From: Bradyrhizobium lablabi
GTDB lineage: Bacteria > Pseudomonadota > Alphaproteobacteria > Rhizobiales > Xanthobacteraceae
NCBI RefSeq assembly: GCF_900141755.1
Contig: NZ_LT670844.1
Location: forward strand, 6,730,501-6,794,500
Direction: 5' to 3'
Length of the DNA stretch: 64,000 nucleotides
The notes under the pieces are model-generated. The model saw only the letters and a list, made by a program, of their open reading frames with translations. It did no database searches and was not told where the DNA came from. The position numbers were made by a program, and so were the translations under genes. This document shows, in pieces, positions 1 to 64,000 of this stretch (positions are counted from its first letter, which is position 1; every line of letters starts with the position of its first letter).

Positions 1-1
1 T

Positions 2-163
2 TTCCCCGGCGATCGCGCGGCGCGGATTGCGGTCTCGACGACGGTCGACGCACTTGCCGCGGCGCCTGCGGTTACCCGAGTGATCTTCTGCTGCTTCTCG
101 GACGCCAGCGCCGCCCTGCATGCACAGGCGATGGCGGATGTCGGCAGCCCTTGTGCCGATTGA
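2..163 (+). CDS. Macro-domain (ADP-ribose-binding) protein, C-terminal fragment
   Basis: An open frame enters from the left edge and stops at 161-163, giving 53 residues. It reads FPGDRAARIAV near its start and VIFCCFSDASAALH further on. This matches the last helix and strand of macro domains, where an AA..IAV helix is followed by VIFV.F.....Y/H. Macro domains bind ADP-ribose or O-acetyl-ADP-ribose and often deacetylate it in the cytoplasm. The start codon and substrate-binding loops lie outside the window, so the subfamily cannot be named. The gene ends about 40 bases before the next gene and points the same way. Confidence 0.6.
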   Translation, partial: FPGDRAARIAVSTTVDALAAAPAVTRVIFCCFSDASAALHAQAMADVGSPCAD

Positions 164-204
164 GCCGACCGCTACACTCCCTCGGATTTTCCTTGGGAGG
201 GGAT

Positions 205-1491
205 ATGAATTCACATCATGTGTTGAGGTCGATTTTCGGTGCGGCGCTATTGACGATTGCGGCGGCGCCGTCGGTCCGCGCGGAAGGCACTTTCGATATT
301 CCGCCAGGCGCGCATTTCAATCAGCAAAAGCTCGAGCGGGTCGGCGACTATCTGCGCGAACAGGTCGCGAACGGCAAAATCCCGGGCGCGATCGTCTTGA
401 TCCAGCAGCATGGCAAGCCGGTCTATCATGAATTCTTCGGCGTCCGCGACGTCGCGACCAAATTGCCGATGACCGACGACACCATCTTCCGCCTGTTCTC
501 GATGACCAAGCCCATCACCAGCGTGGTGGCGATGCAGTTGATCGAGGAAGGCAAGTTTCGCCTGGACGATCCCGTGGCAAAGTACATTCCCGCCTTTGCC
601 GACGTCAAAGTCGGCGTTGAAAAGAAAGCGGAAGACGGTACGCCGACATTCGAACTGGTGCCGCCAATCCGGCCGCCGACCATCCTCGACCTGATGCGCC
701 AGACCTCGGGCATCACCTATGGATTTTATGGCTCCAGCCTCGTCCGCAAGGCCTATGCCAAGGCCGACATCTACGCGGCCGATTTCGATAATGCCGAATT
801 CGCCGAGCGGATCGCAAAATTGCCGCTTGCCGAGCAACCGGGCACGCTTTGGGACTACGGCCACTCGACCGACATTCTCGGACGGATCATGGAGCTGGTG
901 TCGGGAAAATCATTGCTCGAGATCGAGCGCGAAAAACTGCTCGGGCCGCTCGGCATGACCGCGACCACTTTTTATGTCACCGATCCCGAAAAGAAGCCGC
1001 TGATCGCCAAGCCGATGCCGAACGACAGCGATTTCCGCGTTGGATTCATCGCTTATGCCGATGTCCCGATGAAATGGGAATCCGGCGGCGGCGGCATGGT
1101 CTCGACCATGGCGGACCTCGCCCGCTTCGCGCAGATGATACTCGACGGCGGCAAACTCGACGGCAAGCAATACCTTAAGCCAGAGACGTTCAAGCTGATG
1201 ACGACGGACCAGGTCGGTCCGGGCTCGGGGGTGGGGCGCGACTATTTCTATTTCCCCGGCGACGGTTTTGGTTTTGGACTTGGTTTCGGCGCGCGCACCG
1301 ATCCCGGCAATGCAAAACCTCCGCCGGCGGGATCGCTCGGCGAACTGAAATGGGACGGCGCCAGCGGCTGCTATTTCGTAATCGACCGCAAGCAGGACAT
1401 GTTCTTCGTGTTGCTGGAGCAGACACCCTCGCAACGCCAGATCATCCAGCCGGCGGTCAAGAAGCTGATCTATGAAGCGATGGAGAACTGA
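205..1491 (+). CDS. Serine beta-lactamase family hydrolase (class C / EstB-like), copy 1
   Basis: This 428-residue exported protein starts at the ATG at 205, behind a GGGAGGGG ribosome-binding site and with an N-terminal signal peptide ending near SVRA-E. Earlier in-frame starts would destroy that signal. The beta-lactamase/penicillin-binding fold is shown by S99-M-T-K102 (nucleophile and general base), Tyr218 in a YGH motif in place of the usual YxN, and a late WDGASG in the place of KTG. The YGH and W-x-G variants are typical of esterase-type members (EstB), so an esterase or peptidase on small or cell-wall substrates is more likely than drug resistance. The next gene is a close paralogue that overlaps its 3' end by 20 bases. 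Confidence 0.85.
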   Translation: MNSHHVLRSIFGAALLTIAAAPSVRAEGTFDIPPGAHFNQQKLERVGDYLREQVANGKIPGAIVLIQQHGKPVYHEFFGVRDVATKLPMTDDTIFRLFSMTKPITSVVAMQLIEEGKFRLDDPVAKYIPAFADVKVGVEKKAEDGTPTFELVPPIRPPTILDLMRQTSGITYGFYGSSLVRKAYAKADIYAADFDNAEFAERIAKLPLAEQPGTLWDYGHSTDILGRIMELVSGKSLLEIEREKLLGPLGMTATTFYVTDPEKKPLIAKPMPNDSDFRVGFIAYADVPMKWESGGGGMVSTMADLARFAQMILDGGKLDGKQYLKPETFKLMTTDQVGPGSGVGRDYFYFPGDGFGFGLGFGARTDPGNAKPPPAGSLGELKWDGASGCYFVIDRKQDMFFVLLEQTPSQRQIIQPAVKKLIYEAMEN

Positions 1492-2776
1492 CGGATTCGC
1501 GCGCCGGCGCGGCATCGCGGCAGCGTTTGCGCTTCTGCTCGCCGCGCTTGTTGTCGGACAGCAGAACGCTGGCAATGCGGAATCGCAATCTTCCGCACCG
1601 GCGAGTTTTTCGCGCGAAAAACTGGCGCGCGTCGGCGACTATGTCCGCACCGAAATCGCAACCGGCAAGATCCCCGGTGCGATCATCCTGATCCAACAAC
1701 ACGGCCAGCCGGTCTATTTTGAAAACTTTGGCGTGCGTGACGTCGAAAGCAAGCGTCCGATGACCGCGGACACGATCTTTCGGCTTTATTCGATGTCGAA
1801 GCCGATCACGTCAGTCGCCGCGATGATGCTGGTCGAGGACGGCAAGCTCTCCCTTGATGATCCCGTGTCGAAATACATTCCGGCGTTTTCCGACGTGAAA
1901 GTCGGCGTCGAGAAACCGGATGAAAACGGCAGGGCGGCCCTTGTGCTCGAACCGGTCAAGCGTCCGATCACGATTGAGGATTTGTTGCGCCACACATCCG
2001 GTCTTACTTACGGTTTTTACGGCGACAGCGCAGTGCGAAAACTCTATGCGCAGGCCGATCTGTTCAACAGCGACATGACCAACGCCGAGTTTGCCGATCG
2101 GATCGCGAAACTGCCGCTGGCGGAGCAACCGGGAACGCGATGGGACTACGGTCATTCGACCGACGTGCTTGGCCGCGTCATTGAAGTGATATCGGGACAA
2201 TCATTGTTTCAGTTCGAGAAGCGGCGGCTGCTCGATCCCCTCGGGATGACCGACACCGCGTTCTACGTCGCGGATGCGGCAAAGCGGTCACTTATCGCCG
2301 AGCCGATGCCCGAGGATCGGGCGATCAGTCCGCTGACTCGAATCTCGGATCCCATGATGCCGCGGCGCTGGGAATCCGGCGGCGCGGGTATGGTCGGCAC
2401 CGTCGGCGACTACGCGCGTTTTGCGCAAATGCTGCTGGCCGGCGGGACGCTGGACGGCAAGCGCTACCTCAAACCCGAGACGATCGCCTTGATGACATCC
2501 GACCATATCGGGCCGGAGACGAAGATTGCCCGCGATTATTACTACCATCCGGGCGCGTACAGCGGATTTGGCCTCGGCTTTGCGGTGCGCACTTCGACGC
2601 CGCCGAATACGTCGTGGCCGCTGGGGGAATATCGCTGGGACGGTGTCGCCGGGACGTTCTTCTTTATCGATCCGACGGACGACATGTTCGTGGTCTTCAT
2701 GGTGCAGACACCATCGCAGCGCGGACGAATTCAACTGGAGCTGAAGACGCTGATCTATGAGGCGCTCGGGAAGTGA
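1472..2776 (+). CDS. Serine beta-lactamase family hydrolase, copy 2 (tandem paralogue)
   Basis: This 434-residue protein begins inside the last 20 bases of the preceding paralogue, so the two are translationally coupled. An arginine-rich start and a hydrophobic stretch (about residues 14-29) form a signal peptide. The active-site set is S107-M-S-K110, Tyr226 in YGH and WDGVAG near the C-terminus, the same as its neighbour. The two proteins align almost throughout, with shared blocks such as KIPGAI.LIQQHG, VSKYIPAF and KLPLAEQPGT. A local duplication followed by divergence fits. The substrate is unknown, and export to the periplasm is inferred. Confidence 0.85.
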   Translation: MKRWRTDGFARRRGIAAAFALLLAALVVGQQNAGNAESQSSAPASFSREKLARVGDYVRTEIATGKIPGAIILIQQHGQPVYFENFGVRDVESKRPMTADTIFRLYSMSKPITSVAAMMLVEDGKLSLDDPVSKYIPAFSDVKVGVEKPDENGRAALVLEPVKRPITIEDLLRHTSGLTYGFYGDSAVRKLYAQADLFNSDMTNAEFADRIAKLPLAEQPGTRWDYGHSTDVLGRVIEVISGQSLFQFEKRRLLDPLGMTDTAFYVADAAKRSLIAEPMPEDRAISPLTRISDPMMPRRWESGGAGMVGTVGDYARFAQMLLAGGTLDGKRYLKPETIALMTSDHIGPETKIARDYYYHPGAYSGFGLGFAVRTSTPPNTSWPLGEYRWDGVAGTFFFIDPTDDMFVVFMVQTPSQRGRIQLELKTLIYEALGK

Positions 2777-2790
2777 TTGTGACTTAATTA

Positions 2791-2910
2791 CCGTCATCGC
2801 GAGCCAACGGGTCGGCGCAAAGCGCCGCCCGATGATAAACTCCGCGAAGCAATTCATGGCGCGGCATCGTAACAATGGATTGCTTCGTCGCTTCGCTCCG
2901 CGCAATGACG
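2791..2910. repeat. Family 1 palindromic repeat (CGTCATTGCGAG type)
   Basis: An imperfect inverted repeat opens with CGTCATCGCGAGCC and closes with CGCAATGACG. It carries an inner GGCGCAAAGCGCC hairpin and a GCTTCG block. Related copies lie at 26776-26862, 44846-45004 and 50134-50258. All are intergenic. Confidence 0.8.
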
Positions 2911-2924
2911 ACAAATGGGACCGT

Positions 2925-3992
2925 CTATGCCTTCCGCACAATCTCGCGCACCATTCCGACCGTTTCCTCGATCATCGCGGCGGTGACATCGAGATGCGTG
3001 CATGCGCGAATCCGGCCGTCCATCATGGCGAGCAATACGCCGCGCTGGCGCAAGGCAGCGACCATCTTCTCGCCGCTGACGCCGGTGCCGTCGGGGGTGA
3101 AGAACACGAGATTGGTTTCGGGCTCTTGCACCTCAATCCCGGCAATCTGGGCCAGCCCCCGCGCCAGCGCGCGGGCGTTGGCGTGATCGTCGGCGAGGCG
3201 GTCGACGTGATGGTCGAGCGCATAGACGCAAGCGGCGGCGCAAATGCCGGCCTGGCGCATCGAGCCTCCGAGGCGTTGTTTCCAGCGCCAGACCTCGTCG
3301 ATGAAGTCGCGGGAGCCGGCGATGACCGCGCCGACCGGGGCGCCGAGCCCCTTGGAAAAATCGATCCAGGCCGAATCCCAGCCCGCCGCCATGTCGTGCG
3401 CGGTGATGCCGGTCGCGACGGTGGCATTGAGCAGCCGCGCGCCGTCCATGTGGGTGGCGAGCCCGTTTGCCTTGGCGATTTTTACGACCTCGTCGAGTTC
3501 GGCTTTCTTCCAGATCGTGCCGCCGCCGATATTGGCGGTCTGCTCGACGCTGACGAGGGTCTGCGGCGGCTGGTAGCGGGTGCGCGGGTGCAGCGCTTTT
3601 CGAAACGCATCGGGCGAAAACTGCCCGTCGGCGCCCGAAAGCGGCATGATCTGGAAACCGCCGAGTGCCGCATGGGCGCCGCCTTCGCGGGCGATGATGT
3701 GGGCGGTCTCATGCGCCAGAATCTCGTCGCCGGGGCGGCAATGCACCAAGGTCGCGGCGACGTTGCACATGGTGCCGGAGGGCAGGAACACCGCAGCTTC
3801 CTTGCCGAGCAGATCGGCCACGCGCTCGCACAGAAGGTTCACGGTCGGGTCGTCGCCGATTTGCTCGTCGCCGACCTCGGCCCGCGCGATCGCCTCGCGC
3901 ATCGCCGGCGTCGGGCGGGTTTGCGTATCCGAGAGAAGGTTGATGCGGATCGGCGCCGCCTTGGGGTCGCGTGGGGGAGGGGTGTAGGTCAT
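2925..3992 (-). CDS. ltaE: Low-specificity L-threonine aldolase
   Basis: This 355-residue PLP enzyme of fold type I cleaves L-threonine or allo-threonine to glycine and acetaldehyde in the cytoplasm. Family features are the start LLSDTQTRPTPAMREA, GDDPTVNLLCERVADLLGKEAAVFLPSGTMCN, the cofactor Asp in HMDGAR, and the Schiff-base lysine K214 in WIDFSKGLGAP. The length is normal for bacterial LtaE. The gene stands alone, with a family 1 repeat immediately downstream and the ParE toxin gene upstream on the same strand. Confidence 0.92.
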   Translation of the reverse strand: MTYTPPPRDPKAAPIRINLLSDTQTRPTPAMREAIARAEVGDEQIGDDPTVNLLCERVADLLGKEAAVFLPSGTMCNVAATLVHCRPGDEILAHETAHIIAREGGAHAALGGFQIMPLSGADGQFSPDAFRKALHPRTRYQPPQTLVSVEQTANIGGGTIWKKAELDEVVKIAKANGLATHMDGARLLNATVATGITAHDMAAGWDSAWIDFSKGLGAPVGAVIAGSRDFIDEVWRWKQRLGGSMRQAGICAAACVYALDHHVDRLADDHANARALARGLAQIAGIEVQEPETNLVFFTPDGTGVSGEKMVAALRQRGVLLAMMDGRIRACTHLDVTAAMIEETVGMVREIVRKA

Positions 3993-4024
3993 GGACTGTG
4001 CTCTTCAACTCACGACGTTATCTG

Positions 4025-4321
4025 TTAATCGAACAGTTGCGGCCTGATATCCTGCGCATAATGAAAAATCGAGCGGATCAAGATGTGCTCGGCTTCTTCC
4101 GTATAAAAGATATTGTGCGATTGGAACCGGAAACGGCGGTGTCCCGTGGCCAACTCATCCACCGCTTGGCCGATCCGCGGGAAGTCTGCAAGCAAGCTGA
4201 AGGTGCGCTCCAGTCCAGCGTGATAGGCTTCGGCCTGATATGGGCCGAAGGTCGCCGCCGTAAATTCGTAGATGTCGAGTAGTTGGAAGCGGGCACGAAC
4301 AGAGAGACGATATTCAGCCAT
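4025..4321 (-). CDS. ParE/RelE-family toxin
   Basis: This 98-residue protein has the RelE/ParE fold pattern: YRLSVRARFQLLDIYEFTAATFG at the start, a middle helix with LLADFPRIGQ, and RRFRFQSHNIFYTEE..ILIRSIFHYAQD at the end. ParE members poison DNA gyrase, while the related RelE members cleave mRNA on the ribosome. The GHRRFRF..H.IFY pattern favours ParE. Its start overlaps the end of the upstream small gene by eight bases, which is the usual antitoxin-toxin coupling. The target is inferred from the family only. Confidence 0.85.
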   Translation of the reverse strand: MAEYRLSVRARFQLLDIYEFTAATFGPYQAEAYHAGLERTFSLLADFPRIGQAVDELATGHRRFRFQSHNIFYTEEAEHILIRSIFHYAQDIRPQLFD

Positions 4322-4529
4322 TTGCGCGGGCTGCCACGCGCTTTCGTGCGGCAGCCAGAACGTCGCTCATGCTGTCATCGGTCGGCACGCTACAGTCAGG
4401 GTGCGAAAGGGCTTCCTGATAGCGTCGCAGCTGTTCGTCGCGCGGGAGTGCAGTCCACGCCGCTAGCTCCGCCTCGGTCGGCGTGGCCGATGGCATGACC
4501 CGGGTCGATTTGTCGGTCGTCTTTGGCAT
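4314..4529 (-). CDS. Antitoxin partner of the ParE-like toxin
   Basis: This 71-residue acidic-to-basic protein starts MPKTTDKSTRV and ends DDSMSDVLAAARKRVAARANG. It precedes and overlaps the toxin gene. I do not recognise a named DNA-binding fold, and the call rests on position, size and the C-terminal DVLAAARKR helix common in ParD-like antitoxins. The ATG at 4529 is chosen because no Shine-Dalgarno precedes it, yet an extended -10 (TGCTATACT) ends seven bases upstream. That arrangement suits leaderless translation. In-frame TTG codons slightly upstream (4550) are the alternative. Confidence 0.7.
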   Translation of the reverse strand: MPKTTDKSTRVMPSATPTEAELAAWTALPRDEQLRRYQEALSHPDCSVPTDDSMSDVLAAARKRVAARANG

Positions 4530-4566
4530 GGGGGGAGTATAGCACAACAAAAAGCCCCGGCAAAAC
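4530..4566 (-). promoter_or_regulatory. Predicted leaderless promoter of the antitoxin-toxin pair
   Basis: On the minus strand TTGCCG, 16 bases and then TATACT (extended by TG one base upstream) end seven bases before the antitoxin ATG. The -35 hexamer lies inside the stem of the rpsD terminator. Prediction by eye only. Confidence 0.45.
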
Positions 4567-4572
4567 CGGGGC
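4549..4572 (-). terminator. Rho-independent terminator of rpsD
   Basis: Read on the minus strand, the stem GCCCCGG / CCGGGGC with a five-base loop is followed by TTTTT. It begins about 30 bases after the rpsD stop codon. Confidence 0.85.
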
Positions 4573-4600
4573 CTTCGATCTCGTGCGCCACTGACAAAAA

Positions 4601-5218
4601 TCAGCGCGAATAGAATTCGACGATCAGATGCGGTTCCATCTGCACCGGGAACGGTACGTCGGAGAGCGCGGGGATGCGGGCGTACTTCGCCGTCATCTTG
4701 GAGTGATCGACTTCGAGGAAATCGGGCACGTCGCGCTCGGCAAGCTGGATCGCTTCCAGGACAGGGGTGAGCTGCTTCGAGGATTCCTTGACCTCGATGA
4801 CATCGCCGACCTTCACCTTGAAGCTCGCGATGTTGACCTTGCGGCCGTTCACCTTGATGTGGCCGTGGTTGATGAACTGGCGTGCGGCGAACATGGTAGC
4901 CACGAACTTGGCGCGATAGACGATGGTGTCGAGGCGGCGCTCTAAGAGGCCGATCAGGTTTTCACCGGTGTCGCCCTTCATCCGGCCGGCCTCGACATAG
5001 ATGCCGTGGAACTGGCGCTCCGAGATGTTGGCGTAATAACCCTTCAGCTTCTGCTTGGCGCGCAGCTGCACGCCGAAGTCGGAGAGTTTGCCCTTGCGGC
5101 GCTGGCCGTGCTGGCCGGGGCCGTATTCCCTGCGATTCACGGGGCTCTTCGGGCGGCCCCAGATATTCTGGCCCATGCGGCGATCGATCTTGTATTTCGC
5201 CTCACTGCGCTTTGTCAT
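4601..5218 (-). CDS. rpsD: 30S ribosomal protein S4
   Basis: This 205-residue primary 16S rRNA-binding protein nucleates assembly of the 30S body. The start [16 protein letters not shown], the [21 protein letters not shown] block and an S4 RNA-binding domain ([13 protein letters not shown]...[16 protein letters not shown]) are all present. The ATG at 5218 is chosen over the ATG five codons upstream because AGAGGA sits just before it and the length then matches alphaproteobacterial S4. As in related genomes it lies outside the main ribosomal protein operons. It ends in a strong terminator. Confidence 0.98.
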
Positions 5219-5343
5219 CGCGTCCTCTTTCAAGTGGTTGAGTTTTGAGGAAACGCGCCCTCCTGTGCGCCGGGAATTTCCCGGAGCCGACAGGTCTGAC
5301 CCCCAAAAGCTTGAAGGGACGGACCACGGGTCGCGAAACGCAT

Positions 5344-5365
5344 CGCGGGCCGAAACCGGCCCGCG
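5344..5365. other. GC-rich hairpin in the rpsD 5' region
   Basis: CGCGGGCCG, a four-base loop AAAC and CGGCCCGCG form a perfect nine-pair stem about 125 bases upstream of rpsD and 80 bases downstream of the acyltransferase gene. No T-tract follows on either strand. It may be a terminator or part of an rpsD leader. Confidence 0.4.
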
Positions 5366-5444
5366 AGCAGGGGGGTCTTACGGAGAAACCGCTGTCCTGT
5401 CAATAAAAACGGGCCGATTTGACGAGCCGAATCGGCATATTAGG

Positions 5445-6224
5445 TCAGGTCGCGACCGCCCGGACCGGCTTGGGTTCCGCCTGTTGCCTGTGGCTGCGCA
5501 ATTCGGCGGCGATTTCGGTGTTCAGCACCTGTTCCAGCCGGGTCAGGGCCTTGGCGATCAGGGCCGCGTCGGCGATCCGGTGATCCCAGCGGATCACGAC
5601 ATCGATGGTCTGGTCCTGTTCCACCAGGCCATAGCTGAGGATAAACGGCCCCGGGCTCAGCGCGTGAAGCTCGCCGCCCCCGTAGGCCGCCACCGACGTC
5701 ACCCCGAAGCTGCCGAAATAATTGGCGCGCTGGCGTCCGAAATTCAGCCCGATCATCCAAATCAGGCGGCGCAGCGGCAGCGGCAGCCTGGTCGCCATCA
5801 GTATTTTCCGGAATGCCGGCACCTCGGCGATCGGTGCGTGCTTGGCGTGGCGGATCTGCGCATCCACCTCGGCCAGCGGCAGTTCGTCCGCCGCGGGCAC
5901 CTTTTGCGGCAGAACGCAATCCTGGCCGTCTTCGACGCGTGCGATCGCGACCATCGCGACGCTGCGCGGCAGTTCATAGAAACTCGGCCATGGCCATTTG
6001 GCGTAGAGCGTGCGCAGCACCGGCTCGTCTTTCGCCACCAGCGAGAACGCCTTGACGAAGATGGCCGCCCATCCGGGTGGCTGCGCGGCGAGCGCGCGGG
6101 CTTCTAGCAGTTGGCGGATGTTGAGAGGGCGCGCAAGCGAGACAAAGGGCACGCGGATCGATGCGTGCATGAGGTCGGAGACAAGACGGCGCGGCAGTGA
6201 GATTTTTCGAACCGTTCCGCGCAT
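5445..6224 (-). CDS. Stand-alone 2-oxoacid dehydrogenase E2-like acyltransferase domain
   Basis: This 259-residue protein resembles the catalytic domain of dihydrolipoamide acyltransferases and chloramphenicol acetyltransferase. It has FVKAFSLVAKDEPVLR, a long middle region, and near the end VVIRWDHRIADAALIAKAL, equivalent to the DHRxxDG active-site motif with Ala for Gly. No lipoyl or E1/E3-binding domain is present, so it is not a normal complex subunit. The start at 6224 (MRGTVRKISLPRRL) follows a GAGTGGA site; an upstream ATG at 6296 lacks similarity. The acyl acceptor is unknown. Confidence 0.75.
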   Translation of the reverse strand: MRGTVRKISLPRRLVSDLMHASIRVPFVSLARPLNIRQLLEARALAAQPPGWAAIFVKAFSLVAKDEPVLRTLYAKWPWPSFYELPRSVAMVAIARVEDGQDCVLPQKVPAADELPLAEVDAQIRHAKHAPIAEVPAFRKILMATRLPLPLRRLIWMIGLNFGRQRANYFGSFGVTSVAAYGGGELHALSPGPFILSYGLVEQDQTIDVVIRWDHRIADAALIAKALTRLEQVLNTEIAAELRSHRQQAEPKPVRAVAT

Positions 6225-6420
6225 CGTTCCACTCAAGTTCCCGCAACAGCAAACCGGCTGACCGGACCGGCCGTTCGCCGGTCCCTCATCTAGCACGAAC
6301 CGGCAGTTTTGAGGCCAGATGGTTGTTGGATTTGAGGCGTCAGCGCGGCCTGCGGTTGGCGCCCGAACATTCCATAAATGTAAGTATTTTCAGTAGCTTG
6401 CCTCGGAGATCCAGCTCGCA

Positions 6421-7224
6421 TCAGCGCTTGATCCCCTCAAGACTCGCAACAATCCCGCGTTGAAACAGCGACCAGTCGAAGCCGAGCGCCAGCGCCAGAT
6501 AGCCGCGCTCGATCATCCGATTGGCTTGTTCCGCGGTGCGCGCCACCCCGCCGATCGGGACGCCGCTTTTCAGGATGCCTTGCTCGGCGCGCGCCATCAG
6601 CGCCTGTACGTCGGGATCATCGATGCGCCCGCGCTTGTTGATGGAGGTCGCGAGGTCGCCGGGTCCGATCACCGCGAGGTCGATTCCCGGGGTCGCCATG
6701 ATCTCGTCGATCCGCTCGACCGCCTCGACATGCTCGATGGTGATCATGCAGATCATGTCGTCGTCGGCGGTCGCCATGTAATCGGGCATCGAGACGCCCC
6801 AGCGGAACGGGGCGTGGAACGGTCCCCACAGCCGGTCGCCGCGCGGCGGATAGCGCACGCTGCGCACCGCTTTTTCGGCATCCGCGCGGCTGCAGATCAT
6901 CGGAAAATTGATGCCGAGCGCGCCGATATCCATCGGCGCTTTTGCGAGCCATGGCTCGTTGGCGGCAATCCGCACCATCGGCACGCAAGGCGTGCCTGAC
7001 GTGGCCGTGATCATCCCGTGCGCGGAACCAAGATCGATCGGGCCATGCTCAAGGTCGACAATGATCCAGTCGAGCCCGGAACGAGCCATGATCTGGACGG
7101 TCTGAATGCTCGGAATCGTCGCGATCGCGCCGAAGGTCGGACGCCCCTCCCGCCACAGCGTGCGGAGACGGTTGAGCGGTGCCGGCGCAGCGGACGTCAA
7201 GGGCGAAGCTCCGAATCGGGGCAT
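6421..7224 (-). CDS. HpcH/HpaI-family aldolase
   Basis: This 267-residue class II pyruvate-dependent aldolase forms or cleaves 4-hydroxy-2-oxo acids in the cytoplasm, using a divalent metal. Family marks are FGAIATIPSIQTVQIMARSGLDWIIVDLEHGPID near the N-terminus, PMVRI, the GALGINFPMI strand, RYPPRGDR, ITIEHVEAVERIDEI and DLAVIGPGDLATSIN. The ATG at 7224 is preferred over the TTG one codon upstream. It lies 69 bases downstream of murI and may be cotranscribed with purB and murI. The natural substrate cannot be deduced. Confidence 0.88.
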   Translation of the reverse strand: MPRFGASPLTSAAPAPLNRLRTLWREGRPTFGAIATIPSIQTVQIMARSGLDWIIVDLEHGPIDLGSAHGMITATSGTPCVPMVRIAANEPWLAKAPMDIGALGINFPMICSRADAEKAVRSVRYPPRGDRLWGPFHAPFRWGVSMPDYMATADDDMICMITIEHVEAVERIDEIMATPGIDLAVIGPGDLATSINKRGRIDDPDVQALMARAEQGILKSGVPIGGVARTAEQANRMIERGYLALALGFDWSLFQRGIVASLEGIKR

Positions 7225-7293
7225 CAAGGGAAGGTTGTCGCTTGAAAAGCTATCAGCGCGGCAAGGGGCCGAAAAGACCCATATGCATTGTAT

Positions 7294-8124
7294 TTACGCC
7301 CGCACTCGACCGCCGAAAAACGGCATCAAAGCCCGACTCAGCGTGTGCGGCCGTCGGGAGGTAAAAATCATTTCCGCGCCGACGCGATCGGCGTCGCCGA
7401 TGGGGGTCTTGAGCAAATCCGACACCCGCCGGGCAATCGCCGGCGCCGGATCGATCCAGTCGACCGGCCAGGGCGCCAGCGCGACCAGGCGGTCCATCAA
7501 TAGCGGGTAATGCGTGCAGGCCAGCACCACGGTGTCGGTGCGCGCCGGATCGCGTTCGCCATCGCCGACAAAACAGGGCTTAAGTTCCGCCGCTATCTCG
7601 ATGTCGCTCACCTCGACGCCGCTCAGCGCCGCTTCCGCGAGCGAAGCAAGCTCACCGGAGCCGACCAGCGTCACTTCGCAGCCCTGCGCGAAATCGCGGA
7701 TGAGCGCCTTGGTGTATTCGCGCTTGACGGTGCCCTTGGTGCCGAGCACGGAGACGCGTTTTGTTCTTGATTGCGCGCAGGCCGGCTTGATCGCCGGCAC
7801 GGTGCCGACAAAGGGCACTTCATACCGCTCACGAAGATGCGACATGACGAGCGTGGAAGCGGTGTTGCAGGCGACCACTACCAGATCGGGGGCGTGCTTC
7901 TCGATCAACTTGCCGATCAGCGGCACCACGCGCGCGATGATCCCTTCCTCGCTGTGATGGCCGTAGGGAAAGAACGCATCGTCGGCGACATAGACATAGT
8001 GAGCATCCGGCCGCGCGGCCACGATCTCGCGCAAGACCGTGAGCCCGCCCAGGCCGGAATCGAATACCAGTATCGTCGGAGGTGATGCCACAGCTAGCGA
8101 CCTTAGCCGATCCGCGGTTACCAT
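7294..8124 (-). CDS. murI: Glutamate racemase
   Basis: This 276-residue cofactor-independent racemase supplies D-glutamate for peptidoglycan. It has the two halves of the aspartate/glutamate racemase fold, with VFDSGLGGLTVLREI, the first catalytic cysteine C86 in VVVACNTAST, and the second, C203, in VVLACTHYPLL. The start at 8124 adds a short tail before the conserved PTILVFDSG. It sits 47 bases after purB on the same strand, and with the downstream aldolase probably forms one transcript. Confidence 0.95.
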   Translation of the reverse strand: MVTADRLRSLAVASPPTILVFDSGLGGLTVLREIVAARPDAHYVYVADDAFFPYGHHSEEGIIARVVPLIGKLIEKHAPDLVVVACNTASTLVMSHLRERYEVPFVGTVPAIKPACAQSRTKRVSVLGTKGTVKREYTKALIRDFAQGCEVTLVGSGELASLAEAALSGVEVSDIEIAAELKPCFVGDGERDPARTDTVVLACTHYPLLMDRLVALAPWPVDWIDPAPAIARRVSDLLKTPIGDADRVGAEMIFTSRRPHTLSRALMPFFGGRVRA

Positions 8125-8171
8125 TCAGTTGTTATCGCAGGTCCCGTGCCATCGCGGGGCCCGCTGTCGGA

Positions 8172-9479
8172 TCAGCTTTCCCCGAACACGCGCTTGAAGA
8201 TCGTATCGACATGCTTGAGGTGATAGCCGAGGTCGAACTGTTCTTCGATCTCGGCGTCGCTGAGATATCTTTTTACGTCCACGTCTTTTTTCAACAGCGT
8301 CTGGAAATCGCCTTCGCCGCGCCACACCGGCATCGCGTTGCGCTGCACGAGTTTGTAGGCGTCCTCGCGGCTAGCGCCTTTTTGGGTCAGCGCGATCAGA
8401 AGCCGCTGCGAATGAACGAGGCCACCGAGACGATCGAGGTTTTTCAGCATGTTTTCGGGGTAGATCAACAGTCTGTCGATCAGCCCCGCGAGGCGATTGA
8501 GCGCGAAATCGAGCGTCACCGTGGCGTCCGGCGCGATCATGCGCTCGGCGGAGGAATGCGAGATATCGCGCTCGTGCCAGAGTACGACGTTCTCCATCGC
8601 CGGCACCACATACGCGCGCACCATGCGCGACAACCCGGTGAGATTTTCCGACAATACCGGGTTGCGCTTGTGCGGCATCGCCGACGAACCCTTTTGCCCT
8701 TCGGAAAAAAACTCTTCGGATTCCAGCACTTCGGTGCGCTGCAGATGCCTGATTTCGGTAGCGAGCCGCTCGACCGAGGAGGCGATGACCCCAAGCGTTG
8801 CAAAATACATCGCGTGGCGGTCGCGCGGGATCACCTGGGTCGAGATCGGCTCCGGAACGAGACCCATCGCTTTCGCAACGTGCTCCTCCACGCGCGGATC
8901 GATCTGCGCAAAGGTGCCGACCGCGCCCGAGATCGCGCATGTCGCGACTTCCTTGCGGGCCGCGACCAGCCGTTCGCGGGCGCGGGAAAATTCCGCGTAG
9001 GCGTAAGCGAGTTTCAGGCCGAAGGTGACGGGCTCGGCATGAATGCCGTGCGAGCGGCCGATGGTAGGCGTCATCTTGTGCTCGAAGGCGCGCTTCTTCA
9101 GCGCCGCCAAAACCTTGTCGATGTCGTCGACCAGGAGATCGGCGGCGCGGGTCAGCTGTACGTTGAGGCAGGTGTCGAGCACGTCCGACGAGGTCATGCC
9201 CTGGTGCACGAAGCGCGCCTCGGGGCCGACGATCTCGGCCAGATGGGTCAGGAAGGCGATGACGTCGTGCTTGGTCTCGCGCTCGATCTCGTCGATCCGC
9301 GCCACGTCGAAAACGACGTCGCGGGCCTTGGCCCAGACGGTTTTCGCGGCTTCCTTCGGGATGACGCCGAGTTCCGCCTGCGCATCGGCCGCATGCGCCT
9401 CGATCTCGAACCAGATCTTGAAGCGTGTTTGCGCCTCCCAGATGGCGGCCATTTCCGGGCGGGTGTAGCGGGAAAGCAT
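8172..9479 (-). CDS. purB: Adenylosuccinate lyase
   Basis: This 435-residue homotetramer acts twice in purine synthesis, splitting SAICAR and adenylosuccinate with release of fumarate. It has MLSRYTRPEMAAIWEAQTRF at the start, the catalytic-base region GRSHGIHAEPVTFG, and the fumarase/aspartase signature GQKGSSAMPHKRNP. The ATG at 9479 matches the family start; an ATG six codons earlier is the alternative. It heads the murI-aldolase gene line. The upstream region is shared with the divergent small ORF/TetR unit. Confidence 0.97.
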   Translation of the reverse strand: MLSRYTRPEMAAIWEAQTRFKIWFEIEAHAADAQAELGVIPKEAAKTVWAKARDVVFDVARIDEIERETKHDVIAFLTHLAEIVGPEARFVHQGMTSSDVLDTCLNVQLTRAADLLVDDIDKVLAALKKRAFEHKMTPTIGRSHGIHAEPVTFGLKLAYAYAEFSRARERLVAARKEVATCAISGAVGTFAQIDPRVEEHVAKAMGLVPEPISTQVIPRDRHAMYFATLGVIASSVERLATEIRHLQRTEVLESEEFFSEGQKGSSAMPHKRNPVLSENLTGLSRMVRAYVVPAMENVVLWHERDISHSSAERMIAPDATVTLDFALNRLAGLIDRLLIYPENMLKNLDRLGGLVHSQRLLIALTQKGASREDAYKLVQRNAMPVWRGEGDFQTLLKKDVDVKRYLSDAEIEEQFDLGYHLKHVDTIFKRVFGES

Positions 9480-9621
9480 CGACGACTCTTCGGGCATAAG
9501 GGGGATTACGACGCGCTTTAGCAGATGGGCGGGGGTGAGACAAACGCTCGGGGTCCCCCGGGGAAGGGTGCTCGTGTCGACGGCCTCCCGGTGAGAGTTG
9601 CCCTGTCAATCACGAGATATT

Positions 9622-9649
9622 GACTGACAGATATTGAAATCTGTTAGTC
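9622..9649. promoter_or_regulatory. Palindromic operator, probably for the TetR regulator at 9883
   Basis: GACTGACAGAT, six bases and ATCTGTTAGTC form 11-base arms with one mismatch. TTGAAA (9635-9640) lies inside it and is followed after 16 bases by TATATC (9657-9662). A promoter for the plus-strand unit would therefore have its -35 inside the palindrome and be shut when it is bound. Binding by TetR is inferred. Confidence 0.6.
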
Positions 9650-9745
9650 CCTAGTGTATATCCCATTCCGACGCGCTTGCTGAGGCGTCGCTCGGGGTCA
9701 CTGGCCGGTCTGGCACGGCCCCGGGACTTGGAAGAGGACTTCGCC

Positions 9746-9847
9746 ATGACTATGGAAATCTTGTATCTTACCGCACAGGTTCAACGGTGGCTCAACAGGC
9801 AGGTGGCCCGCCACCTGGCCGCGCAAGCCGCACGGTTAGCCCGCTAA
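9746..9847 (+). CDS. 33-residue small ORF upstream of tetR
   Basis: The frame begins with the ATG at 9746, seven bases after GAGGA. It encodes MTMEILYLTAQ followed by an amphipathic, arginine- and alanine-rich stretch ending AARLAR, and stops at 9845-9847. I recognise no family. A seven-pair stem (CAGGTGG/CCACCTG, 9800-9817) lies inside the frame. It is placed between the palindromic operator and the TetR gene, whose ATG is 35 bases beyond its stop. It may be a real miniprotein, a leader peptide, or chance; the well-spaced ribosome-binding site favours translation. Confidence 0.45.
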   Translation: MTMEILYLTAQVQRWLNRQVARHLAAQAARLAR

Positions 9848-9882
9848 CCGGACCCCGACAGCGAGACGCAGACGGTGAACGC

Positions 9883-10479
9883 ATGAACGAGAACGTGGTT
9901 CTGACCCCGGAGCGCATTCTTGAGGCTACCGAGGACGTTCTGCGCCGCTTCGGGTTGGCGAAAGCTACTGTCGTCGATGTCGCCCGCGCGCTCGATGTCA
10001 GCCATGGCAGCGTCTACCGTCATTTTCCGAGCAAGGCATCGCTCCGCGAAGCCGTGGCAAAACGCTGGCTCGACCGTGTCGACGTCCCGCTTCGGGAGAT
10101 CGCGGAAGGATCGGGGCCTGCGACCGCCCGGCTGGAGCGCTGGCTGCGCGCGTTGTTTGCCGCCAAATATAAAAGGGTATGCGAAGATCCCGAGATGTTC
10201 GCAACCTATTTGACGCTGGCGCGCGATGCGTGTGCCGCTGTGAAGGCGCACAAGGACGGTCTGGTCGATCAGATCGCGCATATTTTGTCCGACGGCGTCA
10301 AAGAGGGCGCCTTCGATGTCGGCGACGTCAAGGCCACGGCGCGCGCGGTGTTCGACGCCACCATCCGCTTCCATCACCCCGCCCATTCCGAGGAATGGTG
10401 CGATCCGGCGACGCCGGCGCGGATCGACGCCGTGCTGACGCTGTTGTTCAAAGGCCTGGAAGCGCCGCGTAAGCGCTAA
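9883..10479 (+). CDS. TetR-family transcriptional regulator
   Basis: This 198-residue regulator has an N-terminal helix-turn-helix of TetR type: ERILEATEDVLRRFGLAKATVVDVARALDVSHGSVYRHFPSKASLREAVAKRWL. The C-terminal ligand domain is all-helical and not assignable to a ligand. The ATG at 9883 places the helix-turn-helix at the usual distance from the start; an upstream in-frame start at 9787 would add unrelated sequence. It follows a small ORF and a palindrome overlapping a predicted promoter, so it probably represses itself. No efflux or catabolic gene adjoins it, and its other targets are unknown. Confidence 0.88.
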   Translation: MNENVVLTPERILEATEDVLRRFGLAKATVVDVARALDVSHGSVYRHFPSKASLREAVAKRWLDRVDVPLREIAEGSGPATARLERWLRALFAAKYKRVCEDPEMFATYLTLARDACAAVKAHKDGLVDQIAHILSDGVKEGAFDVGDVKATARAVFDATIRFHHPAHSEEWCDPATPARIDAVLTLLFKGLEAPRKR

Positions 10480-10564
10480 ACACCCTCTCCGCACGCTCCA
10501 GCTATTTTGAGATCCATCAAATCAGGCGCAGACTCGGCCGATATCGTTGGCGGCGGAGGAAACC

Positions 10565-11305
10565 GTGCTGCTGGCTGTGTTTACCGATATCCATGCCAAC
10601 CGGCAGGCGTTTAGCGCGTGCCTCGATTTCGCACGCGCCCGCGGCGCGGAACGGATGATTTTTCTCGGCGATTACGTCGGATATGGCGGCGATCCGGAAT
10701 GGACGGTCGACACCGTGATGGACCTCGTCGAGCACGGCGCCATCGCGGTGCGCGGCAACCATGATAGTGCCATCGGGACGGCGACGGCATCGATGAACGC
10801 CGAAGCCCAGGCCGCGATCGAGTGGACGCGCGGCCGGCTCAGCACGATGCAGCGGCGCTTTCTGGCGGAGCTGCCGCTCGCATTGCACGAGGATGACCGT
10901 CTCTACGTGCATGCCGAAGCCAGCAATCCCCAGAGATGGCGCTATGTCCAGGATACTTCGGATGCCGCGCGCAGCCTGGCTGCGACCGAAGCAAAGATCA
11001 CGTTCTGCGGACACATCCATTGTCCGGCGCTCTATTCAATGTCGGCGGTCGCGAAGCTGACGAGCTTTGTGCCGACATCGGGCATCCCGGTGCAGCTGCT
11101 TTCCGGGCGGCGCTGGCTCGCCGTGCTCGGCGCGGTCGGGCAGCCGCGCGACGGCAATCCAGCGGCCTCGTTTGCGATGTTCGATACTGTTTCCAGGGAA
11201 ATCACCTATTGCCGCGTGCCCTACGATGTCGAGGCGGCGGCGAAGCGGATTCGCGAAAACGGCCTGCCCCTGTGGCTCGCCGATCGCCTGTCCGCCGGCA
11301 GGTGA
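10565..11305 (+). CDS. Calcineurin-like metallophosphoesterase
   Basis: This 246-residue enzyme binds two metals through FTDIHANRQAF, FLGDYVGYGGDPEW, VRGNHDSAIG and late HAEAS and CGHIHCP motifs. These are characteristic of the calcineurin-like phosphoesterase fold (protein phosphatase, diadenosine-tetraphosphatase and YfcE relatives). The GTG at 10565 is preferred because GGAGG precedes it closely and the family starts about there; an in-frame start lies six codons upstream. Its stop is three bases before the kinase gene, so a phosphatase-kinase pair in one operon is likely. Whether it acts on proteins or nucleotides is open. Confidence 0.85.
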   Translation: MLLAVFTDIHANRQAFSACLDFARARGAERMIFLGDYVGYGGDPEWTVDTVMDLVEHGAIAVRGNHDSAIGTATASMNAEAQAAIEWTRGRLSTMQRRFLAELPLALHEDDRLYVHAEASNPQRWRYVQDTSDAARSLAATEAKITFCGHIHCPALYSMSAVAKLTSFVPTSGIPVQLLSGRRWLAVLGAVGQPRDGNPAASFAMFDTVSREITYCRVPYDVEAAAKRIRENGLPLWLADRLSAGR

Positions 11306-11308
11306 GCG

Positions 11309-12763
11309 ATGGGGAAATCTTCGGTCCAACCCGGCGCCATCATCGACGGTTTCACTGTCGGCGAGTGCGTCCATAGCGGCGGCATGGCGACGCTGTGGAG
11401 CGTGACTCGCCCCGATATCACCGTGCCGCTGTTGATGAAGATTCCACGGGTTTCCGAAGGCGAGGACCCCGCCGCCATCGTCAGCTTCGAGATGGAGCAG
11501 ATGATCATGCCGCGGCTGTCGGGCCCGCACGTGCCGGCCTGTTTCGCCACCGGCGATTTCGCGCGCCAGGCATATGTTGCGATCGAGCGCATCGCCGGCA
11601 AAACGCTTTACTCCAGGCTTTCCGAGCGGCCGCTTGGTTACGAGGAAGCAAGGGTAATCGCCCTGAAAATCGCGACCGCATTGGCCGACCTGCACCGCCA
11701 AAACGTCATCCATCACGACATCAAGCCGAGCAGCATCATGTTCCGCCCCTCGGGCGAGGCCGTGCTGATCGATTTCGGTCTGTCGCATCACAATCAATTG
11801 CCCGACCTTCTGCAGGAAGAGTTTCGCTTGCCCTATGGCACCGGGCCCTACATGGCGCCCGAGCGGTTGCTTGGGGTACGGGACGACCCGCGCAGCGATT
11901 TGTTTTCGCTGGGCGTGCTTCTGTACTTCTTTACCATCGGCGAGCGGCCGTTCGGCGAGACCGAGACGCTGCGCGGCATGCGGCGGCGGTTGTGGCGCGA
12001 TCCGCAGCCGCCGCGCCGGCTGAGGGGTGACTATCCGCCCTGGCTGCAGGAGATCGTGTTGCGGTGTCTGGAGATCGAGCCGGTGTGGCGGCATCCGACG
12101 GCGTCGCAACTGGCGTTCGACCTTGCCCATCCCGACCAGGTCAAATTGACTGCGCGATCGGAGCGGTTGAAGCGCGATCCGATCAGCACGGTCTGGCGCC
12201 GCCGCTTCAATGGCAATCCGACGCGGCCGAAAGCAAAATCCGACGTCGCCGCCCAACTCGCGTCGGGCCCGATCGTCGCGGTCGCGCTCGATACCGCGGA
12301 GGAATCGGCTGCGGTGAACGAAGCTCTGCGTGTGACCGCGCAACGAATTATGGCGACGCTGCCGTCCGCACGGCTCGCCTGTCTGAACGTCCTAAAACTC
12401 GGCCGCATCACCATCGACCGGACACTGGACGAGGAGGGCCGCAACAAGCACGTCGACGGGCTGGTGGCGCTCCGGCATTGGGCGTCGCCATTGAAGCTCG
12501 ATGAAAACCGGCTGACGGTCCACGTGCTCGAGGCAGTTGATCCCGCATCCTCGATCCTAAAATTTGCGGCGGCCAATCATGTCGATCATATCGTGATCGG
12601 GGCAAGGCAGAATTCGGTGCTGCGCACGCTGCTCGGCAGCGTTTCCGCCAAGGTCGCGGCGGAAGCGCCCTGCACGGTCACCGTGGTGCGGCCGCCGAGG
12701 CTGGCGGCGCTGCAGGGGGTCGAGAATGCGGACAGAAAAAAGCCGGACGAGGCGAGGGCGTGA
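11309..12763 (+). CDS. Serine/threonine protein kinase fused to a UspA domain
   Basis: This 484-residue soluble protein carries a kinase domain (about 12-275) with K44 in LLMKIP, a catalytic loop HHDIKPSSIM around D137 and K139, D155-F-G and MAPERLL. The loop has His for Arg before the Asp and Ser142 where the metal-binding Asn is expected, so activity may be weak or altered. A universal stress protein domain follows (about 310-460), ending DHIVIGARQNSVLRTLLGSVS, which resembles the ATP-binding G-x2-G-x9-GS motif. No membrane segment is seen. The upstream phosphoesterase may oppose it. Confidence 0.87.
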   Translation: MGKSSVQPGAIIDGFTVGECVHSGGMATLWSVTRPDITVPLLMKIPRVSEGEDPAAIVSFEMEQMIMPRLSGPHVPACFATGDFARQAYVAIERIAGKTLYSRLSERPLGYEEARVIALKIATALADLHRQNVIHHDIKPSSIMFRPSGEAVLIDFGLSHHNQLPDLLQEEFRLPYGTGPYMAPERLLGVRDDPRSDLFSLGVLLYFFTIGERPFGETETLRGMRRRLWRDPQPPRRLRGDYPPWLQEIVLRCLEIEPVWRHPTASQLAFDLAHPDQVKLTARSERLKRDPISTVWRRRFNGNPTRPKAKSDVAAQLASGPIVAVALDTAEESAAVNEALRVTAQRIMATLPSARLACLNVLKLGRITIDRTLDEEGRNKHVDGLVALRHWASPLKLDENRLTVHVLEAVDPASSILKFAAANHVDHIVIGARQNSVLRTLLGSVSAKVAAEAPCTVTVVRPPRLAALQGVENADRKKPDEARA

Positions 12764-12797
12764 CCATGCGGGATCAAAGGAACGCCGCGCACCATCC

Positions 12798-13547
12798 TCA
12801 TACCGGGTGCCGAACCCATAGATTAGGCTCAACGTAAACGACGCAATCCTGTTCGCGTGAAACCATCACCGGCACGAGCGCGCCCGCCACCGACATCTCT
12901 CCCGATCGATCGAATGGCATCCCTGTCCAACGCGACCAGTCAGCCAGACTGCCGACGATTGTCATCGAATAGGGTGCGATTTTCACAAATTCTCCACCAA
13001 CGCGAAGGTGAGTTCGCAGCCAGGCGTCGATCGGCGAGCCATCAGGACGCACGCTGTTAACGTAGTCGCGCATCGAGGTGCGTGGTTGTAGATGCTTTTG
13101 GTTCGGCCGCACCGGCGCGAACAATTCTGCAAATCCTTTGGCCTTCGCGCAGGCTTTCATCGCGCTCAGTAGCGCCAGCGAATTGCCGCTGCCTCGCGCT
13201 TCGGGCAGCATGCTGATTTCCAGCGCACTCAGAGCCGTCGGTGCCCGTCCGGTCATGCCGTCATCGTGAGCCCAGCGAATGACCTGGTCCCAGCCGCCGT
13301 CGGGCAATTCGTCGCGACCGTGGGTGTGAAACGCAAATGGCACGCTGAAGGCGCGCGCGACGACCTTGCCATCGATGACGCCGGCGAAAGCATAGTCGAG
13401 ATAGCGATCAAACATGGTTGGCCCGAAATACAGGCTCGCCGCTGCATCGTGTCTCATGAACTCCGGCCACACAGATTGTAAATCCGACGAGAAAACCAAC
13501 GGCCGAAGTTCGGGTCGCTCTCGCAATGTAAAGATTTCCAGACCCAT
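12798..13547 (-). CDS. GNAT-like N-acetyltransferase
   Basis: This 249-residue protein has a GNAT-like core: VWPEFMRHD early, a GKVVARAFSVPFAF strand, then LSALEISMLPEARGSGNSLALLSAMKACAKAKGF, in which RGSGNS is in the place of the acetyl-CoA pyrophosphate loop. The ATG at 13547 is preceded by GGAAGG; longer in-frame starts read through arginine-rich out-of-family sequence. It follows rpe by 61 bases on the same strand and converges on the kinase gene. The acceptor is unknown. Confidence 0.65.
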   Translation of the reverse strand: MGLEIFTLRERPELRPLVFSSDLQSVWPEFMRHDAAASLYFGPTMFDRYLDYAFAGVIDGKVVARAFSVPFAFHTHGRDELPDGGWDQVIRWAHDDGMTGRAPTALSALEISMLPEARGSGNSLALLSAMKACAKAKGFAELFAPVRPNQKHLQPRTSMRDYVNSVRPDGSPIDAWLRTHLRVGGEFVKIAPYSMTIVGSLADWSRWTGMPFDRSGEMSVAGALVPVMVSREQDCVVYVEPNLWVRHPV

Positions 13548-13608
13548 GGCGCCTTCCCAGCCTGTGCCATCCTGTCGGCCCGCCCCCCGGGCGACCGCGC
13601 TCTCAGCG

Positions 13609-14310
13609 TTATATCGCTTCGCCGCGCGCCTGCGCCGCTGCATTTCGGATCGCAGAAATATTGGCCTTGTAGGCCTCCATCGTGCCGCCCTTGAACACGG
13701 CGGAGCCCGCCACAAAGGCGTTGGCGCCGGCGGCGGCGAGTTGAGCGGAATTATCCGGGCCCACACCGCCGTCGACCTCGATATCGATCGGACGTCCCGC
13801 CGTCATCGCGCGCAAATCCTGGATCTTGCCGAGTGCGGAGGGAATAAACGCCTGGCCGCCGAAGCCGGGGTTGACCGACATGACAAGCACCAGATCGATC
13901 ATGTCGATGACATATTCGATCGCCGTGATCGGCGTGCCCGGATTGAGCGAGACGCCGGCCTTCTTGCCGAGCGCGCGGATTGCCTGCAGCGAGCGATGCA
14001 GATGGGGGCCGGCCTCGGCATGTACCGTAATGTGATCGCAGCCGGCTTTCGCAAAGGCTTCGAGATAGGGGTCGGCCGGCGAGATCATCAGATGCGCGTC
14101 GAAGATCTTCTTCGTGTGCGGCCGGATCGCCTTGATGACATCGGGGCCGTAGGAAATGTTCGGAACGAAATGCCCGTCCATGACGTCGAGATGGATCCAG
14201 TCGGCGCCGGCCGCGTCGACGGCGCGGACCTCTTCGCCCAGTTTGGCGAAATCGGACGCCAGGATCGACGGCGCGATGACGAGGGGGCGTGACGCAAATT
14301 GGGCGGACAT
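13609..14310 (-). CDS. rpe: Ribulose-phosphate 3-epimerase
   Basis: This 233-residue TIM-barrel enzyme interconverts ribulose 5-phosphate and xylulose 5-phosphate in the pentose phosphate pathway, and in the Calvin cycle where present. It has [17 protein letters not shown], the metal ligands in [29 protein letters not shown], and [12 protein letters not shown] with the second catalytic Asp. The ATG at 14310 ([15 protein letters not shown]) matches family length; 41 extra codons upstream are out of family. It is divergent from the EF-hand gene. Confidence 0.96.
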
Positions 14311-14498
14311 GGGCGTTTTCCGAAAACCATTTCCAAGTCTTGCGAAGCCGCCTCGCGTAACACGCGCGAGCCTTCCCGGCAATGCGGGCGCGCCGCGCCT
14401 TAAGGGGGCGGAAAATTCTGCCGTTGGCGGCATCTATTGCCGGGGCCGGCGGGCCGGCAAGACTCCGAAAAACCCACATTTTATTGGCTTTTTGGCGA

Positions 14499-14516
14499 TG
14501 GCATGGCGCTTGCTGA
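14499..14516 (+). promoter_or_regulatory. Predicted sigma-54 (RpoN) promoter for the EF-hand gene
   Basis: TGGCATG, four bases and TTGCTGA match the -24/-12 consensus (TGGCAYR-N4-TTGC), with GG and GC separated by ten bases. It places transcription about 50 bases before the ATG at 14575. I found no NifA-type TGT-N10-ACA site upstream. Confidence 0.5.
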
Positions 14517-14574
14517 TCTTTGAGCCGCAAACGTTAGGGCCGCCTCTCGCGCGGCATTTGTCGGAGTTTTGGTT

Positions 14575-15390
14575 ATGTTGCTTGCCCTTGGTGCCGTGTC
14601 GTCCGCACTGGATGCCCTGCAATTGCTGACCTCGTCGAAATCCTCCTCCCCGCAGACCACTGGCTTCAGCCAGGGCGCGGCGAGCCCGTTCGATCTTTCC
14701 GGCAGCACCGCGGCTTCGGGAACCTCGACGAGCCCGGCTTCCGGCGGAAGCGGGCTGTCGCAGCTGTCGCCGACCACCCTCAGCGCGCTGCTTGCGGCGC
14801 AGAGCCAGTCATCGAGCGCGACAACCACTTCGGCGCCGACCGACCCGTCCGCCGCGCTGAAGGATCTGTTCTCGCAGCTCGACACCAATGGCGACGGCCA
14901 GATCAGCAAATCGGAATTCGAAAAAGCGCTCGGCGCCGGCGGCACCAACCTCGCGCAGGCCGACGACGTCTTCAACAAGCTCGACAAGAACGGTGATGGT
15001 TCGGTCAGCCTCGACGAACTGAAGTCGGCGCTGCAAGGTTCCGGCGGCAAGGGCGGCCATCACCATCATCACGTCGCCGGCTCGGACGGTTCAGGCGACG
15101 CGAGCGGTGCCAGCGGCACCGGCAATTCCAGCGGCACCAGCGGATCGAACTCTGATCCGCTGCTGCAGGCGTTGGCAGGCGCATCGTCCACCTCGGTCAC
15201 CAACAGCGACGGCTCGACCACGACCTCGCTGACATATGCCGACGGCACCAAAGTGACGATGACCTCGCCCGCGGCATCGACATCATCCAGCAGCGCGACG
15301 TCGTCCTACAATATCATCGAGCAGATGATTCAGCGCGAGGCCCAGGCGATTTCGTCTGGAGCTACCGCGTCGCTTTCGGTTAGTGTCTGA
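14575..15390 (+). CDS. EF-hand calcium-binding protein with low-complexity flanks
   Basis: This 271-residue protein has two canonical EF-hands, D103-TNGDGQISKSEF-115 and D137-KNGDGSVSLDEL-149, set 34 residues apart as a pair. They are flanked by long serine/threonine/glycine-rich stretches, with five histidines at 162-166 that could bind metal. A hydrophobic start (MLLALGAVSSALDAL) is not a clear signal peptide. The ATG at 14575 follows CGGAG; an in-frame TTG lies two codons upstream. The overall plan resembles rhizobial and Xanthomonas EF-hand proteins of uncertain role, some proposed as secreted. A sigma-54-like promoter precedes it. Confidence 0.82.
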   Translation: MLLALGAVSSALDALQLLTSSKSSSPQTTGFSQGAASPFDLSGSTAASGTSTSPASGGSGLSQLSPTTLSALLAAQSQSSSATTTSAPTDPSAALKDLFSQLDTNGDGQISKSEFEKALGAGGTNLAQADDVFNKLDKNGDGSVSLDELKSALQGSGGKGGHHHHHVAGSDGSGDASGASGTGNSSGTSGSNSDPLLQALAGASSTSVTNSDGSTTTSLTYADGTKVTMTSPAASTSSSSATSSYNIIEQMIQREAQAISSGATASLSVSV

Positions 15391-15422
15391 AACATATCCT
15401 GAATAGGCATCCTCGGCCTCGT

Positions 15423-15519
15423 GGTTCGAGACGCGCGGCGTTGCCGCGCTCATCACCATGAGGGTCTGAGACCTCATCCTGAGGAGCGTCGCGAAGCGAC
15501 GCGTCTCGAAGGATGAAGC
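15423..15519. repeat. Family 3 palindromic repeat (CCTCATCCTGAGGAGC type)
   Basis: The element has GTTCGAGACGCG at the left and GCGTCTCGAAGGATGA at the right, with inner hairpins GCGCGGCGTTGCCGCGC and GTCGCGAAGCGAC. A shorter copy lies between groS and groL at 56092-56134. Confidence 0.75.
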
Positions 15520-15538
15520 CACTACGCTTGAAGTTGCT

Positions 15539-16537
15539 CTAGCCAAACCGATCTTTCCACGCCGGCAGCGCGCCCAGAAAGGGCAGGGCGGTGGCCGCGA
15601 ACACGCCGCGCGCGATGGCGCGGGCGACGACATTGGCGGCGACCATGCCGAGTTCGGTGAGGCCGATCAGGGGATCGACCGGCTTTTCGCCCGTCGCCGC
15701 GGCGAACAGCACGTCGCCATCCATTGGCGCGTGCACCGGATAGATCGCACGCGCAAATCCGGTCTGCGCGATCATTGCGAGCCGCTTTGCCTGAGCCTTT
15801 GTCAGCAGCGCGTCGGTCACGACAACCGCGAGTGTGGTGTTTTCCACCGAGGTCGCGGCGGCGCCGCCCTTGCTGCGCATCGCCAACATGTCGGGCGTGA
15901 ATGACGACGGCAATCCGCGCCCGCCATACTCGCCGCCGATCTCGAACGGTGCCGCCCAGAACCACGGCCCGTCGCCGATGGTGACGGTGCCGACCGCGTT
16001 GACCACCGCGAGCGCCGCGACGCGGACGCCTGCTGGCGTTGCGGCCGAAGCCGAGCCGAGCCCGCCCTTGAAATTCGCGGTGGTGGCGCCGAGCCCGGCG
16101 CCGGCGCTGCCGAGCGCGAAATCGCTGCCGGCGGCTTTGGCCGCGGCATAACCGAGGTCACGATAAGGAGCAAAGCGCCCCCAGTTTTTGTCGCCGCCGT
16201 TCAACAGATCAAAACAGATCGCGCCGGGCACGATCGGGATCACCGCGCCGCGCACCGCAAAGCCGCGGCCCTGTTCGGCGAGCCAGGCCTGTACCCCGCC
16301 GCCGGCCTCGAGCCCGAACGCCGAGCCGCCCGAAAGCGCGATGGCGTCGATCGCTTCCACGGTATTGGCGACATCGAGCAACGCGCCTTCGCGGGTGCCG
16401 GGACCGCCGCCGCGCACGTCGATCGCCGCCACCGCGGGCTTGTCGAAAATCACCGCGGTGACGCCGGACGCGAGCCGCTTGTCGTCGGCGTGACCGACCC
16501 GGACGCCAGCGATATCGGTGAGGAGATTTTTCAACAC
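15539..16537 (-). CDS. P1/DmpA-family (S58) self-processing aminopeptidase
   Basis: This 332-residue Ntn-type hydrolase is related to DmpA and BapA, which cleave D-amino-acid or beta-peptide substrates after autoproteolysis. Evidence is the start LTDIAGVRVGHADD, GGGPGTREG, IALSGGSAFGLEAGGGV and SVENTTLAVVVTDA, in which the first Thr of the NTT motif is the probable processing site and nucleophile. The GTG at 16537 has GAAGGA seven bases upstream; the longer frame starts at a TTG overlapping the kinase stop. It lies just downstream of the hybrid kinase gene on the same strand. The physiological substrate is unknown. Confidence 0.87.
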   Translation of the reverse strand: MLKNLLTDIAGVRVGHADDKRLASGVTAVIFDKPAVAAIDVRGGGPGTREGALLDVANTVEAIDAIALSGGSAFGLEAGGGVQAWLAEQGRGFAVRGAVIPIVPGAICFDLLNGGDKNWGRFAPYRDLGYAAAKAAGSDFALGSAGAGLGATTANFKGGLGSASAATPAGVRVAALAVVNAVGTVTIGDGPWFWAAPFEIGGEYGGRGLPSSFTPDMLAMRSKGGAAATSVENTTLAVVVTDALLTKAQAKRLAMIAQTGFARAIYPVHAPMDGDVLFAAATGEKPVDPLIGLTELGMVAANVVARAIARGVFAATALPFLGALPAWKDRFG

Positions 16538-16575
16538 GAAAGGTCCTTCAGGCCGCGACAGTCTCGAAAAACACT

Positions 16576-19356
16576 TCAACTGTCCAGCGCCATTCGCATC
16601 ATTTTCGCGAGATCGGATTTGCGATACGGTTTGGCCAGCAATAGCACGCCGGAGTCGAGACGTCCGTGATGGACGATGGCGTTCTCGGTGTATCCCGATG
16701 TGTAGAGTGTCTTGAGCGATGGACGCCGCTTCAACGCCTCGTCGACAAGCTGGCGGCCGTTCATCGGTCCGGGCATGATCACGTCGGTGAACAACAGATC
16801 GATGGCGGAGCCGTTGTCGATCACATTCAAGGCTTCCGTCGCGTTGGAGGCTTCGAGCGTGGTGTAGCCGAGGCTTTCGATCTGGGTGATGACATATCGG
16901 CGCACCAGCTCATCGTCCTCGACAATCAGCACGACCTCGCGACCGCGCTGGACGCGCGCGGCTTCACGCGCCTCCGCGGCGGTCTGATCGAGGCCGGTCG
17001 CCCGCGGCAGATAGATCTTGACGGTCGTGCCGTGGCCTTCCTCGCTGTAAATCTTGATATGCCCGTTGGACTGCTTGACGAAACCGAACACCATGCTTAA
17101 GCCCAACCCGGTGCCCTTGCCGACTTCCTTGGTGGTGAAGAAGGGATCGAACACCTTTTCCAGGTTGGCGGCGGGAATCCCCGTGCCGGTGTCACTCACC
17201 GCAATCATCACATAATTGCCGACCGTGACCTCGCTGTGCATGCCCGCATAGCCTTCGTCGAGATAGACGTTGGTGGTCTCGAGCGTGAGCTTGCCGCCGG
17301 TCGGCATGGCATCGCGGGCATTGAGCGAAAGGTTGAGGATCGCCGTGGTGAGCTGGTTGGGATCGACCATGGCCGTCCATGCGTCGACCGCAAGCTTGGG
17401 CGCGATCTCGATGTGCTCGCCGAGCGTCGGATGCAATAGCTTCGCGGTTTCGAGAACCAGCGCATTGACGTCGATCTCGCGCGGCTGCAATGGTTGTTTG
17501 CGGGCAAAGGCGAGCAGATGCTTGGTCAGGCTGGCGCCGCGTTCGGCGGCTTCATCAATCATCTTTGCGATGGCGGTGAGCTGCGGACTCTCGGCGACGG
17601 CGTCGGACAAGATCCCGATGGTTCCGGTGATCACCGTCAGGATATTGTTGAAGTCATGGGCGATGCCGCCGGTGAGCTGGCCGACGGCGTCCATCTTTTG
17701 GACCTGGCGGATTTGTGCTTCCGCGGCTTGCTTCTCGGTGAGATCGCGCCCGACAAAGAAATGCCGCCGCACCGGCTCCGACCATGCGCCCATCCATGTC
17801 AGCGTCACTGCCTGGCCGTCCTTGTGGACATAACGCGTCTCGAAATTGCGCATATGCTGACCGCGCCGCGCCGAGCGCATCTCATGGCGCGTTGATTCGA
17901 GATCGTCGGGATGGATGAATTCGACCGCGCTGTGGCCGATCATTTCGTCGGGCCGATAGCCCAAGATGGTCATCGAGCTCGGCGAGACCTGAACGAAGTT
18001 TCCCTTGGTATCCGTGACCAGGATCAGGTCCTGCGAGGTCTCGAAGATGCGCCGCCGCTCTTCGACCTCCTGGCTGAGCGCCCGCTCGGTCCGTTTGCTC
18101 TCGGTGATGTCGCGCGCGATCTTGGAGGCGCCGACGACCTCCCCGGTTGACGATCTGAGCGGCGAGACCGCGAGCGATACATGCAGCTCCTTGCCGTCCT
18201 TGCGCACGCGCAGCGTTTCATAATGTTCGATCGCTTCACCCCGGCCTATTTTAGCGAGGATTTCACTGATCTCGTCGCGGCGCTCCGGCGGGACGATGAT
18301 GTCGATGCGCTGGCCGACCGCTTCGGTCGCGCTGTAGCCGAACAGGCGTTCGGCCGCCCGGTTCCAGGCGGTGATGGTGCCGTCAAGCGCCTTGGTGATG
18401 ATGGCGTCGTTGGAGGATTCCACGACCGCCGAGAACAGCCGCTCGCGCTCGGTGTGACGGTCCCGTTCCGAGGCGGCTTGCCGGCGCAGTGTCTCGAGCA
18501 GGCGGGACAACTGGGCTTGCAGGCCGACATTGTCGATCAACAGCACCGCGAGAACGAAACTCGCGGCGCAGAGCCCGTAGAGGCGGCCGGCATAAAAGCC
18601 CAGGTCGAATCTCGCCCCATTGAGCATGGCGGACAGTGCAATATCGAACAGCCAGGCGCACAGCACGACCATCAGCCAGAGGTCGATCACCGAATGTGGT
18701 CGCCGGAACCATAGTACCAGCAGGGCCGCAAGGCTGAGACCCCACACCACCGACACAACCCCGATCAAGGTCGACGTGTAGTGTCCGCCGCTCAATAGCG
18801 TCGGCAGGATATCGTGGTGACCGGTGACGACAAAGGCCACCGCGCCGATCGCCACGCTGACCGCGATGATGCTCCGAAGGATCGCACCGCCGACCGACCC
18901 CTTGATTTCGGGGCCGCCTTTGCCGTCCTTCAGCAGCGCATAGCCGAGCACAAGAAGCGGGAATCCGCCGTGCCAGATCATGTAAAGCCAGGCCGTCGTC
19001 TGTGGGCCGGCGCCTAACAGCCCATCCGGCGCAAACAGACCCGGAAAGGTCAGGGCGTGAACGGATGCTGCGGCCGCGGTGAACAGATACCCGCTCGCAA
19101 GCAGCAGCAGCGCTCGCGACCGCAACACGGCAAATTGCGAATACAGCAGGATAGCGGTGATGATGTCGTTGATCGCGAGCGCGGATTGGTAGCTCGCGAC
19201 GAATGCCGGAACCGGGGTAAGCGGCACGCCGGCAAAAGGTACCGCGCATGCGAACAGAACCAATGAGACGGCGACAACGACGAGGGCGGTAAACCGATCG
19301 CGGTCTGTTGCCGGCAGGGTAGAGAGAAAAATACTTCGGTCGTCGCCTGCCTGCAC
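16576..19356 (-). CDS. Membrane hybrid histidine kinase (MASE4-like, PAS-PAS-HK-REC)
   Basis: This is a roughly 926-residue inner-membrane sensor. Its N-terminal 270 residues form seven to eight membrane segments resembling a MASE4 sensor. Two PAS domains follow (the first begins [22 protein letters not shown]; the second [19 protein letters not shown]), with RKDGKELHV and HKDGQAVTL sub-motifs. The kinase has the H-box [14 protein letters not shown]-box [10 protein letters not shown] and G-boxes DTGTGIP and [11 protein letters not shown]-terminal receiver has its phosphoacceptor Asp in LLFTDVIMP and the Lys in LLAKPY. The GTG at 19356 follows GGAG; a TTG at 19392 is possible. It is divergent from a lone receiver gene, a likely partner. 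Confidence 0.92.
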
Positions 19357-19634
19357 GATTATCTCCGGGAAACCGCATGAAACGCGCCACAATAACGCAT
19401 CCGCCGAACCGGAATAACCATGCCAAATATCAGCCCGAAATCTCTAACTTGGATTTGGCGGCCTCAACCTAAAGTTACATATTCCTTAACGCGGCCAGGA
19501 GCCAGAGGGTTCGTTGCGGCGGGTAACCGCATCTTTACTCATACCAGGAAAAACGCGGCCGGGCTGCCCAAGGGTTTGAGCCAAAATCCGGGGTTCCGTT
19601 GTAGGCTCGGAGGACCCCCGGTCCGGGAGCCCCT

Positions 19635-20045
19635 ATGCCCCGCATTCTTGTCATCGACGACCAATCGTCTGTACGCAGGATGATCTCCATCGTGCTTCGG
19701 GTCAACCATTTCGAGAGCGTTGAAGCCGGAAGCGGCGCGGCCGGGTTGAAGGAGTTCGAAAATTCGAAATTCGATCTGGCGATCGTCGATATCTTCTTGC
19801 AGGGGACCAGCGGTTTCGACGTCATCCGGATGATGCGCGAGCGCGTTCCGGATTTGCCGGTGGTGGCGATCTCGGGAATGACGGCGCTCGACTTTGTCTC
19901 GGTGGCGCCCGGGCTCGCCAACGTCGTGTGCCTGGGCAAGCCGTTTCGCCCGAACGAACTGGTTCGCGCGATCGAGACGGCGCAGAAATTGTCGCGGCCG
20001 TCGGCTGCCGGCGACGTCACTGGCGCTGAGGCGGTCGTTCCCTGA
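19635..20045 (+). CDS. Single-domain response regulator (receiver only)
   Basis: This 136-residue receiver has the acidic pair D8-D9, phosphoacceptor D52 in AIVDIF, S80 of the switch in VAISG and K102 in LGKPF. There is no output domain; the tail (SAAGDVTGAEAVVP) is unstructured. Such proteins relay phosphate or bind a target protein. It is transcribed away from the hybrid kinase 278 bases apart, so it may receive phosphate from that kinase. It converges on the livK gene across a two-way terminator. Confidence 0.93.
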   Translation: MPRILVIDDQSSVRRMISIVLRVNHFESVEAGSGAAGLKEFENSKFDLAIVDIFLQGTSGFDVIRMMRERVPDLPVVAISGMTALDFVSVAPGLANVVCLGKPFRPNELVRAIETAQKLSRPSAAGDVTGAEAVVP

Positions 20046-20064
20046 ACCGGGCTCGTGCCGGCAA

Positions 20065-20092
20065 CAAAAAACGCCCCGGCGAACCGGGGCGT
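20065..20092. terminator. Terminator after livK (and possibly two-way)
   Basis: ACGCCCCGG, loop CGAA and CCGGGGCGT form a nine-pair stem. On the minus strand it is followed by TTTTTT, which suits livK, whose stop codon is at 20120. The plus-strand side has only a short T run. Confidence 0.85.
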
Positions 20093-20119
20093 CTTGGGTC
20101 GCGATCCAACGTTTGAGGC

Positions 20120-21238
20120 TTATGACCCCTTCGGATTGATCTCGGTATAGCCGCCCTTGTCGTCCCATTTGTAGACGACATAGTCGAGCTGCTTGATGTC
20201 GCCCTTGGCGTCGAACTCCAGCTTGCCGATCACCGTATCCCAGGAACCGGCCTTGATCGTATCCATGACTTTCTTCGGATCGGTGGTACCGGCTTTCTTG
20301 ACCGCCTCCGACCACACCTGCATCGCGGCATAGGTATAAAGCGTGTAGCCTTCGGGATCGATGTTCTTGGCCTTGAACTTCTCGACGATCGCCTTCGCCG
20401 TCGGCTTGTTGCGCGGGTCGGGGCCGAAGGTGAACAGCGTGCCTGCGCCGGCGGGTCCGGTGATCGAGGCGAACTCCTTGTCCGCCAGCGCGTCGCCGGC
20501 CATCAAGACCGTCTGCAGGCCCTGATCGCGCATCTGGCGCAGGATCAGACCGGATTCCTGATGGTAGCCGCCGACATAGACCAGGTCGATATTTTCGCGC
20601 TTCAGGCGCGACACGATGGCGTTAAAATCCTTGTCGCCCTTGTTGTAGGACTCGAACATCTTCTCGGTGAAGCCGGCCGCATTGAGCGCCTTCTTGGTCT
20701 CGTCGGCGAGGCCCTTGCCGTAAGTGGTCTTGTCGTTGAGGATGGCGACGTTCTTGCCCTTGTAGTTTTTGGCGATGTATTCGGCGGCGACCAGGCCCTG
20801 CTGATCGTCACGGCCGCAGACGCGTGCCACGTTCCAGAGCTTGCGCTCGGTGAACAAGGGATTGGTGGAGGCCGGCGTGATCTGCAACACGTTGCCGTCG
20901 GCATAGGCTTCCGAGGCCGGGATCGAGGATGACGAACAATAATGGCCGGCGACGAACGGGATCTTCGCGCTGCCGATTTTCTCCGCCACCGAACGGGCCT
21001 GCTTGGGATCGCAGGCGTCGTCCTCGACGTTGAGCGAAAGCTTCTTGCCGAGCAAACCACCGGCGGCGTTGAGATCTTCAACCGCCATTTCGGCGCCGTT
21101 CTTCATCTGCCGTCCGAATGCGGACTCGCCGCCCGTCATCGGGCCTGCCACTGCGATGGTTGTGTCCTGCGCAAGCGCCGCGGTTGAAAGAGCAAACGAC
21201 GCGCTTAATGCCAGGCCGATGAGTTTCAGTGATTTCAT
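20120..21238 (-). CDS. livK: Branched-chain amino-acid ABC transporter, periplasmic binding protein
   Basis: This 372-residue type I periplasmic binding protein has a signal peptide MKSLKLIGLALSASFALSTAALAQ. The mature protein begins DTTIAVAGPMTGGESAFG and has the typical ligand-binding region VAGHYCSSSSIPASEAYADGNVLQITPASTNP. It captures leucine, isoleucine, valine or related amino acids for the LivHMGF permease encoded just upstream. The ATG at 21238 follows GAGGA and begins the signal peptide. It is the last gene of the five-gene unit, 131 bases after livF, and ends at a strong terminator. The ligand is not certain because related proteins also bind urea, amides or aromatics. Confidence 0.93.
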   Translation of the reverse strand: MKSLKLIGLALSASFALSTAALAQDTTIAVAGPMTGGESAFGRQMKNGAEMAVEDLNAAGGLLGKKLSLNVEDDACDPKQARSVAEKIGSAKIPFVAGHYCSSSSIPASEAYADGNVLQITPASTNPLFTERKLWNVARVCGRDDQQGLVAAEYIAKNYKGKNVAILNDKTTYGKGLADETKKALNAAGFTEKMFESYNKGDKDFNAIVSRLKRENIDLVYVGGYHQESGLILRQMRDQGLQTVLMAGDALADKEFASITGPAGAGTLFTFGPDPRNKPTAKAIVEKFKAKNIDPEGYTLYTYAAMQVWSEAVKKAGTTDPKKVMDTIKAGSWDTVIGKLEFDAKGDIKQLDYVVYKWDDKGGYTEINPKGS

Positions 21239-21369
21239 GAGGTGTCCTCGCGGGTAGATCGCTACGGGAAGTACCGGGCAGGCCGGGTTCGCGGTCATTG
21301 TCGGCTGATTTTACCGTGAAGTCATCGCCAATTTTCAGGCAAACCGAAACTCACCTGTCGGGTTGCCCG

Positions 21370-22116
21370 CTATCCCCGCCTTCCGCCTTCGAGATAGGCA
21401 GCGCGGATTTCCGGGCGCTGCAGCAGTTCCGCACCCGTTCCGCTCAGCGTGATCAGGCCGTTGACCATGACATAGCCGCGATGGGCGAGCCGCAGCGCGT
21501 GGTTGGCGTTCTGCTCGACGATCAGCACGGTGAGGCCGTCCTGCCGGTTCAGGGTCCGGATTGCGTCGAAAATCTGGCGCGCGATCAGGGGCGCCAGCCC
21601 GAGCGACGGCTCGTCCAGCATCAACAGGCGCGGGCGGCTCATCAGAGCGCGGCCGATCGCCAGCATCTGCTGCTCGCCGCCGGACAAGGTGCCGCCGCGC
21701 TGGGTCATGCGCTCCTTGAGCCTCGGGAATAGCGACAAAACCCGCTCCAGGCCGGCAGCGCGGTCCGCTTCGCTGCATTCGGTCGCATCGGCGCCCATCT
21801 GCAGATTTTCCGCAACGCTCATGCGCGGAAAGATTCTTCGCCCCTCCGGCGCCTGCGCGATGCGCAGCCGGGCGATCTGATGGGTCGGAACGTCGGTGAT
21901 GTCGCGGCCGTCGAACCGGATTTCGCCCGCACGAGCCCGCGGCTTGCCGAAAATCGTCATCATCAGCGTCGACTTGCCGGCGCCGTTGGCGCCGATCAGG
22001 GCGACGATCTCGCCAGCCTTGATGTCGAGATCGACGCCTTTCAGGGCCTCGATCTTGCCATAGGCGGCACGAAGGTTGCGGATCGCGAGCAGGGGGCTTG
22101 CGGATGGGGCGGTCAC
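21370..22116 (-). CDS. livF: Branched-chain amino-acid ABC transporter ATPase LivF
   Basis: This 248-residue ATPase has Walker A GANGAGKST, signature LSGGEQQM, Walker B LLMLDEPSLGL and the H-loop region LIVEQNAN, matching LivF. It pairs with LivG to power import through LivHM. Its GTG start overlaps the livG stop in a GTGA junction, so translation is coupled. A gap of 131 bases separates it from livK. Confidence 0.95.
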   Translation of the reverse strand: MTAPSASPLLAIRNLRAAYGKIEALKGVDLDIKAGEIVALIGANGAGKSTLMMTIFGKPRARAGEIRFDGRDITDVPTHQIARLRIAQAPEGRRIFPRMSVAENLQMGADATECSEADRAAGLERVLSLFPRLKERMTQRGGTLSGGEQQMLAIGRALMSRPRLLMLDEPSLGLAPLIARQIFDAIRTLNRQDGLTVLIVEQNANHALRLAHRGYVMVNGLITLSGTGAELLQRPEIRAAYLEGGRRG

Positions 22117-22946
22117 GTTCCGCTCTCCATCACCGCGATCGCCTCCTCCTCGTCGGCGCCGAGATAGGCCGCGATCACCTTGGGGTCGTCGCGGACGTCC
22201 TGCGGCGATCCCTCAGCGATCTTCACCCCGTAATCCATCACCACGACATGGTCGGAGATTTCCATCACCACCGACATGTCATGCTCGATCAGGAGGATCG
22301 AAGTGCCCTGGCCGGCACGGATCGACAGCAGCAATTCGCTCAAGCTGGCGCTCTCGCGCGCATTCAGTCCGGCGGCCGGCTCGTCGAGGCATAGTAATGC
22401 CGGTTCGGTGCACATCGCGCGCGCGATCTCGAGGCGGCGCTGATCGCCATACGGCAGATTGCCGGCGGCATCGTCGGCGCGGTCGAGTAGTCCGATGCGG
22501 TCGAGCCACAGCGTGGCCTGGTCGATCGCGCGCTTCTCGGCCACGCGCCAGGACGGCGCGCCGATCAGCCCGAGAAAGGTGAGGCCGGAGGCCAGCATCA
22601 GCGCATTGTGCTGGGCGACCATCAGGTTTTCCAGTGCCGTCATGCCGGGAAACAGCCGGATGTTCTGGAAGGTGCGCGCGACTTTTGCCTGTTTTGAGAT
22701 TCGGAAATCGTTCAGGCGTTCGAGCTGGATTTTCTTACCGGTATCATGTGTCAGCCGTATCGCGCCGGACGAGGGCTTGTAGAAACCGGTGATGCAGTTG
22801 AACACCGTGGTCTTGCCGGCGCCGTTCGGCCCGATCAGCGCGGTGATCTTGCGCCGCTCGGCGGCAAACGACAGGTCGCTGACGGCGACGATGCCGCCGA
22901 AGCGCATCGACAGATGGTCGACGGAAAGGATGCAATCGCTCGTCAT
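22113..22946 (-). CDS. livG: Branched-chain amino-acid ABC transporter ATPase LivG
   Basis: This 277-residue ATPase has Walker A GPNGAGKTTVFNCITGFYKPSSG, a long LivG-specific insert with ARTFQNIRLFPGMTALENLMVAQH, Walker B LLCLDEPAAGL and switch His in IEHDMSVVM. The linker is LPYGDQRRLE in place of LSGGQ, as is normal for LivG. The ATG at 22946 overlaps the livM stop by ATGA. Longer in-frame starts reach into livM and are rejected. Confidence 0.95.
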   Translation of the reverse strand: MTSDCILSVDHLSMRFGGIVAVSDLSFAAERRKITALIGPNGAGKTTVFNCITGFYKPSSGAIRLTHDTGKKIQLERLNDFRISKQAKVARTFQNIRLFPGMTALENLMVAQHNALMLASGLTFLGLIGAPSWRVAEKRAIDQATLWLDRIGLLDRADDAAGNLPYGDQRRLEIARAMCTEPALLCLDEPAAGLNARESASLSELLLSIRAGQGTSILLIEHDMSVVMEISDHVVVMDYGVKIAEGSPQDVRDDPKVIAAYLGADEEEAIAVMESGT

Positions 22947-24268
22947 CCGTGCCCCTCTTTGACGAGGTCGGACGAAATCGCCTGGCTGCGCTGCAGGTAG
23001 ACGGTCGGCGCGCGATGGCCGATCAGCCCGCGCGGCCGCCAGATCATCAACACCACCATCGCGATTCCGAACACCAGCATGCGATATTGCTCGAGGCCGC
23101 GGAACAATTCGAAGCCGCCGATCATGGTCAGCGCCGCCAGCGCCACGCCGAGTTGCGAGCCCATGCCGCCGAGCACGACGATGGCGAGCACCAGCGCCGA
23201 TTCCTGGAAGGTGAAGGATTCCGGACTGATAAAGCCTTGTCGTGTGGCGAAGAAGGCTCCCGCAAAACCGCCGAACATGGCGCCGGTCGCGAATGCCGTC
23301 AGCTTGGTCGTGGTCGTGTTGATGCCGAGCGCGCGGCAGGCGACCTCGTCCTCGCGCAATGCCTCCCAGGCGCGGCCGATCGGCAGACGCCGCAGCCGGA
23401 TCGTCACCCAATTGGTGAGCAGCGCCAGTGCCAGGATCAGATAAAACAGAAACACGATGCGATGGGTCGGCGAGAATTCGATGCCGAGTTTGGCGGCAAG
23501 GCCGTCATCGCCCGGCGTCAGCGGGATGCCGAACAAGGTCGGCCGCGGGATGCCCGAGACGCCGTTGGGGCCGCCGGTCAGGCTCTGCCAGTTGATGATG
23601 ACGAGCCGGATGATCTCGCCGAACGCCAGGGTGACGATCGCAAGATAATCACCGCGCAGCCTCAGCACCGGAAAGCCCAGCATCACGCCCCAAAGGGCTG
23701 CAAGGATGCCCGCGAGCGGCAGGCAGATCCAGAACGAAAGTCCGAAGTTGGTCGCGAGCAGCGCATAGGAATAGGCGCCGACCGCGTAAAACGCGACGTA
23801 GCCGAGATCGAGCAGGCCGGCGAGGCCGACCACGACGTTCAATCCCCATCCCAGCATCACATAGGTCAGCACCAGAATGCCGAGATCGAGGATGTAGCGC
23901 TGGTCATAGAAGATCACCGGCACCAGGAAGGTGAAGGTCAAAAGCACCGGCGCGATGCCGCGCCGCGCAACGGCAAGCGCATTTTGTACGGACGGTGGAA
24001 CGACCTTGACGGTGCCGACCGGTCCCCACCACTGCCGCAGCAATTCGACGATGATGCTGCCGCCGAACACGGCGGCGACGATGGAAGCGAGTTCCGGAAA
24101 CCGCGTCCAGTAGATCAATTGCCCGGTGGGACCTGCTTCGGTGCGGATGCCGATCATCAGCGAAAACAGCACCAGCGCGACGAGCGCGCTGATCACGGCT
24201 TTCTTCAGGATGAAGGCGATGCCCTTGGCGTGCGATACCGCGGTCTTCTCAGGCGCAGGTGCTGTCAC
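22943..24268 (-). CDS. livM: Branched-chain amino-acid ABC transporter permease LivM
   Basis: This permease of about 441 residues has around ten membrane segments, with LGWGLNVVVGLAGLLDLGYVAFYAVGAY, the cytoplasmic coupling helix GRAWEALREDEVACRALGINTTTTKL and GGMGSQLGV. It is longer than a minimal LivM because of an N-terminal extension of about 120 residues with its own hydrophobic helices, common in rhizobial LivM. The start is uncertain: the GTG at 24268 or a TTG at 24283 that overlaps the livH stop. It forms the translocation pore with LivH. Confidence 0.92.
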   Translation of the reverse strand: MTAPAPEKTAVSHAKGIAFILKKAVISALVALVLFSLMIGIRTEAGPTGQLIYWTRFPELASIVAAVFGGSIIVELLRQWWGPVGTVKVVPPSVQNALAVARRGIAPVLLTFTFLVPVIFYDQRYILDLGILVLTYVMLGWGLNVVVGLAGLLDLGYVAFYAVGAYSYALLATNFGLSFWICLPLAGILAALWGVMLGFPVLRLRGDYLAIVTLAFGEIIRLVIINWQSLTGGPNGVSGIPRPTLFGIPLTPGDDGLAAKLGIEFSPTHRIVFLFYLILALALLTNWVTIRLRRLPIGRAWEALREDEVACRALGINTTTTKLTAFATGAMFGGFAGAFFATRQGFISPESFTFQESALVLAIVVLGGMGSQLGVALAALTMIGGFELFRGLEQYRMLVFGIAMVVLMIWRPRGLIGHRAPTVYLQRSQAISSDLVKEGHG

Positions 24269-24279
24269 GCTGCCGCCCG

Positions 24280-25197
24280 TCAAACTTTTTCAACTTCGGG
24301 CCGGCCGAGCAGGCCGGTCGGCATGAAAATCAGCACGACGATCAGGATCGAGAATGCCGCGACGTCCTTGTACTCGACCGAGAAATACGCCGACCACAGC
24401 GTCTCGATCAAGCCAATCGCAAGCCCGCCCAGCATCGCGCCCGGCAGCGAGCCGATGCCGCCGAGCACGGCCGCGGTGAACGCCTTGATGCCGGCGACAA
24501 AGCCCATGTAGAAATCGACCAGGCCGTAATAGAGCAGGTACATCATGCCGGCGACCGCGGCGAGCGCTGCGCCAATGACAAAGGTCATGGAGATGGTGCG
24601 ATCGACGTCGACGCCGAGCAGCGCTGCCATGGTCTGGTCCTGCTCGCAGGCGCGCATGTCGCGGCCGAGCCGGGTCCTGGTCACGAGCCAGGTGAAGATC
24701 GCGAGCAGCACGACGGTGGTGATAACGACGACGATCTGCGCGTTCGACAGCCGCACTACGAAGCCGCCGCTGCCCTCATGCAGCGAGTAGCCGCCGGTGA
24801 TGATCGGCGGCACCGGTTTTACGCGCGCGCCTTGGGCCACTTGCGAGTAGTTCGACAGCACGAACGACATGCCGATCGCCGACAGCATCGGCGCCAGGCG
24901 AAACGAGTGCCGCAGCGGCCGATAGGCGATGCGCTCGACCGTCCAGCCATAAAGCGCGGTGATCGCCATCGACACCAGCAGCACGATCAGCAGGATCACC
25001 GGAACGACGGTCAGCCCGATCGAGACCAGGATCAGATACGAGATCAGCGCGATGAAGCCGCCGATCATGAAGATGTCGCCGTGAGCAAAATTGATCATGC
25101 CGACGATGCCATAGACCATGGTGTAGCCGATGGCGATCAGGCCGTAGACCGAGCCCAGTACGAGGCCGTTGATCAGTTGCTGGGCGAAATAATCCAT
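24280..25197 (-). CDS. livH: Branched-chain amino-acid ABC transporter permease LivH
   Basis: This 305-residue inner-membrane permease has eight or so helices. The LivH marks are the start MDYFAQQLINGLVLGSVYGLIAIGYTMVYGIVGMINFAHGD, coupling helix GRDMRACEQDQTMAALLGVDVDRTI and KAFTAAVLGGIGSLPGA. It is the first gene of livH-livM-livG-livF-livK, all on the minus strand with overlapping junctions. The promoter should lie in 25198-25484, where I could not pick a convincing -35/-10 pair. Confidence 0.95.
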   Translation of the reverse strand: MDYFAQQLINGLVLGSVYGLIAIGYTMVYGIVGMINFAHGDIFMIGGFIALISYLILVSIGLTVVPVILLIVLLVSMAITALYGWTVERIAYRPLRHSFRLAPMLSAIGMSFVLSNYSQVAQGARVKPVPPIITGGYSLHEGSGGFVVRLSNAQIVVVITTVVLLAIFTWLVTRTRLGRDMRACEQDQTMAALLGVDVDRTISMTFVIGAALAAVAGMMYLLYYGLVDFYMGFVAGIKAFTAAVLGGIGSLPGAMLGGLAIGLIETLWSAYFSVEYKDVAAFSILIVVLIFMPTGLLGRPEVEKV

Positions 25198-25484
25198 GCG
25201 CTGCCGTGCCCAAGAGTGAGACGCGGCGACGGCCCCGGCAGCCGGAACGTCGCGTCTTGAGGTTTTCTAGCTTGGGGTTTTTCTAACAGTGGGAACCCGG
25301 TGCGGCAACAGCGCCAATGTGTACCTTAAGGGCTTGTACATAGGTAGTTTTAAGCTCTTCGGTTCCCTTGCAACCGTCCCGGCCAGGCCCTGCCACCCAA
25401 TATTCGCCGGCGAGCCCAGGTTCCCCTGAAACCAATTCGCCAGGGTTCGGTTATCTCCCGTTACGTTCAACCAGGGAGATGCCG

Positions 25485-25640
25485 ATGTCCAACCCCAATC
25501 AGAAGCCGGGCCAGCAGAATCAGAACCCGAACCAGAAGCCCGGCCAGCAGCAGGGCGGAGGGCAGAAGCCCGGACAGCAACAGCAAGACCCGAATCGTCA
25601 GGGCCAGAAACCTGATCATCAAGGCAAGGGAGAGCGTTAA
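25485..25640 (+). CDS. Q/P/N/G-rich low-complexity miniprotein
   Basis: This 51-residue protein is built from repeats of NQKPGQQ with Gln, Pro, Asn and Gly and no hydrophobic core, so it is intrinsically disordered. The ATG at 25485 lies six bases after AGGGAG; an ATG two codons earlier touches that site. A strong terminator begins 33 bases downstream, so this is a complete one-gene transcript. I do not recognise a function. Similar short hydrophilic Q/K/P-rich genes occur in rhizobia; a role as a stress-induced, hydrophilin-like protein is a guess from composition only. Confidence 0.65.
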   Translation: MSNPNQKPGQQNQNPNQKPGQQQGGGQKPGQQQQDPNRQGQKPDHQGKGER

Positions 25641-25673
25641 TTCGGATCGAGGAACCAAGCGAGGAGCAGGAAG

Positions 25674-25702
25674 GTCCCGCCGCGAGGCGGGACTTTTCTT
25701 TT
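25674..25702 (+). terminator. Rho-independent terminator after the miniprotein gene
   Basis: The stem GTCCCGCC / GGCGGGAC with tetraloop GCGA is followed by TTTTCTTTT. It is oriented for the plus strand. Confidence 0.9.
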
Positions 25703-25863
25703 GTCCGCAGGTATCCGCACGACGCGCTAAAGGTACGCCGGTCCGGTCGCCCCGGCGATTAAGGTAAATAAAGGGTTTAAATTGCCCGCCGCAGTTTAGG
25801 GGAGTTACGTCTCCGCCGAACCGCCGCTCCGTGTCGGAGCGTCGCGGAACAGCGGGAAGCGAC

Positions 25864-26388
25864 ATGACCACAAACTGGCGGATCAGTTCTTTCAGCGGTG
25901 CGCTTCTGGCGGCCTATTTCATTCCGTCCTGGACCATGATCGCCTTCAGGATCATGATTTCGCCGGTCCACGGCCTTTATGAGCGGCCCAATATCGCAGC
26001 GGCGCTCTACATCAGCGATCATCTGCAATGGGCCGCGATGTCAACGATCCGCTTCGCATGGCTGTTGGCTTTGGGCAGGCTCACCGTCGTCGCCTTCTTT
26101 GCGATCTTCCTGGTGTTGATCATCCGCGCCTCGATCCGCAAGACCGGTGACGGCGACGAAGCGCTCGCGATCGCGCTTGCGATCGGCAGCGCGTTCAGTT
26201 TTGCGGGCATGGTGCTGGCATCGCAGGTCGGCGAGACGGAGGCGCTTCGGCTTCATGCCACGGAGTTGCTGATGCTGCTGGGGACCGCGATCGTGTTGCT
26301 GGTCGAACGTCCCGCGCAGCGAGAGACCACTCACAGCGTGGACGACGCTCTACCCCTTGAGCAGCCCGAGCTCGCTCACAATCGCTGA
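25864..26388 (+). CDS. Hypothetical four-helix membrane protein
   Basis: This 174-residue protein has four hydrophobic segments (about 10-30, 58-88, 104-125 and 132-150) separated by short loops. The C-terminal tail is polar (RPAQRETTHSVDDALPLEQPELAHNR). I recognise no family motif. The ATG at 25864 is the first good start after the terminator. Its last 39 bases overlap the 3' end of pcaC on the other strand, so the two are convergent. An inner-membrane location is likely and the function is unknown. Confidence 0.7.
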   Translation: MTTNWRISSFSGALLAAYFIPSWTMIAFRIMISPVHGLYERPNIAAALYISDHLQWAAMSTIRFAWLLALGRLTVVAFFAIFLVLIIRASIRKTGDGDEALAIALAIGSAFSFAGMVLASQVGETEALRLHATELLMLLGTAIVLLVERPAQRETTHSVDDALPLEQPELAHNR

Positions 26389-26742
26389 GGCTTCCTTGAC
26401 CGCGTGGTTGGCGGCCGGCACGCCGCAATAGATCGCCTGCTGCAGCAGGATTTCCCTGATATCCTCCGGCGTAAAGCCGCCTTCGGTCAGCGCGGCGCGC
26501 ACATGCAGGCGGAATTCGTCCCATTGGCCGAGCGCAACCATGGTGCCGATCACCAGCACCCGCCGCGTGCGCTCGTCGAAATGCGGCCGGGTCCAAATCT
26601 CGCCCCAGGCGTGGCGCGTGATCAGGTCGAGGAACTCGGCGTTGAACGAATTCCGGTTGGCGATTGATTTGTCGACCCAGGCATTGCCGAGCACCTTGCG
26701 GCGCTGGATCATGCCGTCGTCACGGCGTTTCTGATCGTCCAT
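26350..26742 (-). CDS. pcaC: 4-carboxymuconolactone decarboxylase
   Basis: This 130-residue AhpD-like helical protein decarboxylates 4-carboxymuconolactone to 3-oxoadipate enol-lactone in the protocatechuate branch of the beta-ketoadipate pathway. Typical segments are RRKVLGNAWVDKS, FNAEFLDLITRHAWGEIWTRPHFDERTRR, GTMVALGQWDEFRLHVRAAL, TPEDIREILLQQAIYCGVPAAN. The start at 26742 (MDDQKRRDDG) follows GGGAGA. The gene overlaps the membrane-protein gene tail to tail and lies after pcaD with a repeat between. Confidence 0.93.
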   Translation of the reverse strand: MDDQKRRDDGMIQRRKVLGNAWVDKSIANRNSFNAEFLDLITRHAWGEIWTRPHFDERTRRVLVIGTMVALGQWDEFRLHVRAALTEGGFTPEDIREILLQQAIYCGVPAANHAVKEASAIVSELGLLKG

Positions 26743-26775
26743 TGATTTCTCCCGTCGTCGTCCTTGATACTCTCC

Positions 26776-26862
26776 CGTCATTGCGACCAGCGAAGCGACG
26801 AAGCAATCCATTGTCACCATCGTCCCGGCTGTGGATTGCTTCGCTAACGCTCGCAATGACGG
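26776..26862. repeat. Family 1 palindromic repeat
   Basis: It opens with CGTCATTGCGA and closes with TCGCAATGACGG, with matching GAAGCAATCCA / TGGATTGCTTC arms inside. It lies between pcaD and pcaC. Confidence 0.8.
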
Positions 26863-26871
26863 GGGTTAGAG

Positions 26872-27654
26872 CTAGCGTTGCGTCAAAAAGCCGACCACGG
26901 CGTCGGTAAAAGCGTGCGGCTGTTCGACATTGGAAATATGGGCGGCGTCGAGGATGGTCAGGCTGGCGCCGGGAATCTGGCTGCGGATCAATTCGCCGGC
27001 CGAGATCGGCGTTGCCATGTCATGGCGTCCGGCGATCACCAATGTCGGGCTCTTGATCTTCGGCAACAGCGCGCGCTGGTCGAGCGTGGAGAGCGCCTCG
27101 CAGCAGGCGAGATAGCCCTCAACCGGCGTGGCCGTCAGCATCGCCTTCATGTTCGCCGTGCTCTGCGGGTCGCGCTCGCGAAACTCCGCCGTCAGCCAGC
27201 TCGCGATCACGGTGTCGGCGATGGCTGCGATGCCGCCTTCCTTCACCGCCTTGATGCGGTTTTGCCAATTGGTCGGATCGGGATAGTAGCAGGCGGTGTT
27301 GGAGAGAATGATTTTGCCAAATCGCTCCGGCGCGTTGGCCGCGAGCCATTGTCCGACCATGCCGCCCATCGACAGACCGCACCAATGCGTCTTCTCGATG
27401 TTGAGGTCATCCAGGATCGCCAGCACGTCGCGGCCGAACCGCTCCATCGAATAAGGGCCCGGCGGCACGCTCGACTTGCCGTGGCCGCGCCGGTCATAGC
27501 GGATCACGCGAAACAGCTGCGTCAGCGCCTTCATCTGCGGCTGCCACATCTGCAAGGTGCAGCCGAGCGAATTCGACAGCATCAAGGTCGGCCCGCCGTC
27601 GCGGCCTTCGACCGATACGTTGAGCAGGCAACCATCGGCATCAATCATCGGCAT
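26872..27654 (-). CDS. pcaD: 3-oxoadipate enol-lactonase
   Basis: This 260-residue alpha/beta hydrolase opens the enol-lactone to 3-oxoadipate. Marks are LSNSLGCTLQMW (oxyanion region), RYDRRGHGKS, the nucleophile elbow GLS95MGG, the acid in AGRHDMATP and the final His in DAAHISNVEQ. The start at 27654 (MPMIDADG) gives the usual family length; upstream codons fall in a repeat. It is the middle gene of pcaB-pcaD-pcaC. Confidence 0.92.
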   Translation of the reverse strand: MPMIDADGCLLNVSVEGRDGGPTLMLSNSLGCTLQMWQPQMKALTQLFRVIRYDRRGHGKSSVPPGPYSMERFGRDVLAILDDLNIEKTHWCGLSMGGMVGQWLAANAPERFGKIILSNTACYYPDPTNWQNRIKAVKEGGIAAIADTVIASWLTAEFRERDPQSTANMKAMLTATPVEGYLACCEALSTLDQRALLPKIKSPTLVIAGRHDMATPISAGELIRSQIPGASLTILDAAHISNVEQPHAFTDAVVGFLTQR

Positions 27655-27665
27655 TTTGCGCTCCT

Positions 27666-27752
27666 CGTCATGCGCGGACTTGATCCGCGCATCCATCTAA
27701 AAACAGAGTCTATCCAGGATGATGGATTGCCGGGTCAAGCCCGGCAAATGAC
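27666..27752. repeat. Family 4 palindromic repeat between pcaB and pcaD
   Basis: CGTCATGCGCGG and CCGGCAAATGAC form the ends, with inner hairpins GCGCGGACTTGATCCGCGC and GCCGGGTCAAGCCCGGC and matching ATCCATC / GATGGAT. Only one copy is seen in the window. Confidence 0.65.
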
Positions 27753-27759
27753 ATCTGGA

Positions 27760-29115
27760 CTATTTGTCGTCGAGCGAGGCCAGCAGCCGGTCGATCAGGA
27801 CCTGCGAGGCGCCCTGATAGGCCATCGGCTCGAACAGTTTTTTTAGTTTGTCCGCACTCAAATGCGCGGTGACCTTCGTATCCTTTGCCAGCACCTCGCG
27901 CAGGCCTTTTTTCTCGGCGACGGCCTTTTTGCTGGCGGTCTCCACGAGATGATGGGCCTCGCTCTTGCCGATCTTCTCGGCCAGCGCCATCGTCACCGCT
28001 TCGGCCATGATCAGCCCGCCGGTCGCCTCGAGATTGACGCGCATGCGCGCGGCATCGACTTCCAGCCCCTCGGCGATGTCGACGATTGCGGCGAGCGCGC
28101 CTGATGTGACCAGCAATAACGTCGGCATTGTAGGCCATTCGGCGTGCCAGAGGCCGGCGCTGCGCTCGTGGTCCTGCACTTGCGCCGCAAATATCGTCGC
28201 CGCGAGATTGGGCGCCATGGTGGCCGCGGCGAGCGCGGTCGCTGCCGCCACGGGATTGCGCTTGTGCGGCATGGTGGAGGAGCCGCCGCGGCCTTCGCCG
28301 GACGGCTCGAACGCCTCGGCAACATCAGTCTGCATCATCAGTGAAACGTCCCGGGCGATCTTGCCGCAGCTTCCCGCCACGATCGCGAGCACCGAGGCTA
28401 TTTCCGCGATTCGGTCGCGATGGGTGTGCCAGGGCGCCGCCGGCAGCGGTAGCTTTAGCACCTCGGCCAGTCTTTCGGCGACCGCCATTGCCTTGTCGCC
28501 GAGCGCTGCCAAGGTTCCCGCGGCGCCGCCGAATTGCAACGCCAATCCGTCGCCGCGCAACCGTTGCAACCGCGCGCGAGAGCGATGCAACGCCGCGGCA
28601 TATTCCGCAAGCTTCAGGCCGAACGGCATCGGCAAGGCATGCTGCAGCCAGGTGCGCGCCACCATCGGCGTGTCGCGATGTTTTCGCGCAAGCTTTGCGA
28701 ATCCGGCGATGGCGCGATCGAGATCTACAAGCAGCGAATCGATGCCTGCGCGCAAGGTGAGCATGGCGGCGGTATCGATCACGTCCTGGCTGGTCGCGCC
28801 CCAATGCACATAGCGCGCTGCGTCCGCATCGGCCTTGGCGACGGCGGCGGTAAGCGCCTTGACCAGCGGGATCGCGAGATTGCCGGAACGGGTCGCGGCC
28901 TCGGCCAGGGCAGCCAGGTCGAATTTCTCGGCCCTGCAGGCCTTCTCGATCGGAGCAACCGCGCTCGCGGGGATCACCCCGGTCGCGGCTTCGGCGCGCG
29001 CCAGCGCTGCTTCAAAATCGAGCATGTGCTGCAGGTAGGCGGCATCGTCGCAGATGGCGCGCATGGCGGCGCTCGACAGCATCGGCGCCAGCAAGGGGGA
29101 GAGGGAAGTGCTCAT
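27760..29115 (-). CDS. pcaB: 3-carboxy-cis,cis-muconate cycloisomerase
   Basis: This 451-residue enzyme of the fumarase/aspartase superfamily lactonises 3-carboxymuconate to 4-carboxymuconolactone. It has the superfamily blocks HWGATSQDVIDTAAML, RTWLQHALPMPFGLKLAEYA and signature GGSSTMPHKRNPVAA. The C-terminal extension (after about residue 350) is usual for bacterial PcaB. It begins the minus-strand pcaB-pcaD-pcaC unit. The dioxygenase genes pcaHG that make its substrate are not in the window. Confidence 0.93.
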   Translation of the reverse strand: MSTSLSPLLAPMLSSAAMRAICDDAAYLQHMLDFEAALARAEAATGVIPASAVAPIEKACRAEKFDLAALAEAATRSGNLAIPLVKALTAAVAKADADAARYVHWGATSQDVIDTAAMLTLRAGIDSLLVDLDRAIAGFAKLARKHRDTPMVARTWLQHALPMPFGLKLAEYAAALHRSRARLQRLRGDGLALQFGGAAGTLAALGDKAMAVAERLAEVLKLPLPAAPWHTHRDRIAEIASVLAIVAGSCGKIARDVSLMMQTDVAEAFEPSGEGRGGSSTMPHKRNPVAAATALAAATMAPNLAATIFAAQVQDHERSAGLWHAEWPTMPTLLLVTSGALAAIVDIAEGLEVDAARMRVNLEATGGLIMAEAVTMALAEKIGKSEAHHLVETASKKAVAEKKGLREVLAKDTKVTAHLSADKLKKLFEPMAYQGASQVLIDRLLASLDDK

Positions 29116-29281
29116 GATGCGCGCGACCTAACCATCCCGGCCTGCCTCTGCCAATCCCATAGCATCGGCGCAAGCCCGGCGGTTGCGAATATGCATCGCT
29201 TGTCCTTGATCCGTCCCCTTCCTTTTGAGCCCTCGGTGCTTTACTTGGGGGCTACAGGCGTAGCGATCCGGAGGTATCCCC

Positions 29282-29728
29282 ATGGCCATGACGATGAACG
29301 GCGAAGTCCAGCTAGCGGCGCCGCGCGAGGCGGTGTGGGCCAAATTGAACGATCCGGAAGTGCTCAAGGTCTGCATCCCCGGATGCGAGGAATTGGAAAA
29401 AACCGAGGACAATGGTTTTCGCGCGGTCGCCAAAATGAAGGTCGGGCCGGTGTCGGCGCGCTTCAAGGGGCGGGTGACGCTGAGCGACATCGACCCGCCC
29501 AACGGCTACAAAATCTCGGGCGAAGGTGAGGGCGGGGTGGCCGGCTTCGCCAAGGGTGGCGCCACGGTGGCGCTGTCCGACAAGGATGGCGGTACGCTGC
29601 TGAGTTATGACGTCGAGGCGCAGATCGGCGGCAAGCTCGCCCAGCTCGGGCAGCGGCTGATCAACGGTACGGCCAAGAAACTGGCCGATGAGTTCTTTGC
29701 AAATTTCGCCAAGGCGGTGCAGGGTTAG
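29282..29728 (+). CDS. coxG: CoxG-like SRPBCC-domain protein
   Basis: This 148-residue START/SRPBCC-fold protein belongs to the CoxG family (carbon monoxide dehydrogenase subunit G). In carboxydotrophs CoxG has been linked to membrane attachment of CO dehydrogenase. Marks are MNGEVQLAAPREAVWAKLNDPEVLKVCIPGCEE near the start and GTLLSYDVEAQIGGKLAQLGQRLI later. GGAGG lies seven bases before the ATG. It is the first gene of a cox-type unit and is divergent from pcaB. Confidence 0.9.
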   Translation: MAMTMNGEVQLAAPREAVWAKLNDPEVLKVCIPGCEELEKTEDNGFRAVAKMKVGPVSARFKGRVTLSDIDPPNGYKISGEGEGGVAGFAKGGATVALSDKDGGTLLSYDVEAQIGGKLAQLGQRLINGTAKKLADEFFANFAKAVQG

Positions 29729-29879
29729 CCTTCTACCGAAAGTCCCGCTAAGTCATATCAAGCCATGCCCCAGGTGAGGTTGCTCATTGCCGGGATGGCC
29801 CATATTATGATTATGGCCCCGGAATGATTTTAATGAGCGTGCTGCCGTGCAACGCGGCGGTAGCTGAAGAGAGTGCTGA

Positions 29880-30365
<486 letters not shown>

Positions 30366-30397
30366 GAACGGCAGCGCACGGCGATTAGGAATACCCA

Positions 30398-31204
30398 ATG
30401 TATGAATTCAAATATCATCGTCCGGCGACCGTGCGGCAGGCCGCCAATCTGCTGGTCAAGAACGAAGACGCCAAGGTGATCGCCGGCGGCCATACGTTGT
30501 TGCCGGTCATGAAGCAGCGGCTTGCGAGTCCGCCGCACCTGGTCGACCTCTCCCATATCGAGGGGCTCGACTCTATCGAGATCAAGGGCCGTTCGCTGGT
30601 GATCGGCGCGACCGCAAAGCATGCCGATGTCGCGACTTCGGCTGTTGTCGGCGAGGCGATCCCGGCGCTGGCCGAACTTGCCGGCATGATCGGCGACCCC
30701 GCGGTGCGCCACAAGGGCACCATCGGCGGCTCGCTCGCCAACAACGATCCGACCGCCGATTATCCCGCGGCGGTGCTTGCGCTCGGCGCCACCATCGTCA
30801 CCAACAAGCGCCGCCTGAAGGCGGAAGAGTTTTTTCAAGGCCTGTTCACGACCGCGCTCGAGAGCGACGAGATCATCACCAAGGTGATGTTCCCGCTGCC
30901 GAAGAAGGCCGCCTACATCAAATTCCGTAACCAGGCCTCGCGCTACGCGCTGGTCGGCGTGTTCGTCGCCAAGCGTCCGTCGGACGTGCGCGTCGCCGTC
31001 ACCGGCGCCGGCTCCGAAGGCGTGTTCCGCGTCACCTCGTTCGAGGAGGCGTTGAAAAAACGCTTCTCGCCGAAAGTGCTGGACGGGTTGACGGTGCCGG
31101 CCGAGGGACTAAATAGCGATCTGCACGGCAGCGCCGAATACCGCGCGCATCTGATCGCGGTAGTGGCGCGGCGTGCCGTCGAAGCCGCGACTGTCAAGGG
31201 TTGA
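30398..31204 (+). CDS. coxM: Aerobic CO dehydrogenase-type medium subunit (FAD-binding)
   Basis: This 268-residue flavoprotein subunit has the FAD-binding motifs AGGHTLLPVMKQRLASPPHLVDL (about 31-53) and TIGGSLANNDPTADYPAAVLALGA (about 108-131), plus a C-terminal CO_deh_flav domain with NQASRYALVGVFVA. It accepts electrons from CoxS. The ATG follows an AGGA site. The gene starts 32 bases after coxS with no trace of a large subunit between, and is followed by coxD. Confidence 0.93.
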   Translation: MYEFKYHRPATVRQAANLLVKNEDAKVIAGGHTLLPVMKQRLASPPHLVDLSHIEGLDSIEIKGRSLVIGATAKHADVATSAVVGEAIPALAELAGMIGDPAVRHKGTIGGSLANNDPTADYPAAVLALGATIVTNKRRLKAEEFFQGLFTTALESDEIITKVMFPLPKKAAYIKFRNQASRYALVGVFVAKRPSDVRVAVTGAGSEGVFRVTSFEEALKKRFSPKVLDGLTVPAEGLNSDLHGSAEYRAHLIAVVARRAVEAATVKG

Positions 31205-31256
31205 CGTTGCAAGGGCTGACATTGCCTGGTTCTCGCTCATCAAGATTGGCTCTCAA

Positions 31257-32165
31257 ATGACTGCATCGGCGCTGCCTTCTTCCGTCGATGCGATGCTCGA
31301 ACTCCTGACCTCGCGCGGCTATCTCGCGGAGCGTTCGCTGGCGACGGTGACCTATCTGTCGCTGCGCATGGGCCGGCCGCTGTTCCTGGAAGGCGAGGCC
31401 GGCGTCGGCAAGACCGAAATCGCGAAGGTGCTGTCGGCAGCACTCGGGCGAAAGCTGATCCGGCTGCAGTGCTATGAGGGGCTGGATGTTGCGTCCGCGG
31501 TCTATGAATGGAACAGCGCCGCGCAGATGATCGCGATCCGGCTTGCGGAAGCGGCCGGCGACACCGATCGCGAGCATCTATCGTCAGACATCTTCGCTGA
31601 ACGCTATCTCATAAAACGGCCGCTGCTGCAGGCACTAGAGCCGGATGTCGCAGGCTCCCCGGTGCTCTTGATCGACGAGCTCGACCGCGCCGACGAGGCG
31701 TTCGAGGCTTATCTGCTGGAAATCCTCTCGGACTTCCAGGTGACCATCCCCGAGCTCGGCACCGTGAAGGCGCCGCAGCCGCCGATCGTCATCATCACCT
31801 CGAACCGCACCCGCGAAATTCATGACGCCTTAAAACGCCGCTGTCTCTATCACTGGGTGGATTATCCCTCCGCCGAGCGCGAGCTTGCGATCGTCAAGTC
31901 GCGCGTGCCTGGAATATCCGCGAAACTGTCGCAGCAGGTGGTCGGCTTCGTGCAGGCGCTGCGCGACCAGGATTTTTACAAGTCGCCGGGCGTTGCCGAG
32001 ACCATCGATTGGGCGACCGCGTTGACCGAACTCGACGCCCGCTCGCTGACCCCGCAAGTGGTCGGCGACACCCTCGGCGCGCTGCTAAAATACCAGGACG
32101 ACATCACGCGGATGCAGGGCGACACGCTGCAAAAGGTTCTGAAAGAGGCGACGAGCGAGAGTTAA
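31257..32165 (+). CDS. coxD: MoxR-type AAA+ ATPase (CoxD-like)
   Basis: This 302-residue ATPase has Walker A GEAGVGKTE, Walker B LLIDELDRAD, sensor IITSNRTREIHDALKRRC and the MoxR C-terminal lid. With the VWA protein CoxE it acts as a chaperone that matures the molybdenum active site; in Oligotropha CoxD helps build the sulfur/copper centre of CO dehydrogenase. The ATG at 31257 gives the family start; a longer frame reaches back into coxM. The presence of this machinery without coxL is odd. Confidence 0.92.
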   Translation: MTASALPSSVDAMLELLTSRGYLAERSLATVTYLSLRMGRPLFLEGEAGVGKTEIAKVLSAALGRKLIRLQCYEGLDVASAVYEWNSAAQMIAIRLAEAAGDTDREHLSSDIFAERYLIKRPLLQALEPDVAGSPVLLIDELDRADEAFEAYLLEILSDFQVTIPELGTVKAPQPPIVIITSNRTREIHDALKRRCLYHWVDYPSAERELAIVKSRVPGISAKLSQQVVGFVQALRDQDFYKSPGVAETIDWATALTELDARSLTPQVVGDTLGALLKYQDDITRMQGDTLQKVLKEATSES

Positions 32166-32173
32166 CAACGCCT

Positions 32174-32274
32174 GTCATTCCGGGGCGCGCCTCTTGGCGC
32201 GAGCCCGGAATCCATACTCCCGATCGTGGTTATGGATTCCGGACTCGCTCGTTTCACTCGCGCCCCGGAATGAC
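32174..32274. repeat. Family 2 palindromic repeat, gene-less copy
   Basis: The arms start GTCATTCCGGGGCGCGCC and, on the opposite strand, GTCATTCCGGGGCGCGAG. Both run inward to GGAATCCATA, leaving only about ten bases between them. The same arms flank the GIY-YIG gene at 53894-54293. It separates coxD from coxE. Confidence 0.85.
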
Positions 32275-32283
32275 GAGGGTAAC

Positions 32284-33483
32284 ATGACCGCGTCAACCAC
32301 TACACCAGTCACCGGCCTGATCGCCGACAACGTCATCGGCTTTGCCCGCGCGCTGCGCGCGGCCGGGATTCCGGTCGGACCGGGTGCGGTCATCGATGCC
32401 TTGAAGGCGCTGCGCCTGATCGAGATCGGCAGCCGCGCCGATGTATTCACGACGCTGGAAGCCATCTTCGTCAAGCGCCACGAGCATGCGCTGATCTTCG
32501 CGCAGGCCTTCGACCTGTTCTTCCGCGCCGCCGAGGACTGGAAGCATATGCTGGATTCGGTGCCGCTGCCCGAACACGCCAAGAAGAAGCCGCCGCCGGC
32601 CTCGCGCCGGGTCCAGGAAGCGCTGTCGCAACCCCGGACCAGCGAAGTGCCGCAGGCTCAGGAGCAGGATCTCAAGCTCTCGGTGTCCGACAAGGAAGTG
32701 CTGCAGAAAAAGGATTTTGCGCAGATGAGCGCGGCCGAGATCGCCGAAGTCACCCGCGCGATCGCGGAGATGAAGCTGCCGCAGGCCGAATTGCGCACCC
32801 GCCGCTATCAGCCGGACCCGCGCGGCTTGCGGCTCGACATGCGCCGGACGCTGCGCGGCAGCCTTCGCACCGGTGGCGACATCATCGATATCCATCGGCT
32901 CGGCCGGATCGACAAGCCGGCGCCAATCGTGGCGCTGCTCGATATCTCCGGTTCGATGAGCGAATATACAAGGCTGTTCCTGCACTTTCTCCACGCCATC
33001 ACCGACGCCCGCAAGCGCGTGTCGGTGTTTCTGTTCGGCACGCGGCTGACCAATGTGACGCGGGCGCTGCGGGCGCGGGATCCCGACGAGGCGCTGGCGA
33101 GCTGTTCGTCGACGGTCGAGGACTGGGCCGGGGGAACGCGGATCGCCACCTCGCTGCATACGTTCAACAAATTGTGGGGCCGGCGGGTGCTGGGCCAGGG
33201 CGCGATCGTGCTTCTGATCTCCGACGGGCTGGAGCGCGAAGCCGACGCAAAGCTGGCGTTCGAGATGGACCGGCTGCACCGGTCGTGCCGCCGCCTGATC
33301 TGGCTCAATCCGCTGCTGCGTTACGGCGGCTTCGAGGCCAAGGCGCAGGGCATCAAAATGATGTTGCCGCACGTTGACGAATTCCGCCCGGTACATAATT
33401 TGAGTTCCATCCAGGGGCTGATCGAAGCACTTTCCTCGGTGCCGCCGCCGCATCACCGCAGCCTGATCCGCTCCGCAGCCTGA
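32284..33483 (+). CDS. coxE: VWA-domain maturation factor (CoxE-like)
   Basis: This 399-residue protein has a helical N-terminal part, an alanine/lysine/proline-rich linker near 95-130, and a C-terminal von Willebrand A domain whose MIDAS is LLDISGSMSEYTRL, followed by a later GGTRIATSLHTFN. CoxE proteins work with the MoxR ATPase CoxD in assembling the active site of molybdenum hydroxylases. The ATG at 32284 is used because the codons before it lie in a palindromic repeat. Confidence 0.9.
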   Translation: MTASTTTPVTGLIADNVIGFARALRAAGIPVGPGAVIDALKALRLIEIGSRADVFTTLEAIFVKRHEHALIFAQAFDLFFRAAEDWKHMLDSVPLPEHAKKKPPPASRRVQEALSQPRTSEVPQAQEQDLKLSVSDKEVLQKKDFAQMSAAEIAEVTRAIAEMKLPQAELRTRRYQPDPRGLRLDMRRTLRGSLRTGGDIIDIHRLGRIDKPAPIVALLDISGSMSEYTRLFLHFLHAITDARKRVSVFLFGTRLTNVTRALRARDPDEALASCSSTVEDWAGGTRIATSLHTFNKLWGRRVLGQGAIVLLISDGLEREADAKLAFEMDRLHRSCRRLIWLNPLLRYGGFEAKAQGIKMMLPHVDEFRPVHNLSSIQGLIEALSSVPPPHHRSLIRSAA

Positions 33484-33496
33484 AAAGAGGTTTTCC

Positions 33497-33826
33497 ATGC
33501 TCAATCGCGACGAAGACATTCTGAAAGCGGCTGAGGACTGGCAAAAGGCCGGTCACGGCGTGGCGCTGGCAACCGTGGTCGAGACCTGGGGCTCGGCCCC
33601 GCGGCCGGCGGGCTCGAGCCTCGTCATCAACGATGACGGCACGTTTCTGGGCTCGGTGTCCGGCGGCTGCGTCGAGGGCGCGGTGGTCACGGAGGCGTTA
33701 GATGTGATCGCGAGCGGCCAGCCCAAAATGCTGGAATTCGGCGTTGCCGACGAGACCGCCTGGAATGTCGGCCTGTCCTGCGGCGGCACCATCCGGGTCT
33801 TCGTCGAGAAGGTGGGCCAGTCGTGA
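33497..33826 (+). CDS. XdhC/CoxI N-terminal-domain protein
   Basis: This 109-residue protein consists of the XdhC_CoxI domain alone: GVALATVVETWGSAPRPAGSSLVIN, the SVSGGCVEGAVV motif, and NVGLSCGGTIRVFVE. XdhC proteins bind sulfurated molybdenum cofactor and hand it to the apo-enzyme. The Rossmann half is encoded by the next gene, whose GTG start overlaps this stop, so the two chains probably act together as a split XdhC. Confidence 0.9.
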   Translation: MLNRDEDILKAAEDWQKAGHGVALATVVETWGSAPRPAGSSLVINDDGTFLGSVSGGCVEGAVVTEALDVIASGQPKMLEFGVADETAWNVGLSCGGTIRVFVEKVGQS

Positions 33827-34524
33827 AGCTCGAGACCCTCAAAGAGCTCAACACCGAGCGCGCCGCGCGCCGTCCGGTGATCCTGGTCACCGATACCGAG
33901 AATGGCCAACAGCGGCTGGTCAAGGCCGCCGATTTTGTCACTGACCCCCTGCGCGCTGAACTGACAAAACAATTGCGCATGGGCAAGAGCGGAATGATCG
34001 AGGCCGGCGACAAGAAACTGTTTCTCAATGTCTATGCCCCGACGGCAAAGCTCGTGATTGTCGGCGCCGTCCATATCAGCCAGGCCTTGGCGCCGCTGGC
34101 GCGCTCGCTCGACTATGACGTCACCGTGGTCGATCCGCGCACCGCGTTTGCAAGCCCGGAGCGGTTTCCGGATGTGCCGCTGATCGCCGAATGGCCCGAC
34201 GTGGCGTTGCCGCCGCTCGATGTCGATCACTACACGGCATTCGTGGCGCTGACGCACGATCCCAAGATCGACGATCCGGCGCTGCTGCACGCGTTCCAGC
34301 GTGACTGCTTCTATATCGGCGCGCTCGGCTCGCGAAAGACCCACGCCAAGCGCGGCGAGCGCCTCCGGGCGCAGGGCGCGAGAGAAGCGGACATCGCGCG
34401 CATTCATGCCCCGATCGGCCTGCCCATCGGCGCGGTCTCGCCGTCGGAGATCGCGGTCGCGATCATGGCCGAGATCACCGCGCAATTGCGGCTGCCGGCA
34501 AAAGAGAAAGAGGCCGCGGCATGA
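33823..34524 (+). CDS. XdhC Rossmann-domain protein
   Basis: This 233-residue protein has an N-terminal strand-rich part (ARRPVILVTDTENGQQRLV, MIEAGDKKLFLNVYAP) and a Rossmann core: LVIVGAVHISQALAPLARSLDYDVTVVDPRTAFA, then CFYIGALGSRKTHAKR and HAPIGLPIGAVSPSEIAVAIMAEI. This is the C-terminal half of XdhC. It overlaps both neighbours by four bases (GTGA and ATGA). Together with the preceding chain it should insert or sulfurate molybdenum cofactor. Confidence 0.9.
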   Translation: MKLETLKELNTERAARRPVILVTDTENGQQRLVKAADFVTDPLRAELTKQLRMGKSGMIEAGDKKLFLNVYAPTAKLVIVGAVHISQALAPLARSLDYDVTVVDPRTAFASPERFPDVPLIAEWPDVALPPLDVDHYTAFVALTHDPKIDDPALLHAFQRDCFYIGALGSRKTHAKRGERLRAQGAREADIARIHAPIGLPIGAVSPSEIAVAIMAEITAQLRLPAKEKEAAA

Positions 34525-36125
34525 AATTCGGCCCTGCCAGCCCGATGGAGGCGATGGGCGGCGTCACCGTTCATACGCTGCGCCAGGGATCGCTGGTGCT
34601 GAAAAAAGGCACCACCATCGGTCACGCCGAAGTCGAGGCGCTGACCCGCGCCGGCGTCAAGGAAATCGTGGTGGTGCGGCTAGAGGACGGCGACGTCTCC
34701 GAGGACGCCGCCGCCGCCAGCATCGCGCAGGCCGTCTCCGGCGACGGCGTCAATGTCGAACGCGCCTTCACCGGCCGCGCCAATCTGTTCGCGGCCAAAG
34801 CCGGCGTGCTGGTGGTCGACCGCGCCAAGGTCGACCGCATCAACGGCGTCGATGAGGCCATCACTTTTGCGACTCTCGCCGCTTACAAGCCCGTAGTCGA
34901 AGGCGAGATGGTCGCCACCGTGAAACTGATCCCGTTCGGGGTGGAAGCAAAATTGCGCGACGCGGCGGTTCAAGCGGCGAGCGGCGGCGCGCTGCGGATC
35001 GCGCCCTATGTGATAAAACGCGTCGGCATTGTCTCGACCTTGCTGCCGGGACTGGCGCCGAAAGTGGTGGAAAAAACCTTGCGGGTCACCGCCGAGCGGC
35101 TGGCGCCGGCCGGCGCCACCATCATCGCCGAACGCCGCGTGCCGCATGACGAGGCGGCGCTGGCGGCGTCGATCAAGGAATTGCTCACGCTCGGCGCGGA
35201 GCTTGTGATCGTGTTCGGCGCCTCGGCGATTGCCGACCGGCGCGATGTGATTCCGGCGGCGATCACCGGCATCGGCGGCGCCATCGAACATTTCGGCATG
35301 CCGGTCGATCCGGGCAACCTGCTGCTGATCGGCTGCGCCGGCAGTGTGCCGGTGCTGGGCGCGCCGGGCTGCGCGCGCTCGCCGGTCGAAAACGGCTTTG
35401 ACTGGGTGCTGATGCGCCTGCTCGCCGGCCTCAAGGTGACGCGCGCCGAGCTTACCGGCATGGGCGTCGGCGGGCTGTTGATGGAAATCGTGACGCGGCC
35501 GCAGCCGCGCGCGAGTCTTGCCGCCGACAGCAACCGCCATGTCGCCGCGGTCATCCTCGCGGCCGGCCGCTCGACCCGGATGGGCGGTCCCAACAAGCTG
35601 TTGGCCGAACTCGGCGGCAAGCCGCTGGTGCGAATCGTGACCGAGCAGGCGCTCGCCTCGAAAGCGCAAGACGTGATCGTGGTGACCGGCCATCAGGCCG
35701 AGCAGGTCGAGAAAGTTTTGGCTGGCCTGAAGGTGAAATTCGTGCGCAATCCGCATTTTGCAGATGGTCTGGCCAGTTCAGTGCGCGCCGGCATCACCGC
35801 GGTGCCGGAAAATGCCGACGGCGCGGTGATTTGCCTTGGCGATATGCCTTTGATCGATGCGCATTTGATCGACCGCCTGATCGAAGCGTTCGCGCCGGAC
35901 CGCGGCAATCTGATCGCGGTGCCCGTCAGCGACAACCGGCGCGGCAATCCGGTATTGTGGTCGCGGCGCTTCTTCAACGAATTAATGACGCTCGACGGCG
36001 ATATCGGCGCCCGCCATTTGATCGCGCGGCACAGCGAGGCGGTCGCGGAAGTCCCGGTCGACGGTCACGGCGCGTTTTTGGATATCGATACCCCGCAGGC
36101 GCTCGAGGCAGCGCGGCAGGGTTAG
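34521..36125 (+). CDS. Fusion of MoeA-like molybdopterin-binding and MobA/MocA-like NTP-transferase domains
   Basis: This is a 534-residue two-domain protein. Residues about 1-330 resemble the MoCF/MoeA-like molybdopterin-binding fold (VGIVSTLLPGLAPKVVEKTL, AELVIVFGASAIADRRDVIPAAI, GNLLLIGCAGSVPVLGAPGCAR). Residues about 340-534 form a nucleotidyltransferase of MocA type, with LAAGRSTRMGGPNKLLAELGGKPL and LGDMPLID. MocA adds CMP to molybdopterin to make the dinucleotide used by xanthine/CO dehydrogenase-family enzymes. It is the last gene of the overlapping run and fits cofactor supply for the cox enzyme. Confidence 0.9.
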   Translation: MKFGPASPMEAMGGVTVHTLRQGSLVLKKGTTIGHAEVEALTRAGVKEIVVVRLEDGDVSEDAAAASIAQAVSGDGVNVERAFTGRANLFAAKAGVLVVDRAKVDRINGVDEAITFATLAAYKPVVEGEMVATVKLIPFGVEAKLRDAAVQAASGGALRIAPYVIKRVGIVSTLLPGLAPKVVEKTLRVTAERLAPAGATIIAERRVPHDEAALAASIKELLTLGAELVIVFGASAIADRRDVIPAAITGIGGAIEHFGMPVDPGNLLLIGCAGSVPVLGAPGCARSPVENGFDWVLMRLLAGLKVTRAELTGMGVGGLLMEIVTRPQPRASLAADSNRHVAAVILAAGRSTRMGGPNKLLAELGGKPLVRIVTEQALASKAQDVIVVTGHQAEQVEKVLAGLKVKFVRNPHFADGLASSVRAGITAVPENADGAVICLGDMPLIDAHLIDRLIEAFAPDRGNLIAVPVSDNRRGNPVLWSRRFFNELMTLDGDIGARHLIARHSEAVAEVPVDGHGAFLDIDTPQALEAARQG

Positions 36126-36212
36126 CCGCGCCGCCACTTTCAAACTCTCGTTCACCAAGTTGAAACGTCCTCTCCCTTAAGTTTGCGGCCGCAGGGCCCG
36201 GGGGAGGGGATT

Positions 36213-36605
36213 TTGATCGTTTCGACTGCCGTCGCGCAACGCCGCGCGCTGATTGTCCTTGCGCTGACGTTACTGCTCGGCGCGTCGCGATTCGTTACGC
36301 AGGCCTGGGCCGCGGGTGCATTTGCGATCGGCAAATGCGGCGCCTATGGCCAGGCCTACGATTATCCGGCCGAGAACACGGCGCGCGCCGCCGCGCTCAA
36401 GCAATGCAAGGGCGACTGCACGGCAGTGACGATGAAGCGCGCCTGCGCGGCATTATCGATCGACATGACCAATCCCTGCGGCGCGCACGGTTACGCGATC
36501 AAGCCTCACATTTCGGGCTCGCTCAACGAGGCTACGAAAAAATGCTACGAATATGGCGGCAAGGAATGCGTGATCCGCGCCTGGGCCTGCGACGCCAAGG
36601 GGTAG
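36213..36605 (+). CDS. Secreted cysteine-rich DUF4189-like protein
   Basis: This 130-residue protein has a signal peptide (RRALIVLALTLLLGASRFVTQAWAAG) and a mature part with FAIGKCGAYGQAYDYP.ENTARAAALKQCKGDCTAV, which is typical of DUF4189, plus paired cysteines likely to form disulfides. A TTG at 36213 follows GGGAGGGG and is the best start; no ATG precedes the signal sequence in frame. The function of this family is not known. Export to the periplasm is inferred. Confidence 0.72.
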   Translation: MIVSTAVAQRRALIVLALTLLLGASRFVTQAWAAGAFAIGKCGAYGQAYDYPAENTARAAALKQCKGDCTAVTMKRACAALSIDMTNPCGAHGYAIKPHISGSLNEATKKCYEYGGKECVIRAWACDAKG

Positions 36606-36609
36606 CCTT

Positions 36610-36640
36610 CGTCATTGCTTCGCATCGCCCCGGAATGACG
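36610..36640. repeat. Short family 2-like palindrome
   Basis: CGTCATTGCTTCGCATCGCCCCGGAATGACG has the family 2 outer ends (CGTCATT / GGAATGACG) around a very short core, so it is a remnant copy. Confidence 0.55.
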
Positions 36641-36653
36641 GTAGAAACAACCC

Positions 36654-37064
36654 ATGCATTTCGACACCAAAATCGCGGTCGTGATCCGGACCGACCTTGA
36701 GGCGTGGCAGAAGCTCAACGTCGCTTCGTTCCTGACCTCGGGCATCGCGGCGGCGTTTGCCGGATGCATTGGCGAGCCTTACGAAGACGGCTCGGGGACA
36801 AAGTATCTCGCGCTGATCGGCCAGCCGATCCTGATCTATGGCGCCGACCGGCCGGCGCTGACCCGCGCGCTCGAGCGGGCGCTGGCGCGGAACGTGACGC
36901 CTGCGGTCTATACCGAGGACATGTTCAAGACCACGCATGATGCCGCCAATCGCGCGGCGGTGAGGGCGGTCGGGCGTGCCGATCTCAATCTGGTCGGTCT
37001 CGCCATGCGCGCGGAGCGCAAGGTGATCGACAAGATCGTCGATGGATTGAAGTTTCACACCTAG
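36654..37064 (+). CDS. DUF2000 family protein
   Basis: This 136-residue protein matches the DUF2000 pattern: FDTKIAVVIRTDLEAWQKLNVASFLTSGIAA, YLALIGQPILIYGADRPALTRALERAL, YTEDMFKTTHDAANRAAV and LNLVGLAMRAERKVIDKIVDGLK. The family is related to peptidyl-tRNA hydrolase 2-like folds but has no settled function. Its stop overlaps the tail of the next, convergent gene by four bases. Confidence 0.8.
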   Translation: MHFDTKIAVVIRTDLEAWQKLNVASFLTSGIAAAFAGCIGEPYEDGSGTKYLALIGQPILIYGADRPALTRALERALARNVTPAVYTEDMFKTTHDAANRAAVRAVGRADLNLVGLAMRAERKVIDKIVDGLKFHT

Positions 37065-37912
37065 CTGAGCGCTTCAACCTCCGCCGCCAGCGCCTCCGGC
37101 GCGGTCAGCGCAACCCAATGTCCGGCATCGGGCAGGATCCTGACCTGCTGGCTGCCGAAAGCGTGCGCGAAACGGACCGGAATGAACTTGTCCTTGTCGC
37201 CCCACACCACGCGGCAGGGCACCCGCGCGAGGATGCGTTCACGCATCGCGGCAAATTCCGCGAAAAAACCGGGCTGCATGAATTGCCGGAACTGCCGCAG
37301 CGTCGTTCGCTTGGCGTCGCGGTTCATGGCAAAGCTTGCGGCGAAACGGTCGAGTTCCTGTTCGCTCAATTGCGGACACTGCGCGCCAAAAATGCGCTTG
37401 AACAGCGCGCCGCCGCGAAGCCGCAGCGCTGCCATTCCGAGCGACGAGCGTATCTTGCCAGCGAGCGAGGTATCGCCCCATTGCCGCGCGATCGGAAACC
37501 ACGGAAAGCCGTCGAATGCGACCGTGTTGGTGATGACCATGCCGCGCAAGCGGCCGAGATTGGCGGCGGCCCAGGCGGTGCCGACCATGCCGCCGGTGTC
37601 GTGCACGACCAGGATCACGGGCCCGGCAATCCGCATCGCCTGCAAGACCGCATCCACGAACCGCATCTGATCTTTGAGGCTGTAAGTGAAGGCCGCCGGT
37701 GGCTCCGGCGATTTTCCATAGCCGGGAAAATCGGGCGCGATGCATCGATAGCGACCGGCGAGCTTGCCGATCAATAGCGCCCATTCGTCGGCGTTGTCGG
37801 GGTTGCCATGGAGCATCAGCACCACGGGGCCCAAACCTGCCTCCAGCACGCGCGTGCTGATGCCGAATTCGGAAAGGCAGATGTTGCGCGCTTCGATCGC
37901 TGGCGTATCCAT
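37061..37912 (-). CDS. Alpha/beta hydrolase with Asp nucleophile (epoxide hydrolase / dehalogenase type)
   Basis: This 283-residue hydrolase has the oxyanion motif HGNPDNADEW, FPGYGKS, and the nucleophile elbow VVHD105TGGMVG. An Asp in the elbow, rather than Ser, is the mark of epoxide hydrolases and haloalkane dehalogenases, which form an alkyl-enzyme ester. The acid and base would be in VVWGDKDKFIP and ILPDAGHWV. The gene is divergent from a TetR gene across a 193-base gap holding a perfect palindrome, so it is a candidate target of that regulator. The substrate is unknown. Confidence 0.85.
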   Translation of the reverse strand: MDTPAIEARNICLSEFGISTRVLEAGLGPVVLMLHGNPDNADEWALLIGKLAGRYRCIAPDFPGYGKSPEPPAAFTYSLKDQMRFVDAVLQAMRIAGPVILVVHDTGGMVGTAWAAANLGRLRGMVITNTVAFDGFPWFPIARQWGDTSLAGKIRSSLGMAALRLRGGALFKRIFGAQCPQLSEQELDRFAASFAMNRDAKRTTLRQFRQFMQPGFFAEFAAMRERILARVPCRVVWGDKDKFIPVRFAHAFGSQQVRILPDAGHWVALTAPEALAAEVEALS

Positions 37913-38007
37913 TCTCGTTTCCCGACCTGTTTACGACGGCTCGGCCGCCGTGATCGCAGCCTCGCGGCGGCGCTGAATTGCCAAACCGGCGATTGTTCGT
38001 TAAAGAT

Positions 38008-38024
38008 ACATACAGAATGTATGT
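38008..38024. promoter_or_regulatory. Palindromic operator between hydrolase and TetR genes
   Basis: ACATACA, GAA and TGTATGT form a perfect seven-base inverted repeat, 82 bases before the tetR ATG and 96 bases before the divergent hydrolase. ACATAC/GTATGT half-sites recall the AcrR operator. Confidence 0.6.
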
Positions 38025-38105
38025 TTATGAGTCAAGCCAAGGCCAGTTCAGCGGAGGCGGGCGAGGCGAGTTGATCTTCGCGAGCGATCGTCCAATAGCT
38101 ACGGC

Positions 38106-38696
38106 ATGAAGATGACGAAGACAGCGCAAACCGCGGCCACCAAAGCCAGGCTCGAAACGGTCGCGCGCGAAATATTCGCGGAGCGCGGATTTGAAGCGGT
38201 CAGCGCCGAAGAGCTGGTGGCCAAAGCCGAGGTGACGCGGGGCGCGCTTTATCACCATTACGACGGCAAGGAGGGGCTGTTCGCGGCCGTGGTCGAGACG
38301 GTGATGCGGGAATTGCACGCCGAGCTGGTTCGCGAAACCGCCGCGCTGGCCGATCCGCTCCTGGCGCTCGAGCGCGGCATCGGCGTTTTCCTCAAAGCCT
38401 GCTCTGAACCCGCCATGCAGCGAATATTGCTGGTCGACGCACCGGCGGTGCTTGGCTGGCAGCGATGGCGGGAGATGGATGCGAAATACGGGTTGGGCCT
38501 GATCAGGCAGGCGCTGTCGGCCGCGGTTTCGATGGGCCTGTTGGAGAAGCGGGAGGTCGATGTGCTCGCCCATCTTCTGCTGGGGTCGCTGACGGAAGCA
38601 GCCATGGTCATTGCCCGATCGCCGAACCCGTCAAAAGCGCGCAAGGCGGCGGAGCGGGCGCTGGCCTCGATGATCGAAGCTTGCCGCGTCAGGTGA
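38106..38696 (+). CDS. TetR-family regulator divergent from the alpha/beta hydrolase
   Basis: This 196-residue regulator has the TetR helix-turn-helix: RLETVAREIFAERGFEAVSAEELVAKAEVTRGALYHHYDGKEGLFAAVVE. The C-terminal domain (LLVDAPAVLGWQRWREMDAKYGLGLI) resembles the TetR_C group often found near monooxygenases and drug pumps. The first ATG at 38106 has no strong ribosome-binding site, and the ATG two codons on is equally possible. The 17-base palindrome in the divergent gap is its likely site. Confidence 0.88.
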   Translation: MKMTKTAQTAATKARLETVAREIFAERGFEAVSAEELVAKAEVTRGALYHHYDGKEGLFAAVVETVMRELHAELVRETAALADPLLALERGIGVFLKACSEPAMQRILLVDAPAVLGWQRWREMDAKYGLGLIRQALSAAVSMGLLEKREVDVLAHLLLGSLTEAAMVIARSPNPSKARKAAERALASMIEACRVR

Positions 38697-38790
38697 GGCC
38701 TTGCGGCCACGTCGACGGCGGGTCGCGCCCGCGCAACCCATCTCCCGAAGCCGAATAACGGCGACGTGACCGGCGTCGACACCGCTTCAA

Positions 38791-38819
38791 TTGACAGTGA
38801 CTGACCGGTCAGTCATAAT
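38791..38819 (+). promoter_or_regulatory. Sigma-70-type promoter with an embedded TetR operator
   Basis: TTGACA (38791-38796), a 17-base spacer and CATAAT (38814-38819) form a near-ideal promoter. The perfect 18-base palindrome TGACTGACCGGTCAGTCA (38798-38815) fills the spacer. The ATG of tetR is at 38868. Repressor binding here would block RNA polymerase. Confidence 0.85.
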
Positions 38820-38867
38820 TGGATGGTATCAAGTTCGCGAACCGCAGCAAGGGAGGGAGACCCGTCG

Positions 38868-39560
38868 ATGCCAGCCAAGCGCCGTCGCGCCGAGAAGGCC
38901 GCGCCAGTCCAGCCGCCAGCGCCGGCCCTGCCGGGGTCCATCTCGCCAAAACCCGCGTCCAGCCGCGCCGCTCGCGCGGCGGAGCGGCGCCAGGCCATCA
39001 TCGAGGCGGCGCTGGATGAATTCATCGCGCGCGGCTATGCCGCGACCCGGCTCGACGATGTCGCCAGCCGCGCCGGCGTCGCCAAGGGCACGATCTATCT
39101 CCACTTCGCCGACAAGGAGACGCTGTTTCAGGAGCTGGTGCGGACCGCGCTGGTGCCGCTGATCGGACGGCTTGCCGCGCCGCCGCCGCCGGGCGGATCG
39201 GTCCGTGCCGCGCTCGAGAATTTCGCGCAGACCTTTGCGCGGGAGGTGGTATCGACGCGGCGCGGCGACATCCTTCGCCTGATCGTCGCCGAGGGGGCGC
39301 GGTTTCCGAGCGTCGCCGACTTCTATTACCGCGAGGTGGTGTCGCGCGGCCTCGCCGGCATGCGGGCGCTGATCGAACTCGGTATTGCAAGCGGCGAAAT
39401 CCGGAACGAAGGCCTGGCGCAATTTCCGCAGATCGTGGTCTCCCCCGTCATTGTCGCCGTGATCTGGCAGGGACTGTTCGCCCGGCACGCGCCGCTCGAC
39501 GCGAGCGAAATGTTTCGCGTCCATCTCGACCTGATTTTCGGCGAACGGAGGGCGGCATGA
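38868..39560 (+). CDS. TetR/AcrR-family repressor of the efflux operon
   Basis: This 230-residue regulator has an unusual proline/alanine/lysine-rich leader of about 30 residues before the TetR helix-turn-helix (RRQAIIEAALDEFIARGYAATRLDDVASRAGVAKGTIYLHFADKETLFQELV). The ATG at 38868 is preceded by GGGAGGGA at nine bases; an ATG 15 codons upstream has no such site. It is the first gene of tetR-hlyD-ABC-permease, each overlapping the next by four bases. The perfect palindrome in its promoter makes self-repression, relieved by a pump substrate, the likely scheme. Confidence 0.92.
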   Translation: MPAKRRRAEKAAPVQPPAPALPGSISPKPASSRAARAAERRQAIIEAALDEFIARGYAATRLDDVASRAGVAKGTIYLHFADKETLFQELVRTALVPLIGRLAAPPPPGGSVRAALENFAQTFAREVVSTRRGDILRLIVAEGARFPSVADFYYREVVSRGLAGMRALIELGIASGEIRNEGLAQFPQIVVSPVIVAVIWQGLFARHAPLDASEMFRVHLDLIFGERRAA

Positions 39561-40345
39561 CCTCGTCGCGAAAGGCCCAGCGAATCTTGGCAGCGCTTGT
39601 GCTGGCGGCAATGCTCGCCGGCTGCAACGAGCGCCGGGATCCCCGCTTTCAGGGCTGGGTCGAGGCCGACATGATCTTCGTCAGCCCCGACGAAGCCGGA
39701 CGCGTGACCAAGCTCAGCGTCCGCGAAGGCGATGAGGTGAAGGCCGGCGACCAACTCTATTCCGTGGACGACGATCTGCAGCTGGCGGACTTGAACCAGA
39801 ACAAGGCCACGCTTGCCAACGCGCAGCAGAGCTATGACCGCGCCGCCTCCTTGAGCAAGACCGGCTCCGGGACCCAGGCCAATCTCGACGCCGCGGTTTC
39901 CGCGCTCCGCGTCGCCGAAGCGCGTGTGGTCACCTCGCAGACGCGGCTGGCGCGGCGCAACGGTTTTGCACCCGTCAGCGGCATCATTCAGCAGATCTAT
40001 TTTCGCGAGGGCGAGATGGTGCAGGCGCAGCGGCCGGTGCTCTCGATCATGCCGCCCGGCAACATGAAGCTGCGGTTCTTCGTGCCGGAAACCGAGCTGC
40101 CAAAACTTGCGATCGGCGACGAGGTGCGGGTGACCTGCGACAACTGCTCGGCCGACCTTACCGCGAGGATCTATTTCATCGCGACCACGGCGGAATATAC
40201 CCCGCCCGTCATCTATAGCCTCGAGGAGCGCAACAAGCTCGTCTACCTGATCCAGGCGCGCCCCGCGCGGCCCGATGCACTCCGCGTCGGCCAGCCGATC
40301 AGCGTGTTCGTCAACGCCAAGACTCCTGTTGCGGAAAAGCAATGA
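39557..40345 (+). CDS. HlyD-family membrane-fusion lipoprotein (YbhG-like)
   Basis: This 262-residue periplasmic adaptor has a lipobox (LAAMLAGCN) after a signal helix. A beta-barrel/lipoyl half follows (GRVTKLSVREGDEVKAGDQLYSVDD), then a coiled coil (about 80-130, NKATLANAQQSYDRAASLSK) and the second lipoyl half (GFAPVSGIIQQIYFREGEMVQAQRPVLSIM). Such proteins link an inner-membrane ABC pump to an outer-membrane channel. It overlaps tetR and the ATPase gene by ATGA junctions. It is small for the family and is most like YbhG. Confidence 0.9.
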   Translation: MTSSRKAQRILAALVLAAMLAGCNERRDPRFQGWVEADMIFVSPDEAGRVTKLSVREGDEVKAGDQLYSVDDDLQLADLNQNKATLANAQQSYDRAASLSKTGSGTQANLDAAVSALRVAEARVVTSQTRLARRNGFAPVSGIIQQIYFREGEMVQAQRPVLSIMPPGNMKLRFFVPETELPKLAIGDEVRVTCDNCSADLTARIYFIATTAEYTPPVIYSLEERNKLVYLIQARPARPDALRVGQPISVFVNAKTPVAEKQ

Positions 40346-41286
40346 CCGCGCTGCCTCCTTCCGCGTCCGACATCGTGATCGACGTCAAAGGCCTGACAAG
40401 ATCCTTTGGCGGCCGCGAGGTCGTGCATGATCTGTCGATGCAGGTGAAGCGCGGCACCATCTATGGCTTCCTCGGCCCCAATGGCAGCGGCAAGACCACC
40501 ACCATCCGCATGCTCTGCGGCCTGCTGACGCCCGACAGCGGCGAGGGCACCTGTTTGGGTTACGACATCCGCCGTGACGCCGACAAGATCAAGCGCCAGG
40601 TCGGCTACATGACGCAGCGCTTTTCGCTGTACCAGGATTTGTCGGTACGCGAGAATCTCGAATTCGTCGCCAGGCTCTATGGCGTGCCCGATGCGCGCGG
40701 CACCGCGCGCGAAATGATAAGACGGCTCGGGCTTAACGGGCGCGAGGAACAACTCGCCGGCGAACTTTCCGGCGGCTGGAAGCAGCGGCTGGCGCTCGGC
40801 GCCTGCACGCTGCCCAATCCGCAATTGCTGCTGTTGGACGAACCGACCGCCGGTGTCGACCCGAAAGCGCGGCGCGATTTCTGGAACGAGATCCATGCGC
40901 TGGCGGCCGCCGGGCTGACGGTGTTGGTCTCCACCCACTACATGGACGAGGCCGAGCGCTGTCACGAGATCGCCTATATCGCCTATGGACATTTGCTGGC
41001 GCATGGCACTGTCGATGAGGTGATCGCGAAATCGGCGCTGACCACCTATACGGTGACCGGCGACGACCTTCACAAGCTGCAGGACGAACTCACCGGCAAG
41101 CCCGGTATCGACATGGTGGCGCCGTTCGGCACCAGCCTGCACGTCTCCGGCCGCGACCGGGAAGCGCTGGAATCAACCATCGCGCCCTATCGGGCGGACC
41201 CGCGATGGCATTGGCAGCAGAGCGAGCCGTCGCTGGAGGATGTCTTCATCGAGCTGATGACCCGTTCGAAGGATAATTTCCAATGA
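40342..41286 (+). CDS. ABC-2 type transporter ATPase (YbhF-like)
   Basis: This 314-residue protein has a single nucleotide-binding domain: Walker A GPNGSGKTTT, Q-loop MTQRFSLYQDLSVREN, signature LSGGWKQRLALG, Walker B LLLLDEPTAGVDPKARR and H-loop STHYMDEAERC. The C-terminal quarter is a DUF4162-like accessory region (TYTVTGDDLHKLQDEL). E. coli YbhF has two ATPase domains, but here there is one, so the pump would need a homodimer. It is the third gene of the operon. Confidence 0.93.
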   Translation: MTALPPSASDIVIDVKGLTRSFGGREVVHDLSMQVKRGTIYGFLGPNGSGKTTTIRMLCGLLTPDSGEGTCLGYDIRRDADKIKRQVGYMTQRFSLYQDLSVRENLEFVARLYGVPDARGTAREMIRRLGLNGREEQLAGELSGGWKQRLALGACTLPNPQLLLLDEPTAGVDPKARRDFWNEIHALAAAGLTVLVSTHYMDEAERCHEIAYIAYGHLLAHGTVDEVIAKSALTTYTVTGDDLHKLQDELTGKPGIDMVAPFGTSLHVSGRDREALESTIAPYRADPRWHWQQSEPSLEDVFIELMTRSKDNFQ

Positions 41287-42452
41287 GCGTGATTGCCGAG
41301 CGAGCCGCCGATCGAAGCGAAGCCAGCGAGCCCAGGTTCGGCTTCTGGCGGCGCAGCTTTGCGATGGTGATCAAGGAATTCATCCAGCTCAAGCGCGACC
41401 GCGTCTCGTTCGGCATGATCGTGATGATCCCGGTGATGCAATTGCTGCTGTTCGGCTACGCCATCAACACCACGCCGCGCAATCTGCCCACGGCAGTCCT
41501 GCTGCAGGAGGACTCCGACCTCGCGCGCTCGATCCTGAAAGCGCTGGAAAACACAGCCTATTTCCACTTCACCCACGAAGTGCACGACGTCGCGGAGTTC
41601 GACAATCTCTTGCAGTCGGGCAAGGTCCTGTTCGGCGTGGAAATCCCGCGCGGGTTCGAGCGTGCGGTGCGCCGCGGCGATCATCCGGCGCTGTTGGTCG
41701 CCGCCGACGCCACCGATCCGGTGGCGGCGAGTTCGGCGCTGTCGGCGCTCAGCGTCGTGGTGCAGACCGCGCTCGAGCACGATCTGTTCGCGGGCGATCC
41801 GCCGTCGCTGCCGTTCGAGATCCGCGCGCATGCGCGCTACAACCCGGCGGCCTCCTCGCGGCTCAATATCGTGCCGGGCCTGGTCGGCACCATCCTGACC
41901 ATGACCATGCTGATCTTCACGGCCCTATCAGTGACCCGCGAAATCGAGCGCGGCACCATGGAGAGCCTGTTGTCGATGCCGATCAAGCCTGTCGAAGTGA
42001 TGTTCGGCAAGATCATTCCCTATGTGCTGGTCGGCTTCGTCCAGGCCACCCTGATCGTGGGCATCGGCGTCTTGCTGTTCGGCGTTCCCGTGCGCGGCAG
42101 CCTCACCCTGCTGGCACTGCTCTCGACATTGTTCATCACCACCAATCTTTCGATCGGCTACACGTTCTCGACCATCGTGCAGAACCAGCTGCAGGCGATG
42201 CAATTGTCGATGATGTTCTTCCTGCCCTCGATCCTGTTGTCCGGCTTCATGTTTCCGTTCGCGGGCATGCCGATCTGGGCGCAATATATCGGCGAAGGCC
42301 TGCCGCTGACGCATTATGTGCGGATCGTGCGGGCCATCATGCTGAAGGGCGCGACGCTGCAGAATTTGCAATATGACACAATTGCACTGATTGCACTGAT
42401 GTTGTTCGCCATGACCATCGCGGTGACGCGCTTCCGCCGCACGCTCGATTGA
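41283..42452 (+). CDS. ABC-2 type transporter permease (YbhS/YbhR-like)
   Basis: This 389-residue permease has one N-terminal membrane helix (SFGMIVMIPVMQLLLFGYAINT), a large periplasmic domain (about 60-190) and five C-terminal helices, including MESLLSMPIKPVEVMFGKIIPYVLVGFVQATLIVG and LSGFMFPFAGMPIWAQYIGEGLPLTHYVRIVRAI. This is the ABC2_membrane_3 plan. Only one permease gene is present, where the E. coli ybh system has two. It closes the operon and is followed by a palindromic repeat. Confidence 0.93.
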   Translation: MSVIAERAADRSEASEPRFGFWRRSFAMVIKEFIQLKRDRVSFGMIVMIPVMQLLLFGYAINTTPRNLPTAVLLQEDSDLARSILKALENTAYFHFTHEVHDVAEFDNLLQSGKVLFGVEIPRGFERAVRRGDHPALLVAADATDPVAASSALSALSVVVQTALEHDLFAGDPPSLPFEIRAHARYNPAASSRLNIVPGLVGTILTMTMLIFTALSVTREIERGTMESLLSMPIKPVEVMFGKIIPYVLVGFVQATLIVGIGVLLFGVPVRGSLTLLALLSTLFITTNLSIGYTFSTIVQNQLQAMQLSMMFFLPSILLSGFMFPFAGMPIWAQYIGEGLPLTHYVRIVRAIMLKGATLQNLQYDTIALIALMLFAMTIAVTRFRRTLD

Positions 42453-42467
42453 TGCTAGATGCCGACT

Positions 42468-42570
42468 GTCATTCCGGGGCGATGCGAAGCATCGAACCCG
42501 GAATCTCGAGATTCCCCGATGTGCAATTGCACATCTGAGGTCTGGTCCTCGGGACCATCCCGGAAATGAC
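42468..42570. repeat. Family 2 palindromic repeat, variant with longer core
   Basis: The ends are GTCATTCCGGGGCG and CATCCCGGAAATGAC. The core holds nested palindromes: GATGCGAAGCATC, GGAATCTCGAGATTCC, GATGTGCAATTGCACATC and GGTCCTCGGGACC. It lies between the permease and cyclase genes. Confidence 0.75.
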
Positions 42571-42581
42571 GGTGTAATTTG

Positions 42582-43895
42582 ATGGCTGCGTTCTGGGGAA
42601 AAAAGGCAAGCACGAGACGGCCGGCGGTGTCGGCCGAGTTCGATCATGCGCTGATGCGCGAGGTGATGCAGACCGAACTTATCCGGGTTAAGGCGCTCAT
42701 CATCACCGCTGTTTCTCTCCTCGTCATTCTCTGGACCATCGATCTGATCGACCCAAGGGGGCTCGATCGCATCTGGCGGGGAAGGTTTCAGCCGACCTAT
42801 CTCAATTACATCCTGATCCCGTTTATCCTGTTCGAGCTCTGGGTGCATGGCAATATCCAGAGGCATCTGAAACTCGACCGCGATGTGGCCCTGATCCGGC
42901 GATATCTGGGTGTGCTGATCGAGACCTCGCTGCCGACCGTGGCGCTGGCTGTGCATATCCAGAAGATGGGGCCGGTCGAGGCGCTCGGCTTCGTGATGCC
43001 GTTCGCCTATTTCATCTTCATCATCCTCTCGACGCTGCGGCTCGATTTCTGGCTTTCGACCTTCACCGGTTTCGTGGCGGCAGCGGAGCTGTTTTGTATC
43101 GCGATGTTCTATCACCCGGCAGCGACCACCGACCCTTCGCCCGACGGTTTTTACCACGGCGCGCGCAGCATGATGCTCTTGATTTCAGGGGTTTTGGCGG
43201 GCGCGGTCGGGGTTCAGTTGCGCCGTCAGTTCGCAGCCAGCATCATGGCCGCGACCGCGCGCGACCGTGTCACCAATCTGTTCGGCCAGCACGTTTCGCC
43301 GCAGGTAGCCGAGCGGCTCCTGCTCGAGGGCCCGAGCACCGACAGCGACATTCGCCGGGTCGCCGTGATGTTCGTCGATTTCCGCAGCTTTACCGCAGCG
43401 GCGCGCTCGCGCTCGCCCAAGGACGTCGTCGACCGGCTCGACGGCGCGTTCGCGGTGCTGGTCGAAATCCTCGACCGTCACGGCGGCATCGTCAACAAAT
43501 TCCTGGGCGATGGTTTTCTGGCGCTGTTCGGCGCGCCGTTCGAGGTCGCCGACGCCGCCCATCACGCGGTCGCAGCCGCCCGCGAAATGCTCACCGCGAT
43601 GGAACACATCAACGAGGCCTCGCATTGGCCGCTCCGCATCGGCATCGGCATTCATGTCGGCGAAGTGGTCGCGGGCAATATCGGCTCGCCCCGGCGCAAG
43701 GAATATACCGTGATCGGCGACACCGTGAATTTTGCCTCGAGGCTGGAGGCGCTCAACAAGGAATTCAATTCGCAGCTCTTGATCTCGGCCGCGGTTCGCG
43801 ACGCGCTCGGCGAGGACGGCCGCGACGCAGTCTCGCTCGGCGAAGTCCCGGTCAAGGGCTATGACCAGCCTATGACGGTTTGGCAGTTGGGATAA
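42582..43895 (+). CDS. Membrane-bound class III adenylate/guanylate cyclase
   Basis: This 437-residue protein has six or so membrane helices (about 35-210) followed by a class III cyclase domain (about 255-437). Seen are VMFVDFRSFTAAAR with the first metal Asp, FLGDGFLALFG with the second, RIGIGIHVGEVVAGNIGS, and EYTVIGDTVNFASRLE, whose residues set nucleotide choice and include the transition-state Arg. The pattern suits cAMP production. HVSPQVAERLL before the domain is a common linker. The ATG at 42582 follows directly on a repeat. Many such cyclases occur in rhizobia; the signal is unknown. Confidence 0.92.
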   Translation: MAAFWGKKASTRRPAVSAEFDHALMREVMQTELIRVKALIITAVSLLVILWTIDLIDPRGLDRIWRGRFQPTYLNYILIPFILFELWVHGNIQRHLKLDRDVALIRRYLGVLIETSLPTVALAVHIQKMGPVEALGFVMPFAYFIFIILSTLRLDFWLSTFTGFVAAAELFCIAMFYHPAATTDPSPDGFYHGARSMMLLISGVLAGAVGVQLRRQFAASIMAATARDRVTNLFGQHVSPQVAERLLLEGPSTDSDIRRVAVMFVDFRSFTAAARSRSPKDVVDRLDGAFAVLVEILDRHGGIVNKFLGDGFLALFGAPFEVADAAHHAVAAAREMLTAMEHINEASHWPLRIGIGIHVGEVVAGNIGSPRRKEYTVIGDTVNFASRLEALNKEFNSQLLISAAVRDALGEDGRDAVSLGEVPVKGYDQPMTVWQLG

Positions 43896-43908
43896 AAGGA
43901 GACATCAC

Positions 43909-44823
43909 ATGCAACGGCGTTATATCACCGTGGACGTTTTCACCGACCGCGCCTTTGGCGGCAATCCGCTGGCCGTGGTGCTGGATGCCGGCGGGCTCTC
44001 GACCGCGCAGATGCAGGCGATTGCATCGGAGTTCAATTATTCCGAGACCACCTTCGTGCTGCCGCCGCGCGATAGCGCGCATCACGCGCAGGTTCGGATT
44101 TTTACCGTACGCTCCGAAATCCCGTTCGCGGGCCATCCCAATGTCGGGACGGCTTTTGTGCTGGCGACGCAGATGACAAAACCGCCTGGGCGATTCCTGT
44201 TCGAGGAAGGCGCCGGTCTCGTGCCGGTTGAAATTCTGAAAGAGCAGGGCAAGGCGGTTGGCGCCGAACTCACCGCGCCGCAGCCGCTCAAGAAGCTGAC
44301 GACGTTTAGCGCCGAACAGGCGGCCGCTTGCCTGTCGCTGTCGGCAGCCGATGTGAGAACCGACCGGCATCCGCCGCTGATTGCTTCCGTCGGGCTGCCG
44401 TTCCTGATGGTGGAATTGAACGCGCGCGAGGCGCTGAGACGTGCAAAACCCGACGCTGCCGCGTTTGCCCGCATTTTCCCCTGCGACGGCAGTGACGCGG
44501 TCTATTTCTATACGCGCGACGTGCCGCCGTCCGAACGGCCCTGCGACCTGCAGGCGCGGATGTTTCACCCGGGATCGAGCGGGCTTTCCGAAGATCCCGC
44601 CACCGGCAGCGCCACCGTCGCCGCCGCGGCGCTGCTCGCCGATCTCGCGGGCGAACGCGACGGCGAATTGAAACTGCGCATCGGCCAGGGCGTCGATATG
44701 GGGCGGCCGAGCTTGCTCCTGACGCGGGTGCGGAAGGAAAACGGCGTCGTCGCATCCGCCCATGTCGGCGGGCATTGCGTGCCGATGATGGAAGGAACTT
44801 TTCGATTGGCGGGGGAGGGGTGA
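43909..44823 (+). CDS. PhzF-family isomerase
   Basis: This 304-residue protein has the PhzF/diaminopimelate-epimerase-like double-hotdog fold: VDVFTDRAFGGNPLAVVLDA, the catalytic Glu in FNYSETTFVLPP, EIPFAGHPNVGTA and late SEDPATGSATVAAAALLAD. PhzF itself isomerises trans-2,3-dihydro-3-hydroxyanthranilate in phenazine synthesis, but most family members stand outside such clusters. No phenazine genes are nearby, so a different small-molecule role is likely. Confidence 0.88.
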   Translation: MQRRYITVDVFTDRAFGGNPLAVVLDAGGLSTAQMQAIASEFNYSETTFVLPPRDSAHHAQVRIFTVRSEIPFAGHPNVGTAFVLATQMTKPPGRFLFEEGAGLVPVEILKEQGKAVGAELTAPQPLKKLTTFSAEQAAACLSLSAADVRTDRHPPLIASVGLPFLMVELNAREALRRAKPDAAAFARIFPCDGSDAVYFYTRDVPPSERPCDLQARMFHPGSSGLSEDPATGSATVAAAALLADLAGERDGELKLRIGQGVDMGRPSLLLTRVRKENGVVASAHVGGHCVPMMEGTFRLAGEG

Positions 44824-44845
44824 TGAGCGAACCTGCACCATCCAC

Positions 44846-45004
44846 CGTCATTGCGAGGAGCCAACGGGTCGCGCGAACGCGCGCCCGATGACAGGCTCCG
44901 CGACGAAGCAATCCAGCTTTTCATCCGTAGAACGAAAGCTGGATTGCATCGCGGAGCCTGTCATCGGGCGGCGCCTTGCGCCGACCCGTTGGCTCGCAAT
45001 GACG
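44846..45004. repeat. Family 1 palindromic repeat, long copy
   Basis: A nearly perfect long inverted repeat opens CGTCATTGCGAGGAGCCAACGGGTC and closes with GACCCGTTGGCTCGCAATGACG. The inner arms GAAGCAATCCAGCTTTC / GAAAGCTGGATTGC allow a large hairpin. It lies between the phzF-like and DUF488 genes, which converge. Confidence 0.85.
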
Positions 45005-45005
45005 G

Positions 45006-45467
45006 TTAGACTTGCGGCGCGACCAAATTCTCGATTCTGACCCCGTCACGATCCCCGATGATCTCGGCGATCCATTGCCGGTGGCAATGCAGATGGTCGC
45101 GCTCGTAGCAGAGGATGCACACGGGCCCGGACTTCCTGACCAGCGCCGACAACTCGTCGAGTTCTTCTTTCGCCTGCGGCGTCTTCAGGTGCTTCGCATA
45201 GATCTTGTGCAGCGCGTCGAACTTGCCGCTGCGCGCGGCCTCGCGGCCGTCCTTGGGCGTGCCGAGGCCGCGCAGGTGCAAATAGGAAATACCGCGCTCG
45301 TCGAGCCCCGCGGCAAGCTGGTTTTTTGAAAACCCGGGACGGCGCGAAGACGCGACCGCGCGCACATCGACCAATAGTTTTATGCCGGCCTGCTCGAGTT
45401 CGTCGAGCACGGCCTTGGCGGGCGTCTGTTCATAGCCGATGGTGAAGAGTTTTTTCGCCTTGGCCAT
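45006..45467 (-). CDS. DUF488 family protein
   Basis: This 153-residue protein is of the DUF488 family: LFTIGYEQTPAKAVLDELEQAGIKLLVDVRAVASSRRPGFSKNQL at the start, YLHLRGLGTPKDGR, and the cysteine/histidine segment VCILCYERDHLHCHRQWIAEII. The family may bind nucleic acid or metal but has no proven role. The ATG at 45467 starts the conserved region; longer frames run into DUF72. The gene lies 11 bases after the DUF72 gene, a pairing seen widely. Confidence 0.85.
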   Translation of the reverse strand: MAKAKKLFTIGYEQTPAKAVLDELEQAGIKLLVDVRAVASSRRPGFSKNQLAAGLDERGISYLHLRGLGTPKDGREAARSGKFDALHKIYAKHLKTPQAKEELDELSALVRKSGPVCILCYERDHLHCHRQWIAEIIGDRDGVRIENLVAPQV

Positions 45468-45478
45468 TTGCCGTCCAC

Positions 45479-46405
45479 TTATTTCACCCGTTCGATCAAT
45501 TCCATCGCGCCTGATGGCGCGCGCACCTTGCCCTCGTGGATCACATAGGCGAACACATCGCGCGGGGCTTTTTTGGTGCTTGCCGGAGCAACACGCGGCA
45601 GATCGTCCGGCTCGCCGCCATCGGCCCATAATTGCAGCCGCTTCGCCCAGGCATCGAGCGCCTTTGGCGGATAGCAGGTCGCGATCTCGTCATTGCCCTT
45701 CTGCAGCCGGGCATAAACAAAATCTCCGGCGACATCAGCGATCGCCGGATAGCTGCCATGTTCCGCAAACACGACGGGCGTTTCAAATTTGCGCAACAAC
45801 GCGATGAACTCGGGTACGCAAAAACTGGCGTGGCGGACCTCAACCACATGGCGGAGGTCGCGACCCTCGAGCCTGCGCGGCAGTAATTCCAAAAACTTGC
45901 CGAAGTCGGATTCGTCGAATTTCTTGGTCGGCGCGAATTGCCAGAGCACCGGGCCGAGCCGGTCGCCGAGTTCCAGCACGCCGGTATTGTAAAAATACTT
46001 GATGGAATCGCCGGCCTCCGCCAGCACCCGGCGATTGGTGGCGAAGCGCGGCCCCTTCACCGAAAACACAAACCCGTCCGGCACCTCGCGCGCCCATTTC
46101 CTAAAACTCTCCGGCTTCTGCGAGCCGTAATAGGTGCCGTTGATCTCGATCGAGGTCAGCTTTGACGCCGCGTATTCGAGCTCCTTCGCCTGCGTCAGCT
46201 TTTCCGGATAAAACACCCCGCGCCATGGTGCAAAGGTCCAGCCGCCGACGCCGATATAGATTTTTCCGGAATTTTTTGAGGCGGATTTTGCAGGCGCTTT
46301 GGTTTCATGCGCCTTGGCGACGGGCGTCTTGGTTTCAGCCGGCTTGGTTGCAGCCGTCTTGCTTGCAGGCGTCTTCTTGGCGGGGGCTTTGGGGGTCTTG
46401 CTCAC
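45479..46405 (-). CDS. DUF72 (YecE-like) protein with a Lys/Ala/Thr-rich N-terminal tail
   Basis: This 308-residue protein begins with about 47 disordered residues rich in Lys, Ala, Thr and Pro (blocks such as PAKKTPASKTAATK). A DUF72 TIM-barrel follows: IYIGVGGWTFAPWRGVFYPEKL, SIEINGTYYG, VFSVKGPRFATNRR, LGPVLWQFAPTKKFD and VVEVRHASF. DUF72 has no agreed function. The tail resembles histone H1-like nucleic-acid-binding tails, a composition also seen in the cupin at 57200. It forms a two-gene unit with DUF488. Confidence 0.85.
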   Translation of the reverse strand: MSKTPKAPAKKTPASKTAATKPAETKTPVAKAHETKAPAKSASKNSGKIYIGVGGWTFAPWRGVFYPEKLTQAKELEYAASKLTSIEINGTYYGSQKPESFRKWAREVPDGFVFSVKGPRFATNRRVLAEAGDSIKYFYNTGVLELGDRLGPVLWQFAPTKKFDESDFGKFLELLPRRLEGRDLRHVVEVRHASFCVPEFIALLRKFETPVVFAEHGSYPAIADVAGDFVYARLQKGNDEIATCYPPKALDAWAKRLQLWADGGEPDDLPRVAPASTKKAPRDVFAYVIHEGKVRAPSGAMELIERVK

Positions 46406-46546
46406 CGGCTACTCTCGTCGCGAACGGAACCTGGTCTCCCCGAGCCTAGTCAAATCAATCGTGATTGGCCAGTTCGCTCCGGACAGCGCCTTGGCGTTTA
46501 CGGCAGTCCGGCGTTCACGCTAGGATGATCAAAAAAGGAGAACAAG

Positions 46547-46915
46547 ATGCGGTCGATTATTCTGGCGGTTATCGCGATGTTGCCTTCTGTTGCCATGTCC
46601 AATGTTGGCTTGGCCGGCGAGATCGACGAAGCGCACCGGGACGCGGTTGTGGGGCGGGACTCCTACTGGAATTGCCTCGCGCAGGAGTATAACCGCGACA
46701 GCAACAAGGGCCTGTCGGGCCAGGATTTTACATCTCTGATCGCCAGCGTTTGTCCGTCCGAGCGGCAGAATTTTCGGGTGACGCTGGTGGATTATCTTTC
46801 GATGCAGTTCCCCGACGTCGACGCGGGAGCGCATATGACCACCGCCAACAGCGCCATCGCGGCGGCGCAAAAGGACATCGTGACGGCCTTCATCAAGCAC
46901 AAGGCGCCGAAATAG
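46547..46915 (+). CDS. Hypothetical secreted protein
   Basis: This 122-residue protein has a signal peptide (MRSIILAVIAMLPSVAMSNVGLAG). The mature helical domain contains two cysteines (NCLAQEYNRD and ASVCPSERQN), which could form a disulfide, and the tail TANSAIAAAQKDIVTAFIKHKAPK. AAAAAGGAG lies just before the ATG. I recognise no family. It stands between the divergent DUF72 gene and a tiny membrane-protein gene. Confidence 0.65.
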   Translation: MRSIILAVIAMLPSVAMSNVGLAGEIDEAHRDAVVGRDSYWNCLAQEYNRDSNKGLSGQDFTSLIASVCPSERQNFRVTLVDYLSMQFPDVDAGAHMTTANSAIAAAQKDIVTAFIKHKAPK

Positions 46916-47012
46916 CTTGGCCAAATTGGAAATTGCTTGGCCAGATTGTCAGCGAAGCGTTGTATGTCTATTTCCTCGGGGTGAGTTTTTAAGGGGCGGC
47001 CGGGATATCGAG

Positions 47013-47201
47013 ATGGACTCGGAAAAAGTAGCAGGCATTTTGGGTGCGATCGTCGCGGCAGCCGTGCTGGGGATGGCGTTTTTCTACGTGCCGATCGGAC
47101 AAATCAGCAAGCCCCAAACGCAGATTCAAAAGACTGAACAGCCGACGAAACCGGCCCCGCCGGCGGTCAGGGGGCCGGTGATCAGAGAGGTGCCTCAATA
47201 G
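47013..47201 (+). CDS. Small single-span membrane protein
   Basis: This 62-residue protein has a short acidic-basic start (MDSEKV), one hydrophobic helix (AGILGAIVAAAVLGMAFFYVPI) and a Gln/Lys/Pro-rich periplasmic-type tail (QTQIQKTEQPTKPAPPAVRG). The ATG at 47013 is chosen since the earlier in-frame ATG at 46917 adds unlikely sequence. No family is recognised. After its stop, 47202-47466 (265 bases) holds no feature I can support. Confidence 0.55.
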   Translation: MDSEKVAGILGAIVAAAVLGMAFFYVPIGQISKPQTQIQKTEQPTKPAPPAVRGPVIREVPQ

Positions 47202-47466
47202 GCCGCAGACGCTGGGCCCGAGCAGGAGCCCCTTGCGGACGGCCCGGATCATCCCTATCTGGTTACTAACGGCGACGTCGATGCTTGATAGCTCCGGCGC
47301 TGGGACGACCACTGAATAGATCGGCTGCGCCGGATGTACGCGCGCCCCTGTTCGTGGTCGTTGGCATTTTGGGGCCTGTTTTGGGCCGTTTTTAAGCTCC
47401 TCCGACCCCCGTTTCGGGAACTGCGCCTTGGCTTCCCCTGGCGGCGCGGATATACGCTTGGCCGTC

Positions 47467-48600
47467 ATGAATGAAGCCATCAGACCGGGCCCCGAAAGCC
47501 AGCCGCAGGCAGTCGCCTCGCCCGAGCTTTCGGTCGTCGTCCCCACCTTCAACGAGCGCGACAACGTCTTAACGCTGTTCCGGCGGCTGGAGACCGCGCT
47601 TGCGGGCAAGGCCTTTGAAGTCATCTTCGTCGACGACAATTCCCCCGACGGCACCTGGGACGTCGTGCGCGGGCTGGCGCGGCAGGATTCGCGGGTCCGC
47701 TGCATCCGGCGGATCGGGCGGCGCGGCCTGTCGGGCGCGTGCATCGAGGGCATCCTGGCCTCGAGCGCGGCCTGTGCGGCGGTGATCGATGCCGACCTGC
47801 AGCATGACGAGACGCAGCTTAAAAAGATGCTGGCGCTTTTGCAGGGCAATGAGGCCGATCTCGTGGTCGGCAGCCGCTACATCGAAGGCGGCAGCGCCGA
47901 CAGTTTCAACAAGCAGCGTGCCGGCGCCAGCGCGCTCGCGACCGAAGTCGCGCGGCGCGTGCTGCGGGTCAAGATCGCCGATCCCATGAGCGGCTTCTTC
48001 ATGATCCGCCGCGAGCGGTTCGAGCAATTGGCGCCGCAGCTCTCCACGCAAGGATTCAAGATACTGCTCGATATCATCGCCACCGCGCACGGCGATCTTC
48101 GCGTGAAGGAAATCCCCTACACCTTCGGCTCGCGGCTGCACGGCGAGAGCAAGCTCGATTCGATGGTGGCGCTGGATTTTCTGGGGCTGGTGCTCGCGAA
48201 ACTGACGAATGACGTGGTGTCGTTGCGCTTCCTGTTGTTTGCGATGGTCGGATCGACCGGCCTGTTCGTGCATCTGGCCGCGTTGTTCGTCGCGCTCAAT
48301 ATTCTTGGCTGGCCGTTCCCGCAGGCGCAGGCCTGCGGCGCGGTGGTCGCCATGACCAGCAATTTCATCCTCAACAATTTTCTCACCTATCGCGACCAGC
48401 GCCTGAAGGGTTTTGCCATTTTGCGCGGTCTGTTGCTGTTTTATCTCGTCTGCAGCGTTGGGCTGTTCGCCAATGTCGGCGTCGCATTCTCGGTTTACGA
48501 CAAGCAGCCGATCTGGTGGCTGGCCGGTGCGGCCGGCGCGCTGATGGGCGTGGTGTGGAATTACGCGATGTCCGGGCTGTTTGTCTGGCGCAAGCGATGA
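47467..48600 (+). CDS. Dolichol-phosphate-mannose-synthase-like glycosyltransferase with GtrA domain
   Basis: This 377-residue inner-membrane protein carries a GT2 catalytic domain (about 20-245): LSVVVPTFNERDNV, VIFVDDNSPDGTWDV, AVIDADLQHDE (the DxD-like metal site) and VGSRYIEGGS, then GSRLHGESKLD. The C-terminal 120 residues form four membrane helices of GtrA type (FAMVGSTGLFVHLAALFVALNI, NFILNNFLTYRDQRLKG). Such enzymes load a sugar onto polyprenyl phosphate and present it across the membrane. The next gene is a GT39-like transferase that could use that donor. Confidence 0.9.
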   Translation: MNEAIRPGPESQPQAVASPELSVVVPTFNERDNVLTLFRRLETALAGKAFEVIFVDDNSPDGTWDVVRGLARQDSRVRCIRRIGRRGLSGACIEGILASSAACAAVIDADLQHDETQLKKMLALLQGNEADLVVGSRYIEGGSADSFNKQRAGASALATEVARRVLRVKIADPMSGFFMIRRERFEQLAPQLSTQGFKILLDIIATAHGDLRVKEIPYTFGSRLHGESKLDSMVALDFLGLVLAKLTNDVVSLRFLLFAMVGSTGLFVHLAALFVALNILGWPFPQAQACGAVVAMTSNFILNNFLTYRDQRLKGFAILRGLLLFYLVCSVGLFANVGVAFSVYDKQPIWWLAGAAGALMGVVWNYAMSGLFVWRKR

Positions 48601-48608
48601 ACGTTTAG

Positions 48609-50111
48609 ATGACTCCAAGCGATTTGCGGCTCGTCCGCACCACGGCGATGACGATATCGGCGCTGGTAGCGCTGCGGCTGGCCGCAGCCGCCTGGACCCC
48701 GCTGACGTTCGACGAAGCCTATTACTGGATGTGGTCGAAACATCTCGCCGGCGGCTATTACGATCATCCGCCTGGCGTCGCCGCGGTGATCCGGCTCGGC
48801 ACCATGATCGCCGGCGACACCGAACTCGGCGTGCGGCTGGTGTCGATCTTGCTGGCGCTGCCGATGAGCTGGGCGGTGTTTCGCACCGCCTCGATCCTGT
48901 TCGGCGGCTTCCGGGTGGCTGCGACCGCTGCCATCCTGCTCAATGTCACGCTGATGGCCGCCATCGGCACGCTGATCGTGACCCCGGACGCGCCGCTGTT
49001 GGTGGCCTCGAGCTTTGTGCTGTTTGGTCTGGCAAAAGTGCTGGAGACCGGGCGCGGCGCCTGGTGGCTGGCGGTCGGCGCCGCGGTCGGCGCAGCGCTG
49101 TTGTCAAAGTACACGGCGATGTTTTTCGGCCCGGCGATCCTGATCTGGCTGATCGCCGTCCCAAAATTGCGGCGCTGGCTGCTCTCGCCCTGGCTCTATC
49201 TCGGCGGCCTGGTTTCGCTGGCGTTATTCTCGCCGGTCATTCTGTGGAACGCCGATCACCACTGGGTCTCCTTCATCAAGCAGATCGGGCGGGCAAGAAT
49301 TGAGGATTTCAGGCCCGCCTTCATCGGCGAATTGATCCCGACCCAGATCGCGTTCGCAACACCGCTGGTTTTCATCCTCGGCGTGATGGGACTTTACGCG
49401 CTCGCAAGGCGCAATGCCGGCGCATCCGCCGCGCGCGTGCTGATCAACGCGACCTTCTGGACCATCGTGGCGTATTTCGTCTGGCATTCGCTGCACGCCC
49501 GCGTCGAGGCGAACTGGTTCGCGCCGGTCTATCCGGCCTTCGCGATCGCGGCCGCGGTCGCCGCCAACATCGCGCGATGGGAGAGGCGCCAGCAGCGCAT
49601 CGTCGATTTCTGCGCGCGCTGGGCCCCGCCGGTCGGCATCGTGATGTTCGCGCTTCTGATCGTGCAGGCCGATACCGGCATGCTGTCGGGCTACCGCCGC
49701 GACGCCACCGTGCGCAGTGTCGGCGTCGGCTGGCGCGAACTCGCCTCCGGGATCGAAGCGGTGCGCGCGCGCGTCGGTGCAGCCTGCGTGCTGGCGCCGG
49801 ATTACGGCACCACCGGCTGGCTCGCCTTCTATCTGCCCAAAGGCACCTGCGTGGTGCAGCCGACGCAGCGCATCCGTTGGGTCAACATGCCCGAGCCGGA
49901 CCCGGCGCTGCTGAGGGGCAAGCTACTCTATGTCGACGAGGCGCGGCCCGGCGGGCGGCCGTATCTGAAGGACGCGTTCACGCAGGTTGAGCTGGTCGCG
50001 GAGCTGCCGCGCAAGCGCGGGCCTTTGACGATCGAGACCTACGCGCTGGATCTGTTGGAGGGGCCGAAGGGCGAAGTGCTCGATCCCTCTCCGCCGCCGG
50101 AACTGGAGTGA
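48609..50111 (+). CDS. GT39/ArnT-like membrane glycosyltransferase
   Basis: This 500-residue protein has about ten to twelve membrane helices. The PMT/ArnT pattern is seen in TPLTFDEAYYWMWSKHLAGGYYDHPPGVAAVIRLG, where FDEA..Y.W and YYDHPP are the first periplasmic-loop motifs holding the catalytic Asp. The family moves sugars from polyprenyl-phosphate donors onto lipids or proteins on the periplasmic face. It begins nine bases after the DPM-like gene stop, so the two probably form one operon for modifying lipid A, hopanoid or another envelope molecule. The acceptor is unknown. Confidence 0.88.
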   Translation: MTPSDLRLVRTTAMTISALVALRLAAAAWTPLTFDEAYYWMWSKHLAGGYYDHPPGVAAVIRLGTMIAGDTELGVRLVSILLALPMSWAVFRTASILFGGFRVAATAAILLNVTLMAAIGTLIVTPDAPLLVASSFVLFGLAKVLETGRGAWWLAVGAAVGAALLSKYTAMFFGPAILIWLIAVPKLRRWLLSPWLYLGGLVSLALFSPVILWNADHHWVSFIKQIGRARIEDFRPAFIGELIPTQIAFATPLVFILGVMGLYALARRNAGASAARVLINATFWTIVAYFVWHSLHARVEANWFAPVYPAFAIAAAVAANIARWERRQQRIVDFCARWAPPVGIVMFALLIVQADTGMLSGYRRDATVRSVGVGWRELASGIEAVRARVGAACVLAPDYGTTGWLAFYLPKGTCVVQPTQRIRWVNMPEPDPALLRGKLLYVDEARPGGRPYLKDAFTQVELVAELPRKRGPLTIETYALDLLEGPKGEVLDPSPPPELE

Positions 50112-50133
50112 CGGGGGACACGCAATCTCACCC

Positions 50134-50258
50134 CGTCATTGCGAGCCAACGGGTCGGCGCAAGGCGCCGCCCGATGACAGGCTCCGCGAAGCAATCCAGC
50201 TTTGTTACCCGGAAACAGAAAGCTGGATTGCTTCGTCGCTGCGCTCCTCGCAATGACG
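50134..50258. repeat. Family 1 palindromic repeat
   Basis: It opens with CGTCATTGCGAGCCAACGGGTC and closes with CTCGCAATGACG, with inner arms GAAGCAATCCAGCTTT / AAAGCTGGATTGCTTC. Very similar to the copy at 44846. Confidence 0.85.
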
Positions 50259-50364
50259 TGGCGGGAGAGGCGGAAAAAATATTCCGCCGTCCTGTCGGAT
50301 CGCTCCTCGGCAAAACGTCTTGTAGCCTGGGAACATCCAAAGCCACCAAGCCGGAGGTCATGCC

Positions 50365-51102
50365 ATGAGCAGTTCCACCCAGAAATCCGCCGATATTTCC
50401 GCCTTGAAGCCCGCCGCCGAGCTCGCCCGCTTAAGCGGTTTTCGTTTTCCCAACGAAAGCGCCGAATATCGCCGCGCCCGCGAGGGGTTGCTGGCGGAAG
50501 AGATCGAGCTTCGCCGCCACATCGAACGCGTCGCCGAGCAGCGCCGCGCGCTGCCGCCGGGCGGTGAGGTCAAGAAGAATTACGCGTTCGAGGGCGAAGC
50601 GGGGCCTCTAGGCTTCGCCGAGCTATTCGGCAACAAGGACACGCTCGTGGTCTACAATTACATGTATGGCCCGCAGCGCGAACGGCCGTGCCCGATGTGC
50701 ACGTCATTGCTGAGCGCATGGGACGGCGAGGTGCCGGACATTCTTCAGCGTGTCGGGCTTGCGATCGTGGCGCGCTCGCCGATCGAACGGCTGAAAGCAT
50801 TCAAGCGCGAGCGCGGCTGGCATCATCTGCCGCTATACTCGGACATCTCCGGCGAGTTCAGCCGCGATTATCATGGGTTAACCAAGGACGGCGGCGATGA
50901 CGCCGCGTTCAACGTGTTCACGCGGCGGCCGGAAGGAAACGGGGTCACAATCAGGCATTTTTGGGGCGGCGAGATGAACGGCGCTTCCGCCGATCCCGGA
51001 CAGGATCCGCGCGGCGCGCCGGACCTGATGCCGCTCTGGACGATTTTGGACGTGACGCCGGAGGGCAGGGGAACCGACTGGTATCCGAAGCTCAATTATT
51101 GA
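50365..51102 (+). CDS. DUF899 thioredoxin-like protein
   Basis: This 245-residue protein begins with a helical region (EYRRAREGLLAEEIELRRHIERVAEQRRALPPGG) and then a thioredoxin-like domain: YAFEGEAGPLGFAELFGNKDTLVVYNYMYGP, with the CPMC motif at the redox position (ERPCPMCTSLLSAWDG), and later HFWGGEMN. DUF899 proteins resemble AhpC/thioredoxin-fold enzymes but lack a proven reaction. The ATG at 50365 follows GGAGGT. It stands alone. Confidence 0.88.
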   Translation: MSSSTQKSADISALKPAAELARLSGFRFPNESAEYRRAREGLLAEEIELRRHIERVAEQRRALPPGGEVKKNYAFEGEAGPLGFAELFGNKDTLVVYNYMYGPQRERPCPMCTSLLSAWDGEVPDILQRVGLAIVARSPIERLKAFKRERGWHHLPLYSDISGEFSRDYHGLTKDGGDDAAFNVFTRRPEGNGVTIRHFWGGEMNGASADPGQDPRGAPDLMPLWTILDVTPEGRGTDWYPKLNY

Positions 51103-51109
51103 GAGCGCG

Positions 51110-51148
51110 AGCCCCGCGCGCCCCGTAATTTTGCGGGCGCGCGGGGCT
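51110..51148. other. Perfect 14-base inverted repeat after the DUF899 gene
   Basis: AGCCCCGCGCGCCC (51110-51123) and GGGCGCGCGGGGCT (51135-51148) flank an 11-base loop. The position eight bases past the stop suits a terminator, but only TT follows, so it could act through RNA structure or Rho. Confidence 0.5.
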
Positions 51149-51314
51149 TGCGTTAACGCTATTTCCCACCGCCCAACATCTGCCCGCACTTAATCTGCAT
51201 TTAACTAAAAGTCGCCTTAATGACGCTCCGCGCCTCTGCGAGATGCTCTGCCGGGACTTCCCCGTGCGGCGGCATCGAGAGGAACAAAGTGGACATTGTG
51301 TGGGCGCAAGGTGA

Positions 51315-52457
51315 ATGAGTACGAGTGCGTGTGTTGAGTTCGCGGCGTTCAAGCCAAGACGTTCATCCCGAAAAACCATCTCGCAGAACCTCTTCGGCGG
51401 CGCCGCCATCGCCTGCCTCGTGCTCGGCTGTGGTTGGACCGTCTATACCAACATCCTGGCGGCCAGCGTCTATCCGTCGCTCGGCAGCGCCCGCTACGAC
51501 GAGCCCGTAATCAAGTCGCAGCCCAGGCTCGCCGCGCGGTCCGCAACACAGGCCGTCAACGAGGTGTTTGCGGCGCTGCCTGATGCGGCTCCGGTGATTT
51601 CGAAGCCGGCAACCGTCGCACCGATCACGCCGCCCATGTTCAACGAACGGTTTGCAGCGTCCGAGGCGCAAGGCGTGCCGTCGAACGCAGCGAACGCATC
51701 CCCGCCGGGCGAGGCGCCGAAGCTCGCGTCCAAGGAAACCTCCAAGACCTCCTCGCTCGCGGCAAAAGTCGCCGAGGCGCCGAAGAAGGAAACCTCGCCG
51801 GCGCCGGTCAAGGTTGCCGCACTTCCCGTTCCGCCGCCCCCGGGCGAGGCCAAGACCGCGAACAGCGCAGGCATGACGGTCCGCGACATGGCGCAACGCG
51901 CAAAAGCGGCCGTGATGTCGATCGCCTCCACCGAGAAGCGGACGGTCTTTGAAAAGCTCTGGGGCAAGCAGCCGTCGCAGGGCTCGCTGCTGGCCTATGC
52001 CTCCGCCGACGCCAGCATCACCGGCAGCCTCGGGCAAAACCAGAACCCGGCGCTCGGCGGATCGGCGCCCTATGATCGCTCGACCGCGGTCTATGATATC
52101 TCCGCGCACATGGTCTATCTGCCCGACGGCACCAAGCTGGAAGCCCATTCCGGCCTCGGCGACAAGCTCGACGATCCATCTTCGGCGAAGATCAGGATGC
52201 GCGGGGTGACGCCGCCGCATATCTACGAATTGAAGCCGCGCGAGGCGCTGTTTCACGGCGTGCCGGCGTTGCGGCTAACCCCGATCGGCGGCGAGGAGGC
52301 GATCTACGGCCGCAGCGGGTTGCTCGCGCATAGCTTCATGCTCGGCGCCAACGGCGATTCCAACGGCTGCGTCTCGTTCCGCGACTACAACGCCTTCCTC
52401 AACGCCTACCGCAATCAGGGCATCAAGCGCCTCGCCGTGGTCGCACGGGTGGAGTGA
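51315..52457 (+). CDS. DUF2778 / L,D-transpeptidase-like exported protein
   Basis: This 380-residue protein has a membrane anchor or signal helix (FGGAAIACLVLGCGWTVYTNIL, about 27-48) and a long alanine/proline/lysine-rich periplasmic linker (about 90-185). The C-terminal domain starts YDISAHMVYLPDGTKLEAHSG and ends HSFMLGANGDSNGCVSFRDYNAF. The SNGCVSF motif after a His is the catalytic Cys site of YkuD-like L,D-transpeptidases (DUF2778). It may cross-link or trim peptidoglycan, or attach proteins to it. The ATG at 51315 puts the basic residues before the helix. Confidence 0.88.
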   Translation: MSTSACVEFAAFKPRRSSRKTISQNLFGGAAIACLVLGCGWTVYTNILAASVYPSLGSARYDEPVIKSQPRLAARSATQAVNEVFAALPDAAPVISKPATVAPITPPMFNERFAASEAQGVPSNAANASPPGEAPKLASKETSKTSSLAAKVAEAPKKETSPAPVKVAALPVPPPPGEAKTANSAGMTVRDMAQRAKAAVMSIASTEKRTVFEKLWGKQPSQGSLLAYASADASITGSLGQNQNPALGGSAPYDRSTAVYDISAHMVYLPDGTKLEAHSGLGDKLDDPSSAKIRMRGVTPPHIYELKPREALFHGVPALRLTPIGGEEAIYGRSGLLAHSFMLGANGDSNGCVSFRDYNAFLNAYRNQGIKRLAVVARVE

Positions 52458-52555
52458 GTCCTATATTGCCGGCTATTTGCTTTTGACGCCGAGCGTTGCA
52501 TATTGACGTTCGTCTTTCCGGCTAATCCGGCTGGTTCGTGCGGAACGCCCATTTC

Positions 52556-53278
52556 ATGACGCTGGCTCAGGAAGCAAAATCAGAATCGCCGTGGGCGATT
52601 GGAGGGCTTGTCGCCCTCAGCTTCGTCCTGATGGTTCTGTTGCTGTCGCTCCCGCTGCTGGTTCGCACGTTCCTGTTCCAGCCCTTCAATATTCCATCCA
52701 CCTCGATGATGCCGACATTTCTGTTGGGCGATTATTTCTTCGTTTCGAAATATGCCTATGGTTTTCCGGCGCCGCTGTCGTCGGGACGCATTTTAGGGTC
52801 GGAGCCGGCCCGCGGCGACGTGGTCGCGTTCTTGTTGCCGAAGGATACTTCAACCGTTTTCATCAAGCGCGTGGTGGGATTGCCGGGCGATCGCATTCAA
52901 ATGAAGCAAGGGTTGCTTCACATCAACGGCGTTCCCGTAGCGCGCGACCGTCTGGCCGATTTCGTTGGCCTGGATCCCTGTGGATCGGATGCTCGGGCCA
53001 ATACGAAGCACTGGCGCGAAACCCTGCCGAACGGGGCGAGCTATGAGATCCTGGATTGCGTCGATAACGGCTTTTACGACAACACCAACGTCTACACCGT
53101 GCCTTCAGGCCATTTCTTCATGCTCGGCGACAACCGCGACAATTCGACCGACAGCCGGGTGCTTTCGACGGTCGGTTATGTGCCACGGGAAAATATCATC
53201 GGCCGTGCCGGGCTGATCTTCTTTTCCCGCTCCCCGTCAGCGGTGCGTTGGGGTCGGATCGGCCAGTTCGTTCATTGA
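52556..53278 (+). CDS. lepB: Signal peptidase I
   Basis: This 240-residue inner-membrane serine/lysine protease removes signal peptides of exported proteins. It has one N-terminal helix (IGGLVALSFVLMVLLLSLPLLVRTFLF), the nucleophile in NIPSTSMMPTFLLGDYFFVSKYAYG, the Lys base in VFIKRVVGLPGDRIQMKQG, and the signature GHFFMLGDNRDNSTDSR. Starts at the ATG 52556 or the GTG 52538 are both possible, and neither has a clear ribosome-binding site. The usual acpS-lepB-rnc neighbours are absent, so it may be an extra copy. Confidence 0.93.
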   Translation: MTLAQEAKSESPWAIGGLVALSFVLMVLLLSLPLLVRTFLFQPFNIPSTSMMPTFLLGDYFFVSKYAYGFPAPLSSGRILGSEPARGDVVAFLLPKDTSTVFIKRVVGLPGDRIQMKQGLLHINGVPVARDRLADFVGLDPCGSDARANTKHWRETLPNGASYEILDCVDNGFYDNTNVYTVPSGHFFMLGDNRDNSTDSRVLSTVGYVPRENIIGRAGLIFFSRSPSAVRWGRIGQFVH

Positions 53279-53320
53279 GCGGTTGGTTCCCCCGAGGCTG
53301 AACAAGGCTATCACCAAACG

Positions 53321-53872
53321 ATGTCACAACCTGATTTCCAACCAACGCTGATCGGCCCGACCGTGACGGTCAGACCGATCATGGCCTCAGACTGGCCCGA
53401 GCTGTTCGCAGCCGGCTCCGATCCGGAGATCTGGAAGGTGCATCCCTCTCCCGATCGCTACACCGAGCCGGCCTTCAGGGCGTATTTCGACAGCGCGGTC
53501 GCCTCGAAAATGGCGTTTGTGTTCGTCGACCGGTCGACCGGCGCCCTGATCGGCTCGAGCCGCTATCACGGCTATGACGCCGAACGGAGCGAGATCGAGA
53601 TCGGCTGGACGTTTGTAGTCCGCTCCCATTGGGGTGGGGCGACCAATCGCGAGGTCAAGCGCCTGATGCTCGACCACGCCTTCACGTCAGTCGATACCGT
53701 CATCTTCTGGGTGGGCGAGAAAAACTGGCGCTCGCAGGGTGCGATGAAAAAGATCGGCGGCGTGCGGCGCGACGGGCTCTTTACCCGGGAGTCGTCCGGT
53801 GCGGTGCCGTATTTCATCTTCGAAATCGGCAAGAGCCGATATCAGCAGGGCGGCCGGGCGCTGGTCGAGTGA
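53321..53872 (+). CDS. RimJ/RimL-type GNAT acetyltransferase
   Basis: This 183-residue GNAT protein has VTVRPIMASDWPELFAAGSDPEIWKVHP, then VFVDRSTGALIGSSRYHGYDAERSEIEIGWTFVVRSHWGGATNREVKRLMLDHAF, and VIFWVGEKNWRSQGAMKKIGGVRRDG. The RSHWGGATNREVKRLM segment is in the place of the acetyl-CoA loop, and the N..S..AM.K.G pattern is typical of the C-terminal core. RimJ/RimL relatives acetylate N-termini or small amines. The acceptor is not known. Confidence 0.88.
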   Translation: MSQPDFQPTLIGPTVTVRPIMASDWPELFAAGSDPEIWKVHPSPDRYTEPAFRAYFDSAVASKMAFVFVDRSTGALIGSSRYHGYDAERSEIEIGWTFVVRSHWGGATNREVKRLMLDHAFTSVDTVIFWVGEKNWRSQGAMKKIGGVRRDGLFTRESSGAVPYFIFEIGKSRYQQGGRALVE

Positions 53873-53893
53873 AGTTTCTATGGCACTATCATT

Positions 53894-54293
53894 CGTCATT
53901 CCGGGGCACGCCACTTCGCGCGAGCCCGGAATCCATAACCCCCGATGCCCGCGATGGCGTACTGCGTCTATCTACTTGCGAACAGGAAGCACGGCACGCT
54001 TTATCTCGGCGTGACAAACGACATCGTGCGGCGTGTACGAGCATCGAACCAAGATCGTTCAGGGCTTTACGAAACGATACGGCGTCGACAAACTTGTCTG
54101 GTTCGAAATCTATGACGACGTAACGACCGCGATCGCCCGCGAAAAAGAACTCAAGAAATGGCGGCGCGACTGGAAGATCCGGCTGATCGAAGAGCAGAAT
54201 CCGGGCTGGGTGGATCTTTATCCCGGTATTTCAAACTGACATTGGGGGTTATGGATTCCGGGCCCGCGCCAAGTGGCGCGTCCCGGAATGACG
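53894..54293. mobile_element. Inverted-repeat element carrying a GIY-YIG nuclease gene (family 2 parent)
   Basis: A left arm of 50 bases (53894-53943) and a right arm of 50 bases (54244-54293) are inverted copies that agree at 46 of 50 positions with no gap. Both run from CGTCATTCCGGG inward to GGAATCCATAACCCCC. The 300 bases between them hold only the GIY-YIG gene: its first ATG starts two bases from the left arm and its stop ends four bases from the right arm. No target duplication is evident next to the arms. Gene-less copies with the same arm ends lie at 32174-32274 and, in shorter form, elsewhere. Movement by the nuclease is an inference. Confidence 0.7.
53945..54239 (+). pseudogene. GIY-YIG endonuclease gene, frameshifted
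   Basis: The reading starts MPAMAYCVYLLANRKHGTLYLGVTNDIVRR in one frame and continues YEHRTKIVQGFTKRYGVDKLVWFEIYDD...AIAREKELKKWRRDWKIRLIEEQNPGWVDLYPGI in another. Joined, this is a complete GIY-YIG single-domain nuclease of about 97 residues, with the CVY/YLG motif, the catalytic Arg in NDIVRR and the Glu in AREKELKKW. The break is near 54033-54036, where CGTGTAC would read RRVYEH if one more GT unit were present, suggesting slippage in a GT run or a base-calling error. Undisturbed relatives are common in rhizobia. It is enclosed by 50-base inverted repeats. Confidence 0.85.
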
Positions 54294-54357
54294 ACTGAGT
54301 TCTTGGCGTCGCGGTTCGCTTCACGGGGCTACGCTGACAACGCCTACGCCAGTAACG

Positions 54358-54387
54358 AAAAAACCCCGGCATCGCTGCCGGGGTTTT
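54358..54387 (-). terminator. Rho-independent terminator of groSL
   Basis: AAACCCCGGCA, loop TCGC and TGCCGGGGTTT form an 11-pair stem followed on the minus strand by further T residues. It begins 30 bases after the groL stop codon. Confidence 0.88.
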
Positions 54388-54416
54388 GCGTCGTCGTAAT
54401 CGGCTGTACGGCCGGA

Positions 54417-56134
<1,718 letters not shown>

Positions 56135-56155
56135 AGCCGTGTGCAGGCTTTGGCC

Positions 56156-56473
56156 TTACGCGGCCTTCTTCTTGGCGGCGGGGAGGTCGGTGAGAACACC
56201 CATGATATCGCTCTCCTTCATGATCAGGAGATCCTCGCCGTCGAGGACGACCTCAGTGCCCGACCACTTGCCGAACAGCACGCGGTCGCCGACCTTGAGG
56301 TCGATCGGGATCAGCTTGCCATTTTCGTCACGGCCGCCGGGACCGACCGCGGTGATTTCGCCTTGCGAGGGCTTCTCCTTGGCAGTGTCCGGAATGATGA
56401 TGCCGCCCTTGGACTTTTCTTCGGCCTCGATGCGCTTGACCACAACGCGGTCATGGAGCGGACGGAATTTCAT
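56156..56473 (-). CDS. groS: 10 kDa co-chaperonin GroES
   Basis: This 105-residue heptameric lid protein starts [53 protein letters not shown]. It contains the mobile loop (GGIIIP) and [32 protein letters not shown]. The AGGAGG of its ribosome-binding site lies seven to eight bases before the ATG. It is the first gene of groSL, with a CIRCE-like operator about 130 bases upstream. Confidence 0.98.
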
Positions 56474-56852
56474 ACAGTCCTCCTAAGCTTTTGAAGATGT
56501 TGCCAGTTTTTGAAAATTAGCAGTCCCCGCCGGCGAGTGCCAGCGCGGCTGCAGACGACATAGGCCAGACTTGTTCCGGGGACAAGGGCTTCTAGCAGAA
56601 AAACTGGCACTCAAATATGACGCCTGCCAATTTCGTTAATCATGATTAATCGGCCAGAATGGACGTCGAAAGCCGGTATTAGCACGTGCGGTAAGCTGCT
56701 GCTAACGCAAGAATTTTCAACAGTTCATTAAACATTTAGGCTTGTGATGGGTTGGTCATGTGCGTCACATTTCTCTCATGTGAGCGCATCTCCACCGGGT
56801 GGCTCCCGGTCGGCGGCCATCTCGGGAATGCGCTCCAGCAATGGAGGTTGGC
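56474..56852. other. Intergenic region between groS and usg
   Basis: This 379-base divergent gap holds the CIRCE-like operator (56604-56630), a perfect 14-base palindrome TTAATCATGATTAA six bases beyond it (56636-56649), and two small symmetric sites near usg: ATGTG-CGT-CACAT (56758-56770) and CTCATGTGAG. The palindrome has TTAA-N6-TTAA, near the CtrA spacing of N7. No coding frame is convincing. Confidence 0.6.
56604..56630 (-). promoter_or_regulatory. CIRCE-like HrcA operator of groSL
   Basis: On the minus strand TTGGCAGGC, nine bases and GAGTGCCAG compare with CIRCE (TTAGCACTC-N9-GAGTGCTAA). The right half matches at seven of nine positions and the left at five or six, and the nine-base spacing is exact. 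It is a degenerate site about 130 bases before the groS ATG. Confidence 0.7.
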
Positions 56853-57137
56853 ATGGTCTCGCGGGTTGGGGTTTCCGAGGATTTCCGGAAGCAGGTGCTG
56901 GGTTACGGGCTGACAACGGCCCAAATTCTCTATCGCATGCCGGATCACCCCTCGTTGTTACAAACCTATGTCTGGCAGAACTACGATCTGTGCCCGAATT
57001 TCCCGGTGCTGAAGGACTTCCTCGCATTCTGGCAGGAGAAGCTGGAAGGCCCGCTTCATTCGGTGACCGTTGCGCATTCCAAGCTGATCAAGCCCGCCGA
57101 ATTGCGTGCGGTCGACGGCGTGTTCCGGCTGCACTGA
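56853..57137 (+). CDS. usg: Usg family protein
   Basis: This 94-residue protein matches the alphaproteobacterial Usg family: VSEDFRKQVLGYGLTTAQILYRMPDHPSLLQTYVWQNYDLCPNFPVLKDFLAFWQEKLEGPLHSVTVAHSKLIKPAELRAVDG. The ATG at 56853 has GGAGG five bases upstream; an ATG four codons earlier overlaps that site. Usg was first noted upstream of trpF (the name denotes an upstream gene), but no trp genes are in this window. The function is unknown. Confidence 0.92.
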   Translation: MVSRVGVSEDFRKQVLGYGLTTAQILYRMPDHPSLLQTYVWQNYDLCPNFPVLKDFLAFWQEKLEGPLHSVTVAHSKLIKPAELRAVDGVFRLH

Positions 57138-57199
57138 AAAGGACCCGAAGCGCGAACTGTGCTAACGTTCTCCCACAACGTGCAACAGGGAGAACGTCA

Positions 57200-57745
57200 A
57201 TGGCCAAGCAGAAGCCGACATCGCGGGCCGCGGCCAAGGCCGCCGCGCAGAAAAAATCTCCGGCGGGCAAGACTGCCCATAAAACCGCAGCCAAATCCAC
57301 AGCACGAAAAAAGCTCAAGGCCAAAGCGCGTGCCGTGCCGTCGGCAAAGCGCGCGCGTCCGAAACAGCGCATCGCGATCAGCCATTACCGCGACGAGGAT
57401 TTCAAGGCCGATGGCTTGCGCGCTTACGCAAAATACCGCGATCTCGGCATTGCCGATGCCACAAACGGCCTGGCGCGGGCGCATGTGATCCGCCTGATCG
57501 GGCCGTGCAATCCGGCCGAGGTTTCAAAGCTGCATTTCCACGACGTCGACTTCCAGATGGTCTATGTGCTGAAAGGCTGGGTCAAAACCTACATCGAAGG
57601 TCACGGCGAGACCCTGATGAAGGAGGGCACCAGCTGGACCCAGCCGCCCCGCATCAAGCACCTGATCCTGGATTATTCCGACGATGTCGAACTATTGGAA
57701 GTGATCCTGCCCGCGGACTTCAAGACCGTCGAACTCGCGGCATGA
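57200..57745 (+). CDS. Cupin protein with a histone H1-like basic tail
   Basis: This 181-residue protein starts with about 56 residues of almost only Lys, Ala, Arg, Ser and Pro (MAKQKPTSRAAAKAAAQKK, KAKARAVPSAKRARPKQR), like histone H1 or HU tails. A single cupin domain follows, with KLHFHDVDFQMVYVLKGWVKTYIEG and GTSWTQPPRIKHLILDYSDDVELLEVILP; the His residues can bind metal. CAGGGAG lies nine bases before the ATG. A DNA- or RNA-bound cupin is a reasonable inference but no function is known. Confidence 0.8.
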   Translation: MAKQKPTSRAAAKAAAQKKSPAGKTAHKTAAKSTARKKLKAKARAVPSAKRARPKQRIAISHYRDEDFKADGLRAYAKYRDLGIADATNGLARAHVIRLIGPCNPAEVSKLHFHDVDFQMVYVLKGWVKTYIEGHGETLMKEGTSWTQPPRIKHLILDYSDDVELLEVILPADFKTVELAA

Positions 57746-57833
57746 TGCCCGCGCGCCTCATCATGCGTTTGTCGCGCTGCCGGACCTCTTTCCACCAGGC
57801 TGGTTTCAATCAGGCTTGGGCGGCATAGCGATT

Positions 57834-59807
57834 GTGAGGCGCGACTATCGCGAAGACATCGACTGGCTGCGCGCCATCGCCGTGCTGGCGGTGGTCGCGT
57901 TCCATTTCGAGGCGCCGGCGGTTTACGGCGGCTTTGTCGGCGTCGATATCTTCTTCGTGATCTCGGGCTATCTGATTACCGGGATCATCCAGTCTGAAGT
58001 AAAAAGCGGGACCTTTTCCTTCGCGCAGTTCTATGAGCGGCGGGTGCGCCGGCTGCTGCCCGCGCTTTACGCCATGGTGGTGCTGACGGCCATCCCCTCG
58101 TTCCACTATCTTTTGACATCGGAGCGGCAGGAATTCTTCCGCTCGGTCGCAGCGGTCGTGACCTTCACCTCGAATTTCTTCTTCTGGTTCCAGACCGGCT
58201 ATTTCGAGCATGCCGCGGTCGAAAAACCTTTGCTGCACACCTGGTCGCTGGCGGTCGAGGAGCAATTTTATCTGGCGCTGCCGCTGTCGTTATGGGCGCT
58301 GCTGCGCTTTGTAGGCGGCCGCCGCGTCGTGCCCGCAGCACTCGGCGTGCTGTCGTTGGCATCGTTTGCGCTGTGCATCTGGCTGATGCGGACCGACCGC
58401 TCCGCCGATGCGTTCTTCATGAGCCCGCCGCGCGCCTGGGAATTCTTGATCGGCGGCATCGTTGCGATCCCCGGCTTTCCGGTGTTGCGCCATGCGCTGG
58501 CGCAAGCAGTCGCGCGCGCCACAGCGCTGGTGCTGATCGCGATCCCGATATTCTCGCTGCGGCAAGGGCCGGGATTTCCGGGCTTCAACGCGCTGACGCC
58601 GTGCATCGGCGCCGCGATGTTCACCTGGAGCGGCATCGGCGTGCCGACGTTGAAGCGAAGTCGCTATTCGCCGTTCAATGTCGCAAGATTTTTCGGGCAG
58701 ATTTCCTATTCGCTCTATCTCTGGCATTGGCCGCTGTTCACCTTTGCGCGGTTCTCCAAGGCAGGCCTCGTGCTCGGCGCGACCGACAAGGTCGCGCTGT
58801 TCGCGCTGACGGTTTTGATCTCGTCTCTGTCGTGGCGATTTGTCGAACAGCCGTTCCGGCTGAAGGGGCTGGCGCCGACACGCGGGTTCATGTTTCGCAT
58901 CGCCGGCCTTGCAACGCTGGTCTTGCTGGCCGGCAGCGCCCTTGGGATCGTCGCCAGCCAAAGGCCGTCGGAAGCCGACCGCGTCGCGCTGCAGCTGGAA
59001 TCCTTTAACGCCTATGATTACCAGCCGCTCTATCGCTTCGGCAGTTGTTTCGCGCCTGCGAGCGGCGTCCTCGACGAGGTGTGTCTTGCTTTCGCGCCCG
59101 ATAAAACAAATTTGCTGCTCTGGGGCGACAGTCTGGCCGCGCATTATTTCCATGGTCTTGGCAAGACAACCGATCCGCGACTGACAAAAACCCTGCAGGC
59201 GACCCAGGCGGCGTGCATGCCGACCTTCAATGCGGCGGCGCAGGGCAATGCGTGGTGTCGCGGTTTTGCCGGCCAGATGGATGCATTTTTTGCCGATCAC
59301 AAGCCGGCCCTCGTCATTCTCTCGGCGGACTGGCTGGAATATTCCCGCCCGCCGCGGTTCGACGGCATGATCGCCGACCTCAAGCAAACCATCGCCAAAC
59401 TCAACGAGCGGGGCGTGCCTGTGGTGCTGCTCGGCCCCGCCGTGCAGTTCAGAAGCCGGCTGCCGTCGATGCTGATGCGCGCGCATCTGCGCCAGGTCGA
59501 CGCGCGCCCCGATGATTTCGTGCTGCCCGAAATTTTCGATCTCGACCGCAACATGAAGGCGGCGCTGCCGGCGCATGAAGGGTTTTCCTACATCTCTGTG
59601 GTCGATGTGATCTGTCCCGCGCGGCAATGTCCGCTCACCCTCGACGGCGGCATTCCCCTGGCGTGGGATCACGCGCATCTGACCGCGGAGGGGTCGGTCT
59701 ATGTGGTGAGCAGGCTGGCGCTCAAACGCGTCATTCCGGGGCAGCCCGCAGGGCTGAACCCGGAATCTCGAGATTCCGGGTCCACGCTGACGCGTGTCCC
59801 GGAATGA
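57834..59807 (+). CDS. OafA-type acyltransferase with SGNH domain; C-terminus made by a repeat
   Basis: This protein of about 657 residues has an acyltransferase-3 membrane domain (about 1-355; DYREDIDWLRAIAVLAVVAFHFEAP, VDIFFVISGYLITGII, FYERRVRRLLPALYAM, HTWSLAVEEQFY, YSLYLWHWPLFTFARF). A periplasmic SGNH domain follows (about 420-630; LLLWGDSLAAHYFHGL, ending WDHAHLTAEG with the Asp-x2-His pair). It probably acetylates a cell-surface polysaccharide or lipid A part. The last 26 residues are read from a family 2 palindrome and the stop codon is that repeat's own TGA. The start is the GTG at 57834 or a TTG at 57816. Confidence 0.88.
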   Translation: MRRDYREDIDWLRAIAVLAVVAFHFEAPAVYGGFVGVDIFFVISGYLITGIIQSEVKSGTFSFAQFYERRVRRLLPALYAMVVLTAIPSFHYLLTSERQEFFRSVAAVVTFTSNFFFWFQTGYFEHAAVEKPLLHTWSLAVEEQFYLALPLSLWALLRFVGGRRVVPAALGVLSLASFALCIWLMRTDRSADAFFMSPPRAWEFLIGGIVAIPGFPVLRHALAQAVARATALVLIAIPIFSLRQGPGFPGFNALTPCIGAAMFTWSGIGVPTLKRSRYSPFNVARFFGQISYSLYLWHWPLFTFARFSKAGLVLGATDKVALFALTVLISSLSWRFVEQPFRLKGLAPTRGFMFRIAGLATLVLLAGSALGIVASQRPSEADRVALQLESFNAYDYQPLYRFGSCFAPASGVLDEVCLAFAPDKTNLLLWGDSLAAHYFHGLGKTTDPRLTKTLQATQAACMPTFNAAAQGNAWCRGFAGQMDAFFADHKPALVILSADWLEYSRPPRFDGMIADLKQTIAKLNERGVPVVLLGPAVQFRSRLPSMLMRAHLRQVDARPDDFVLPEIFDLDRNMKAALPAHEGFSYISVVDVICPARQCPLTLDGGIPLAWDHAHLTAEGSVYVVSRLALKRVIPGQPAGLNPESRDSGSTLTRVPE

Positions 59808-59809
59808 CG
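59729..59809. repeat. Family 2 palindromic repeat overlapping the acyltransferase 3' end
   Basis: An 81-base element from CGTCATTCCGGGGCAGCCC to GTGTCCCGGAATGACG, with GGAATCTCGAGATTCC at its centre. Its TGA ends the acyltransferase reading frame. Confidence 0.85.
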
Positions 59810-59817
59810 CCAAGGCG

Positions 59818-61068
59818 TCACGTCATCACACCCACGATCGCGCCCATCAGGCAGGTCGTCAGCGTGCCGGATACGATCGATTTTAGTCCCAGCGAATTGA
59901 TCTCGTCGCGGCGCTCCGGCGCCATGGTGCCGAGGCCGCCGATCATGATGCCGAGGCTGCCGAAATTGGCAAAGCCGCACATCGCGTAGAGCATGATCAG
60001 CCGCGAACGCGGATCGAGCGCCTCAGTGCCGAGCTTTGACAGATCGACATAGGCGATCAGCTCGTTGAGCACGGTCTTGGTGCCCATCAGGCTGCCGGCG
60101 GTGATCGCCTGCGACCAGGGCAGGCCCATCAGCCAGCACACCGGTGCCATGATATAACCGAGCATCCGTTGCAGCGAAACGCGCGTGCCCCCGATTTCGG
60201 GCAACAGTCCGAGGAAGGCATTGGCGAGATAGACCAGCGCCACCAGCACGATCAACATCGCGACAATGTTGAGCAGCAGCTCCAACCCGGCCGTGGTGCC
60301 CTTGACAATGGCGTCCATGGTGGAGGAGGTGTGCATTTTGGGGTCCTCCAACGCGCCGCCGGTGCGCGCTTCGCTTGTCTCCGGCACCATGATCAGGCTG
60401 ATCAGGATCGCCGCCGGCGCGCCGAGCACGGAAGCGATGACAAAATGCGCCGCCGCGTCCGGGATGAGGGGCGCGAGCAGTGTGGCGTAGAGCACCAGCA
60501 CGGTGCCGGCGATGCCGGCCATGCCGCCGGTCATCACCAGGAACAATTCGCTGCGCGTCAGCTGAGCCAGATAGGGCCGGATGAACAGGGGGGATTCCAC
60601 CATGCCGAGAAAGATGTTGGCGGCCGTCGACAGCCCGACCGCGCCGCCGACGCCGAGCGTGCGTTCCAACAGCCACGCCATGCCGCGCACCACCGGCGGC
60701 AGCACGCGCCAGTAGAACAACAGCGCGGTGAGCACGCTCATGACCAGCACGATCGGCAGCGCCTGAAACGCCAGGATAAAATCCGCGCCGGGCGCTTTCA
60801 GGTCGAACGGCAGCGCGGCGCCGCCGAGATAGCCGAACACGAAGGACGTGCCCGCGCGCGAGGCCGACGAAATCGCGCCGACGGCATCGTTGATGACACC
60901 GAACGCATGCGCGACGAGGGGCAATTTTATCAGCACCACGGCGGTGAGGACGGTAACCACGAGCCCGATCGCCGCCTGTCGCAGCGAAACCGCGCGGCGG
61001 TTCTCGCCGAATGCCCATGCAATCAGGAGCAACGCGATGACACCGAACGCCGATTGCAGTTGAAGCAT
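59818..61068 (-). CDS. nupC: NupC-family concentrative nucleoside transporter
   Basis: This 416-residue inner-membrane symporter has around ten helices. CNT marks are LQSAFGVIALLLIAWAFGENRRAV, LGGAALPF, FQALPIVLVMSVLTALLFYWRVLPPVVRG, LSTAANIFLGMVESPLFIRPYL, LMGTKTVLNELIAYVDL and CGFANFGSLGIMIGGLGTMAPERR. It imports nucleosides with protons or sodium. GGGGGA precedes the ATG at 61068. It is divergent from brnT by 169 bases and ends eight bases from a family 2 repeat. Confidence 0.93.
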   Translation of the reverse strand: MLQLQSAFGVIALLLIAWAFGENRRAVSLRQAAIGLVVTVLTAVVLIKLPLVAHAFGVINDAVGAISSASRAGTSFVFGYLGGAALPFDLKAPGADFILAFQALPIVLVMSVLTALLFYWRVLPPVVRGMAWLLERTLGVGGAVGLSTAANIFLGMVESPLFIRPYLAQLTRSELFLVMTGGMAGIAGTVLVLYATLLAPLIPDAAAHFVIASVLGAPAAILISLIMVPETSEARTGGALEDPKMHTSSTMDAIVKGTTAGLELLLNIVAMLIVLVALVYLANAFLGLLPEIGGTRVSLQRMLGYIMAPVCWLMGLPWSQAITAGSLMGTKTVLNELIAYVDLSKLGTEALDPRSRLIMLYAMCGFANFGSLGIMIGGLGTMAPERRDEINSLGLKSIVSGTLTTCLMGAIVGVMT

Positions 61069-61186
61069 GATTCCCCCGAGGCCGGGGTGATTATGAGGGC
61101 AGGGCCGCAGGCTACGCAAGGTGATGCCCAGCGGATGGATGCCAATACTCCAGTTGAACAGGCGGTTTCGCCGCATCGACGGCCGC

Positions 61187-61215
61187 TTGACACTACCCGG
61201 TTGTAACGCCATATT
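61187..61215 (+). promoter_or_regulatory. Predicted promoter of brnTA
   Basis: TTGACA, 17 bases and CATATT lie just before brnT, with a GTAAC-N12-GTTAC inverted repeat (61203-61224) across the -10 that could be the BrnA operator. Confidence 0.55.
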
Positions 61216-61237
61216 TGTAGTTACTAGCGAGGTGGCG

Positions 61238-61528
61238 GTGCGTTGGACGTGGGACCCGGACAAGGCGGCGGCAAACCGCGTCAAGCATGGCTTGTCGTTC
61301 GAAACCGCGGTGCTGGTGTTTGACGATCCGCTGCACGCATCAAGGCCGGACCCACACGCGGATGGCGACCGCTGGCATACGATCGGACTTGTTGGGTCAG
61401 TGTTGCTGCTGGTGGTTCACACCTTGCCGGAAACCTACTCCGAAAAAGCCGATCAGGTCGGTCGCATCATCAGTGCCCGCAAGGCCACCGCGCACGAAAG
61501 GAAAATCTATGAAGAAGGGAACTTCTAA
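61238..61528 (+). CDS. brnT: BrnT-family ribonuclease toxin
   Basis: This 96-residue toxin has the BrnT pattern: VRWTWDPDKAAANRVKHGLSFETAVLVFDDPLHASRPD, then RWHTIGLVGSVLLLVVHTLP and GRIISARKATAHERKIYEE. BrnT is an RNase with a RelE-like fold that halts translation under stress. The GTG at 61238 follows AGGTGG and starts the conserved block. Its end overlaps brnA by 20 bases, the normal toxin-first order of this system. Confidence 0.92.
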   Translation: MRWTWDPDKAAANRVKHGLSFETAVLVFDDPLHASRPDPHADGDRWHTIGLVGSVLLLVVHTLPETYSEKADQVGRIISARKATAHERKIYEEGNF

Positions 61529-61814
61529 GCGGTTGTCGTCTAAGCAATTGGCGGAACTGAAGTCGCTGGCTGCTCTGCCCGATAGCGCCATCGATACCTC
61601 GGACGCGCCGGAGCTTCTTGACTGGTCCGGGGCCAAGCGTGGTCTTTTCTATCGGCCGGTCAAGCAGCAACTAACGCTTCGCCTCGACGCCGACGTGGTC
61701 GACTGGTTCAAGCGCCACACGAAATCCGATGAGGGCTATCAAACCCGTATCAACCGGGCCCTGCGCGAGTACGTGCAGGGGCAGGCAGCCAGGAGCCGAC
61801 GTTCGCGGGCGTGA
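61509..61814 (+). CDS. brnA: BrnA-family antitoxin
   Basis: This 101-residue protein has a linker that would clamp the toxin (LAELKSLAALPDSAIDTSDAPELLDWSGAKRGLFYRP). A C-terminal ribbon-helix-helix follows (KQQLTLRLDADVVDWFKRHTKSDEGYQTRINRALREYV). BrnA binds its own promoter and neutralises BrnT. It starts inside the end of brnT, so the two are translated together. A basic tail (QAARSRRSRA) ends the protein. Confidence 0.92.
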   Translation: MKKGTSKRLSSKQLAELKSLAALPDSAIDTSDAPELLDWSGAKRGLFYRPVKQQLTLRLDADVVDWFKRHTKSDEGYQTRINRALREYVQGQAARSRRSRA

Positions 61815-61832
61815 ATCGCGCCGCGCTGTTGC

Positions 61833-62591
61833 TCACCCCCGTCCGACGAACGGCATCTTGCTCGCCATCACCGTCATGAACAGCACGTTGGCGTCGAGGG
61901 GCAGGCTTGCCATGTAGGCGACGGCGTCGCCGACCGCCTTGGCGTCCATGCGCGGCTCCGGCATCTTGCGGCCGTCGGGCTGCAGCACGCCGTCGACCAT
62001 GCGGTCGGTCATCGGAGTTGCGGCGTTGCCGATGTCGACCTGGCCGACCGCGATGTCGTAGGCGCGGCCGTCAAGGTTGGTTGCTTTCGTCAAGCCGGTG
62101 ATGGCGTGTTTGGTCGAGGTGTAGGCGGCCGAGAACGGCCGCGGCGCGTGCGCGGAGATCGAGCCGTTGTTGATGATGCGGCCGCCGCGCGGGGTCTGGT
62201 CCTTCATGATGCGGAACGCGTGCTGCGTGCACAGGAAGGGCGCGGTCAGATTGGTGGCGACCACGGCCTGCCATTGCACGAGGCTCAGATCCTCGAACGG
62301 CACCGGCGGCGCGCCCATGCCGGCATTGTTGAAGAGCACGTCGAGCCGGCCGTAGACCTCCATCACCTTGGCAAACAGGGCTGCGATCGAGCCGGGATCG
62401 GTCATGTCGGCGGAAACCGCAAGGCTCTTGCCGACATTGTCGCCGAGCTTCTTGGTCTCCTCCAGCATCTCCATGCGGCGTCCGGCGAGCACGACGGTAA
62501 AGCCGGCGTTCATCAGCGCCAGCGACGCCGCGCGTCCGACGCCGGTGCCCGCGCCGGTCACGACGGCTATTCTGTTCTTTACCTCGGTCAT
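61833..62591 (-). CDS. Short-chain dehydrogenase/reductase
   Basis: This 252-residue NAD(P)-dependent oxidoreductase is of the classical SDR type. It has [15 protein letters not shown] (cofactor glycines), [11 protein letters not shown] (a basic residue suggesting NADP), [35 protein letters not shown] with the Ser, Tyr and Lys triad, and [14 protein letters not shown]. The gene converges on brnA. The substrate is not deducible. Confidence 0.93.
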
Positions 62592-62606
62592 TTGCTTCCT
62601 GCCTTT

Positions 62607-63365
62607 TTAAGTTTTTCGTTCTGTTTCGGTCTTGTAGGGTGGTCTCGGGATATTCTGATGCGCCGCGCGCAGCGCCGCCGACCAGCGCGAGCGCAGGTCG
62701 TGGAAATACGGCTCGCCGGCTTCGATGCGGTGATTGAGGTCGGCGTCGCAGACGTCGGTGCGCGCCACCAGCACGTCGATCGGCAGGCCGACGCCGAGAT
62801 TGGAGCGCATCGTCGAATCCATCGAGATCAGGCTGGTCTTCAGCGCCTCATAGAGTTCGACGTCGTAATGCATAGCGCGGTCGAGCACCGGCTTGCCGTA
62901 TTTGTGCTCGCCGATCTGCAGATAGGGCGTGTCGGTGGTGCATTCGATGAAATTGCCGGCCGGGTAGACCATGAACAGCCGCATCCGCGAGCCCTTGATC
63001 TGGCCGCCGAACAGGAAAGAGACGTCGAAATTGATGTCCTCGGACTGCAGCGCGATGCCTTCGGTGGCATGCACCGCCCGGATCGCCCGGCCGATCCGTT
63101 GCGCGGCCTGGAACATGGTCGGCGCGTTGAGGAGCGTTTCGATATCGCCGGTGTGGGGGTCTTCGAGCCCTTCGGTCAGGGTCGACAGCACCGACTGGCT
63201 GATCGCGAGATTGCCGGCGCTCGCAATCGCCATGATGCGCTCACCCGGCTTTGAAAAGATATGGAGCTTGCGAAAGGTCGAGACGTTGTCGAGACCGGCA
63301 TTGGTCCTGGTGTCGGCGATCATGACCAGCCCCTCGCGCACCAGCACTCCGCAACAATAGGTCAT
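62607..63365 (-). CDS. Anbu: proteasome-type ancestral beta subunit peptidase
   Basis: This 252-residue protein begins MTYCCGVLVREGLVMIADTRTNAGLDNVSTFRKLHIF, the hallmark of Anbu, a proteasome/HslV-like Ntn hydrolase whose nucleophile would be Thr2 once Met is removed. It also has IASAGNLAISQSVL, FDVSFLFGGQIKG and LISMDSTMRSNLGVGLPIDVLV. Anbu assembles into open rings or helices. It lies downstream of a transglutaminase gene with a repeat between, the known genomic partner in a predicted peptide-ligation or tagging system (ATP-grasp, alpha-E, transglutaminase, Anbu). Confidence 0.93.
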   Translation of the reverse strand: MTYCCGVLVREGLVMIADTRTNAGLDNVSTFRKLHIFSKPGERIMAIASAGNLAISQSVLSTLTEGLEDPHTGDIETLLNAPTMFQAAQRIGRAIRAVHATEGIALQSEDINFDVSFLFGGQIKGSRMRLFMVYPAGNFIECTTDTPYLQIGEHKYGKPVLDRAMHYDVELYEALKTSLISMDSTMRSNLGVGLPIDVLVARTDVCDADLNHRIEAGEPYFHDLRSRWSAALRAAHQNIPRPPYKTETERKT

Positions 63366-63446
63366 TTCCGCAATCCCCGAGCTCAGGCAGCGGGAATTAG
63401 TAGCCAATTTTGCACGTGGCTCCAACCCCATTCGGGCATCGCTCTT

Positions 63447-63526
63447 CGTCATTCCGGGGCGCGCGTTAGCGCGAACCCGGAATCTCGAGATTCCGGGTCT
63501 GGTCCTTCGGACCATCCCGGAATGAC
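63447..63526. repeat. Family 2 palindromic repeat between Anbu and transglutaminase genes
   Basis: The ends CGTCATTCCGGGGCGCGCG and CATCCCGGAATGAC flank GGAATCTCGAGATTCC, as at 59729. Confidence 0.8.
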
Positions 63527-63532
63527 CAGATT

Positions 63533-64000
63533 TCACGACTGGCTCTGCGACTGCCCCTGGCGTCCGCCGGCCTGGTCGACCTTGACCATAACCGACAGGG
63601 TTTCCGTGCCGCCGCCATAGCGGGTGCCGCGCACGGGTGCTGCGCCGAGATAATCGAGCCCGATGGCGACGCGGGCATGCGCGTCGGTGGTGCAGATGCC
63701 GTTGGCCGGATCGAACCCGACCCAGCCCAGACCCGGCACGAACGCCTCCGCCCAGGCATGGCCGGCCTCCTGATTGACCATCCCGTCGGAGCGCAGGAAA
63801 TGCCCGGAGACGAAGCGCGCCGGAACGCCGCCGCTGCGCGCGCAGGCGATGAAGATATGCGCATAGTCCTGGCACACCCCGCGTTTCAGGCCGAAGGCTT
63901 CCACCGCCGAGGTGCCGCTGTTGGTGGGGTCTTCGTCGAAGGTCATGTGCTCGTTGATCTGCATCATCAGCGCATGCAGGAATCCGAGCACGTCGTTTTC
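63533..64000 (-). CDS. Bacterial transglutaminase-like protein, C-terminal part
   Basis: The frame is open to the right edge, so only the last 155 residues or so are here. It contains the transglutaminase/cysteine-protease triad: Cys in FGLKRGVCQDYAHIFIAC, His in NQEAGHAWAEAFV and Asp in WVGFDPANG, then a short Gln/Ser tail. Such proteins form or cut amide bonds. The neighbour Anbu and this gene recur together with alpha-E and circularly permuted ATP-grasp genes; those would lie beyond the edge, upstream on the minus strand. Confidence 0.92.
   Translation of the reverse strand, partial: ENDVLGFLHALMMQINEHMTFDEDPTNSGTSAVEAFGLKRGVCQDYAHIFIACARSGGVPARFVSGHFLRSDGMVNQEAGHAWAEAFVPGLGWVGFDPANGICTTDAHARVAIGLDYLGAAPVRGTRYGGGTETLSVMVKVDQAGGRQGQSQSQS

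Follow-up and report, generated by a model that had tools for sequence, protein, structure and literature searches.

A probable decayed nuclease-REP pair in Bradyrhizobium lablabi: a GIY-YIG gene between inverted CGTC-type REP units

The feature studied here is probably a decayed nuclease-REP pair, in which a single-domain GIY-YIG gene lies between two inverted CGTC REP units that would be the recognition sites of its product. It is situated in a 64,000-nt stretch of Bradyrhizobium lablabi DNA, the whole of which is termed the window; the source genome is a single contig of 7.91 Mb. Comparisons with other genomes support a general pairing of such nucleases with CGTC REPs that reaches far beyond the window.

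The locus

The inverted repeat comprises positions 53889-53947 and 54240-54298, with arms of 59 nt that are 90% complementary and separated by 292 nt. The original prediction of gapless 50-base arms was borne out at the cores (53894-53943 v. 54244-54293, identical at 46/50 positions), and the repeat even extends past them to its full 59 nt. Local alignment of the arm pair yielded a score of 44, compared to a top score of 12 in 100 shuffles. The left arm (53889-53947, + strand) is a CGTC-type REP unit with a core at 53894-53935 and an inner extension, CCATAACCCCC; the right arm (54240-54298, - strand) is a CGTC REP unit that mirrors it.

The gene between the arms (53954-54239, + strand) encoded a small GIY-YIG nuclease. 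Two nucleotides that are present in the relatives L010, L011, and L013 are missing from it, and the reading frame shifts near 54031-54036; the window copy is therefore a pseudogene. Its open C-terminal part (54033-54239) matched PF01541 (GIY-YIG) with an E-value of 2.5e-6. The expectation that the arms flank a GIY-YIG gene was thus correct as to the family, but the gene is not intact. In other genomes, intact relatives of this gene adjoin a copy of groEL. A perfect hairpin (AAAACCCCGGCA..TGCCGGGGTTTT, 54360-54387) follows the groEL stop codon in the window and was present in many of the fetched relatives; it is probably the groEL terminator.

Identity of the repeats

Each window arm, folded as single-stranded DNA, formed a hairpin in which the stem (ATTCCGGG..) was flanked by unpaired CGTC on the 5' side and by unpaired CCATAAC at the other end. 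The fold energies of the two arms were -10.4 and -17.1 kcal/mol (z = -2.6 and -4.4, respectively). CGTC REPs are known in Bradyrhizobium (Di Nocera, De Gregorio and Rocco 2013, PMC3733652), and the consensus given there has a CGTC tag, a stem that begins with AT, a CCA tail, and dimers that are mainly head-to-head. The 5' tag, AT-starting stem, and CCA tail were all found in both window arms, and the source genome carries head-to-head doublets in many copies. The doublets at 32174 and 59729 consist of two hairpin units head to head, with fold energies of -39.7 and -35.7 kcal/mol, and GTCATTCCGGG occurred 196 times in the 7.91-Mb genome v. twice for the reversed control. The loop of 4-5 nt that is also a trait of CGTC REPs was absent from the folds of both arms, in which a secondary stem occupied the loop. 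This mismatch does not bar membership, because the CGTC-1 REPs of Bradyrhizobium have loops of differing length (PMC3733652). The same source counts dRS3 of Neisseria and RPE-6 and RPE-4 of Rickettsia among the CGTC REPs. The window arms are CGTC-type REP units, and pairs of these units, inverted relative to each other, make up the short palindromes.

The short palindromes

The doublets in the window belong to two core classes, not to one family. The palindrome at 32174-32274, which had been singled out originally for having the same arm ends as the gene, does have them; it is a gene-less inverted doublet with the CCATA-type core, as judged from sequence and fold. It is the only one of the five palindromes named in the prediction to carry that core, so the proposal that all of them derive from the window gene is not supported. 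The four others had been regarded as relatives of the gene's arms. Three are doublets built on a different core, GGAATCTCGAGATTCC (the CTCGAG class): 42468-42570, which holds a nested second palindrome, and 63447-63527, both assigned by sequence, and 59729-59809, assigned by sequence and fold. The fourth, at 36610-36640, is by its sequence a single degenerate unit.

The CTCGAG-core class was represented by 57 exact doublet copies in the source genome, where they persist with no matching nuclease among those examined. In a tree of 72 nuclease proteins, arms of this class were found at just one gene, L075, which belongs to a different genome; the source-genome nucleases in that tree all lacked them. 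Strict CCAT-core doublets numbered only six in the source genome; the inner extension of the right arm, CCATAACCCCCAAT, recurred exactly in two of them and with one difference in a third. At the site of the 32174 doublet, a palindrome was present in 30/30 fetched loci (the best of 117 genomes, the source genome included), and the core types differed; it seems that one repeat family can take over from another at this one place. A second short palindrome (the GATGTGCAATTGCACATC type) was also observed nested within CGTC REP doublets, as though inserted, both at 42468-42570 in the window and at L268, L278, L285, and L025.

Association of nucleases with REPs

A protein search of 398 Pseudomonadota genomes detected the nuclease subfamily in 108. 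The first set of loci comprised 147 unique genes (151 before identical genes were merged). It contained 130 loci taken from the Pseudomonadota results ahead of their tail (L045-L074, 30 loci; L075-L174, 100 loci, of which L118 spans two places). Loci from a groEL search and from the source genome itself were also included, and the set is consequently enriched in Bradyrhizobium. For the strict REP test, an inward-facing CGTC REP had to lie within 300 nt of the gene; GTCAT was a required part of the pattern, and variants like GTCACC were therefore scored only as inverted repeats (IRs).

Inward REPs were found upstream of 61 of the 147 genes and, mirrored, downstream of 68, with 52 genes having both and 77 having either. 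REPs in the wrong orientation numbered 14 upstream and 25 downstream. The background in other windows of the same loci was 15/924 window-orientation tests, a figure that understates the intergenic REP rate because these windows include coding DNA, and shuffled upstream flanks gave 1/2940. The upstream and downstream flanks matched each other as an IR (score of at least 16) in 99/147 cases, v. 68/1461 mismatched flank pairs and 0/735 shuffles. In all, 117/147 genes had an inward REP or an IR, and 30/147 had neither.

A sister subfamily of small GIY-YIG genes (the L001 type) served as a control. From 28 loci, L180 was dropped for want of a hit, and 6 of the other 27 were excluded because they were closer to the REP-linked subfamily, leaving 21. 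The strict REP was present in 0/21 and an IR in 2/21, both of the latter in one genome; among the six excluded loci, the figures were 0/6 and 3/6. In genome G132, two loci of the control subfamily, L192 and L200, have IRs (scores of 18 and 31) that the strict pattern does not identify as CGTC REPs. Small GIY-YIG genes that lack such arms, named at the outset as an observation that would count against the idea, do exist in this sister subfamily and among the 30 genes mentioned above, but they do not characterize the REP-linked subfamily at large.

The second set was obtained in a separate scan of GTDB genomes. It holds 80 loci, the best of at least 578 confirmed relatives, and thus is not a random sample. 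The record titles named Planctomycetota, Omnitrophota, Nitrospirae, Chloroflexi, genera of Bacteroidota, and candidate phyla, and many of the records were MAGs. One of the 80 genes was identical to a first-set gene. Inward REPs occurred at 58/80 loci and on both sides of 42/80 (background 24/886), and IRs at 48/80 v. 78/791 mismatched pairs. A REP in any orientation or an IR was found at 72/80 loci; 8/80 had neither. The original prediction of an association like that of REPs and RAYTs with a different class of enzyme is supported by the REPs and IRs at related genes, by their near absence from the sister subfamily, and by this second set.

Individual loci varied. A relative in Neisseria gonorrhoeae (NZ_CP119140; 53% identical) has dRS3-type units on both sides. 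The gene of R. tumorigenes (L377) has no arms, and two Sinorhizobium loci have weak ones only (IR scores of 16 and 17). On a plasmid of Rhizobium sp. CIAT894 (L375), REP arms are accompanied by a longer IR of roughly 100 nt in a larger composite element.

The abundance of REPs was also compared to the presence of the nuclease. Among the 398 genomes, the nuclease was present in 46/68 that were REP-rich v. 62/330 others, with relatedness left in; by family, the figures were 20/26 v. 18/61. Twenty-two of the 68 REP-rich genomes had no detected nuclease and 62 of the 108 nuclease genomes were REP-poor by a single REP pattern, although the REP-rich and nuclease counts are both too low because one pattern and one query were used. 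Genome G081 contained one REP type in 18 copies but gave no hit to the nuclease. The repeat of the L002 type had a median of 4 copies in the 46 genomes with its nuclease, chosen by the analyst's cut on match length and identity with truncated copies excluded, v. 1 in the 71 genomes without it (p = 2.7e-6); association p-values of this kind are too small, since related species are not independent.

Matching of nuclease type to repeat type

Each of four nuclease types in the source genome has a repeat of its own. The matrix of arm matches was diagonal for L009, L002, L006, and the tandem pair L004/L005, the arms of the latter two matching each other; L003 had no arms. On either side of the tandem pair (at 7.808 Mb) there is not a single unit but a complete doublet, which belongs to a different class of repeat (GTCATTGCGAG..GAAGCAATCC). 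For 87 genes in 34 genomes, a gene's own arms matched in 61/87 cases v. 32/166 for the arms of other paralogues. The own arm was the unique best in 52/63 rows (23.7 expected), and none of 10000 permutations was as high as the observed sum.

On the tree of 72 nucleases from Bradyrhizobium and its family (4 of which lack an assigned arm class), the arm class changed 8 times. The minimum was 7, the mean of the shuffles was 34.9, and 0/200 shuffles were as low. Between genomes, the likeness of arms rose with nuclease identity, from 2% of pairs alike at 45-55% identity to 70% above 80%; within genomes, nuclease likeness was not a significant predictor of arm likeness (p = 0.42, 8 genomes). Because many of the loci are orthologous, the matching reflects a stable pairing more than repeated switching. 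Symmetry was often lacking in the L002 type, for which a crude motif located the repeat downstream in 27/30 cases and upstream in 7/30.

Filled, decayed, and empty sites

The polymorphism that had been proposed between filled and empty sites was found at orthologous sites, in filled, partly deleted, gene-less, collapsed, and empty states. At the L006 site (site M), 13/117 genomes matched contiguously through the arms and the gene, and one of these genes has an internal stop. Thirty loci were fetched, of which 13 were filled, 7 had a spacer of 12-15 nt, and 7 had other spacers or repeats. L216 has a partly deleted gene between its arms, L217 has the arms and a short remnant of the gene's end, and L218 has one collapsed unit. 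When a tree was built from the flanking sequences, filled loci were interspersed with gene-less ones, as read off the drawn tree; 14 gene-less rows were left ungrouped, and the change counts omit them. Site M reads more like an old insertion that was lost many times, a direction that the interspersion suggests.

In 7 records from related Sphingobium plasmids, the stretch is retained through the nuclease with at least 95% identity; 4 further records are shorter by about 300-450 nt. Eight records (4 filled and 4 gene-less) were compared in detail. In TYG64, a single unit combines the left half of the left arm with the right half of the right arm; TYG74 has a degenerate form of this fused unit, and the other two gene-less records have no unit. 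Since the stem is palindromic, its halves are short direct repeats, and slippage between them would explain the collapse to one unit. Together with L216 and L217, the collapsed Sphingobium unit supports the earlier suggestion to the extent that an element with a gene can turn into a gene-less palindrome at its own site. At the groEL-adjacent site, some genomes have the full element and others a doublet, a remnant, or nothing; orthology is less sure here because groEL is multi-copy. No clean empty site for a recent insertion was found in Rhizobium plasmids among the 30 of 134 records listed, although the Sphingobium plasmids did give one.

The mobility that had been supposed for the nuclease gene, taken as free movement, is not supported: the L002 type was at one site in 27/30 fetched genomes, and the pattern at site M looks more like repeated loss.

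The enzyme

The nuclease gene is under purifying selection. In three lineages, represented by 8 genes (13 usable pairs), 12 genes, and 30 genes, the median dN/dS values were 0.051, 0.076, and 0.065, respectively. No pair exceeded 0.5; the median dS values, at 1.2-1.9, were near saturation. Across 133 proteins of the subfamily, Y6, Y17, R27, H31, E64, and N83 were conserved at 97-99%, so that the catalytic residues are intact in the subfamily, with the window copy frameshifted. The AF2 model of an intact relative had a pLDDT of 95.6, and the nearest solved folds were GIY-YIG folds, i.e. those of UPF0213-type small GIY-YIG proteins (1zg2, E = 5.4e-5) and of SLX1 (Slx1-Slx4, 6seh, E = 5.9e-3). 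In L002 (3390951-3391214 of the source genome), the frame departs from the C-terminal NPxWxDL motif after NPN; this copy may also be damaged at its end.

Discussion

A mechanism can be proposed for the nuclease-REP pair. A REP that became single-stranded would form a hairpin whose GTC and CCA ends stay free, and the nuclease would probably nick single-stranded DNA at this hairpin, during replication or DNA uptake. GIY-YIG enzymes hydrolyze DNA with no strand transfer and cannot alone rejoin it; therefore, copying must fall to host repair. Repair would then copy or recombine REP units, which would raise the number of inverted doublets and keep them turning over. Inheritance of the gene seems to be mostly vertical, and its loss seems to occur through deletion between the arms, with gene-less or collapsed palindromes as the outcome. 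The comparisons themselves show the association, its orientation, the matching of types, selection on the gene, and intermediates in its loss, while recognition, single-strand cutting, and the spread of repeats through repair are inferred.

The chief rival to the decayed-pair reading is a host benefit, which is compatible with the spread of repeats. Under it, the enzyme is a domesticated host nuclease that cuts single-stranded REPs and thereby limits recombination or the uptake of foreign DNA, and the REPs are retained address labels that the enzyme does not spread. This possibility deserves serious consideration, though it is on balance doubtful. The strong purifying selection, the constancy of the L002-type site, and the effect that the Ssn nucleases are reported to have on natural transformation (see below) all favor it. 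However, the scatter of gene-bearing and gene-less relatives at site M, the occurrence of several paralogues with different repeats in one genome, and the broken copy in the window fit a dispensable element better.

A classical transposon with terminal inverted repeats, of which the short palindromes would be MITEs, would account for the co-occurrence of arms, gene, and gene-less doublets, and for the recurrence of CCATAACCCCCAAT in the CCAT-core doublets described above. It is nevertheless unlikely: 27/30 genes of one type occupy one site, the arms are self-folding REP units, and a GIY-YIG enzyme hydrolyzes with no strand transfer. With purifying selection on the gene, and with the only type examined for location found mostly at one site, the nuclease looks more like a RAYT than an insertion sequence. 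A homing-type endonuclease gene that invaded REP sites, in which case the arms would be two pieces of one target that was cut and then repaired, also seems improbable. GIY-YIG is a homing class, REPs lie beside many genes, and phage homing endonucleases were matched weakly (phrog_5123, E = 5e-5), but each arm is a whole REP unit rather than half of one. Finally, coincidence, in which the nuclease is an ordinary bystander in genomes where REPs are common and adjoin many genes, is very hard to credit even with an understated intergenic rate, given a background of 1.6-2.7% v. 52-72% of nuclease genes, the result of 0/21 in the sister subfamily, and the own-arm matching within genomes.

The proposed nuclease-REP pair can be compared to known systems. 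It shares the CGTC tag, the AT-starting stem, the CCA tail, and the mostly head-to-head doublets with the CGTC REP superfamily; the difference is that no dedicated enzyme was found for this superfamily by the authors of the 2013 study (PMC3733652), in whose main text the term 'GIY' does not appear, whereas a GIY-YIG nuclease is its regular companion here. Like REP/RAYT systems (REPtron, REPIN), it features a gene between inverted REP units of its own family, doublets throughout the genome, and repeat-specific enzymes. It differs in its tag (CGTC, as opposed to the GTAG of RAYT-associated REPs) and in its enzyme, which is a GIY-YIG hydrolase (PF01541) and not an HUH tyrosine transposase. The L001-type sister subfamily, for its part, differs from the REP-linked one in having no REPs.

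A further likeness is to Ssn, reportedly a family of site-specific single-stranded nucleases. Chenal et al. (Nature Communications, 2025) are reported to have described it as a GIY-YIG family that cuts single-stranded DNA in a sequence-specific manner at a Neisseria meningitidis repeat present in hundreds of copies, with an effect on natural transformation. In both systems, a small GIY-YIG nuclease goes with a repeat in the genome, which is the reported site of Ssn and the probable site of the nucleases studied here; Ssn is not known to have been framed as a partner of CGTC REPs or with filled, collapsed, and empty sites. Because the N. gonorrhoeae relative sits among dRS3-type units, the Ssn pairing is probably of the same kind as the CGTC REP pairing. 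The original statement that no named element of this sort exists was accordingly too strong, as the repeats are named CGTC REPs and Ssn nucleases have reportedly been described. Literature linking GIY-YIG proteins with REPs was absent among the matches listed, as judged from titles and abstract openings; what is new relative to those matches is the GIY-YIG nuclease as a partner of the CGTC REP superfamily at large.

A wider proposal, to which we would give somewhat less than an even chance, is that Ssn-like GIY-YIG nucleases are general partners of the whole CGTC REP superfamily (including dRS3 and RPE-4/6) across bacterial phyla. They would drive a REPIN-like population through single-strand cuts and copying by host repair, and would constitute a second, independently evolved REP system that is based on a hydrolase rather than a transposase.

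Backed by matched controls and by an additional set of loci, the association names a candidate enzyme family for the CGTC REPs, which had no known enzyme in the 2013 report. The pairing would unite repeats that have been studied under separate names (dRS3, RPE, and the bradyrhizobial REPs), and it would suggest at least two origins of REP populations, involving enzymes that are unrelated.
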